IMG/VR virus record: IMGVR_UViG_3300038701_000849
Coordinates: 1-31,073 of that record
Strand: one strand, 5' to 3'
Length of the DNA: 31,073 bases
DNA from: a virus
Under the pieces are notes generated by a model, which was not told the DNA's origin, did no database searches, and saw only the letters and a program-made list of their open reading frames with translations. Of this stretch, positions 1-31,073 are shown in pieces (positions within the stretch are counted from its first letter, which is position 1; each line of letters opens with the position of its first letter). Made by a program: the position numbers and the translations under genes.

Positions 1-106
1 GGAAGAGGAGACCGCCGCCTGATGCTTTCGCACATACCCGCAGTTCAAACCCCTAGGTGTAGTGGTAGGTTGGTCGGGTAACCACAAGATGTAGGGAGTG
101 GATGTT
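1..106. other. Left-end non-coding region, probable cos-proximal DNA
   Basis: No convincing gene lies before the small terminase. In cos phages the stretch between the HNH gene and terS holds the terminase recognition site, and the gene order at the two ends of this window matches that. I see no clear inverted repeat that would define the site. The last bases carry the small terminase ribosome-binding site (AGGGAG, 93-98). Confidence 0.4.
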
Positions 107-541
107 ATGCCGAATCCGGCTGTTCCTGTTGAGAAGAAACGGATGTTGGGTAATCCGGGGAAACGGGCTATGCCTGGCGACGATGTGGTGTTGTTGGATG
201 GCGGCGAGGTGGAAGCGCCGGAGGGTTTGGGTAAAGCTGGGCTTCGCCTTTGGGGTGCGGTGTTTGGTGAGGGTGAGTTGTGGATTAGTCCGCGCCTCGA
301 TGTGGATTTACTGGAACGCACTTGCCGTTCACTTGACCGCCTAGTAGTACTCGATGGGTTGTTCGAAGAGGACCCCGCTAACCGGCAGACAGTGATGTCT
401 ATCAATGAGACCGAGAAGGTGTTGGCTTCACAGTTGGGGTTGCTCGGGTTTACGCCGTCGGATCGTGCGCGGTTGGGGTTGGCTGAAATTAAGCGCCAGT
501 CAAAACTTGAAGAGTTGATGGCTCGGAATGAGGCGCGGTGA
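107..541 (+). CDS. terS: Small terminase subunit (P27 family)
   Basis: The small terminase recognises phage DNA near cos and recruits the large subunit. The protein is 144 residues and has the N-terminal GNPGKR motif typical of P27-family small terminases, then a helical body. An upstream in-frame GTG at 98 exists, but AGGGAG at 93-98 is spaced 8 nt from the ATG at 107, so I choose the ATG. Its end overlaps the large terminase start by 4 nt (GTGA), indicating translational coupling. The family call rests on the motif, size and position next to terL. Confidence 0.8.
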   Translation: MPNPAVPVEKKRMLGNPGKRAMPGDDVVLLDGGEVEAPEGLGKAGLRLWGAVFGEGELWISPRLDVDLLERTCRSLDRLVVLDGLFEEDPANRQTVMSINETEKVLASQLGLLGFTPSDRARLGLAEIKRQSKLEELMARNEAR

Positions 542-2049
542 CGTGGCCGCCACGGTGGCTAACCCACGACGTTGAAACTACGTCACATAAGGCTCAGTTA
601 GCTATCGACTTTGTAGAGGTCTTTGGTGTTATCACTAAGGATTCTGTGTCGGGTCGGACGGGTTCGAAGCTGGTCTTGCGTGACTGGCAGAAAGACATTA
701 TTCGGAACCTTTACGCGGAGGACGAGAACGGCGACCTGTTGCGCTCGGTGGCACTCGTTGGCCTTCCGCGTAAGAATGGAAAGTCCGCGCTCGCTTCACA
801 CCTAGCGGTATTCGATTTATTCTTTGGCCCTAAAGGTGGTGAGACTTATTCGGTGGCTGCCACTAGGGATCAGGCGCGGATTGTGTTTGGTGAGGCGAAA
901 AAGATTATCGAGTTCAACGAGGACCTTCGGAATAATACGAAGCTGTATCGGGACGCTATCGAGCTACCTAGTGCCGGATCGGTTTACCGGGTGCTGAGCG
1001 CGGAGGCCGGTGGGGCTGAAGGTCTCAACAGTTCGGCGGTGTGGTTCGATGAGTTGCACGCTCAACCTAACCGAAAAATGTTTGACGTCATGTCTTTGTC
1101 GATGGGTGCCCGTGGTGCTCAGGCTCATATGGTGGCGATTACTACGGCTGGGGTTCGGACGGATTCGACCGGGCGGGACTCGATTTGTTTTGACTTGTAT
1201 CAGTATGGGCAGAAGGTGGCCCGTGAGGAAGTGCAAGACGAGTCGTTTTGGATGTCGTGGTGGGAGGCCCCGGAGGAATCAGACCATAAGGACCCGGAGA
1301 CGTGGAAGTTGGCGAACCCTGGTTTTGGGGATTTGAACGCTGCGGACGATTTCGAGTCGGCGGTGAAGCGTACACCGGAGGCAGAGTTTCGAACTAAGCG
1401 CACAAACTTTTGGGCTTCGTCGCAGACGGCTTGGTTGCCGGCAGGGTCGTGGGAGGCGTGCGAGAGTGATATCACGCTAACACCGGAGGACGAGATTATT
1501 CTCGGGTTTGACGGTTCATTCAGTGGTGACGCGAGCGCCATTGTGTACGCCACTATTCCGAAGGGTGAGGATGACCCGGTAAAGGTTGGGTTAGTTAAGG
1601 CGTGGGAAAAAGACCTTACGGTGCACGACGACCAGTGGCGGGTAAACATCGCAGAGGTAGAACAAACGATTCTCGATTTTTGCCAGGCGCACCCGAAGGT
1701 TCGAGAGGTGGCGTGTGACCCGTTCCGTTGGCAAAGGTCGATGGAGGTGCTCGAAGAAAAGGGTGTCCCTATTGTTGAGTTCCCGTCTACGTCTCCGAAA
1801 CGTATGGTGCCTGCCACGCAGAAGGTGTTGGATGCGGTGATGGAACACAAGCTCATCCATGACGGGGACGGCCTACTTGCTAGGCATGTGGGGAACGCTG
1901 TAACCAAAATCGACAACCTAGGTTCCCGCATTGTGAAGGATCAGCGCAACAGTCCCCGCAAAATTGACGCGGCGGTTGCTATGGTAATAGCAGTTGACCG
2001 GGCGCTTACGGGTAGAATCGAACAAGTAGTGCCACAGTTTTTTGTATAA
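538..2049 (+). CDS. terL: Large terminase subunit, ATPase and nuclease
   Basis: This is the packaging motor that pumps DNA into the prohead and cuts it at cos. The 503-residue protein has the terminase-type Walker A GLPRKNGKS at 75-83 and Walker B VWFDELH with D171/E172. The C-terminal RNase-H-like nuclease has acidic residues D325 (GFDGSFSGD), D394 (ACDPFRW) and D477 (PRKIDAAVA). Length and motif order are complete. The GTG start at 538 overlaps the terS stop. It belongs to the Terminase_1-type group usual in HK97-like actinophages. Confidence 0.95.
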   Translation: MTWPPRWLTHDVETTSHKAQLAIDFVEVFGVITKDSVSGRTGSKLVLRDWQKDIIRNLYAEDENGDLLRSVALVGLPRKNGKSALASHLAVFDLFFGPKGGETYSVAATRDQARIVFGEAKKIIEFNEDLRNNTKLYRDAIELPSAGSVYRVLSAEAGGAEGLNSSAVWFDELHAQPNRKMFDVMSLSMGARGAQAHMVAITTAGVRTDSTGRDSICFDLYQYGQKVAREEVQDESFWMSWWEAPEESDHKDPETWKLANPGFGDLNAADDFESAVKRTPEAEFRTKRTNFWASSQTAWLPAGSWEACESDITLTPEDEIILGFDGSFSGDASAIVYATIPKGEDDPVKVGLVKAWEKDLTVHDDQWRVNIAEVEQTILDFCQAHPKVREVACDPFRWQRSMEVLEEKGVPIVEFPSTSPKRMVPATQKVLDAVMEHKLIHDGDGLLARHVGNAVTKIDNLGSRIVKDQRNSPRKIDAAVAMVIAVDRALTGRIEQVVPQFFV

Positions 2050-2057
2050 GGGGACAT

Positions 2058-2186
2058 ATGTCTACGTTTGTTCAGGTGGCCGGTTTGGGCCTCATTGTGG
2101 TTGGTGTGGCGTTGCTTAGTATTCCGGCGGCTGTTATTACTGCCGGTGTTTTGACCGTCATAACCGGATTGGCTTTGGCTCAGTAA
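2058..2186 (+). CDS. Tiny hydrophobic membrane protein
   Basis: A 42-residue protein, almost entirely hydrophobic after residue 6, with a small PA break near the middle that could separate two short membrane helices. A strong AAGGGGAC ribosome-binding site precedes the ATG, and its TAA overlaps the portal ATG (TAATG). Small membrane proteins between terL and portal occur in other actinophages, but I know no established function. The good ribosome-binding site and the coupling to portal argue that it is a real gene. Confidence 0.65.
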   Translation: MSTFVQVAGLGLIVVGVALLSIPAAVITAGVLTVITGLALAQ

Positions 2187-3550
2187 TGTTGGAAAAGTTT
2201 TTTAGTAATCGGGCGATTTCTTACCAGACGCTTTTTGCTTCGGGTGATGATATTGCGCTGGGTAACCTGTCCGCCACGAATATAAACCCCGACACGGCTT
2301 TCCAAGTTAACGCTGTCTACAGCGCGGTGAGTTTGATTGCGGACACTGTTAGCACGTTGCCTTTGGATGTGTTTGTGCGCCGTGATGGTTCACGGTTTCC
2401 TTTTCGCCCGAAGCCGGATTGGGTAGACCGCCCCGACGTTGACCTTCCCCGTGAGGCCTTCTACTCGCAGGTGATTACGTCTCTGCTGTTGGACGGCAAC
2501 GCTTTCATCCGCGTGTTCTCGAACCCGCAGGGCCAAATTGTCAACATGATGACTCTCAATCCGACGAAGGTTGAGATTGACCGGGCTCCTAACGGTCGGC
2601 TTGTCTTCCACGTTGAGGGTGAAGATCGCCCACTGACCTCCGACGACATTGTTTTCATTCCAGACTTGGTGCGTCCCGGTAAGGTGCGTGGCGTTAATCG
2701 TGTGAAGGCGTTGCGGGAAAACTTTGGCTTGTCGCTTGCTCTGGAGAACTTCGCGGCCACATTCTTTGGCCAGGGCACAAACATGAACGGTGTAATCGAG
2801 TACCCTCACGACCTCACCGCTGAGCAGGCTAAACAGTTAACCGAGTCTTTTTCGTCTAACCACATGGGTTGGAAACGTGGACACAAAACCGGTGTCCTCA
2901 CCGGTGGGGCTTCGTTCAAGTCCACACAGATGGACCCGGACAAGTCACAAGCCATTGAGGCTCGCAGGTTCGCCGTGGAAGACATCGCTAGGGCATTCAA
3001 CGTCCCGCCACACTTGCTCGCAGTGCCCGGAACAAACTCCTACGCTTCGGTGGAACAAACTAACCTCGCATGGGTGACCCACGGGTTGCGCCCGATTATT
3101 CAAAAGATTGAGGGTGCGCTTAGTCCGCTTATGGCCCGTATCCCTGGCGGTGAGGGTGCGTTCCTCCGCTTCAATATCAACGGCTTACTGAGGGCGGATT
3201 TCCAAACCCGCATGTCGGGTTATTCGACCGCGCTCCAGTCCGGCTTTATGGCGATTAATGATGTGCGCCGGTTAGAAGACTTACCACCGATTGCCGATGA
3301 TGCCGCCACAAACGTTAGGGTGCCCTTAGCAAATGTGGCGATTGATGAGTCGCATGTGAAGGCTCAGAGTGAACGGGTGAAGATGGCGCAGGCTTTGGTC
3401 CAGGTTGGTTATAACCCGACCGAGGTGTTGACGGCGCTTGACCTGCCCGATATTGGACACACTGGTCTGCCGTCGGTTCAGTTGCAGGGTGTGGCGCAGG
3501 TTGACCCGGAGGACCCGGACGCCCAATATAAAGATGAGGTTTCCGAATGA
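2186..3550 (+). CDS. Portal protein (HK97 type)
   Basis: The portal is the dodecameric ring at the head vertex through which DNA enters and leaves. The 454-residue protein shows the family pattern: N-terminal VNAVYSAVSLIADTVSTLPL, a central LLLDGNAFIRV segment, and the conserved stretch AFNVPPHLLAVPGTNSYASV followed by E-Q-T-N near residues 275-300. The size is normal for Phage_portal (HK97 gp3-like). Its start and stop overlap those of both neighbours by a few bases, so it sits in a tightly coupled packaging operon. Confidence 0.95.
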   Translation: MLEKFFSNRAISYQTLFASGDDIALGNLSATNINPDTAFQVNAVYSAVSLIADTVSTLPLDVFVRRDGSRFPFRPKPDWVDRPDVDLPREAFYSQVITSLLLDGNAFIRVFSNPQGQIVNMMTLNPTKVEIDRAPNGRLVFHVEGEDRPLTSDDIVFIPDLVRPGKVRGVNRVKALRENFGLSLALENFAATFFGQGTNMNGVIEYPHDLTAEQAKQLTESFSSNHMGWKRGHKTGVLTGGASFKSTQMDPDKSQAIEARRFAVEDIARAFNVPPHLLAVPGTNSYASVEQTNLAWVTHGLRPIIQKIEGALSPLMARIPGGEGAFLRFNINGLLRADFQTRMSGYSTALQSGFMAINDVRRLEDLPPIADDAATNVRVPLANVAIDESHVKAQSERVKMAQALVQVGYNPTEVLTALDLPDIGHTGLPSVQLQGVAQVDPEDPDAQYKDEVSE

Positions 3551-4260
3551 GTTTGGTTGCTGAAACCTTCACTATTGGCACTGCCGTCGAACGGGTAATC
3601 CCTGGCCTGCATTATTCGCAGGACATTATTATCGAGAACCGCGAACCGGCTTCAACTTCGCACGCTTACGCTAAGGCAGGGTTCCAGTATGGGCTTTACC
3701 GTGAGTTCACAGTAAATCAATCCGCTACAGCAATTTTTGAAGTATCTACTGGCGCGGGTGGGTTGCAACTTGATTTTTACGAGATTCTGTCCACGGTGGC
3801 ACCGGTTAAGGCTGACTTAATTGAGGGCGGCACTGTTTCAACAAGTGGTGCTGCTATCCCGTCGTATAACTTGAACCGTGACTTTGCGGACGATGCTGAA
3901 GCAACTTTCACGGCCGGCACTGCCCTTGCTGGGGGCACCGTTGTGGCCTCGGAGTACATCACGGCGGATAAGCACGCAGTTGGCGGTGGGGCACGTTCGG
4001 GGAAGATTTACACGTTAAGCCCTAATACTGATTATGCGTTCCGGTTTGTGAACAAGGGTAATCAGAATACGGTGTGTTTTTTTCAGATGACTTTTGCTGA
4101 GAAGTTTAACGGCGCGAATGCTGTAACGATCGGTGATGACACTGGCACTGGGTTTCTGTTGGCTGGTGGTGAGCGTGTCCAGTTCCGTGGGGACGAGGGC
4201 CAGTCGATTTATGCCCAGGCGACTGATTCTGCTGAAATTGTGGTGGTGAGACAAAACTGA
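3547..4260 (+). CDS. Beta-rich virion-associated protein, unknown
   Basis: A 237-residue protein rich in Thr, Ala, Gly and Val with alternating hydrophobic patterns and very few charged helices, suggesting beta-sandwich modules. There is no signal peptide or membrane segment. It sits between portal and protease with 4-nt and 1-nt overlaps, where HK97-type phages normally pass directly from portal to protease. The composition resembles decoration or fibre-type virion proteins, so a head decoration, head fibre or receptor-binding role is possible. I do not recognise the family with certainty. Confidence 0.75.
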   Translation: MSLVAETFTIGTAVERVIPGLHYSQDIIIENREPASTSHAYAKAGFQYGLYREFTVNQSATAIFEVSTGAGGLQLDFYEILSTVAPVKADLIEGGTVSTSGAAIPSYNLNRDFADDAEATFTAGTALAGGTVVASEYITADKHAVGGGARSGKIYTLSPNTDYAFRFVNKGNQNTVCFFQMTFAEKFNGANAVTIGDDTGTGFLLAGGERVQFRGDEGQSIYAQATDSAEIVVVRQN

Positions 4261-5714
4261 TGCCTTATTTGATTACTGATTCCGCGGAGGGTTGCCCAGG
4301 GTGGGCGACTATCAAAGATGACGGCGAAGTGATGGGGTGCCACGCCACTAAACAGGATGCTATCGACCAGGCGCTCGCAATCGCACAGGCCGAAGGATCA
4401 GAGTTTCTTGGCGAACGGTCTACCCGTGAACTGCCCGACAACTACCGACCCGCCACATCGGAGGATGTGCCCGAGGGGCGCGCCTGTGGCAACTGTATTT
4501 TCTTCAATGAGGAAAACGTGGACGAAGAGGGCCGCGCATTTTGTGAACGTTGGGACGAATACGTTGAGGGCGGTTTTTACTGTAATGCGTGGGAACCGCG
4601 TGATGAGGCTCGCCAGGTTGACTTGTCGCCTCCGGCTTACATGCGTGCAAGTGCCAGGAGAGGCCTTGAGTGGCATTCTGAGGGCCTCTCAGGTGACGGC
4701 CTAGAGCCTAGGACGGTTGAGGAAGCTAGGGCCTTAGCTGAAGGAAATGTGACACCGGCAAAATGGGGACGTATCGCTGCGTTCATTTCACGTCACCTTG
4801 TAGACCTGGAAGCTCCTGCCGCTTCACCCGATCACCCGGACTATCCGTCACCTGGTGTGGTGTCGATGGCTTTGTGGGGTGGCGGTGTTAATAAGATGCA
4901 GGCTGAACGGGCTATGGAATATGCGCGCGGTGTGGTTAGTAGACTTGAGGAAGAAAATGAGGGAAGAGTGACTGGAGAAGCATTGTCTCAACTTGAAACC
5001 CGCCAATTTCATGCGGACTTGGAGTTGCGGGAAACTCCGGAGGGTATGCGCCTGGAAGGGTATGCGGCCCGTTTTAACGAGTTCTCGGAACCTTTGCCGT
5101 TCCGTGAGAAAATTGCACCCGGTGCGTTTAAGCGTTCATTGCAATCTCGCAATGATGTGAAGCTATTGTGGAATCACGATTCTTCTACCGTGTTAGGTTC
5201 CACTAGGGCTGGCACGTTGAGGCTCACTGAGGACGAATACGGTTTGCGGGTATCTGCTGAGTTGCCGGACACGCAGGCTGGCCGTGACGCTAAAGTGCTT
5301 ATTCAACGGCGGGATGTGACCGCGTTCTCGTTTGGTTTCACGGTGCCGAAGGGTGGGGACACTTGGAGCGCCGACGGTTCCGAACGCACTCTAAACTCGG
5401 TTCGCCTTTTCGAAGTTTCGACCGGTGTGGCATTTCCCGCGTATCCGACGACGGATGGCACTGCTACGGTTCGCGGCTTGGCCCGTGTTGCACAACGCGC
5501 ACAAGTTGACGTGGACGCCCTCGCAGATGCCGTGTTGAAGATTGAGAATGGCGAGGACATTTCGTCCGACGATCGTGTAATGATTGAGTCTGTGTTGAAC
5601 GAGTTGGCACCGGCCCCGGAGGAAGCCGAACCGGCTGTTTCGGAGGATGAGGAAAAGGCTCGCCAACTGTTACAACTTAAGAAAAAGAAACTTCAACTAT
5701 TGATGGGATTCTAA
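4260..5714 (+). CDS. Multidomain prohead protease with Cys-rich N-terminal modules
   Basis: The C-terminal part (about 248-430) is an HK97-type prohead serine protease (U35) that cleaves the capsid delta domain during maturation. Its landmarks are EGYAARFNEFSEPL, H306 in LLWNHD, S357 in AFSFGF and LFEVSTGVAFPAY at 383-395. Three modules precede it: a small CPGWATI...GCH unit (1-45), a four-Cys module (C76, C79, C95, C108) resembling the high-potential iron-sulfur-like motif of some phage proteins, and a module with ARRGLE and FISRHLVDL (about 125-225). HK97 gp4 is about half this length. The C-terminus is Lys-rich. The function of the N-terminal modules is unknown. Confidence 0.88.
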   Translation: MPYLITDSAEGCPGWATIKDDGEVMGCHATKQDAIDQALAIAQAEGSEFLGERSTRELPDNYRPATSEDVPEGRACGNCIFFNEENVDEEGRAFCERWDEYVEGGFYCNAWEPRDEARQVDLSPPAYMRASARRGLEWHSEGLSGDGLEPRTVEEARALAEGNVTPAKWGRIAAFISRHLVDLEAPAASPDHPDYPSPGVVSMALWGGGVNKMQAERAMEYARGVVSRLEEENEGRVTGEALSQLETRQFHADLELRETPEGMRLEGYAARFNEFSEPLPFREKIAPGAFKRSLQSRNDVKLLWNHDSSTVLGSTRAGTLRLTEDEYGLRVSAELPDTQAGRDAKVLIQRRDVTAFSFGFTVPKGGDTWSADGSERTLNSVRLFEVSTGVAFPAYPTTDGTATVRGLARVAQRAQVDVDALADAVLKIENGEDISSDDRVMIESVLNELAPAPEEAEPAVSEDEEKARQLLQLKKKKLQLLMGF

Positions 5715-5875
5715 TGGCTACTGCTAAAGAAATCGAACGTGTCATTTTGAAAGTCGCTGGTAACCCTTCGGCGGGTGCGATTAAGTCTTTGGCTCCGGTG
5801 TGGGCTGAGGAAATCGCGAAACTGGACGAGCCGAAGGTTAAGCGCGCCACGGTTGCGCCGGAAGAAACCCGATGA
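5714..5875 (+). CDS. Small basic/acidic protein, unknown
   Basis: A 53-residue protein starting on TAATG, the protease stop overlap. It is a soluble, mixed-charge, probably helical protein. The first 35 residues (KEIERVILKVAGNPSAGAI and onward) look like a compact helical unit; small proteins of this style occur between protease and capsid genes in other actinophages. No motif supports a function. Tight coupling on both sides supports it being translated. Confidence 0.6.
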   Translation: MATAKEIERVILKVAGNPSAGAIKSLAPVWAEEIAKLDEPKVKRATVAPEETR

Positions 5876-6018
5876 GCCCGTGGGGGTTTCTAGGTTGGGC
5901 TGTTGCGGTGGCTGTGTCGCTGATTGTTGTGGCGTTTGCGATTGCGGTGGTCATTGTGCTTGTCCGTCATTTGGCGGGTAAGGCGACTAGGACTCGTCGG
6001 ACTGTAGACTCTCAGTAG
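5872..6018 (+). CDS. Small single-pass membrane protein
   Basis: A 48-residue protein with one long hydrophobic helix (about residues 6-31) followed by a basic tail (RHLAGKATRTRRT), so the C-terminus is predicted cytoplasmic. The ATG overlaps the previous stop (ATGA), with GGAAG about 8 nt upstream. The TAG stop ends at 6018, one base before the first nucleotide of the tRNA-like RNA at 6020. Function unknown. Confidence 0.6.
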   Translation: MSPWGFLGWAVAVAVSLIVVAFAIAVVIVLVRHLAGKATRTRRTVDSQ

Positions 6019-6019
6019 C

Positions 6020-6100
6020 GGGGCCGGAAGGTTTCGACAGCTAGGAAGGCCACCCGTGGAGCCTAGCTGGACCGGGTTTCGATTACCCGCGGTTCCACTA
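6020..6100 (+). ncRNA. Mini-tmRNA-like tRNA-like RNA
   Basis: The 81 bases fold as a tmRNA tRNA-like domain. The acceptor stem is 7 bp (6020-6026 with 6090-6096), including G·U at pairs 3 and 4; G3·U70 is the alanyl-tRNA synthetase determinant of tmRNA. The T arm is perfect: CGGGT (6073-6077), loop TTCGATT (6078-6084), ACCCG (6085-6089), immediately abutting the acceptor strand. A stemless D-like loop carries GGTTTCGAC (6030-6038), and GGAC precedes the T arm, both as I remember them from actinobacterial tmRNA. An 8-bp helix (6038-6045 with 6062-6069) replaces the whole messenger/pseudoknot part. The 3' end is A73 then CTA instead of CCA. No degradation-tag frame is present. Confidence 0.75.
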
Positions 6101-6118
6101 GAGTGCATGCTCTGTTTT
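6099..6118 (+). terminator. Weak hairpin plus T4 run after the tRNA-like RNA
   Basis: Bases 6099-6104 pair with 6109-6114 (six pairs, two of them G·U) around a GCAT loop, followed by TTTT at 6115-6118. This is short for an intrinsic terminator and could instead be a trailer hairpin that positions 3' processing of the tRNA-like RNA, whose last three bases it overlaps. Confidence 0.35.
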
Positions 6119-6210
6119 AGACTTATATGAGCGGGTGAGCGTTAGCGCCCTCGTGAGGTTCAGCGTAAGCGCGGCCACCACACATATACGTTTATTAGGA
6201 AGGGCATTTC
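6118..6210 (+). promoter_or_regulatory. Cloverleaf-like leader of the major capsid mRNA
   Basis: Outer helix TATATG (6124-6129)/CATATA (6183-6188), then GGTG (6134-6137)/CACC (6176-6179), enclose three small hairpins: GCG-TTAG-CGC (6139-6148), CCT-CGTG-AGG (6149-6158 region) and GCG-TAAG-CGC (6163-6172). The two GCG hairpins are near copies. The capsid ribosome-binding site AGGAAGGG (6197-6204) lies just outside. A TAGACT hexamer at 6118-6123 could be a -10 element, but I see no good -35. This may stabilise or regulate the very abundant capsid mRNA. Confidence 0.5.
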
Positions 6211-7362
6211 ATGTCTGAGTTCATTAAGGCTCAGCAGGAAGTTCGCGCCAACTTGGTTAGCCAAATCCAGGATTCACTGGATGCTGCCGAGGAACGTGGC
6301 GGGCTTGACGCTGAAACCACCGAAAAGATTGACCGCATCGAGGCTGACATTCGTAAAGCCGACGAGGCGATCGCTGTTGCACAACGCAACGAAGAGCGTA
6401 AGCACGAGGCTTCATTGGCCGCTCGCGGTTTTGTTGTTGCTGAGGAAGAGCGCACCGATGCACACATGCTTCGCGAAATTGCGGAGACCCGTGGTGCTCA
6501 CACGTTCGAACGTCGCGACATTGTGTCGAGTGCTAACACTGTTCCCAAGTCGTTCTTCGACCAGGTGTTCGATGTTGCCCGTCTCGTTGGCCCCATGCTG
6601 GACGAGTCCGAGGTTATCAACACCACTAGCGGTGAAGACCTCACCATTCCGACCCTGACCGCTTACGGTACCGCTGCGCTTACTGCTGAAGGTTCCGCTA
6701 TCGGCGAGTCTGACCCCACCTACTCGAGCATCACACTTGGTGCGTACAAGTATGGTCAGCTCATCCAGGTGTCGCGTGAACTGGTCACCGACGCAGGATT
6801 CGACATTGAGTCGCACTTGGCAAACGCAGCCGGCAATGCCCTAGGTTATGCAACGAACGCCGCGTTGACCACGGGTACTGGTTCGAACCAGCCCAACGGA
6901 ATCGTGACCGCCGCTTCAACCGGTGTGACCGGTACCGCTACCGACGGTGTATTCACTGCCGACGAACTGATCGAACTCCAGTACACCCTCGATGGAATGG
7001 CACGCCGCCTGCCTGGCGTGAAGTACATGGCTAACGGTTCGACCATTGGCAAAATGCGCACACTCAAGGATGACAACGGAAACTACCTCTACCAGGTCAA
7101 CGTTGGTCAGCCTGACGCATTCGCTGGATACGAAGTGGTTGAGAACCCGCACATGGCCTCGACCGGTACTGCCGGCGAACTGCCCGTCGCGTTCGGACAC
7201 ATTCCGTCCTACAAGGTCCGCATGGCTGGTGGCCTCGATGTTGCCAGCTCCGGGGACTACGCATTCAACCAGGACCTGATTACTTACCGGTTCCTGATGC
7301 GTCTCGATGGTGACCTTACCCACACGTCACACATCAAACTGTTCGAAAGCGTCACCGCTTAA
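6211..7362 (+). CDS. Major capsid protein (HK97 fold)
   Basis: This protein forms the icosahedral head shell. It has 383 residues: an N-terminal, charged, coiled-coil delta/scaffolding region (about 1-75), then the HK97 body with typical stretches such as TIPTLT, GAYKYGQLIQVSRELV near 190-205 and an NPHMASTGTAGELPVAFGHI segment near 310-330. The delta region is expected to be removed by the upstream protease. The ATG follows AGGAAGGGCATTTC. Codon use is noticeably enriched in C-ending codons compared with its neighbours, as expected for a very highly expressed gene. A strong terminator follows. Confidence 0.95.
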   Translation: MSEFIKAQQEVRANLVSQIQDSLDAAEERGGLDAETTEKIDRIEADIRKADEAIAVAQRNEERKHEASLAARGFVVAEEERTDAHMLREIAETRGAHTFERRDIVSSANTVPKSFFDQVFDVARLVGPMLDESEVINTTSGEDLTIPTLTAYGTAALTAEGSAIGESDPTYSSITLGAYKYGQLIQVSRELVTDAGFDIESHLANAAGNALGYATNAALTTGTGSNQPNGIVTAASTGVTGTATDGVFTADELIELQYTLDGMARRLPGVKYMANGSTIGKMRTLKDDNGNYLYQVNVGQPDAFAGYEVVENPHMASTGTAGELPVAFGHIPSYKVRMAGGLDVASSGDYAFNQDLITYRFLMRLDGDLTHTSHIKLFESVTA

Positions 7363-7376
7363 CAACAGCCCTAAAG

Positions 7377-7417
7377 AAACCCGGTCCCTGCTCATACGGT
7401 GGGGGCCGGGTTTTTTT
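7377..7417 (+). terminator. Intrinsic terminator after the capsid gene
   Basis: A stem of AACCCGG plus TCCC (7378-7388) pairs with GGGGGCCGGGTT (7401-7412), followed by a run of seven T (7411-7417). It separates the head operon from the glycosyltransferase cassette. Confidence 0.9.
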
Positions 7418-7419
7418 GT

Positions 7420-7431
7420 TACCCTTTACCC
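7420..7431 (+). promoter_or_regulatory. Candidate leaderless promoter for the GT4 gene
   Basis: TACCCT (7420-7425) fits the TANNNT -10 pattern and ends exactly 6 nt before the ATG at 7432. There is no Shine-Dalgarno sequence, and the upstream terminator would isolate the gene from capsid transcription. No good -35 is visible. Confidence 0.45.
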
Positions 7432-8619
7432 ATGAAACCTGAAAAGATTAATGCGGTTGTTTCGTTAGCGTCTAACAGTCCGGGAACGCCGACAGGGTAT
7501 GGGCAACAAGCCCAGTTTCTTGTTGAGCGTTTGGTGAAGCATGGGATTCACACGGCGGCGATGTCGAACTTTGGTCTCGAGGCTCGCATGGATGAGATCA
7601 AGGTTAAGGGTGGGAAGGTTCCACATTATCCGCGTGGTCTGACAATGTATTCCGACGACGTGCTCCCGCAGAATCACGCTAGGCATCGGGCGGGTAGGGA
7701 GGACTTACCTCACGCTATTTTCACGCTTTACGATGCGTGGGTTTACCGTAACCCGAAACTTGATGAACTGCCTATGGTGCAGTGGACGCCAGTGGATCAC
7801 GTGTCGTTGCCTCCGATGGTGGCGAAACAGTTGATGAAGCCGAACGTGACGCCTATTTCAATGGCACCAAACGGTCACCGGTTGATGAACGAGGCCGGTA
7901 TAAACAACACTTATATTCCCCACGGTGTAGACACTAAGGTGATGCAACCTACGGAAATGTTTGACGACATGCCAGCCCGTGAGTTTATGGGTGTGAAGGA
8001 TGAGTTTGTTATTGGAATGGTGGCCGCGAATAAAGCCAACGGGGTAATCCACCGCAAGGCCTACGCGGAGAACCTACTGGCCACGGCTATGTTCATGAAG
8101 AAACATCCTCACACTGTGTTGTATTTGCACACTGAGCCGTCTAAGGCATACCAGGGGTTCGACCTGCCTCACTTGTTGCAGGTGGTGGGGATTGAACCGG
8201 AACGGGTGATTTTCCCTGACCCGATTAACCTCCGCATTGGTTACACCCGTAAACAGATGGCGGCACTCTATTCCGCCTTCGACGTGTTGCTCGCTCCGTC
8301 CTATGGTGAGGGGTTTGGTATTCCGACCGTGGAGGCGCAATCCTGTGGCACTAGGGCGATTGCTTCGAACTGGGCCGCGAGCGCCGATCTAGTAGCCGAT
8401 GACGGTTGGCTTGTCGATGGCTACCCGTTGTGGGATGAGGGTCAAAAGTCGTGGTGGAAGGTGCCCGATGTTGGGTCTATTTTGGTGGCTCTGGAACAGG
8501 CGTTCGATTCTCCCCGTGGCCCGTCTGAAGTGTCGAGGGACTTTGCGCTTGGGTTTGATGTGGATACGGTGTGGGATGAGAAGTGGGTGCCGTTCCTGAA
8601 AAACTATTTCGGCGCTTAA
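7432..8619 (+). CDS. GT4-type glycosyltransferase
   Basis: A GT-B fold glycosyltransferase (Glycos_transf_1 type) that would move an activated sugar onto an acceptor. The 395-residue protein has an N-terminal GTPTGYGQQAQ glycine-rich loop, IPHGVD near 160-165, and the C-terminal PSYGEGFGIPTVEAQSCG with the E293/E301 E-x7-E pair. I choose the ATG at 7432 rather than an in-frame upstream start inside the terminator. The gene sits between capsid and connector genes, outside the usual conserved order, suggesting a moron-like cassette. Capsid or tail glycosylation, or host surface change, are possible; the substrate is unknown. Confidence 0.85.
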   Translation: MKPEKINAVVSLASNSPGTPTGYGQQAQFLVERLVKHGIHTAAMSNFGLEARMDEIKVKGGKVPHYPRGLTMYSDDVLPQNHARHRAGREDLPHAIFTLYDAWVYRNPKLDELPMVQWTPVDHVSLPPMVAKQLMKPNVTPISMAPNGHRLMNEAGINNTYIPHGVDTKVMQPTEMFDDMPAREFMGVKDEFVIGMVAANKANGVIHRKAYAENLLATAMFMKKHPHTVLYLHTEPSKAYQGFDLPHLLQVVGIEPERVIFPDPINLRIGYTRKQMAALYSAFDVLLAPSYGEGFGIPTVEAQSCGTRAIASNWAASADLVADDGWLVDGYPLWDEGQKSWWKVPDVGSILVALEQAFDSPRGPSEVSRDFALGFDVDTVWDEKWVPFLKNYFGA

Positions 8620-9134
8620 GCCTTCACCCCGTAAAAGTAAAGGTCTTGTGACTCGGGGTTGTACTCGAACGCATGTTCACTAAACATTGCTTGCAGGTCG
8701 AACTCTTGTTCGAAGTCTTGTTGGTTGAGGTTGCGGTAATAGTCGCCGGTGTGTGGTGATGAGCCCCGGTCTGTCCGACTTGTTCCGTGTTCAGGCCTAC
8801 CGTCCGAGGCGCAGGTAATAAGTACAGCGGTGTTTGCCATCCGGTGCATGTTGGCAAAAGTGGCGACCCATTCGGGGTTGTGCTCAAAGCATTCTGCCGA
8901 TACGGCTATGTCGAAGCTGTTGTCCGGGTAGTCCAGTTTTTCCCCGCCCGATATGACGTCTACGCCTGGACCGGGGCCGATGTCCACACCGACATAACGT
9001 GTCGCGTTATAGAAGTCCCGAACTGTGCCGTTAATGTTAAGCGATCCGACTTCGAGGACTTGCACACCTTCGAACCATTCGGGGTGGGCTGTTTTGATTT
9101 TGCTAAACCAGGTTCGTTGTTGTCTGTGGGCCAT
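8616..9134 (-). CDS. SAM-dependent methyltransferase (class I)
   Basis: A 172-residue class I methyltransferase. Motif I is VLEVGSLNINGTV (26-38), the acidic residue after beta 2 is D51 in GVDIG, and motif IV is FDIAVSAECFEH (74-85), as in Methyltransf_11-type enzymes. It is the only leftward gene in the left 19 kb, and its stop codon is interleaved with that of the convergent GT4 gene (TTAA, 8616-8619). Its start is 17 bases from the divergent GT2 gene. Such enzymes beside glycosyltransferases often methylate sugars; the substrate here is unknown. Confidence 0.8.
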   Translation of the reverse strand: MAHRQQRTWFSKIKTAHPEWFEGVQVLEVGSLNINGTVRDFYNATRYVGVDIGPGPGVDVISGGEKLDYPDNSFDIAVSAECFEHNPEWVATFANMHRMANTAVLITCASDGRPEHGTSRTDRGSSPHTGDYYRNLNQQDFEQEFDLQAMFSEHAFEYNPESQDLYFYGVKA

Positions 9135-9151
9135 CCCATTAGGATACTCCT
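9135..9151. promoter_or_regulatory. 17-bp bidirectional leaderless promoter
   Basis: Two start codons face away from each other with only 17 bases between them. Rightward, TAGGAT (9140-9145) lies 6 nt before the ATG at 9152, with TTGTTG at 9117-9122 as a possible -35 (17-bp spacer). Leftward, TATCCT (complement of 9141-9146) lies 6 nt before the ATG at 9134. The two -10 hexamers share five base pairs. The AGGA within TAGGAT could also act as a weak ribosome-binding site for the rightward gene. Confidence 0.5.
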
Positions 9152-9805
9152 ATGCTTCCTAATTTGATTGTTCCAGTGTTGAACCGTTACGACTTGTTGC
9201 ACAAAATGTTGGAATCCATCGACTACCCAGTGCGCGATCTGCTGATTATCGACAATGGTAAAAAATTGGGCGGAAACTTAACATTTAAGAACCAACACGT
9301 CTGGTCGGTTAACGTGTTGAGTATGCCCTACAACCTCGGGGTCGCTGCGTCGTGGAACCTTGGCATTAAGTTGTTTCCGCATGATGACCGGTGGACGTTC
9401 AGCTCTAACGACGTGGTGTATCAACCTGGTGGCTTGGAGGCCCTCTCAAAGGCGCGAGAATCGTCCCTAACGCTCGCACAGGATGCACCACACTTCCACA
9501 CCTTTGCGGTGGGTGAGGACGTTGTGAAGGCTGTGGGGCTGTTTGATGAGCGTTTCTATCCGGCCTACTTCGAAGATAATGATTATCTGCGCCGGTGCCA
9601 ATTGTCCGGGGTGCCTGTCGTGCGCCTACCTGTCGCGGCAACTCATGCGAATAGTTCGACGTTGAAATCCGAACCACGGTACCAACGGCGCAACACTGAA
9701 ACATTCGCCCGTAACCGCAAACTATTCGACAGTAAATCTGCGGGTGAGGTGATGGGGTGGTCTTGGTCTTTGCAGTCCTGGAGGCTGGGTGACTGGTCGC
9801 GGTAG
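9152..9805 (+). CDS. GT2-type glycosyltransferase
   Basis: A 217-residue GT-A fold enzyme, close to a minimal catalytic domain. Visible landmarks are the N-terminal PVLNRYD (8-14), LLIIDNG (31-36), PYNLGVAASWNLGI (59-72), a DXD-like SND (85-87), GLFDERFYPAYFEDNDY (129-145) with an ED pair as candidate base, and H165. No membrane segment is present, so it likely acts in the cytoplasm on a phage or host acceptor. It forms a cassette with the GT4 enzyme and methyltransferase. The acceptor is not predictable from sequence. Confidence 0.82.
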   Translation: MLPNLIVPVLNRYDLLHKMLESIDYPVRDLLIIDNGKKLGGNLTFKNQHVWSVNVLSMPYNLGVAASWNLGIKLFPHDDRWTFSSNDVVYQPGGLEALSKARESSLTLAQDAPHFHTFAVGEDVVKAVGLFDERFYPAYFEDNDYLRRCQLSGVPVVRLPVAATHANSSTLKSEPRYQRRNTETFARNRKLFDSKSAGEVMGWSWSLQSWRLGDWSR

Positions 9806-9826
9806 ACTAGACACCGGAGGCTTACT

Positions 9827-10435
9827 GTGGCAGTTACTAATGGTTACGTTTCGTTAGACCTTGTAAAAAAGGCTTTACGCATTACCGACGACATCGACGA
9901 TCAGATTCTCGAACTTTCTATCGAGGCGGCGTCGCGTGAAATCGACGGCTACTGCGAACGGGTTTTCTACTCAACTACTGAAACACGGGTGTTTGTTCCC
10001 CGTGATTCGTTCACGGTAGAAATTGACGACTTAACCACGCTCACTACGTTGAAAACTTCGACTGGTGGTGAGACGTTTAATGAAACTTGGACTTCTACGG
10101 ATTACCAGTTGGAGCCGGTGAACGGTGTAGCCGGAGGGCTCCAGTCACCTGCAACCATTATTCGCGCTATCGGCGACTACGTATTTCCCACTTTCGAACC
10201 GCGCAACGTAAACCATTATGAGGCGACCGTTCAAATCGCCGGCGTGTGGGGTTGGTCTGCGATTCCTACCGCTGTTCAACAGGCCGCGTTGTTGCTTACT
10301 CTGCGCCAGTACCGCCGCTACGATTCCCCGCTCGGTATTGCAGGGTTTGACGAAATGGGCGCGGTACGTGTGGGCAGGATTGACCCCGACGTGCAAAAAC
10401 TTTTGATGCCATTTAGAAGGGTGAAAATGGCGTGA
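9827..10435 (+). CDS. Head-tail adaptor (HK97 gp6-like)
   Basis: A 202-residue protein whose N-terminus (YVSLDLVKKALRI, then DDQILELSIEAASREID and YCERVF) is the signature of phage head-tail connector/adaptor proteins of the gp6/gp15 type, which dock under the portal. The GTG start at 9827 follows CGGAGG with 6-nt spacing. A TAGACT hexamer overlapping the GT2 stop (9803-9808) could be a -10 element, but a -35 is not evident. It ends overlapping the tail terminator start by 4 nt. Confidence 0.82.
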   Translation: MAVTNGYVSLDLVKKALRITDDIDDQILELSIEAASREIDGYCERVFYSTTETRVFVPRDSFTVEIDDLTTLTTLKTSTGGETFNETWTSTDYQLEPVNGVAGGLQSPATIIRAIGDYVFPTFEPRNVNHYEATVQIAGVWGWSAIPTAVQQAALLLTLRQYRRYDSPLGIAGFDEMGAVRVGRIDPDVQKLLMPFRRVKMA

Positions 10436-10833
10436 GTCTCGCAGACATTCGGGCAGGCCTTGCCAACAATTTAGAAACCGTTTCCGGCATTCGTGTTTAT
10501 GAGGAAATCCCGGATAACCCGGCTATGCCCTGCGCCGTAGTGCAACTAGGTAACGTCCTATATGACCTTGCCTACCAACGTGGAGCAACCAATTATTCGT
10601 TCACAGTGCACCTTGTCGTGTCTCGGGTGACCGAACGTAGGGCACAACAAAAACTGGATGCGTTTATTGATCCAGGTGCTCGGAGTATTAAGACCGCTAT
10701 CCAGTCTGATTCGACACTGGGGGGTGCGGCGTTTGATTCGATTGTGACTGAAGCGCGTGACGTCGCCCCGGTTACAATTGGAGGGATAGATTATCTGGCC
10801 GTTCAATTTGCGGTCACCGTGTACGCAGAATAA
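10432..10833 (+). CDS. Tail terminator / tail completion protein
   Basis: A 133-residue alpha/beta protein with the pattern of tail terminator proteins: LADIRAGLANNLETVSGIRVYEEIPDN at the start, a central YSFTVHLVVSRV strand pair and a C-terminal YLAVQFAVTVYAE strand. These form a ring that caps the tail tube and joins it to the head. Position between adaptor and tail tube protein supports this. I see no separate head-closure (stopper) gene here, so it could combine or replace that role. Confidence 0.65.
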   Translation: MSLADIRAGLANNLETVSGIRVYEEIPDNPAMPCAVVQLGNVLYDLAYQRGATNYSFTVHLVVSRVTERRAQQKLDAFIDPGARSIKTAIQSDSTLGGAAFDSIVTEARDVAPVTIGGIDYLAVQFAVTVYAE

Positions 10834-10846
10834 ATAAGGAGTTATT

Positions 10847-11257
10847 GTGGCCAAGTTTGTGGCTAAAGACTACGACATCACCATCAATGGCGACAACTTC
10901 AGCACGAGCTTGGCTGCCGTCACCACCTCACTCTCCGCTGAGGAACAAGAAACGACAGCGTTTGGTAACGAATACCGTTCACGCATTTCCGGTCTGAAGG
11001 ATGCCAGCATTTCGCTGGAGTTCCACCAAGACTTCGGAGCTTCGTCGGTTGACGCTACTCTCTACCCGCTTCTCGGATCTGAAGCTACCGTTGTAGTGAA
11101 GCCGACCAGTGGCACTGTGTCCGCCACTAACCCTGGATTCTCCGCGGTCTACTTGGTCACCGAGTACTCACCTTTCGATTCCAGTGTCGGAGACCTCGCA
11201 ACACTGAGTGTTGAGTGGCCCATTGCCTCGGGAACGGTTACTCGCCTAGAGGCCTAG
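10847..11257 (+). CDS. Major tail (tube) protein
   Basis: A 136-residue beta-rich protein that would polymerise into the tail tube. The sequence (AKDYDITINGDNFS, then ISGLKDASISLEFHQDF and LATLSVEWPIASG) matches the pattern of small tail tube proteins of actinophage siphoviruses. The GTG start has AAGGAG about 6 nt upstream. Codon use is rich in C-ending codons, like the capsid gene, consistent with high expression. Position just before the tail assembly chaperones is canonical. Confidence 0.85.
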   Translation: MAKFVAKDYDITINGDNFSTSLAAVTTSLSAEEQETTAFGNEYRSRISGLKDASISLEFHQDFGASSVDATLYPLLGSEATVVVKPTSGTVSATNPGFSAVYLVTEYSPFDSSVGDLATLSVEWPIASGTVTRLEA

Positions 11258-11280
11258 TCGAAATTAGTAGTCCATCCGTG

Positions 11281-11292
11281 TAGGATGTGACT
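11281..11292 (+). promoter_or_regulatory. Candidate leaderless promoter for the tail chaperone gene
   Basis: TAGGAT (11281-11286) is followed by exactly 6 nt and the ATG at 11293, the same spacing as at 9152. A typical -35 is not obvious. The AGGA inside the hexamer may alternatively serve as a weak Shine-Dalgarno. Confidence 0.4.
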
Positions 11293-11544
11293 ATGAACCC
11301 GATTGAACTTAACGTGTCATTCATTGATGGCACAGAAGAAACCGTTACCTGCATTGCACCCGACTTTGTCGCCTTCGAAATGAAGTTCGACCTGTCAGTT
11401 GCACGCCTCGAAAAAGAGGTCCGCATTACTCACTTGTTCTTTATGGCTTGGCATTCTTTGAAGCGTGCCGGCAAAACTAAAGACGAGTTTGAAAAGTGGA
11501 TGAACTCTGTTGCTGGCGTAGAAATGGGCGACTCAAAAAAATAA
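11293..11544 (+). CDS. Tail assembly chaperone, short (zero-frame) product
   Basis: An 83-residue protein (lambda gpG equivalent) that binds the tape measure during tail assembly. It lies exactly between tail tube and tape measure genes. Its frame ends GAC-TCA-AAA-AAA-TAA, placing an A AAA AAA slippery heptamer right before the stop. I use ATG 11293; a GTG two codons upstream (11287) is also in frame. Confidence 0.8.
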   Translation: MNPIELNVSFIDGTEETVTCIAPDFVAFEMKFDLSVARLEKEVRITHLFFMAWHSLKRAGKTKDEFEKWMNSVAGVEMGDSKK

Positions 11545-11708
11545 GTGGCCTAGGTGATTCGTCCGCACATTGGACGATTGCCATGTTGGCCTGCGAGACG
11601 CATATTTCTCCACGTGAGTTGATGGAGTTAGATCCGCGCATGTTGTGGACGATGCAACGTTATTTGGTGTCGCGTGCTCAGCGGAGCCAGGGGAAGGGTC
11701 GCCGGTAG
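11293..11708 (+). CDS. Tail assembly chaperone, -1 frameshifted long product
   Basis: A -1 slip at A AAA AAA (11535-11541) fuses the 83-residue short form to 55 more residues in the -1 frame (ISGLGDSSAHWTIAML onward, ending SQGKGRR), giving about 138 residues. The extension has no sensible start of its own and fits the gpGT-type pattern conserved in siphoviruses. The stop at 11706-11708 lies just before the next gene's ribosome-binding site. The slip itself is inferred from the heptamer, frame relation and gene order. Confidence 0.8.
11535..11541 (+). promoter_or_regulatory. Programmed -1 frameshift site
   Basis: The heptamer A AAA AAA is read TCA-AAA-AAA in the zero frame and is followed immediately by TAA, so non-slipping ribosomes stop at once. 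The stop codon next to the slip site sets the ratio of short to long chaperone. Confidence 0.75.
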
Positions 11709-11731
11709 ACTGGGGGTCGGAGGTTTCCCCT

Positions 11732-12298
11732 GTGCCTACTAAGCTTGAGTTCAGTCAAACGGATTTGAACAATGTTTACCGGTCTTTGAAAAAGATTGAG
11801 GATGAAAGTCCGCATTTATTGCGGGGTAGTACATCCTTAACGTCTCAGTTTTCGAAAAGTTTTCGGACTGCGTTGAACCCTTTTGTGAAGAGTCTTGGTT
11901 CGACGATTCCGCCACAACCGCCACTTAGTGGCATGAACCGGAACACTGCGCGCGAGCCTTGGGGTTGGAAGAAACCGCGGGGTACTGTGGCGGCTAGTAA
12001 GGGGAAACGGCCACGCCCTAATAGGCCTTCTACGGCTGTAGGGATTCGGTTTAAGGCCCCGCGCCCCAATTCGGGCTTTTATATTACTGAGCTGGCTCGT
12101 GACGCTCGGTCCGCTAAGGGGTCTGTGTTTATCCGCAATCTTGAGAGCGCCGGTTATGGGGTTAAGGGCGGTCTAGGCCGATCGGTAATTCCAGCGTTTA
12201 GGAATAAAGCCGACGAGATTTTCCCGGTGGCCGAAAAGGTTGTCGAGGAATGGATCGGGTTTATTAATAAGAACTTGAAGGCTAGGGGGAGGCTGTAA
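11732..12298 (+). CDS. Tail-associated protein, possibly HK97 gp10-like
   Basis: A 188-residue basic protein with a helical N-terminus, a PPLSGM/W-x-KPR central segment rich in Arg, Lys and Pro, GFYITELARDA near 115 and a helical C-terminus. Proteins of this style, sometimes labelled gp10-like minor tail components, occur just before the tape measure gene in other actinophages. The GTG at 11732 follows GGAGG with 8-nt spacing; an upstream in-frame ATG (11645) lies within the chaperone extension and is rejected. The ATG of the tape measure overlaps its TAA. Confidence 0.6.
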   Translation: MPTKLEFSQTDLNNVYRSLKKIEDESPHLLRGSTSLTSQFSKSFRTALNPFVKSLGSTIPPQPPLSGMNRNTAREPWGWKKPRGTVAASKGKRPRPNRPSTAVGIRFKAPRPNSGFYITELARDARSAKGSVFIRNLESAGYGVKGGLGRSVIPAFRNKADEIFPVAEKVVEEWIGFINKNLKARGRL

Positions 12299-14517
12299 TG
12301 GCTAGGGGTACAGTTAACTTTGGCATTGTTTCCAAGTTCGATAACAAGGGTGTTTCTAAGGCCCAAAAGGCTTTTAAAAAGTTTGGCGGGGTTGCTGCCG
12401 GTATTGCTACTGGTGCGGTGGCGGCTATTGGTGGGATTGCTACAGCTGCTACCCGCATGGCTTCAGAGTTTGAAACTAGCTTCGCCAAGATTCAGGGTTT
12501 GGTTGGGGTTTCTACTGAGGAAATTGGCAAGCTCGAAGAAGCTGCTATTCGGTTGGGGCCCCAGTTTGGCAAGTCTGCTCAAGAGGCCGCGGATGCTTTG
12601 TTCTTTATTACGTCGTCGGGGTTGCGTGGCGCGGATGCTGTAGAGGTCTTAGAGGCTTCTCTGAAGGCTTCTGCTGCCGGGCTTGGTGAGGTCGAACCGA
12701 TCGCTAACGCCGCTACGGCGGCGATGAACACTTACGGTGCGGAGAACCTTTCGGGTGCCGATGCTGTGGACGCTTTGACTGAGGCTGTCCGGTTGGGTCA
12801 GTTGGCACCTGCGGAATTGTCTGGTGCGCTTGGCAAGGTTATTCCGATTGCTAAAGAGCTTGGGGTTTCGTTTGAGGAAACTACTGGTCTTGTTGCGGGT
12901 TTGACCCGTGGTGGTTTGTCTGCGTCTGAAGCGGTTACGGGTGTTCGCGGTGCGATGCAGGCGGTGTTGAAACCGACCGGTGAAGCCGCGGACATGCTGC
13001 AACAATACGGCACGTCTACGGGTGAAGTGCGTTCGATGATTGAGGACGATGGCCTGTTGGCTACGTTCGGTCACCTGCGGGAAATGTTTGCAGGTAACGA
13101 GGAAGACTTTACCCGCCTAATTGGTTCTCAAGAGGGTTTGAACGCTGTTCTCGCTATGACTGGTGAAGCGTCCGAGGAATACACCGACATTGTGTCTCAG
13201 ATGACCGATGAGGTTGGCGCACTCGATGAGGCCTTTGGCGCTGTGGAACAGACTGCCGGGTTCAAGTTTGATAAGGCAATGGAGACGGCGAAGGCTTCAC
13301 TGTTGCCTGTCGGGGAGACGCTGTTAGACATTGGGTCGAAACTGTTGGACGATCTGATGCCAACAATCGAACTGCTGGCCCCACTGTTTGAGGAAACGTT
13401 TGCGGTGCTTGAGGAACCGTTGGCTGAGATGGCGGCGTTGATTCCTCCGGTCATTGAAGCGTTCATGCCTTTGTTGCCTGTGATAGGTGAACTGGTGGGG
13501 ATGATTGCGGAGATTGCGGTTGCACTTATGCCGCTGTTTTTGTCGGTCATGGAATTGTTGATGCCGATTCTTGAAATCTTTATGACGGTTCTTCAGACGG
13601 TGGTAGACATTTTCATTGCGTTCTTGCCAGCTATTACGGCAATCATTGACGCAATTATCCCGCTGATTGAGGCAATCTTGCCGGTGTTCTTGGATCTGTG
13701 GAAACAGTTAGAGGAACCAATCCTGCGAGTTATTGAAGCCTTAATTCCAATCATCGAGGAAATTTTGCCAATCTTGGTGATGATTATTGAGGAACTGGTT
13801 TTGCCGTTAATGATTCTCATGGCTGAGATGATGGGCGAAACGCTTGTGTTTGCGATTGAGACGTTGGCGACTTGGTTGGAGTGGTTGGGTGAACGCATGT
13901 CTGGGTTTGCTCAGGGCTTCTCTGACACTTGGTACGATTTGCAAACCGCCGTTTATAACATTATTAACAACCTTATTGCGGGCTTCGAGAACTTGGCGAA
14001 CTCTGCGATCGGTGTTCTTAATGGCCTTATTCGTGCTTACAATAAGGTTGCCGGAGAGCTTGGTCTAAAGGAACTTAACCTTGTAGCGAAGGTTACGTTT
14101 GGCCGGTTGGAGATGCCGGGCCGTTTCGACAACATGAAGTTCGAGGCGAAAGATGTTTCGGGTATTGGTTCCCCGGAGGGTCGCCGGTTTGGTAACCGGT
14201 TCGGGGATAGTGCCGCGTTGAGTAGTGTGCAGGATTTGATTTCGGGCGGGACCGGGTTCAATCAGAATCGGTCTAGTTTCCGGTCTATTGGGATTCCACA
14301 AATGGCTAATGGTGGGATTGTTGATTCTGCAACGTTGGCGATTATTGGTGAGGCGGGGCCGGAGGCTGTGGTTCCGTTAGACCGTATGAGCGGTGGCGAT
14401 ATTTATGTGACGGTTAATGCTGGTATGGGGACGAATGGACCCCAGGTGGGCGAGGAGATTGTGGCTGCTATTAAACGGTATGAGCGGTCTAGTGGGCGGG
14501 TGTTTGCGAGTGCGTAG
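12298..14517 (+). CDS. Tape measure protein
   Basis: This protein sets tail length and passes through the tube. It has 739 residues: an Ala/Gly-rich N-terminal helix, a PhageMin_Tail-type domain (about 55-300: EFETSFAKIQGLVG, FFITSSGL, LAPAELSGALGKVIPIAKEL), then a long, extremely hydrophobic region (about 350-540) of repeating I/L/M/P/E units, and a C-terminal end with GGIVDSATLAIIGEAGPEAV. By the usual 0.15 nm per residue, the tail would be about 110 nm. It is short for an actinophage tape measure. Confidence 0.93.
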   Translation: MARGTVNFGIVSKFDNKGVSKAQKAFKKFGGVAAGIATGAVAAIGGIATAATRMASEFETSFAKIQGLVGVSTEEIGKLEEAAIRLGPQFGKSAQEAADALFFITSSGLRGADAVEVLEASLKASAAGLGEVEPIANAATAAMNTYGAENLSGADAVDALTEAVRLGQLAPAELSGALGKVIPIAKELGVSFEETTGLVAGLTRGGLSASEAVTGVRGAMQAVLKPTGEAADMLQQYGTSTGEVRSMIEDDGLLATFGHLREMFAGNEEDFTRLIGSQEGLNAVLAMTGEASEEYTDIVSQMTDEVGALDEAFGAVEQTAGFKFDKAMETAKASLLPVGETLLDIGSKLLDDLMPTIELLAPLFEETFAVLEEPLAEMAALIPPVIEAFMPLLPVIGELVGMIAEIAVALMPLFLSVMELLMPILEIFMTVLQTVVDIFIAFLPAITAIIDAIIPLIEAILPVFLDLWKQLEEPILRVIEALIPIIEEILPILVMIIEELVLPLMILMAEMMGETLVFAIETLATWLEWLGERMSGFAQGFSDTWYDLQTAVYNIINNLIAGFENLANSAIGVLNGLIRAYNKVAGELGLKELNLVAKVTFGRLEMPGRFDNMKFEAKDVSGIGSPEGRRFGNRFGDSAALSSVQDLISGGTGFNQNRSSFRSIGIPQMANGGIVDSATLAIIGEAGPEAVVPLDRMSGGDIYVTVNAGMGTNGPQVGEEIVAAIKRYERSSGRVFASA

Positions 14518-14541
14518 AATGGAATCGGGAAGGATTTACTG

Positions 14542-14894
14542 ATGCAGGCTCCAGGTGAACTTGATTTGACTTTGTACCAGGGTGCGACTTTTGATTATGA
14601 GTTGTCGTGGTCGGCTGCTGGTTCGGCGGTGGATTTGACGGATTATTCGGCACGTATGCAGGTGCGTCCTTCGTATTCGAGTGGGTCTGTGGTTGTTGAG
14701 TTGACGTCGGATTCTGGGATTGTGTTGGGTGGTACGGCGGGGACGATTGAGTTGGGTTTGTCTGCGTCTGCTACTGAGGCTTTAGGGTTTACTTCTAGTC
14801 GGCAGTTTGTTTACGATTTGGAGTTGGAGTCGGATTCTGGTGTGGTGACTCGGTTGGTGCAGGGTCGTTTTTTTATTGATCCGGAGGTTACTCG

Positions 14895-14898
<4 letters not shown>
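14542..14898 (+). CDS. Small beta-sandwich tail protein
   Basis: A 118-residue protein with alternating beta pattern: [33 protein letters not shown], then [20 protein letters not shown] and a final DPEVTR. This organisation recurs in small phage tail/baseplate-associated proteins, but I cannot name the exact role. GGGAAGGA precedes the ATG. The stop overlaps the start of the collagen-like gene, so it may assemble with that fibre. Confidence 0.65.
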
Positions 14899-15742
<844 letters not shown>

Positions 15743-15746
<4 letters not shown>

Positions 15747-16939
15747 GTAAGCCCGACGTAACGGTTGAGGTCGGCATTTTTAATGGGTTTCAGTTGGATG
15801 ACCCTGAGTTCGGTGTTTTGGATACTGGTGTTTTGGATGGTGGCATTTCTTATACGGAGGTTCCGCAGGGGCTTGTGTCGGTGTCTACATCTCGGGGGCG
15901 TAATCGGGATATTGGGAAAACATCAGCAGGGTCACTCTCAGTTAGTTTGCGGAATGAGGACCGCTTTTTTGATCCGTTGAGTGGGTCGGCGTTTTCGGAT
16001 TTGGTGCGTCCTCGGTTGCCGATTCGTGTTTCGGCAGATTCGGAACGGATTTTCACTGGGTTTGTGGATGATTGGGATTTCACTTATTCGCCGGGTGGCC
16101 AGTCTTCGGCTTCTGTTGAGGCGACGGATGGGTTTTCGCGGTTTGCTCGAAACATTAATGGTGGTGGGTCTGCGGTTGTGGAGAGTTCGGGTGCGCGTTT
16201 GGAGCGGGTGTTGGACCAGTTGGAGGTGAACTGGCCTTCGGCGGATAGGGATATTGATACTGGTCAGGCGACACTTGCTGCGGGTGTGCTCGAGGGTAAC
16301 GCCCTGTCTTATATGACAGATGTGGTGGAACAGTCCGAACTTGGGTTGTTGTTTATGTCGAAGTCTGGGGATGTGGCGTTTCGGTCACGGCTGTTAGCAA
16401 CGGTTTCTGACCCGGTGAGGTTTGCGGATGACGGGTTAGGTGTGCCGTTCTCCGGGGTGGAAATTGAGTATGGTGCTGAGGATTTAGTTAATCAGGCGAT
16501 TATTACTGGCCCGTCTGGGACGGCTATCGAGGAAGATGCCCAGTCGCAGATTATTTATGGGATTACGGCGGAGGAAATCGACACCCAGGTTTCTACACTT
16601 GCCCAGCAGGAAGGTATTGCCGAGTTCCTCATTTCGAAGTATTCGGTGCCAGAGTTGCGTGTCCAGGGCATAACAGTAAATATGCTGGGGTTGTCTACTG
16701 CTCAGGTGTCGGATGTGTTGGGGTTGGAAATTGGTGACCAGGTGGACTTGAAGTTCACACCGAACGGTATTCCTCCAGCGATTAGTGTCCGGTCGCGCAT
16801 TATTGGGGTGTCTCACGATGTCGGGTTGGCTTCCCATTTTGTGTCGTTTAGTTTGGAGAAGTTGCCGTTCGAGTTCTTCGTTCTCAACAGCGCAACGTTC
16901 GGTAAACTGGATGAGGCCGATGTGGTCTTAGGTTTCTAG
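15743..16939 (+). CDS. Minor tail protein, probable tail-tip hub
   Basis: A 398-residue beta-rich protein. Features such as [31 protein letters not shown] (about 93-102) and a long central domain with ATDGFSRFA resemble actinophage minor tail proteins that build the distal tail hub. No lysozyme-type catalytic domain is seen. It starts 4 nt inside the fibre gene. Assignment is by composition, position and the resemblance of its N-terminal half to Dit/Tal-type hub proteins. Confidence 0.7.
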
Positions 16940-16949
16940 GGAGTAAATA

Positions 16950-17633
16950 GTGGCGGGTCGAAAAGTTTTTACCAGTGGTGAGATTCTTACTGCTGCGGAT
17001 GTTAATAGTTTCCTTATGGATCAGTCGGTGATGGTGTTTGCTGATTCGTCGGCGCGGTCGTCTGCGATTCCTTCCCCGAGCGAGGGGATGATTAGTTACC
17101 TCCAGGACACGGACGCTGTGGAGAAGTACACGACAGCGTGGGAGTCGGTGGACACTGGTGGTCTTATTGCGGTTAAGTCTGCGTTGAAGACTGACACGTT
17201 TACGGCGTCGGTTGGTGCGGGTGGGAATGTTGCGGTGACTGATTTGTCGATTACGCATGCGGTGTCGGACCCGGCTAATAAGTTGATTATTACGGCAGTG
17301 TTTGGTGCAACCGCTCATAGTGCAGACAAAGGTGATACTGGTCTCGCTGTTGCGGAAGACGGTGTTTTTATTGGCGTTGGTGCTGCAGCAGGTTCGCGTG
17401 TTCGGGTCGGTTCAAATGTTCGGCTAACAGGGACTGCTGCTGATGCCATAACTTCACCTTCAATAACTTTTGTGCATACACCTGGAGCGGGTTCAAAAAC
17501 TTACACGGTTCGCGCCTTAAATCTCAGGACTAGCACACAAACAGTTTATGTAAATCGAACGGAAAACGACGGAGATTCATTTGTGAGCCCTCGCGCTGCT
17601 TCTTCGCTTGTTATTCAGGAGGTGGCGGTCTAA
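16950..17633 (+). CDS. Minor tail / receptor-binding candidate
   Basis: A 227-residue protein starting with GTG at 16950. The N-terminal segment FTSGEILTAADVNSFLMDQS and the following ARSSAIPSPSEGMISYL are a widely shared phage tail-tip anchor. The rest is a Thr/Val/Ala-rich beta domain that may contact the host surface. It follows the hub gene and overlaps the next gene by one base. Its C-terminal domain is the most likely host-range determinant next to the collagen-like fibre; this is inference. Confidence 0.65.
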   Translation: MAGRKVFTSGEILTAADVNSFLMDQSVMVFADSSARSSAIPSPSEGMISYLQDTDAVEKYTTAWESVDTGGLIAVKSALKTDTFTASVGAGGNVAVTDLSITHAVSDPANKLIITAVFGATAHSADKGDTGLAVAEDGVFIGVGAAAGSRVRVGSNVRLTGTAADAITSPSITFVHTPGAGSKTYTVRALNLRTSTQTVYVNRTENDGDSFVSPRAASSLVIQEVAV

Positions 17634-17953
17634 TGGATATTCCCGCAATCCTTACCACAAACTATCCCGGCAACACGTGGTCGCTTAATGGTGATGACTA
17701 CACTGGACTGGTCTGGGACGAAAACAATGTCGACCCGAAGCCGACAAAAAAGGCCCTCGAAACTGCGTGGCCTCAAGTCAAATATGACCGGGAATATAAA
17801 GCCGTTGAAAAAGCCCGACAAGTTGCCTATGTAACAGATTCTGACCCACTGTTTTTTGAGTGGCAACGTGGGGACGCTACCGAACAGGCGTGGAAGGATG
17901 CTGTTCAAGCGGTGAAGGATGCACACCCATACCCGACACCACCTGCGGAGTAA
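17633..17953 (+). CDS. Small tail-tip associated protein
   Basis: A 106-residue protein rich in aromatic and charged residues. The N-terminal half (LTTNYPGNTWSLNGDDYTGL) is strand-like; the C-terminal half (DPLFFEWQRGDATEQAW then KDAVQAVKDAHPYP) resembles the helix-helix unit of phage chaperone-like proteins found next to fibre genes. It starts on the TAATG overlap and ends 3 nt before the lysin. Function is tentative: fibre chaperone or minor structural protein. Confidence 0.55.
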   Translation: MDIPAILTTNYPGNTWSLNGDDYTGLVWDENNVDPKPTKKALETAWPQVKYDREYKAVEKARQVAYVTDSDPLFFEWQRGDATEQAWKDAVQAVKDAHPYPTPPAE

Positions 17954-17956
17954 CCG

Positions 17957-18505
17957 GTGCGGTTTTACAATCCGTGGCCGGAACCTTACACGGTCAACGC
18001 GAGGAGTCCATGGGGACCCCGTCGCCATCCGATTACAGGGAAACAGTCATTCCACCACGGTATTGATGTGGCCATGCCGATAGGCACACCACTAATTGCC
18101 GGAGCCGATGGAACAGTCGCGCACAAGGGTAACGGCGCTTCAGGTGGGCACGTCCTCATTCTGCGCCATGCAGGAAACTTCCACACCGTTTACTATCACT
18201 TGAAGGAAGCGTCTCATAAACGGTTGGGTGAGCCGGTAAAAGCCGGAGATATTGTGGCCACGTCGGGTAACACTGGTCGGTCTACAGGCCCTCACCTTCA
18301 TTTCGAGGTGCGCCGTAGCCGTAAATGGGGCGACACCGTAGACCCACAACCGTTACTGCAAGGCCCATTCAGGGGCCGCCCAGAAGCTCCCACACGTCCG
18401 CAAAGGCCGTCAAGGGTAGGACGAGTGTCACCCGGTCTCGAAGGGCTCAGCAGGTCATGGGTTGCCCGTGGAGCCCACGCCATTAGAAGGGGACTAGGAC
18501 GATGA
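17957..18505 (+). CDS. M23 peptidase endolysin
   Basis: A 182-residue LytM-type zinc endopeptidase that should cut peptidoglycan cross-links during lysis. The metal site is visible: H33-x3-D37 in HHGID, H81 in YYHLKE, and HLHFEV (113-118). There is no signal peptide, so it would need a holin. After the catalytic domain comes a basic, proline-rich tail (about 135-182) with no recognised wall-binding domain. GTG start at 17957. The holin-like genes follow directly. Being the only lysin candidate, it probably acts alone. Confidence 0.88.
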   Translation: MRFYNPWPEPYTVNARSPWGPRRHPITGKQSFHHGIDVAMPIGTPLIAGADGTVAHKGNGASGGHVLILRHAGNFHTVYYHLKEASHKRLGEPVKAGDIVATSGNTGRSTGPHLHFEVRRSRKWGDTVDPQPLLQGPFRGRPEAPTRPQRPSRVGRVSPGLEGLSRSWVARGAHAIRRGLGR

Positions 18506-18741
18506 CCGAAAGTACTGGAACCGGCGGAGTAAGGGTGTCCATGAAAGACATTTTCGAGGAAGTGCAACGTCAAGGCCGCCTGCTCGACAAAATCGCCAAC
18601 AGTCTGCCCGACACAGAAACACAAGTGTCCGACCACGAACAACGCCTACGCCGCCTTGAAATGCGAATGGGGTGGATATTCGGTGCACTCGGTCTCATGG
18701 GTGCGTTGGTAGGTGTGTTCAGTATCAGCCTGGCACCATGA
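18502..18741 (+). CDS. XhlA-like membrane protein
   Basis: A 79-residue protein with an amphipathic coiled-coil segment (about 14-53, including TQVSDHEQRLRRLEMRM) and one C-terminal membrane helix (about 57-77). This matches the layout of haemolysin XhlA-type lysis accessories, which work with a holin and lysin. It overlaps the lysin stop by 4 nt and the next gene by 4 nt, in a lysis operon. Confidence 0.7.
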   Translation: MTESTGTGGVRVSMKDIFEEVQRQGRLLDKIANSLPDTETQVSDHEQRLRRLEMRMGWIFGALGLMGALVGVFSISLAP

Positions 18742-18968
18742 CACCGGACCAAAAGGATCGGTGGAGGGTTCGGCGGAAACTTATTTTCGGGGCCGTCATA
18801 TTCGGGGCTCTTATGATTGTGGCTGGTGGGTTCGGCCTTTTCCAGGACAGGTTCACCGGAGAACTCGTTTACGGTGGCGTGACGATTATCACGGGCGCAA
18901 TCAGCGCGTATGCTGGATTCGCAACATATGACGACAAATGGCATGGAGGAACGCCGGATGGAAACTGA
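18738..18968 (+). CDS. Two-helix membrane protein, holin candidate
   Basis: A 76-residue protein with a basic N-terminus (DRWRVRRK), a membrane helix (about 14-33), a short polar turn and a second helix (about 41-62). Size and topology suit a class II holin or holin partner. The ATG at 18738 overlaps the preceding stop. Confidence 0.6.
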   Translation: MTPDQKDRWRVRRKLIFGAVIFGALMIVAGGFGLFQDRFTGELVYGGVTIITGAISAYAGFATYDDKWHGGTPDGN

Positions 18969-19218
18969 ACTATTCACTAAGACTTTTTGGAACGCTGCCC
19001 GTCGGCGTTGGTTGTACCAGGTGGCGGTGGCCGCGGTGCCACTGTTGATCGCTATCGGGTTCCTAACCCCAGACTTGGCTCAACTAATTCTGAACGTCAT
19101 CGCTGCCATGCTCGGTGTCGGTGCCGGCACAATGGCACTCACGAACGTAACCCCGGACAACGTGTTCAAACTCGCTATCGAGGTGCCCGAGGACGAGGAC
19201 GGCACGCCGGAGGAATAG
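18958..19218 (+). CDS. Two-helix membrane protein, holin candidate
   Basis: An 86-residue protein: LFTKTFWNAARRRW at the start, two membrane helices (about 18-37 and 40-63), and an acidic C-terminus (EVPEDEDGTPEE). The start LFTKxFW and topology recall r1t-type holins of actinophages. GGAGGA lies 7 nt before the ATG at 18958, which overlaps the previous gene by 11 nt. Of the three membrane proteins here it is my best holin guess; the pair may act as holin and antiholin. Confidence 0.65.
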   Translation: METELFTKTFWNAARRRWLYQVAVAAVPLLIAIGFLTPDLAQLILNVIAAMLGVGAGTMALTNVTPDNVFKLAIEVPEDEDGTPEE

Positions 19219-19245
19219 GTAAGACATCGCCTTCCATTGGTGCTA

Positions 19246-19276
19246 TAGGATTACTGTAACAACAATGGAGGAAGTA
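19246..19276 (+). promoter_or_regulatory. Candidate promoter and RBS of the HNH gene
   Basis: TAGGAT (19246-19251) preceded by CTA could be a -10 element, but the -35 is poor. GGAGG at 19267-19271 is 5 nt before ATG 19277, which decides the start over an in-frame ATG at 19265 that overlaps the SD. Confidence 0.35.
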
Positions 19277-19723
19277 ATGGCAAACCGAAAAAATAAAATA
19301 GACGACATTTGGAAACACATTCAGAAGACTGAAAGCTGTTGGTTGTGGCAGGGTCGTCTCGACAGAGACGGCTATGGCTGGTGGTGGTTTGAAGGAAAAA
19401 ACGTTCGACCACATCGGATCATGGCAGAATATTTTGGAACACCAATTCGACCGCCAATGATTAGTCGCCATACTTGCCATGTTAGGAATTGCGTTAACCC
19501 CGAACACATTATTCCTGGCACCCAGCAAGAAAACGTAATGGATCAGGTTCGAATAGGAACCCATCACAAGCTGAAATTTTCTAATGATGCAATTGCAAAA
19601 ATTCGTCAAGACTATTCAACAGGAAATTTCACGCAGGTAGAGCTTGGAAAAAAATACGGCATGAGCAGTTCTCAAGCAAACGCCATTGTAAATAACAAGA
19701 CAAGGAAATTAGATTATGCCTGA
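19277..19723 (+). CDS. HNH homing-type endonuclease with C-terminal HTH
   Basis: A 148-residue HNH_3-type nuclease: CWLWQG, a middle PHRIMAEYFG, and the core RHTCHVRNCVNPEHIIPGT. A C-terminal helix-turn-helix (FTQVELGKKYGMSSSQANAI) probably gives DNA specificity, as in group I-type free-standing homing endonucleases. The gene is clearly richer in A and T than its neighbours and has its own strong ribosome-binding site, so it looks like a recent mobile insertion at the end of the lysis operon. Confidence 0.85.
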   Translation: MANRKNKIDDIWKHIQKTESCWLWQGRLDRDGYGWWWFEGKNVRPHRIMAEYFGTPIRPPMISRHTCHVRNCVNPEHIIPGTQQENVMDQVRIGTHHKLKFSNDAIAKIRQDYSTGNFTQVELGKKYGMSSSQANAIVNNKTRKLDYA

Positions 19724-19796
19724 AAAAGAAACTGTAGATAGCTACGTAGTCCCGATGGACCCAGCCGAATTGCTTACTTGCGATTCGTGCCAATGA
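19716..19796 (+). CDS. 26-residue micro-protein ending in CDSCQ
   Basis: A short frame starts inside the HNH gene's last codons and encodes an acidic 26-residue peptide with a C-terminal CxxC (TCDSCQ). There is AAGGAAA about 10 nt upstream. It sits just before the late terminator. Comparable very small acidic CxxC-ending peptides seem to occur near lysis genes in other actinophages, but I cannot verify this; it could be spurious. Confidence 0.4.
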   Translation: MPEKETVDSYVVPMDPAELLTCDSCQ

Positions 19797-19843
19797 GACT
19801 ATACTCGGAGACGGTAGGTAAATAGCCTTCCTCTCTCGGTTGG

Positions 19844-19876
19844 AAACCCCTCACGGTAAACACTGTGGGGGGTTTT
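19844..19876 (+). terminator. Intrinsic terminator of the late operon
   Basis: AAACCCCTCAC (19844-19854) pairs over 11 positions with GTGGGGGGTTT (19865-19875), ending in TTTT. It closes the structural/lysis block before the leftward HTH gene and would also form a hairpin for transcripts coming from the right. Confidence 0.9.
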
Positions 19877-19906
19877 CCTTTACCCAAAAAAGTTGGTTCA
19901 GGCCAA

Positions 19907-20110
19907 TTATTTTCCGAGCCAGTTGCGGATCGTCCTCCGAGTCACACCTGCACGTTTGGCTAGTTCCACTTCTGTAACGCCCCGTGAGGCTTCGTCATGC
20001 ACTGCCCTTATAAGTTCCCCTGTGAGCTGTTCTGTGCGCTCTATGGACCAGATGCGGCGCTGTGAGATGGTGTCTAGGGTCTCGTGGCCCTCGTCTATGT
20101 TGAACGTCAT
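19907..20110 (-). CDS. Small helix-turn-helix regulator
   Basis: A 67-residue protein with a C-terminal helix-turn-helix: VTEVELAKRAGVTRRTIRNWL (about 45-65), preceded by a long amphipathic helix (RRIWSIERTEQLTGELIRAV). I choose the ATG at 20110: TACACT lies 7 nt upstream on that strand and no ribosome-binding site is visible. It is divergent from the early operon, the classic position for a regulator of the early promoter. Target and sign of regulation are unknown. Confidence 0.75.
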   Translation of the reverse strand: MTFNIDEGHETLDTISQRRIWSIERTEQLTGELIRAVHDEASRGVTEVELAKRAGVTRRTIRNWLGK

Positions 20111-20117
20111 GGGTACG

Positions 20118-20126
20118 AGTGTACAC
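20118..20126. promoter_or_regulatory. GTGTACAC palindrome, candidate operator
   Basis: A perfect 8-bp palindrome (20119-20126) overlaps the leftward -10 (TACACT on the minus strand, 20118-20123) of the HTH gene, 8 bp from the rightward -35. The same TGTACA core recurs twice at 24035-24049. A site for autoregulation by the HTH protein is plausible. Confidence 0.4.
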
Positions 20127-20133
20127 GCCGGGG

Positions 20134-20161
20134 TTGACATCCGCCACCAGGTCTGTATATT
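20134..20161 (+). promoter_or_regulatory. Early rightward sigma70-type promoter
   Basis: A consensus TTGACA (20134-20139), 16-bp spacer and TATATT (20156-20161), preceded by TG. Transcription would start near 20168, leaving a 24-nt leader with GAGAGAGGAAG before the ATG at 20192. It is the best consensus promoter I see in the window. Confidence 0.8.
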
Positions 20162-20191
20162 GGTAGACACCTAGAGAGAGGAAGTCCCAAA

Positions 20192-20419
20192 ATGGGTTAC
20201 TTTAAGAATCAACTAATCGCCGACCAGGTGGAACTTGGTGACCGGCTACCGGCACCGAAACCCGCCACCGATCATGTCGCCCACGCACTCGAAGACGGGT
20301 GGTTGACAAAAGCCGACAAAGTGCACGAACACAATGAAGCCATTCGGCTTAACGTAGCAATCTGTTTCGCGCTTGCTGTGGGGATTGTGGTTGGTTTTAC
20401 TGTGGCGGTGTTCGCATGA
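20192..20419 (+). CDS. Small early membrane-anchored protein
   Basis: A 75-residue protein: hydrophilic, charged first 50 residues and one C-terminal membrane helix (about 54-74, ICFALAVGIVVGFTVAVF). First gene of the rightward early operon, behind the consensus promoter and a good ribosome-binding site. Early membrane proteins often serve host takeover or exclusion, but nothing here shows which. Confidence 0.65.
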   Translation: MGYFKNQLIADQVELGDRLPAPKPATDHVAHALEDGWLTKADKVHEHNEAIRLNVAICFALAVGIVVGFTVAVFA

Positions 20420-20571
20420 TGCCGTGGATTCTGTTTTTCGGTGGCGCTTTTATGGCACTTGTGTCCGGCGTTCTCACACTGTCACCTAACGGTGGTTCGA
20501 TGTTGGGTGTGGTGTTGATGTTGTGGGGTTTTTGGATGATTGCGTCTAGGGATGTTCGTGATGGGCTTTGA
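20416..20571 (+). CDS. 51-residue two-helix membrane protein
   Basis: Starts on the ATGATG overlapping the previous stop. Almost wholly hydrophobic with two probable membrane helices separated by LSPNGGS, then a polar tail. Its 3' end overlaps the convergent WhiB gene by 26 nt, which might permit antisense effects. Function unknown. Confidence 0.55.
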   Translation: MMPWILFFGGAFMALVSGVLTLSPNGGSMLGVVLMLWGFWMIASRDVRDGL

Positions 20572-20818
20572 GTTCATCGGCGGTCATGCCTCCCCAAATG
20601 CCGAACTCTTGCCTAGTGTTGGTGGCGTAGTCCCTGCACGTCATAAGCAACGGACAATCTGCACACAGGGCTTTGGCCGCCTCGATAGCCTTTTCGCGGA
20701 CTTCCCTATCTGGGATGTCTTCAGGGAAAAACACGTCGGGCAACCGTTGACAGGGCACTTCACCAACTCGTTCGATGGCGAGCAGGAGGTCACTGTGGGG
20801 ATGTCCGTCGTGAAACAT
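20546..20818 (-). CDS. WhiB-like iron-sulfur regulator
   Basis: A 90-residue Wbl protein: four cluster-binding cysteines C23, C52, C55, C61 (C-x2-C-x5-C) and the GIWGG turn (73-77), followed by a short C-terminal tail. Wbl proteins bind a 4Fe-4S cluster and usually act through sigma factor region 4. Phage WhiBs such as TM4 WhiBTM4 can antagonise host WhiB2 and block septation and superinfection. The C-terminus lacks the strongly basic AT-hook-like tail of some members. It is transcribed leftward, against the early operon, from its own promoter. Confidence 0.9.
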   Translation of the reverse strand: MFHDGHPHSDLLLAIERVGEVPCQRLPDVFFPEDIPDREVREKAIEAAKALCADCPLLMTCRDYATNTRQEFGIWGGMTADELKAHHEHP

Positions 20819-20830
20819 ACAATCAGTCTA
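20819..20830 (-). promoter_or_regulatory. Candidate leaderless promoter of the leftward WhiB gene
   Basis: On the minus strand TAGACT (20830-20825) is followed by six nucleotides and then the ATG at 20818, with no ribosome-binding site between. Fits the TANNNT-N6-ATG layout seen elsewhere in the window. Confidence 0.5.
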
Positions 20831-20843
20831 GGAGGTTTGGTCG

Positions 20844-21020
20844 ATGCAACAGTGGACAATTAAGGTCGAGTTTTACCCTGGGGAAACGTTGGAGCGTGAC
20901 CGTTGGTGGTGGCAAATTAAGGAATACGGTCAGATAGCAGAGTCCAGTGGTGGGCCTAATCCGGAGTTTATTTGTGAGGACATCGCGGTTGCACTCAATA
21001 AGTTGATGGAGCTCCCGTGA
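20844..21020 (+). CDS. 58-residue early protein, unknown
   Basis: A small protein rich in Trp (WWW at 21-23) and acidic residues, with a strand-like start (WTIKVEFYPG) and a helical end (EDIAVALNKLMELP). TAGGAGGT lies 7 nt before the ATG. The stop overlaps the nuclease start (GTGA). Tight coupling suggests a recombination accessory, but no motif is recognised. Confidence 0.65.
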   Translation: MQQWTIKVEFYPGETLERDRWWWQIKEYGQIAESSGGPNPEFICEDIAVALNKLMELP

Positions 21021-21622
21021 TTCCCGCTGAAAGGTTCCTAGCAAATAAGGCCGACGATTTTGAGGGTTGGTTGGAGGCTCGGAGGTCGGGTGTGACGGCG
21101 ACTCAGGTTGCTAACGCGGCCACACCGGCAGGCTTCGAGAGGGCCGCCGCCGACTTTCTCACGGAGTGGCGCGAGCCGGATAACCCGTATATGAAGTTTG
21201 GTCGGGATTGGGAGTCCCATATTGCGGACTATGTGGACGAGGCTTTTCAAGTAAGGCCGAATGAGTGGTTGGTGGCGGGTGAAAATCCGAGACACCTGGC
21301 AACCCCTGACGGCATTTCAGACAGTCACACTGTCATCGGTGAGTACAAAACCACCGGAAAAGACTGGGGCCACGTAGACAAACTCCCACTCCGGTACAAG
21401 CGACAGGTTCAGTGGCAGTTGCATGTGACGGGGGCGCAGTCGTGCATTGTGTCGTGGTTGGTGCGTGAAGAAGTCGAAACTCCGGCGGGGCCTTTGATGG
21501 TGCCTGCCGCGTTTTTGCCGGTGGCGGGGATTGTGTTTCGTGATGAGGACATGATCGCGGAACTCGTCACTGTCGCTGACCGGTTGTGGGCTTTTGTGAA
21601 CGGCGAAAACAGTGCCACATAG
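21017..21622 (+). CDS. YqaJ/lambda-exonuclease-type recombination nuclease
   Basis: A 201-residue PD-(D/E)XK nuclease of the YqaJ viral recombinase type, expected to resect double-strand ends 5' to 3' for single-strand annealing. Active-site candidates: E66 in GRDWE, D98 in ATPDG, E109 and K111 in GEYKTT, and Q130/Q132 in KRQVQWQ. The early N-terminal RRSGVTATQVANA is the usual family opening (R-x2-G-x-[TS]AS/TQ). It pairs with the annealing-type protein at 22268. GTG start. Confidence 0.88.
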   Translation: MIPAERFLANKADDFEGWLEARRSGVTATQVANAATPAGFERAAADFLTEWREPDNPYMKFGRDWESHIADYVDEAFQVRPNEWLVAGENPRHLATPDGISDSHTVIGEYKTTGKDWGHVDKLPLRYKRQVQWQLHVTGAQSCIVSWLVREEVETPAGPLMVPAAFLPVAGIVFRDEDMIAELVTVADRLWAFVNGENSAT

Positions 21623-21656
21623 GGCACGTCTGTAACGGATTTTGAGGGAGGGCAGG

Positions 21657-21845
21657 ATGATTACTACCAAAGAAGATTTCGAATCGGTTTATGAAGGTGG
21701 CCGCGAGGATGAGCGCGACCTGATTTTGAGAATGTTGGAAAAGCACGTAGACCACGTCCCTGGCGAGATGAACGACGGGTGTGATGTGTGTTGGCGTGGG
21801 CCGGGAATTCGGATGGCCATCATGATGATTAAGGGGGAAGTATGA
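21657..21845 (+). CDS. 62-residue acidic protein, unknown
   Basis: A small acidic protein with GCDVCW (CxxC) near residues 41-46 and a short helical C-terminus. GAGGGAGGGCAGG sits just before the ATG. The stop overlaps the next gene by 4 nt. No family recognised. Confidence 0.6.
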   Translation: MITTKEDFESVYEGGREDERDLILRMLEKHVDHVPGEMNDGCDVCWRGPGIRMAIMMIKGEV

Positions 21846-22108
21846 GACCGGAAGAAATAACGGTTGACGTGTTAGACCAGGTAGCGGCTGAGTGGGAACA
21901 GAGCAGGCTTATCCAGTTGACCAGGGATGAAGTGATCGAGTTGGGGCTTGAGTATGCGCGAGCTCGGTTGGCCGAGAATCGGTTAGAGACTCAGTGCATG
22001 TTACGGGCTCGGAAGCTCCGCATGTTGGGGTTTGAGAAGTTGGAAATCGGGGAGCTGTTTGGGGTTCCTCGTCGGACGGTTAACAAATGGTTGAAGGGAA
22101 TGGACTAA
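21842..22108 (+). CDS. Helix-turn-helix DNA-binding protein
   Basis: An 88-residue, mostly helical protein. The C-terminal LRMLGFEKLEIGELFGVPRR then TVNKWL (about 58-85) is a clear helix-turn-helix of the sigma-region-4/resolvase style. It could be a transcriptional regulator or a DNA-binding adaptor for the recombination genes. It overlaps both neighbours. Confidence 0.7.
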   Translation: MRPEEITVDVLDQVAAEWEQSRLIQLTRDEVIELGLEYARARLAENRLETQCMLRARKLRMLGFEKLEIGELFGVPRRTVNKWLKGMD

Positions 22109-22275
22109 TGGCTAGGCCAAGAACTATTAGCCAGGGGGAGACTACGCAAACGGCTTTTCGTTTAGCATCGGAGGATTTACGGCGGCTAGAGCAACTGGCC
22201 GCGAAAGACAATGTCACGGTGGGCGAGCTGATTCGTCGTGCAATTACTAAAAAACTGGAGGAAAATAATGGCTAG
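22108..22275 (+). CDS. Ribbon-helix-helix (CopG-like) protein
   Basis: A 55-residue protein with a strand (TTQTAFRLA, about 12-20) followed by two helices (EDLRRLEQLAAKDN and TVGELIRRAITKKLE), the ribbon-helix-helix pattern. Starts on TAATG. These dimers repress their own or nearby promoters; no target site is identified. Confidence 0.78.
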   Translation: MARPRTISQGETTQTAFRLASEDLRRLEQLAAKDNVTVGELIRRAITKKLEENNG

Positions 22276-22777
22276 GTTCGATTTAACGCAGTACGAGACT
22301 GTAGAGGAACGCCACGCTAGGGCACTGGAGCTCCATCCAGACCTGCGGGTAGTGATTAACAACCACACCACACCGGGAGACAGGGAACGAAACACTTGGG
22401 TTGTGGAAGCTCGGGTGTATAAGGATGCTGGCGATCAGGCCGCGGATATTCCTAAAGCGACTGAGTGGGCGTTTGAGATTGATGGTGAGGGGATGGCTAA
22501 CAAGACTTCGGCGTTGGAGAATGCGTGCACTTCGGCTTTGGGTCGTGCGCTTAGGTGGGCGTTTGCCGGTTCCAAAGGGCCTAGCCGTTCGGAGATGGAG
22601 AAGGTCGAACGGATGGAAAATCGAGACTGGCTGGCTGAGGCAGATAAGCTAGACGATGTTAAGCAACTCCGTGTGTTGTGGGCTCACGCTAAACAGGCCG
22701 GAGCTGACAAAGACACGTTAAAGAAGTTGGAGGCACGGGCGAGTGAACTCGGCAATAGTGAGGGCGGCAACTCGTGA
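22268..22777 (+). CDS. Erf-like single-strand annealing / recombination protein
   Basis: A 169-residue protein. The start (RFDLTQYETVEERHARA) and the helix VNKTS-like NKTSALENACTSALGRALRW (about 79-98) are typical of actinophage proteins assigned as Erf-type or ssDNA-binding recombination proteins. A basic Gly/Ser-containing segment and a helical C-terminus follow. GGAGGAAAATA precedes ATG 22268. Together with the upstream exonuclease it would form a phage recombination pair. Exact family assignment is moderate. Confidence 0.7.
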   Translation: MARFDLTQYETVEERHARALELHPDLRVVINNHTTPGDRERNTWVVEARVYKDAGDQAADIPKATEWAFEIDGEGMANKTSALENACTSALGRALRWAFAGSKGPSRSEMEKVERMENRDWLAEADKLDDVKQLRVLWAHAKQAGADKDTLKKLEARASELGNSEGGNS

Positions 22778-22949
22778 AGTGTTGGAAGCATATAATCAAG
22801 CCATCCTGCGGGGTGACCTTCAGGCGGCATTATTTTGGCGGCCTATTGTTGTTGAAAGGTTGGGGTTGTTAGGTGGAGACGACACGGATTCTGCGGGAGT
22901 TGTCGGAGTTGACGGCGACGAGTCGGAGGGGCGTGGAGGCCCTTTTTGA
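22758..22949 (+). CDS. Small overlapping protein, uncertain
   Basis: A frame of about 57-68 residues lies between the annealing protein and the coiled-coil gene, overlapping the latter by 77 nt. Several GTG codons (22743, 22758, 22779) could start it; none has a decisive ribosome-binding site. The N-terminal helix (LEAYNQAILRGDLQAALFW) looks like real protein, the Gly/Asp/Ser-rich C-terminus less so. Confidence 0.4.
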   Translation: MRAATREVLEAYNQAILRGDLQAALFWRPIVVERLGLLGGDDTDSAGVVGVDGDESEGRGGPF

Positions 22950-23199
22950 GGCTGAGGAAGAACTAGCGCACGCTGAGAACGAGTTGGATGCGGTTGAGGC
23001 TCGGGCGTTTTTGGATTCTGAGGGGTCGGTGGCGGAGCGTACTGCTCGGGCGAAACTGATCGCGGCGGATGTTCGGTTGGCTCGGGATTTGGCTAAGGCT
23101 TCGGTGAACCGAATCAAAACCAAACTGCGCGTTATCGATTCCGAAATCGTTGCCCAGTCCACTATGGCCAAACTATTGGCAGCGGAGGCCAGACTATGA
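22873..23199 (+). CDS. Coiled-coil protein, unknown
   Basis: A 108-residue, almost fully helical protein rich in Ala, Glu and Arg, with heptad-like spacing throughout. The C-terminal region (ASVNRIKTKLRVIDSEIV) is of a type common in small actinophage early proteins, role unknown. GTG start. Its 3' end overlaps the zinc-ribbon gene by 4 nt. Confidence 0.68.
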   Translation: METTRILRELSELTATSRRGVEALFEAEEELAHAENELDAVEARAFLDSEGSVAERTARAKLIAADVRLARDLAKASVNRIKTKLRVIDSEIVAQSTMAKLLAAEARL

Positions 23200-23288
23200 A
23201 GTGTGACAACTGTGGCATTTTTGAGGCGATGGAGAACCGTGGTCTGTGTGATACCTGCGGGGATATATTTGGGGTGCCTACCCAATAG
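23196..23288 (+). CDS. 30-residue zinc-ribbon micro-protein
   Basis: A complete short frame with two CxxC pairs: CDNC (3-6) and CDTC (18-21), the knuckles of a zinc ribbon. It starts on an ATGA-type overlap and ends just before a strong terminator, so it closes the first early operon. Confidence 0.6.
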   Translation: MKCDNCGIFEAMENRGLCDTCGDIFGVPTQ

Positions 23289-23300
23289 ACTTGTTGCAAC

Positions 23301-23342
23301 AGTTCCCCTCGTTGGCTTCGGCTAGTCGGGGGGACTTTTTTT
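23301..23342 (+). terminator. Intrinsic terminator, end of first early operon
   Basis: AGTTCCCC (23301-23308) pairs with GGGGGACT (23329-23336) around an inner TGGC-TTCG-GCTA hairpin, followed by T7 (23336-23342). A UUCG-type loop and long U-run make it strong. Confidence 0.92.
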
Positions 23343-23554
23343 GTGTCAGAACCGTACCGTTTTCGGTATAGTTTTGACAGTCGCCTTTATATAAATGTGG
23401 AAGCTGGCGTCCATGTAAATATGGTTGTCGTGTCATATTTTTCTAAGTGACACTAACGGGTGGGCTAAGTGTCATTTACTTCACACCATGCCAAGGATTT
23501 GCCAGCCGTGTCACAAAATTGGTACAGTTTGGGCACGAGAGAAGGGTGGAACCT
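23343..23554. promoter_or_regulatory. Non-coding control region with repeated GTGTCA boxes
   Basis: GTGTCA occurs at 23343-23348, 23430-23435, 23469-23474 and 23508-23513, and its complement TGACAC at 23448-23453; TTGACA is at 23374-23379. Boxes 23430 and 23448 form an inverted repeat with a 12-bp spacer. A possible promoter is GTGTCA-N18-TATAGT (TATAGT 23367-23372). I see no believable gene here. The layout suggests several operators for one regulator controlling the following operon. Confidence 0.45.
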
Positions 23555-23776
23555 ATGAACAGGGAACAAATACGCAGAGCCGAACGGGTGTCCGAAACAC
23601 TCCTAGCGCGCCGCATGAGGACGATTGAGTCTTTACAGGAAGCGAAACAGTGGCAACGTCCACGATCCACAAGCGGAACCAAACAACACGACCTGCAAAC
23701 TAAACGTGGTGAGTACACGTTCACCGATGAACAGTTTCGGATTGCGTTGGCTTCACTTGAGAAGGCCGACCAGTGA
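23555..23776 (+). CDS. 73-residue basic protein, unknown
   Basis: A small, very basic protein, helical in its first half (REQIRRAERVSETLLARRMR) and with a polar linker before a C-terminal helix (TDEQFRIALASLEKA). AGAAGGGTGG precedes the ATG. First gene after the GTGTCA-box region, overlapping the WhiB start by 4 nt. It could be a DNA-binding or regulator-partner protein; no motif recognised. Confidence 0.6.
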   Translation: MNREQIRRAERVSETLLARRMRTIESLQEAKQWQRPRSTSGTKQHDLQTKRGEYTFTDEQFRIALASLEKADQ

Positions 23777-24033
23777 CCTCCTGGCAGGACCTGGACAGGG
23801 CTATCCAGGATGAGGGCGGTGTGGTGCCGTGTCAGAATGCCCCGGATATGTTTTTCAATACGGATGAGGGTGACCGTAGCCAATACGCGACAGCTCGCTT
23901 GTTGTGTTCGGAGTGTCCGGTGAAGGATTTGTGTTTGTCGTATGCGTTGGATGCGGGGGAGCCGTTTGGGCTGTGGGGTGGGTTTTCTCCTCCGGAGCGG
24001 CGGAAGATGTTGCGTCGTCGCCCAGTTGCCTAG
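23773..24033 (+). CDS. Second WhiB-like protein
   Basis: An 86-residue Wbl protein with cysteines C20, C45, C48, C54 (C-x2-C-x5-C), the GLWGG turn (66-70) and a basic tail (ERRKMLRRRP) that fits DNA contact. It differs clearly from the leftward WhiB and lies on the opposite strand, so the phage carries two separate Wbl proteins. It may regulate phage promoters or interfere with host WhiB partners. GTG start overlaps the previous stop. Confidence 0.9.
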   Translation: MTSWQDLDRAIQDEGGVVPCQNAPDMFFNTDEGDRSQYATARLLCSECPVKDLCLSYALDAGEPFGLWGGFSPPERRKMLRRRPVA

Positions 24034-24242
24034 TTGTACATCTTGTACAGGTGAGTGACGGTTTTCGGGCTTGAGGTAAACCTGTACGTCCACGCATGTT
24101 GAGGGCCTTAGACGGCTTTCTGTGGCGTTTGGGAGGGGTTTTGTGGCCGTTCGCACACATTTTGAAATGTCGGCGTTCGCACGCATCACACGTCGTGTCG
24201 GCGGTCCCGGACATTTTGAACCCGGTTCGGTAGTATGGGGTT
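24034..24242. promoter_or_regulatory. Repeat-rich intergenic control region
   Basis: A 209-base stretch without a gene. It holds TGTACA at 24035-24040 and 24044-24049; an 8-bp inverted repeat GTACAGGT (24045-24052)/ACCTGTAC (24080-24087); CGTTCGCAC twice (24148-24156, 24174-24182); ACATTTTGAA twice (24157-24166, 24211-24220), the first inside a palindrome ACATTT-TG-AAATGT; and the palindrome ACACG-T-CGTGT (24188-24198). TAGTAT (24231-24236) is 6 nt before the next ATG, with CGGACA 17 bp upstream as a weak -35. Confidence 0.5.
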
Positions 24243-24401
24243 ATGACTGAACGGTGGATCATCGGCAGGGTAAGGATTATTCGTTACCCGTTACGTCGCC
24301 AAACCATGTTCGGGTGGACTCTCGTCAAAGAGGAAACTCGGACAGTGTTGGAGCTTTTCCATGGTCGGTCGATGTGGGTTTTTGAGGTGCTCCCAAAATG
24401 A
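24243..24401 (+). CDS. 52-residue basic protein, unknown
   Basis: A short, basic, aromatic-rich protein with alternating strands (RWIIGRVRIIRYPL, then TMFGWTLVKEE and SMWVFEVLP), perhaps a small beta barrel. There is no ribosome-binding site, but a -10-like TAGTAT lies 6 nt upstream, so leaderless translation is likely. The stop overlaps the nuclease start. Confidence 0.6.
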   Translation: MTERWIIGRVRIIRYPLRRQTMFGWTLVKEETRTVLELFHGRSMWVFEVLPK

Positions 24402-24793
24402 GCGGGTCGGCTTCTCGGCGTAAGGGTAACGCTGCGGAAGTGGAAGTGGTGCATGCCCTGCGGAGGGCCGGCTGGGAGGCTGAAACCTCGAGGAACGCTC
24501 GCAACGGGACACAACGTGGTGAGGACATCGTGTCCGATTTTCCCATGAGTATTGAGGTGAAGAATCATACTCGGACGGATTTGGCGGGATGGTGGAAGCA
24601 AGCGCAAGAGCAAGCCGGCACCGCCATGCCCGTGGTGATCCATAAACGTGTGGGTAAGTCCCGCGCGGAGGACTGGTGGGTGACCATGGACCTGCAAACG
24701 CTTCTCGATTTGGTAAAAGTGTTCCAGTGGGAAGAATCCGCGCAAGAGGTCATCGAAAAGATTGCTGCGGAGGTGGAAGATGTCGATCGGTAA
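24398..24793 (+). CDS. Holliday-junction-resolvase-like PD-(D/E)XK nuclease
   Basis: A 131-residue protein. The start SRRKGNAAEVEVVHALRRAG, followed by a basic patch, D43 in GEDIV and E53-V-K55 in SIEVKNH, gives the E/D/ExK pattern of Hjc/RecB-like nucleases. Such enzymes cut recombination or replication branch points before packaging. It lies with other recombination and replication genes. A simple structure-specific nuclease of another group is the alternative. Confidence 0.75.
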   Translation: MSGSASRRKGNAAEVEVVHALRRAGWEAETSRNARNGTQRGEDIVSDFPMSIEVKNHTRTDLAGWWKQAQEQAGTAMPVVIHKRVGKSRAEDWWVTMDLQTLLDLVKVFQWEESAQEVIEKIAAEVEDVDR

Positions 24794-25232
24794 AAAGTCG
24801 AAACTAAACCTCGCCCAAAAACGGCGCATAGTATTTGTCCGCGATGGTGAGACGTGTATAGCGAAGGGTGTGTTTGGTTTTTGTGGTGGTGACCTTACCT
24901 TGCAACATCGGGCTGGTCGGGGTATGGGCGGCAGTGCGGAGCGTGACGGGTTCGACAACCTGGTCACTATGTGCATGATTCACAATGAGCTTGAGACGGC
25001 GAGCGCGGATTTCCATCGGTTGTGTGTGAAGTTGGGGTGGTCGATGCCGCGGTGGGTGCACGATCAGGGGTTCGCGGATGTGGTGCCGGTGTGGTATCCC
25101 GGCAAAGGGTGGTTTTTGTTGGAGGATGATGGGCGTGTGTCGATTTTGGATGAGCGGACTGCGAAGACTACGATGATTAGCATTTACGGTCCGGGGTTTA
25201 TTGGAGACCCGACCACGCATCCATCGGCGTAG
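24780..25232 (+). CDS. HNH-type zinc-binding endonuclease
   Basis: A 150-residue protein with an HNH core: C26 in DGETC, C35, then LQHR (H43), N60 and C65-x2-H68-N69 in TMCMIHNE. The C-terminal half is a beta-rich domain also present in related actinophage early HNH proteins. Unlike the HNH genes at 19277 and 30708 it sits in the conserved early region with similar base use, so it is probably a resident gene rather than a mobile one. It starts 14 nt inside the resolvase gene. Confidence 0.75.
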   Translation: MSIGKKSKLNLAQKRRIVFVRDGETCIAKGVFGFCGGDLTLQHRAGRGMGGSAERDGFDNLVTMCMIHNELETASADFHRLCVKLGWSMPRWVHDQGFADVVPVWYPGKGWFLLEDDGRVSILDERTAKTTMISIYGPGFIGDPTTHPSA

Positions 25233-25354
25233 TATTATGGTTAGATAACTAAATAGAGATGGACCCCCGCGGGTGGAATGCGAGGGCCCATCATGAAAAC
25301 CGATGAAGCGACCATCGGCTGGGTTCAAGTCTAGCCGATAGAAAGGTTAGACAA
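25233..25354 (+). promoter_or_regulatory. Structured leader of the replication gene with exclusive hairpins
   Basis: Three helices are possible. Helix 1 pairs 25258-25266 with 25284-25292 (one mismatch). Helix 2 pairs CCGATG (25300-25305) with CATCGG (25313-25318). Helix 3 pairs ATCGGCTGG (25314-25322) with CTAGCCGAT (25331-25339), one G·U. Helices 2 and 3 share 25314-25318, so they cannot coexist. The ribosome-binding site (GAAAGG, 25341-25346) follows helix 3. TATTAT (25233-25238) may be the -10. Confidence 0.5.
25293..25334 (+). CDS. Possible 13-residue leader peptide
   Basis: ATG at 25293 with GAGGG 6 nt upstream opens a 13-codon frame (MKTDEATIGWVQV) ending TAG at 25332-25334. It runs through both alternative hairpins of the leader, and its stop lies within the 3' strand of helix 3. 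Translation would therefore affect which hairpin forms. It could also be a chance frame. Confidence 0.3.
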   Translation: MKTDEATIGWVQV

Positions 25355-26161
25355 ATGGAAACAGAGCCAGGAATATTTCGCCCAGAGTTCCCGATTGACT
25401 CGAACTTTACGATGGTGCCAAACGCACTCATTAGGGATCAGGAGCTCAGCCCAACGGCCAAGCTGCTACTGATTTACCTATTCAGTCACAAGGTCGGGTA
25501 TCAGATTCTGGATGACCAGATTATGCGTGAGACCGGTCTTGGTCGGCACGCCTTGAGAACGGCCAGGAACGAGCTCGAAGAGTGGTCATTCATTGAACTG
25601 GTCAGAGTTCGCCAGGATGACAATAGCTGGGGAGGTTACCGTTACGAGCTCGGAGACCCCAAAGGTTACTTTTCCACTGTGGACTCTTCCACTGTGGCTC
25701 ATTCCACTGTGGAGTCTTCCACTGTGGGAAACCCACCTGACAATAGAAAACCAATTCCTAATAAGACCAAGTTAGATAAGACTAAAGAGATAGAAGAACA
25801 GTTTGATTTTTTTTGGTCTATTTATCCTCGACGAACTGGAAAACAAGCCGCTAAGGCTTCGTTTGAAAAAGCCGTGAAAGCGGTGGGGCTGGATAAGGTG
25901 ATGGATGGCGTTCGCGCACTTGCTAATGACCCCAACCTGCCAGCTGAACAGTTCATCCCTAACCCGGCTACTTGGCTTAACCAGGGTCGGTGGGATGATG
26001 ACCCTTATCCGGCGAAGCATGTGGATCGGAAGCCGACGGCTGCGGAGCGGACAGCGCAACTTATACACGGCGCACGTGCCAGGGACGAACAGGAACTCAT
26101 CACTAAAGGTATCGGCGCGGGGCCGGACTTTGGTGGAATGTTGAAGGGGATAGACGGATGA
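25355..26161 (+). CDS. Replication initiator / replisome organiser
   Basis: A 268-residue protein. The N-terminal winged-helix (about 19-100: MVPNALIRDQELSPTAKLL onward, GLGRHALRTARNELEEW) would bind origin DNA. The linker (107-126) is a pentad repeat STVDS-STVAH-STVES-STVGN encoded by the iterons. The C-terminal part (about 148-220, FFWSIYPRRTGKQAAKASF to NPATWLNQGRW) is the domain typical of phage replisome organisers that contact the loader. As in lambda O, the origin lies inside the gene. The helicase-loader candidate follows with 4-nt overlap. Confidence 0.85.
   Translation: METEPGIFRPEFPIDSNFTMVPNALIRDQELSPTAKLLLIYLFSHKVGYQILDDQIMRETGLGRHALRTARNELEEWSFIELVRVRQDDNSWGGYRYELGDPKGYFSTVDSSTVAHSTVESSTVGNPPDNRKPIPNKTKLDKTKEIEEQFDFFWSIYPRRTGKQAAKASFEKAVKAVGLDKVMDGVRALANDPNLPAEQFIPNPATWLNQGRWDDDPYPAKHVDRKPTAAERTAQLIHGARARDEQELITKGIGAGPDFGGMLKGIDG
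25672..25727 (+). repeat. Four iterons, probable replication origin
   Basis: TTCCACTGTGG occurs four times without mismatch at 25672, 25687, 25702 and 25717, exactly 15 bp apart. Each contains the odd palindrome CCAC-T-GTGG. Fifteen bases equal five codons, so the repeats also encode an STVxx pentad. This matches origins embedded in initiator genes such as lambda O. Confidence 0.85.
25738..25830. other. AT-rich segment beside the iterons, probable unwinding element
   Basis: Directly after the iterons the sequence becomes A-rich on the top strand (25741-25800) and then T-rich (25801-25830, with T8 at 25807-25814). This is the lowest-GC stretch in the gene and matches the expected site of initial duplex opening. 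Confidence 0.6.
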
Positions 26162-26490
26162 ACCGGGAAGAAACGGTCAAAGTGTTGACGATGGTTTCAG
26201 CGTTGGACGGTCGCACTGCGGATGAAATGCAGGTCGAAATGTGGTTGGAAATGTTCCGCAACTTTTCGTTTGATCAGGTGAAGGCGGCGATTATTCCGGC
26301 GTATAAGGAATCCGATAAAGGGTTCCTAACGGCTAAAGGAGTGTGGGATGTATTGCGCCGTGAGGCGGCTATTCCGGGGCCGAAACAGTGGATTAGGGAT
26401 TTGCATAACATTGGGGAACATTTTGCTTGTGAACATTATGATTGTTTGCAGTGGTCGGAGGAAGACAAAGTGAGGGGTGTAAGTCGATGA
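26158..26490 (+). CDS. Helicase-loader candidate
   Basis: A 110-residue helical protein: ETVKVLTMVSALDGRTADEM, MWLEMFRNFSFDQVKAAII and AYKESDKGFLTAKGVWDVLR. This matches the replisome organiser/helicase-loader type (like the G40P-loader or lambda P partner) found right after initiator genes. It presumably brings the host DnaB to the origin, since no phage helicase is seen in the window. Confidence 0.65.
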   Translation: MNREETVKVLTMVSALDGRTADEMQVEMWLEMFRNFSFDQVKAAIIPAYKESDKGFLTAKGVWDVLRREAAIPGPKQWIRDLHNIGEHFACEHYDCLQWSEEDKVRGVSR

Positions 26491-26669
26491 ACGGGTCGGA
26501 ACCGCAACCTCGGTGTTTGGCTCATGGGTTGGACATTATGCAGTGTGGGGTGTGTATTGGGTTGCTTGTGAACGAGGCCGGGCATTTGTATGGTGATCGG
26601 TTGCATGAGTGGGCGAAGCAACATGTTTATGATCCGGAGTCGCTTGTTGAGAATATGGAGCCTGTGTGA
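26487..26669 (+). CDS. 60-residue Cys-containing protein, unknown
   Basis: A small protein with CLAHGLDIMQCGVC (10-23), a likely zinc site of the C-x2-H/C-x2-C kind, and a helical C-terminus. Starts inside the loader stop (ATGA) and its stop overlaps the methyltransferase start. Function unknown. Confidence 0.6.
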   Translation: MNGSEPQPRCLAHGLDIMQCGVCIGLLVNEAGHLYGDRLHEWAKQHVYDPESLVENMEPV

Positions 26670-28177
26670 TGAAACCGAAGATTGTGGTTGATGGTGCGCG
26701 TGTGTTTTTGGGTGATTGTCGAGATGTCCTAAAAAGCCTCCCCGATAATTCGGTCGATTCGATTGTGACCGATCCGCCGTATGAGCTCGGCTTCATGGGT
26801 AAAAAGTGGGATAGCTCGGGCATTGCTTACGACGTGGATGTGTGGTCGGAGTGTTTGCGGGTGTTGAAACCTGGGGGTCATGTGTTGGCGTTTGGTGGGT
26901 CGAGGACGTGGCATCGTTTGGCTGTGGCGATTGAAGACGCGGGTTTTCAGTTGCGGGATAGTATCGCGTGGCTTTACTCCACAGGATTCCCTAAGTCGTT
27001 GGATGTGTCGAAAGCGATAGACAAGAGCAACGGCGAAACTGGTCGGAAGTTCAAGTTTACGAAGTGGATGAGAACGACGGGTTTGACGGCTCGCAAGATC
27101 GACGAAATTACGGGCACGAATATGGGTGGGCACTATCTGACGGATAAAAGTCAGCCTGCGATTCCTACGGCTGAACTTTGGGCGGTGTTGCGCCCTCATT
27201 GTGGTGATGTGCCTGGGTGGGTTGATGAGTTGGTGGCGCGTATTGAGGCTGAGCGTGAAGTCATAGGGCAACACGAAGCTCCGGCCAAAAGCATTTACTC
27301 ACAGGGCGAAAATGAATTGTCAAAAGATGTCGCACTAACGGCCCCAGCGACCCCGGAAGCTCAGAAGTGGCAGGGGTGGGGTACTGCCCTTAAACCGGCG
27401 TTTGAACCTGTTGTGGTGGGTAGGAAGCCGATACAGGGGACGGTTGCTAACAATGTGTTGGAGTGGGGTGTGGGTGGGTTGAACATTGACGGCAGCAGAA
27501 TAAAAGCGCAAGATGCACCCGAAGGGCGTTCTCGTCATGGCGGTGGAATTGCAGGCAATGGAACTTCCTACGAGTTGCCAGACAGTGTGAGCAAAATGCC
27601 TGCGGGTCGTTGGCCTGCGAATGTGATTCTTGATGAGGTGACGGCAGGGTTACTGGATGAACAATCAGGGGTTAGCAAACCGAAACCAGGTCGCACAGGT
27701 CGAAAAGGTGGCAACAACGGTGCGCTTGGTGAGTTTGCTGGCAGTAGTCCTGATGCGATAGGTGTTTGGCCGGAGGATCTTGGCGGTGGGGCTTCACGGT
27801 TTTTTTATGTGGCTAAGGCTTCTAAGCGTGACCGGAATGAGGGGTTGGAGGAGTTAGAGGCTCGCAGGAACGGCAAAATGATGCGCCGAGCCAACAACAC
27901 AAGCGATGAGCCATCTGCTGGGTTTGAAAGATTTGATACTGAGCCGGCTAAGAACTTCCATCCCACGGTGAAACCGACACAACTAATGCGATACCTGATA
28001 AAGCTGGTTACACCGGCTGGGGGCACAGTGCTTGATCCGTTCACCGGTTCGGGGTCTACGGGTAAGGCGGCACTGTTGGACGGGTTCGAGTTCATTGGAG
28101 CAGAGCTCACCGGAGAGTATTTGCCGATTATTGAGGGCCGGTTGAAGTGGGCTGTTGAGAATCGGGAGTCGGTGTGA
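26669..28177 (+). CDS. DNA methyltransferase (N6-adenine/N4-cytosine, beta-type)
   Basis: A 502-residue enzyme. DPPY (about residues 35-38) precedes the AdoMet motif VLDPFTGSGSTG (about 454-465), the order of beta-class amino-methyltransferases; HPTVKP before it is also typical. Between them lie about 350 residues, much longer than a minimal enzyme, holding the target-recognition region. No endonuclease partner is nearby, so it likely protects phage DNA from host restriction. A GTG immediately upstream (26666) is an alternative start. Confidence 0.9.
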   Translation: MKPKIVVDGARVFLGDCRDVLKSLPDNSVDSIVTDPPYELGFMGKKWDSSGIAYDVDVWSECLRVLKPGGHVLAFGGSRTWHRLAVAIEDAGFQLRDSIAWLYSTGFPKSLDVSKAIDKSNGETGRKFKFTKWMRTTGLTARKIDEITGTNMGGHYLTDKSQPAIPTAELWAVLRPHCGDVPGWVDELVARIEAEREVIGQHEAPAKSIYSQGENELSKDVALTAPATPEAQKWQGWGTALKPAFEPVVVGRKPIQGTVANNVLEWGVGGLNIDGSRIKAQDAPEGRSRHGGGIAGNGTSYELPDSVSKMPAGRWPANVILDEVTAGLLDEQSGVSKPKPGRTGRKGGNNGALGEFAGSSPDAIGVWPEDLGGGASRFFYVAKASKRDRNEGLEELEARRNGKMMRRANNTSDEPSAGFERFDTEPAKNFHPTVKPTQLMRYLIKLVTPAGGTVLDPFTGSGSTGKAALLDGFEFIGAELTGEYLPIIEGRLKWAVENRESV

Positions 28178-28320
28178 TGAAACCTGCTGCTGGTGTTCCG
28201 ATGTGGGTTGAGCCGTGGGAACCATTAACCTCGGATGCGATCGCGCTTTTCTGTGATGCTGACCGGAGGCCACGCGATGCCGGAGAAACCCTCATTGTTC
28301 GGGTTATTCCGCTACCATAA
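28177..28320 (+). CDS. 47-residue protein, unknown
   Basis: A short frame beginning on the TGATGA junction with the methyltransferase. It has Trp/Pro-rich MWVEPWEPL followed by a helix and a final strand. No motif seen. The overlap with its neighbour supports translation. Confidence 0.5.
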   Translation: MKPAAGVPMWVEPWEPLTSDAIALFCDADRRPRDAGETLIVRVIPLP

Positions 28321-28325
28321 TTCGG

Positions 28326-28589
28326 GTGGCGAGGATTAATTGTGTTCGATGCGGGTTTGAGTGGCAAGTCGCTACTCAGCGAAAGCCGGAGAACTATTGC
28401 CCGTCATGTCGTGCACGTGAAATCCAAACCGTGGACATTGGTGGTGATAAATGTCACCCGTGGCATGGAAGATTTGACGTGGATCAAGTAACACCGATAA
28501 CTGAAGAAGGAAGTGTGTTTAGGCCGGGCCGCAGGTTGTGTGGTCATAGTGACTGTGTGAACAGTCGTCACATTGTAGAAGGAGATTAG
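28326..28589 (+). CDS. Zinc-finger protein with degenerate HNH-like end
   Basis: An 87-residue protein: N-terminal zinc ribbon C6-x2-C9 ... C25-x2-C28, then CHPWHGRFD and C-terminal CGHSDCVNSRHIV, which resembles the second half of HNH_3 cores but lacks the upstream catalytic part. It may be a DNA-binding protein derived from an HNH nuclease. GTG start; 2 nt before the SSB-like gene. Confidence 0.6.
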   Translation: MARINCVRCGFEWQVATQRKPENYCPSCRAREIQTVDIGGDKCHPWHGRFDVDQVTPITEEGSVFRPGRRLCGHSDCVNSRHIVEGD

Positions 28590-28591
28590 GA

Positions 28592-28960
28592 ATGGCTATT
28601 CAGATTGAGTTTGAGGGTTATGTGAACGAGGTTAAACCGTTCGATTGGGGGACGGTGTATAACGTGGGGCACCGTCAGGTGATTAAGAATGCGGCGGGTG
28701 AGTGGGAGACCGCCGGATACGACTACTTTGATGTGTCCACGCAGAAGGGCACGCCTGAAGTGCCGAAGGATACGAAAGTTCGCGTTAAGGGCACTTTGAA
28801 GACTAAACGTTTCGACAAGAAGGATGGGTCGAAGGGGATTGCGTTGCAGGTGCGCGCGGTCGAACTGGAAGCCCTGGAGAAGAAGCCGGCTTCGGTGCCG
28901 GAGATGCAGCAGGTGTGGCCGGACTTGAAACAGGTTCCGGCTGATAACGCGCCCTTCTGA
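28592..28960 (+). CDS. Single-stranded DNA-binding protein candidate
   Basis: A 122-residue protein with an OB-fold-like strand pattern (IEFEGYVNEVKPF, YDYFDVSTQKG, KVRVKGTLKTKRF, GIALQVRAVELEAL) and a C-terminal tail ending DNAPF, reminiscent of the SSB acidic-PF tip that recruits partners. Position next to replication genes fits. GAAGGAGATTAGG precedes the ATG. Phage SSBs diverge strongly, so the call is moderate. Confidence 0.65.
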   Translation: MAIQIEFEGYVNEVKPFDWGTVYNVGHRQVIKNAAGEWETAGYDYFDVSTQKGTPEVPKDTKVRVKGTLKTKRFDKKDGSKGIALQVRAVELEALEKKPASVPEMQQVWPDLKQVPADNAPF

Positions 28961-29011
28961 TAGGTAGGCTTGGCGTGTAAGTCTTGACCGGTTGGATTGA
29001 GGCTAGATTAG

Positions 29012-29039
29012 GTCCCGTTTCGGCGGGACTTTTTCTTTT
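29012..29039 (+). terminator. Intrinsic terminator of the replication operon
   Basis: GTCCCG (29012-29017), loop TTTCGG, CGGGAC (29024-29029), then T-rich TTTTTCTTTT. The flanking region 28961-29119 has no gene; TAAACT (29067-29072) might be a -10 for the next operon but lacks a -35. Confidence 0.92.
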
Positions 29040-29119
29040 CCGACACGCCGGGACAATGAAAGCCGGTAAACTGGTGCAAGCGTGATTAACCTGGAAACAT
29101 AAACCAGGGAGGACAGCAA

Positions 29120-29365
29120 ATGCTAGAGAACCTATTAGAGGCCAGACGGGACAACCACGGCCCCGGCGGATGCAAGGTCGCCAAACTATTCGAAAAAATC
29201 GAAACCAAGGATGCAGACATCCTGGCCAACGTCCTCGAAAACGAAGACAACTACTCCACGCTAGGAATCTTCAAAGGGTTACGTGAGTCTGGGATAGATG
29301 TTGGTTACGGGAGCCTTCATCGGCACCGTCGGGGCCTGTGCGCGTGTTGGAGGCCTAATGCTTGA
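29120..29365 (+). CDS. Small helical protein before the phosphoesterase
   Basis: An 81-residue protein with three predicted helices and the end SLHRHRRGLCACW. The pattern (DADILANVLEN, then STLGIFKGLRESGIDVG, then LHRHRRG) looks like a small HTH-type DNA-binding unit often placed before similar phosphoesterase genes in actinophages. GGGAGGACAG precedes the ATG. It overlaps the next gene by 8 nt. Confidence 0.65.
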   Translation: MLENLLEARRDNHGPGGCKVAKLFEKIETKDADILANVLENEDNYSTLGIFKGLRESGIDVGYGSLHRHRRGLCACWRPNA

Positions 29366-30527
29366 GAACCTGCAATCCGCAGCACAAGTGAAATCAAAAC
29401 CTAAAGTGGTCCCCGCCATCGAGTTTGATGGCCAAGAGGGCACCGCTGTAACACCGGGTTACGATGCCGAGCCGGAAAACTTTGACGAGTTCCTCATCGA
29501 CGCAGGCCTCGACCCTGCCGATATTGAAGTAATCCCACCCGTTCGCACGTCCCGTTGGCAACAGCAAAAGGACGGCGAGCTCGTTTGGCTCACGTCCTAC
29601 CGTTTCACCTTTAGGCGACGTAAAGGTGAGATAGACCTACCACTTGTCATGGCTAACGCTCGCAAGAAAGCGAAAAAGCCGACACCCAAGACCACCAATG
29701 ACACCGCCCTAGTAGTGCTCTGGTCTGATCTCCAACTCGGCAAGGTTGACGTCCGCGGATCGACACCGGACCTGTTGGAGCGTATCGAGCTCACTAAGGC
29801 ACGTTTGTGGGAGATTGTGAAGCGTGAGAAGCCGTCACAGGTTATCTTCGCAGACCTAGGCGATACTGTCGAGAACTTCCAGAATGCGGCAGCCCAACAA
29901 CAACTCGCAACTAATGACCTGAGCATCATGGAGCAGGTGGATTTGGCTACATCGCTCGCGTGGGAACACATCCGATGGTTAGCCGAGAAGGTGCCACAGG
30001 TCACCTATGCCAGTGTAGGAAGTAATCACTGTCAGTGGCGGTCAAATGGGAAGCCGATAGGGAAGTCGACAGACGACTGGGGTGTGTTCATCGGACGACA
30101 GCTTGCACGCCTAGCCAGTGAGACTGGACACGACAACATTAGATTCCTGGAACCACAACCACATCATGAGTCACTCGCTGTCGATGTGTTCGATGACGGG
30201 TTCCACATCCTCGGTATCGTCCACGGTCACCAGGTAGCAAGGCCCGACAGGATGCCGACATGGTGGCGACAACAAGCCTTCGGTGCCCAACCCGTAGCAG
30301 ATGCTTCCATCCTCGTACACGGCCATTTCCACCACCTCCGCATCCTCGAAATGGGTTCAGTGGATCGTGGTGAAAATCCGGCATCACGGTTCCTCATTCA
30401 AGCCCCCACCATGGACAACGGCTCCAGTTGGTTCCGCAAATTCTCTGGTGAGGATTCCCAACCAGGCTTAGCCGTATTCACCCTAGAACGCGGCACAGAC
30501 TTCACCGGCACAGTCCACAAAATATAG
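29358..30527 (+). CDS. Calcineurin-like metallophosphoesterase
   Basis: A 389-residue protein. After a 115-residue N-terminal region come the metal-site motifs of metallophosphoesterases: D124 (SDLQLGK), D166-L-G-D169, GSNH (221-224, N223/H224), H289-G-H291 and GHFHH (322-326). This suggests a DNA-processing phosphodiesterase of the SbcD/Mre11-like superfamily, but no nuclease partner (SbcC/Rad50) is seen. I use ATG 29358 with GGAGG 4 nt upstream; an upstream in-frame start (29298) lies in the preceding gene. Codons here are unusually C-ending compared with the left half. Confidence 0.85.
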   Translation: MLENLQSAAQVKSKPKVVPAIEFDGQEGTAVTPGYDAEPENFDEFLIDAGLDPADIEVIPPVRTSRWQQQKDGELVWLTSYRFTFRRRKGEIDLPLVMANARKKAKKPTPKTTNDTALVVLWSDLQLGKVDVRGSTPDLLERIELTKARLWEIVKREKPSQVIFADLGDTVENFQNAAAQQQLATNDLSIMEQVDLATSLAWEHIRWLAEKVPQVTYASVGSNHCQWRSNGKPIGKSTDDWGVFIGRQLARLASETGHDNIRFLEPQPHHESLAVDVFDDGFHILGIVHGHQVARPDRMPTWWRQQAFGAQPVADASILVHGHFHHLRILEMGSVDRGENPASRFLIQAPTMDNGSSWFRKFSGEDSQPGLAVFTLERGTDFTGTVHKI

Positions 30528-30541
30528 AGAAAGGTAAAACC

Positions 30542-30718
30542 ATGTCAGACAATGAAGCAATGCTCACCCGCCTAGCACAACACCGTGAACGCATGGCAGA
30601 AGCCGGCAACCTCACCACAGCCCGGTTCGACAAATCCCAACACAACCTGCTCACACAAGAAATCGTGGACTACTGGCGCGACATGTCCGCCTATTATGAC
30701 CGCGAACATGACGGGTAG
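30542..30718 (+). CDS. 58-residue helical protein, unknown
   Basis: A short, charged, helical protein rich in His, Arg and Gln. AGAAAGGTAAAACC precedes its ATG, and its stop overlaps the HNH start region by 11 nt. No motif recognised. It lies between the phosphoesterase and the packaging HNH gene. Confidence 0.6.
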   Translation: MSDNEAMLTRLAQHRERMAEAGNLTTARFDKSQHNLLTQEIVDYWRDMSAYYDREHDG

Positions 30719-31019
30719 ATTCAACCGACCCTGCCTCAAGTGTGGTGTGCTCACCCGTAACGGAACATATTGCGAAGAACACCGACCAATAAAGGTCGAC
30801 TCACCTGAACGCAAAGAAAAGAAAAGACGCCAATACGGTGGCGCATACCAGAGGCTAGCCAAACAGGTCAGACAAACCGCAACCTACTGCCACATATGCG
30901 GTCAAGGTTGGAAACCAAACGACCCCTTCGAGGCAGACCACGTCATACCAGGGTCCATGGCAGGCGGACTCGCACCAGCACACCGTAGTTGCAACCAAAA
31001 AAAATCCAACAAACAATAA
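30708..31019 (+). CDS. HNH endonuclease at the packaging end
   Basis: A 103-residue HNH protein: an N-terminal zinc ribbon (C9, C12, C22, H25), then a second knuckle C61-x2-C64, ADHVIPG (D77, H78) and HRSCN (H92, N96). HNH proteins next to terminase genes cooperate with the terminase in cos cleavage in HK97-like phages. It lies at the right end, and terS lies at the left end, so on a circularised genome they are adjacent. ATG 30708 is chosen; a longer frame upstream would overlap the neighbouring gene. Confidence 0.87.
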   Translation: MTGRFNRPCLKCGVLTRNGTYCEEHRPIKVDSPERKEKKRRQYGGAYQRLAKQVRQTATYCHICGQGWKPNDPFEADHVIPGSMAGGLAPAHRSCNQKKSNKQ

Positions 31020-31073
31020 ACACAAACCAACACCCACCCCCACCAGTCCCCCCCCACCCCCCCCCACCCCTAC
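31020..31073. other. C-tract right end (G-tracts on the minus strand)
   Basis: The last 54 bases are almost only A and C, with C runs of 5, 8, 9 and 4 from 31037 onward. The complementary strand therefore has several G runs able to form a G-quadruplex. There is no gene. This may be the genome terminus or cos-proximal DNA; homopolymer runs of this kind are also where assembly errors occur. Confidence 0.55.

What the first reader, a model, noticed from the sequence alone, without database searches (positions are those of the whole stretch)
6020..6100. A mini-tmRNA: tRNA-like domain without the messenger part, just upstream of the capsid gene
The 81-base element has a complete 7-bp acceptor stem, a perfect 5-bp T arm with TTCGATT loop abutting it, a stemless D-like loop with GGTTTCGAC, and GGAC before the T arm. 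These are hallmarks of the tmRNA tRNA-like domain rather than of a tRNA. G3·U70 and A73, the alanylation determinants, are kept. Yet the approximately 270-base messenger and pseudoknot part is replaced by one helix. It begins one base after a stop codon in the head operon. Possible roles: an RNase P/Z processing mark that frees the capsid mRNA; a decoy for AlaRS, SmpB or EF-Tu that blunts host trans-translation; or a stable capsid-mRNA cap. I know of no described phage RNA of this form.
Basis: partly seen in the sequence, partly recalled or inferred. Interest (0 to 1): 0.93.

Follow-up and report, generated by a model that had tools for sequence, protein, structure and literature searches.

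The report
Phage mini-tmRNA: widespread tag-less ribosome-rescue RNA
Just upstream of its capsid gene this phage carries a tiny RNA gene that copies only the tRNA-like half of the bacterial ribosome-rescue RNA (tmRNA); close kin are found in well over 200 other phage contigs, and such RNAs probably jam or by-pass the host's rescue-and-tag pathway during infection.

Summary
Window 6020-6100 (+) matches the whole Rfam tmRNA model end to end with the messenger part deleted (55.7 bits, E 1.5e-20). Relatives prove the fold: 18 of 23 pairs change on both sides, and the covariation score is 0.72 against at most 0.13 for slid pairings. The element is one of a large phage family: 268 elements, 174 distinct, from at least 230 IMG/VR contigs plus 26 of a variant type. 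G3·U70 is kept in 172 of 174 and A73 in 173 of 174, although neighbouring pairs vary freely. So chargeability with alanine is selected; no tag frame survives.

It sits 104-133 nt upstream of the capsid start only in one capsid clade; most copies lie elsewhere, some with a -10 box just 5' of the element. It is a separate small RNA, not a capsid-mRNA mark.

'No described phage RNA of this form' is wrong: mycobacteriophage DS6A has a TLD-only tmRNA, and a similar RNA strongly inhibits tmRNA in E. coli (Mao 2009, via PMC4131195 and PMC11915505). Best reading: an alanine-charged competitor of host trans-translation. New here are the family's size and strict alanine identity.

The parts
6020..6100 (+). 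mini-tmRNA (CDS-less tmRNA, tRNA-like domain closed by a short P2 hairpin)
   Evidence: Rfam RF00023 55.7 bits, E 1.5e-20; custom model R1 92.1 bits, E 4e-21 (window is in the training set); covariation in relatives
6020..6026 (+). acceptor stem 5' strand GGGGCCG; G3 = 6022
   Evidence: 7 pairs with 6090-6096; 4 of the 7 pairs compensated in 31 relatives, 100% of cells paired
6030..6038 (+). D-like, stemless loop GGTTTCGAC, tmRNA signature
   Evidence: GGTTTCGAC in 155 and GGATTCGAC in 17 of 174 distinct elements (this motif also seeded most searches, so its conservation is partly by selection)
6038..6045 (+). P2 helix 5' strand CAGCTAGG
   Evidence: pairs with 6062-6069; 7 of 8 pairs compensated
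6050..6059 (+). inner hairpin CCA-CCCG-TGG that replaces the roughly 270-300 nt messenger/pseudoknot part
   Evidence: 90.3% of cells paired, 2 of 3 pairs compensated; loops mostly CNNG
6062..6069 (+). P2 helix 3' strand CCTAGCTG
6069..6072 (+). GGAC preceding the T arm, tmRNA signature
   Evidence: invariant in A1 and A2 (also a search seed)
6073..6089 (+). T arm CGGGT-TTCGATT-ACCCG
   Evidence: 5 of 5 pairs compensated, 100% paired
6090..6097 (+). acceptor 3' strand CGGTTCC (U70 = 6094) and discriminator A73 (6097)
   Evidence: G3·U70 in 172/174 and A73 in 173/174 distinct elements
6098..6100 (+). CTA where a CCA tail would be; CCA must be added after 3' trimming
   Evidence: CCA encoded in 45 of 174 elements
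6005..6010 (+). candidate -10 box TAGACT of the mini-tmRNA's own promoter
   Evidence: TAGACT, TAAACT or TATCCT at the same place in L001/L002, L004/L195 and phiPsal1, absent from L003, which lacks the element; -35 weak, consensus scan finds none
5872..6018 (+). small head-operon ORF ending one base before the element
   Evidence: sequence; homologue phiPsal1_008, hypothetical protein
6118..6123 (+). candidate -10 box TAGACT of the capsid promoter, downstream of the element
   Evidence: TAGACT, TAAACT or TAGAAT at this place in relatives with and without the element
6211..7362 (+). major capsid protein gene (HK97 fold, with scaffold/propeptide)
   Evidence: capsid annotated in phiPsal1; the L001 homologue matches PHROG major head protein, E 7.7e-68

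Best explanation
Window 6020-6100 is a CDS-less (TLD-only) tmRNA gene. Shown here: the fold, the family, the strict retention of the alanine identity elements (G3·U70, A73) and of the tmRNA D-loop/GGAC/T-loop signatures, and the loss of any tag frame. Inferred: it is made during infection as a discrete stable RNA of about 80 nt, trimmed like a tRNA, given CCA, charged with alanine by host AlaRS, and bound by host SmpB and EF-Tu. It then competes with host tmRNA for SmpB and for stalled ribosomes. Because it has no resume codon, it blocks tagging or takes the nascent chain without tagging it. The likely net effect is that host trans-translation is blunted or diverted, so that truncated phage proteins and mRNAs are not marked for destruction.
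For: Whole-model Rfam match without the messenger part. Covariation in all helices. G3·U70 172/174 and A73 173/174, while pairs 4-69, 5-68 and 6-67 each run through five or more standard pair types; that points to selection for charging rather than simple inheritance. Phage-centred distribution: at least 230 + 26 IMG/VR contigs against 5 true copies among 16 pattern hits in about 85,000 bacterial and archaeal species genomes. In those five genomes a separate, full-length host tmRNA of 367-398 nt is present. Discrete-RNA evidence: location in tRNA arrays of Streptomyces phages; a -10-like box 6-9 nt upstream of G1 in 27 of 130 non-redundant flanks, against a mean of 7.9 and a maximum of 18 in 1000 shuffles. 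The window encodes no SmpB, so host SmpB would be used. Precedent: a DS6A-like TLD-only molecule strongly inhibits tmRNA, perhaps by titrating SmpB (PMC4131195; PMC11915505). A full-length phage tmRNA (Wildcat) is that phage's most highly expressed lytic gene (PMC7474061).
Against: No expression, charging, SmpB-binding or inhibition data exist for this RNA. In the precedent, inhibition did not depend on alanine charging, so the strict G3·U70 is not fully explained by titration. The benefit to a phage of weakening ribosome rescue is assumed. Closely related phages lack the element (L003, capsid 98% identical), so it is dispensable.
Confidence: 0.6

Rival explanations
1. Tag-less rescue rather than inhibition: the charged mini-tmRNA with host SmpB enters stalled ribosomes, accepts the peptide and frees the ribosome without adding a tag, as proposed for messenger-less mitochondrial tmRNAs.
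For: Strict alanine identity in 172/174, which a peptide acceptor needs and a pure SmpB sponge does not. Messenger-less mitochondrial tmRNAs co-occur with SmpB and are thought still to help with incomplete mRNAs (PMC11915505).
Against: No route for release of the peptidyl-RNA is known. The only experiment on a phage-type TLD-only RNA reports inhibition of tmRNA.
Confidence: 0.2
2. Cis role on the capsid mRNA: processing at the element, or its stability as a cap, frees or protects the capsid transcript.
For: In the window's capsid clade the element keeps a spacing of 104-133 nt to the capsid start codon in 48 of 56 loci, down to 43% capsid identity.
Against: 212 of 268 elements have no relative of that capsid in their locus; 47 lie within 1.5 kb of canonical tRNAs. 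A conserved -10-like box lies between element and capsid gene, also in phages without the element. A processing mark would not need G3·U70, GGTTTCGAC or GGAC.
Confidence: 0.08
3. Integration scar: a piece of host ssrA carried by a phage that attaches at the tmRNA gene.
For: ssrA is a common attachment site of temperate phages (general knowledge; e.g. PMC10865867). In one bacterial genome a mini copy lies 28.5 kb from host ssrA.
Against: Both halves of the TLD plus a shared closing hairpin are present and covary, which an attP core (3' end only) would not give. The window has no tyrosine integrase, and phiPsal1 was judged lytic with no sign of integration (PMC6106888). In the five genomes the mini copy differs from the host ssrA.
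Confidence: 0.02
4. Ordinary tRNA (or degenerate tRNA-Ala) misread as tmRNA.
For: T arm, 7-bp acceptor and alanine determinants are shared with tRNA-Ala.
Against: No D stem, no anticodon arm; ARAGORN finds no tRNA; Rfam prefers tmRNA, overlapping weaker matches of the same clan being left out; on named-phage and genome loci the custom model gives true members 55-91 bits and the next best matches at most 35.
Confidence: 0.01

Closest known systems
TLD-only tmRNA of mycobacteriophage DS6A (Mao et al. 2009; listed in PMC4131195 and PMC11915505)
   Same: [quoted passage not shown] a similar molecule inhibits tmRNA.
   Different: The DS6A sequence is not in the collections available here, so homology of the central hairpin could not be compared. 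The window's phage is of the Pontimonas phage phiPsal1 type, and the element is part of a much larger family. The 2025 tmRNA database lists only 9 'standard, no CDS' sequences in all.
Messenger-less mitochondrial tmRNAs (jakobids; Jacob et al. 2004, cited in PMC11915505) and the ~65-bp plastid forms of Mallomonadaceae
   Same: tmRNA tRNA-like domain without tag reading frame.
   Different: Organellar; the database counts most CDS-less sequences as permuted, and they are thought to serve the organelle's own rescue. Here: standard gene order and a phage genome.
Full-length phage tmRNAs (Bxz1, Wildcat, Streptomyces Annadreamy type; permuted form in Melnitz)
   Same: Phage-borne ssrA with the same TLD; the Wildcat copy is very highly expressed.
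   Different: They encode a tag peptide (annotated, e.g. hits) and the long messenger part; this one does not.
Bacterial ssrA (Rfam RF00023)
   Same: Acceptor with G3·U70, A73, D-loop GGTTTCGAC, GGAC, T arm and the base of P2.
   Different: Resume codon, tag frame and pseudoknots absent; 81 nt instead of about 370.

Membership tests
tmRNA (RF00023), tRNA-like domain | Acceptor stem with G3·U70 and A73 | tested here: met
   window 6022·6094, 6097; 172/174 and 173/174 in relatives
tmRNA (RF00023), tRNA-like domain | Stemless D-like loop GGTTTCGAC, GGAC, T arm with TTCGANT loop | tested here: met
   these motifs also seeded the pattern searches
tmRNA (RF00023), full molecule | Messenger-like domain with resume codon and tag reading frame | tested here: not met
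   deleted in the Rfam alignment; only 25-38 nt lie between the D-like loop and GGAC in 174 elements
tmRNA (RF00023), full molecule | Pseudoknots PK1-PK4 | tested here: not met
   no room; replaced by one small hairpin
tmRNA | Binds SmpB and is alanylated | not testable with these tools
   needs biochemistry
TLD-only phage tmRNA (DS6A type) | Phage gene that is little more than the TLD | tested here: met
   81 nt, phage genome
TLD-only phage tmRNA (DS6A type) | Inhibits endogenous tmRNA when expressed | not testable with these tools
   reported for a DS6A-like molecule, not for this RNA
Permuted two-piece tmRNA | 3' acceptor half encoded before the 5' half | tested here: not met
   standard order 5' acceptor - D - P2 - T - 3' acceptor; RF04321 only 13 bits
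tRNA | D stem and anticodon arm | tested here: not met

The most novel reading that the evidence does not exclude
Many unrelated tailed phages encode a dedicated RNA antagonist (or re-router) of host trans-translation whose action requires alanine charging: it enters stalled ribosomes with SmpB and EF-Tu and takes the nascent chain without tagging it. This would be a general RNA-based takeover of ribosome quality control, not a one-phage curiosity.
Probability: 0.35. Interest if true: 0.82.

Novelty: new member of a known kind. Interest (0 to 1): 0.66.

Why it matters
A single TLD-only phage tmRNA (DS6A) had been noted, with evidence that such a molecule inhibits trans-translation. The family shown here (174 distinct sequences, phages of about 31 to over 130 kb, with named isolates on actinobacterial hosts) turns that curiosity into a recurrent phage strategy. 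The near-absolute G3·U70/A73 conservation makes a testable prediction that a simple SmpB sponge does not: charging matters. Annotation tools miss it (ARAGORN returned nothing in the window; the Streptomyces copies are unannotated), so it can be added to phage annotation at once.

Tried and rejected
Energy-only folding test: weak (z -1.6), not used as proof.

ARAGORN 'full tmRNA' calls in 8 loci: the four inspected end at a mini element, have implausible 5' parts and 'Tag not identified'; the mini form is the better reading.

Weak model hits in other isolates (Achromobacter JWDelta, Ruegeria RpAliso, Cellulophaga phi40:1, Vibrio D239 and VCPH, E. coli Av-05 and others; 20-35 bits) are tRNAs or unresolved tRNA-like sequences and were not counted.

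Pattern hits in haloarchaea, Nitrospira and Synechococcus genomes fail the acceptor test.

DS6A itself could not be fetched; Mao et al. 2009 is not in the paper library, so its result is cited through two later papers.

The sigma-70 consensus scan found no promoter; the -10 claim rests on the relatives.

L103 and L171, the two G3·U70 'exceptions', look like registration artefacts or a damaged acceptor rather than real changes.

Helix 3 was first placed one column off and recounted.

Full report
1. The observation. The 81-base element at 6020-6100 (+) is exactly as described. cmscan with all Rfam families gives RF00023 (tmRNA), model positions 1-374, 55.7 bits (gathering 47), E 1.5e-20, with the messenger part as a deletion. 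ARAGORN reports neither tRNA nor tmRNA in the window. Minimum-energy folding gives the acceptor, a P2-like helix with an inner hairpin, and the T arm, but with z -1.6 only, so comparison was needed.

2. The genome. The window is a 31,073-base virus record related to Pontimonas phage phiPsal1 (MG835450, 31,069 bp), 90.8% identical over the region searched. phiPsal1 appeared as a trace contig in the sequencing of Pontimonas salivibrio, an actinobacterium of the Microbacteriaceae, and was judged a lytic phage without integration (PMC6106888). The window has no SmpB and no tyrosine integrase. In phiPsal1 the place is unannotated intergenic sequence.

3. Relatives. Capsid relatives in IMG/VR carry the element upstream of the capsid gene in L001, L002, L004, L005, L006, L066-L068 and L080, and cut off in L064. 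In L010 it is further away; L003 (capsid 98% identical) lacks it. Narrower scans gave 68, 21, 40 and 101 contigs, plus 26 with GGATTCGAC. After requiring a 7-base acceptor with at least 6 pairs and a T stem with at least 4, 268 elements with 174 distinct sequences remain. In about 85,000 species genomes a similar pattern found 16 contigs, of which 5 pass. In those five genomes a separate full-length host tmRNA is present and differs in sequence from the mini copy. Among named phages, LuckySocke, BRock and, in a more degenerate form, Riptide and Tomas (all Streptomyces) have it unannotated within tRNA arrays. GiJojo, pSt2308 and Alone3 match by BLAST over 80-99% of the query; Naboo matches more partially, like Tomas. 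The search patterns fix the D-loop, GGAC and T-loop motifs, so their conservation is partly imposed; P2, inner hairpin, A73 and G3·U70 were not imposed, nor were the acceptor and T-stem letters, apart from the requirement that they pair.

4. Structure by covariation. For 31 diverged sequences RNAalifold finds acceptor, P2 and T arm unaided; 16 of 20 pairs have compensatory changes. With the inner hairpin added, 96.2% of cells pair, 18 of 23 pairs change on both sides, and the covariation score is 0.724 against a shuffled mean of 0.172 and at most 0.13 for slid pairings. On 100 model-aligned sequences the values are 97.4% and 0.771 (that alignment is fitted to the model). The shared plan is acceptor, GGTTTCGAC, a P2 of about 8 bp, an A-rich internal loop, a small hairpin often CCG-CNNG-CGG, GGAC and T arm.

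5. What is selected. Acceptor pairs 4-69, 5-68 and 6-67 run through five or more standard pair types, but 3-70 is G·U in 172 of 174 and position 73 is A in 173 of 174. From established knowledge, G3·U70 is the main identity element for AlaRS, and SmpB binds around the D-loop and T-arm elbow. Alanine acceptance is therefore very likely under selection. CCA is encoded in only 45 of 174, so most need CCA addition. The space between the D-like loop and GGAC is 25-38 nt: no tag frame, no pseudoknots.

6. Expression logic. A -10-like hexamer TANNNT ends 6-9 nt before G1 in 27 of 130 non-redundant flanks (shuffle mean 7.9, maximum 18 of 1000). In the window's closest kin the box is TAGACT, TAAACT or TATCCT at one place, and L003, without the element, lacks it. 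A second -10-like box lies downstream (6118-6123) before the capsid 5' UTR and is kept in relatives without the element. The element thus looks like its own transcription unit, or one processed from the head transcript, inserted upstream of the capsid promoter. In 48 of 56 loci with a capsid relative the element is 104-133 nt from the capsid start, yet 212 elements have no such neighbour and 47 of 268 lie within 1.5 kb of canonical tRNAs. PHROG scans of neighbours give major head protein 3' of 15 of 64, and otherwise scattered functions: helicase, repressor, HNH endonuclease, terminase, tail. A cis role on capsid mRNA cannot explain the family.

7. Mechanism. Shown: identity as a CDS-less tmRNA, with conserved charging determinants and wide phage distribution. 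Inferred: processing, alanylation, SmpB and EF-Tu binding, and competition with host tmRNA at stalled ribosomes. Precedent: DS6A has a TLD-only tmRNA, and a similar molecule strongly inhibits tmRNA whether or not it can be charged, perhaps by titrating SmpB (PMC4131195; also PMC11915505). The strict G3·U70 seen here suggests that in nature charging matters, which favours a charged competitor or peptide acceptor over a mere sponge. [quoted passage not shown]

8. Novelty. The kind is known: DS6A, mitochondrial and plastid messenger-less tmRNAs; the 2025 database holds 9 'standard, no CDS' sequences. A literature search for phage or mini tmRNA found no description of a phage family (the library lacks most subscription journals). 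The window's element is a new member of a known kind; the size and constraint of the family are the new findings.

Noticed in passing
window 6128-6205: The capsid 5' UTR carries two imperfect repeats (GAGCGTTAGCGCC and CAGCGTAAGCGCGG) that are conserved in distant capsid relatives with and without the mini-tmRNA, with sequence drift; probably a separate cis element of capsid mRNA.
   Followed up: partly
L241:2477-2556 and L252:1478-1558 (Streptomyces phages Riptide, Tomas): Degenerate mini-tmRNAs that keep acceptor G3·U70, P2 hairpin and T arm but have lost GGTTTCGAC and GGAC; either decaying or changed in SmpB contact.
   Followed up: partly
G001:C17:128568-128649 and 157140-157506 (Cellulosimicrobium genome; L206, L376): A mini-tmRNA with neighbouring tRNA genes lies 28.5 kb from the host's own ssrA; possibly an integrated element attached at ssrA.
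   Followed up: no
ORFs 5' of the elements (alignment A4): HNH endonuclease genes lie next to at least 9 of 74 elements scanned, which may point to a mobile way of spreading.
   Followed up: no
L003:878-1009 against window 6005-6211: A phage with a 98% identical capsid lacks the element and its -10 box cleanly while the capsid promoter region and 5' UTR are nearly unchanged: natural presence/absence pair.
   Followed up: yes
L249:1471-1541 (Vibrio phage D239), L246:1460-1537 (Cellulophaga phi40:1): Other tRNA-like elements with a G3·U70-like acceptor and T arm but no normal cloverleaf; not clearly members.
   Followed up: no
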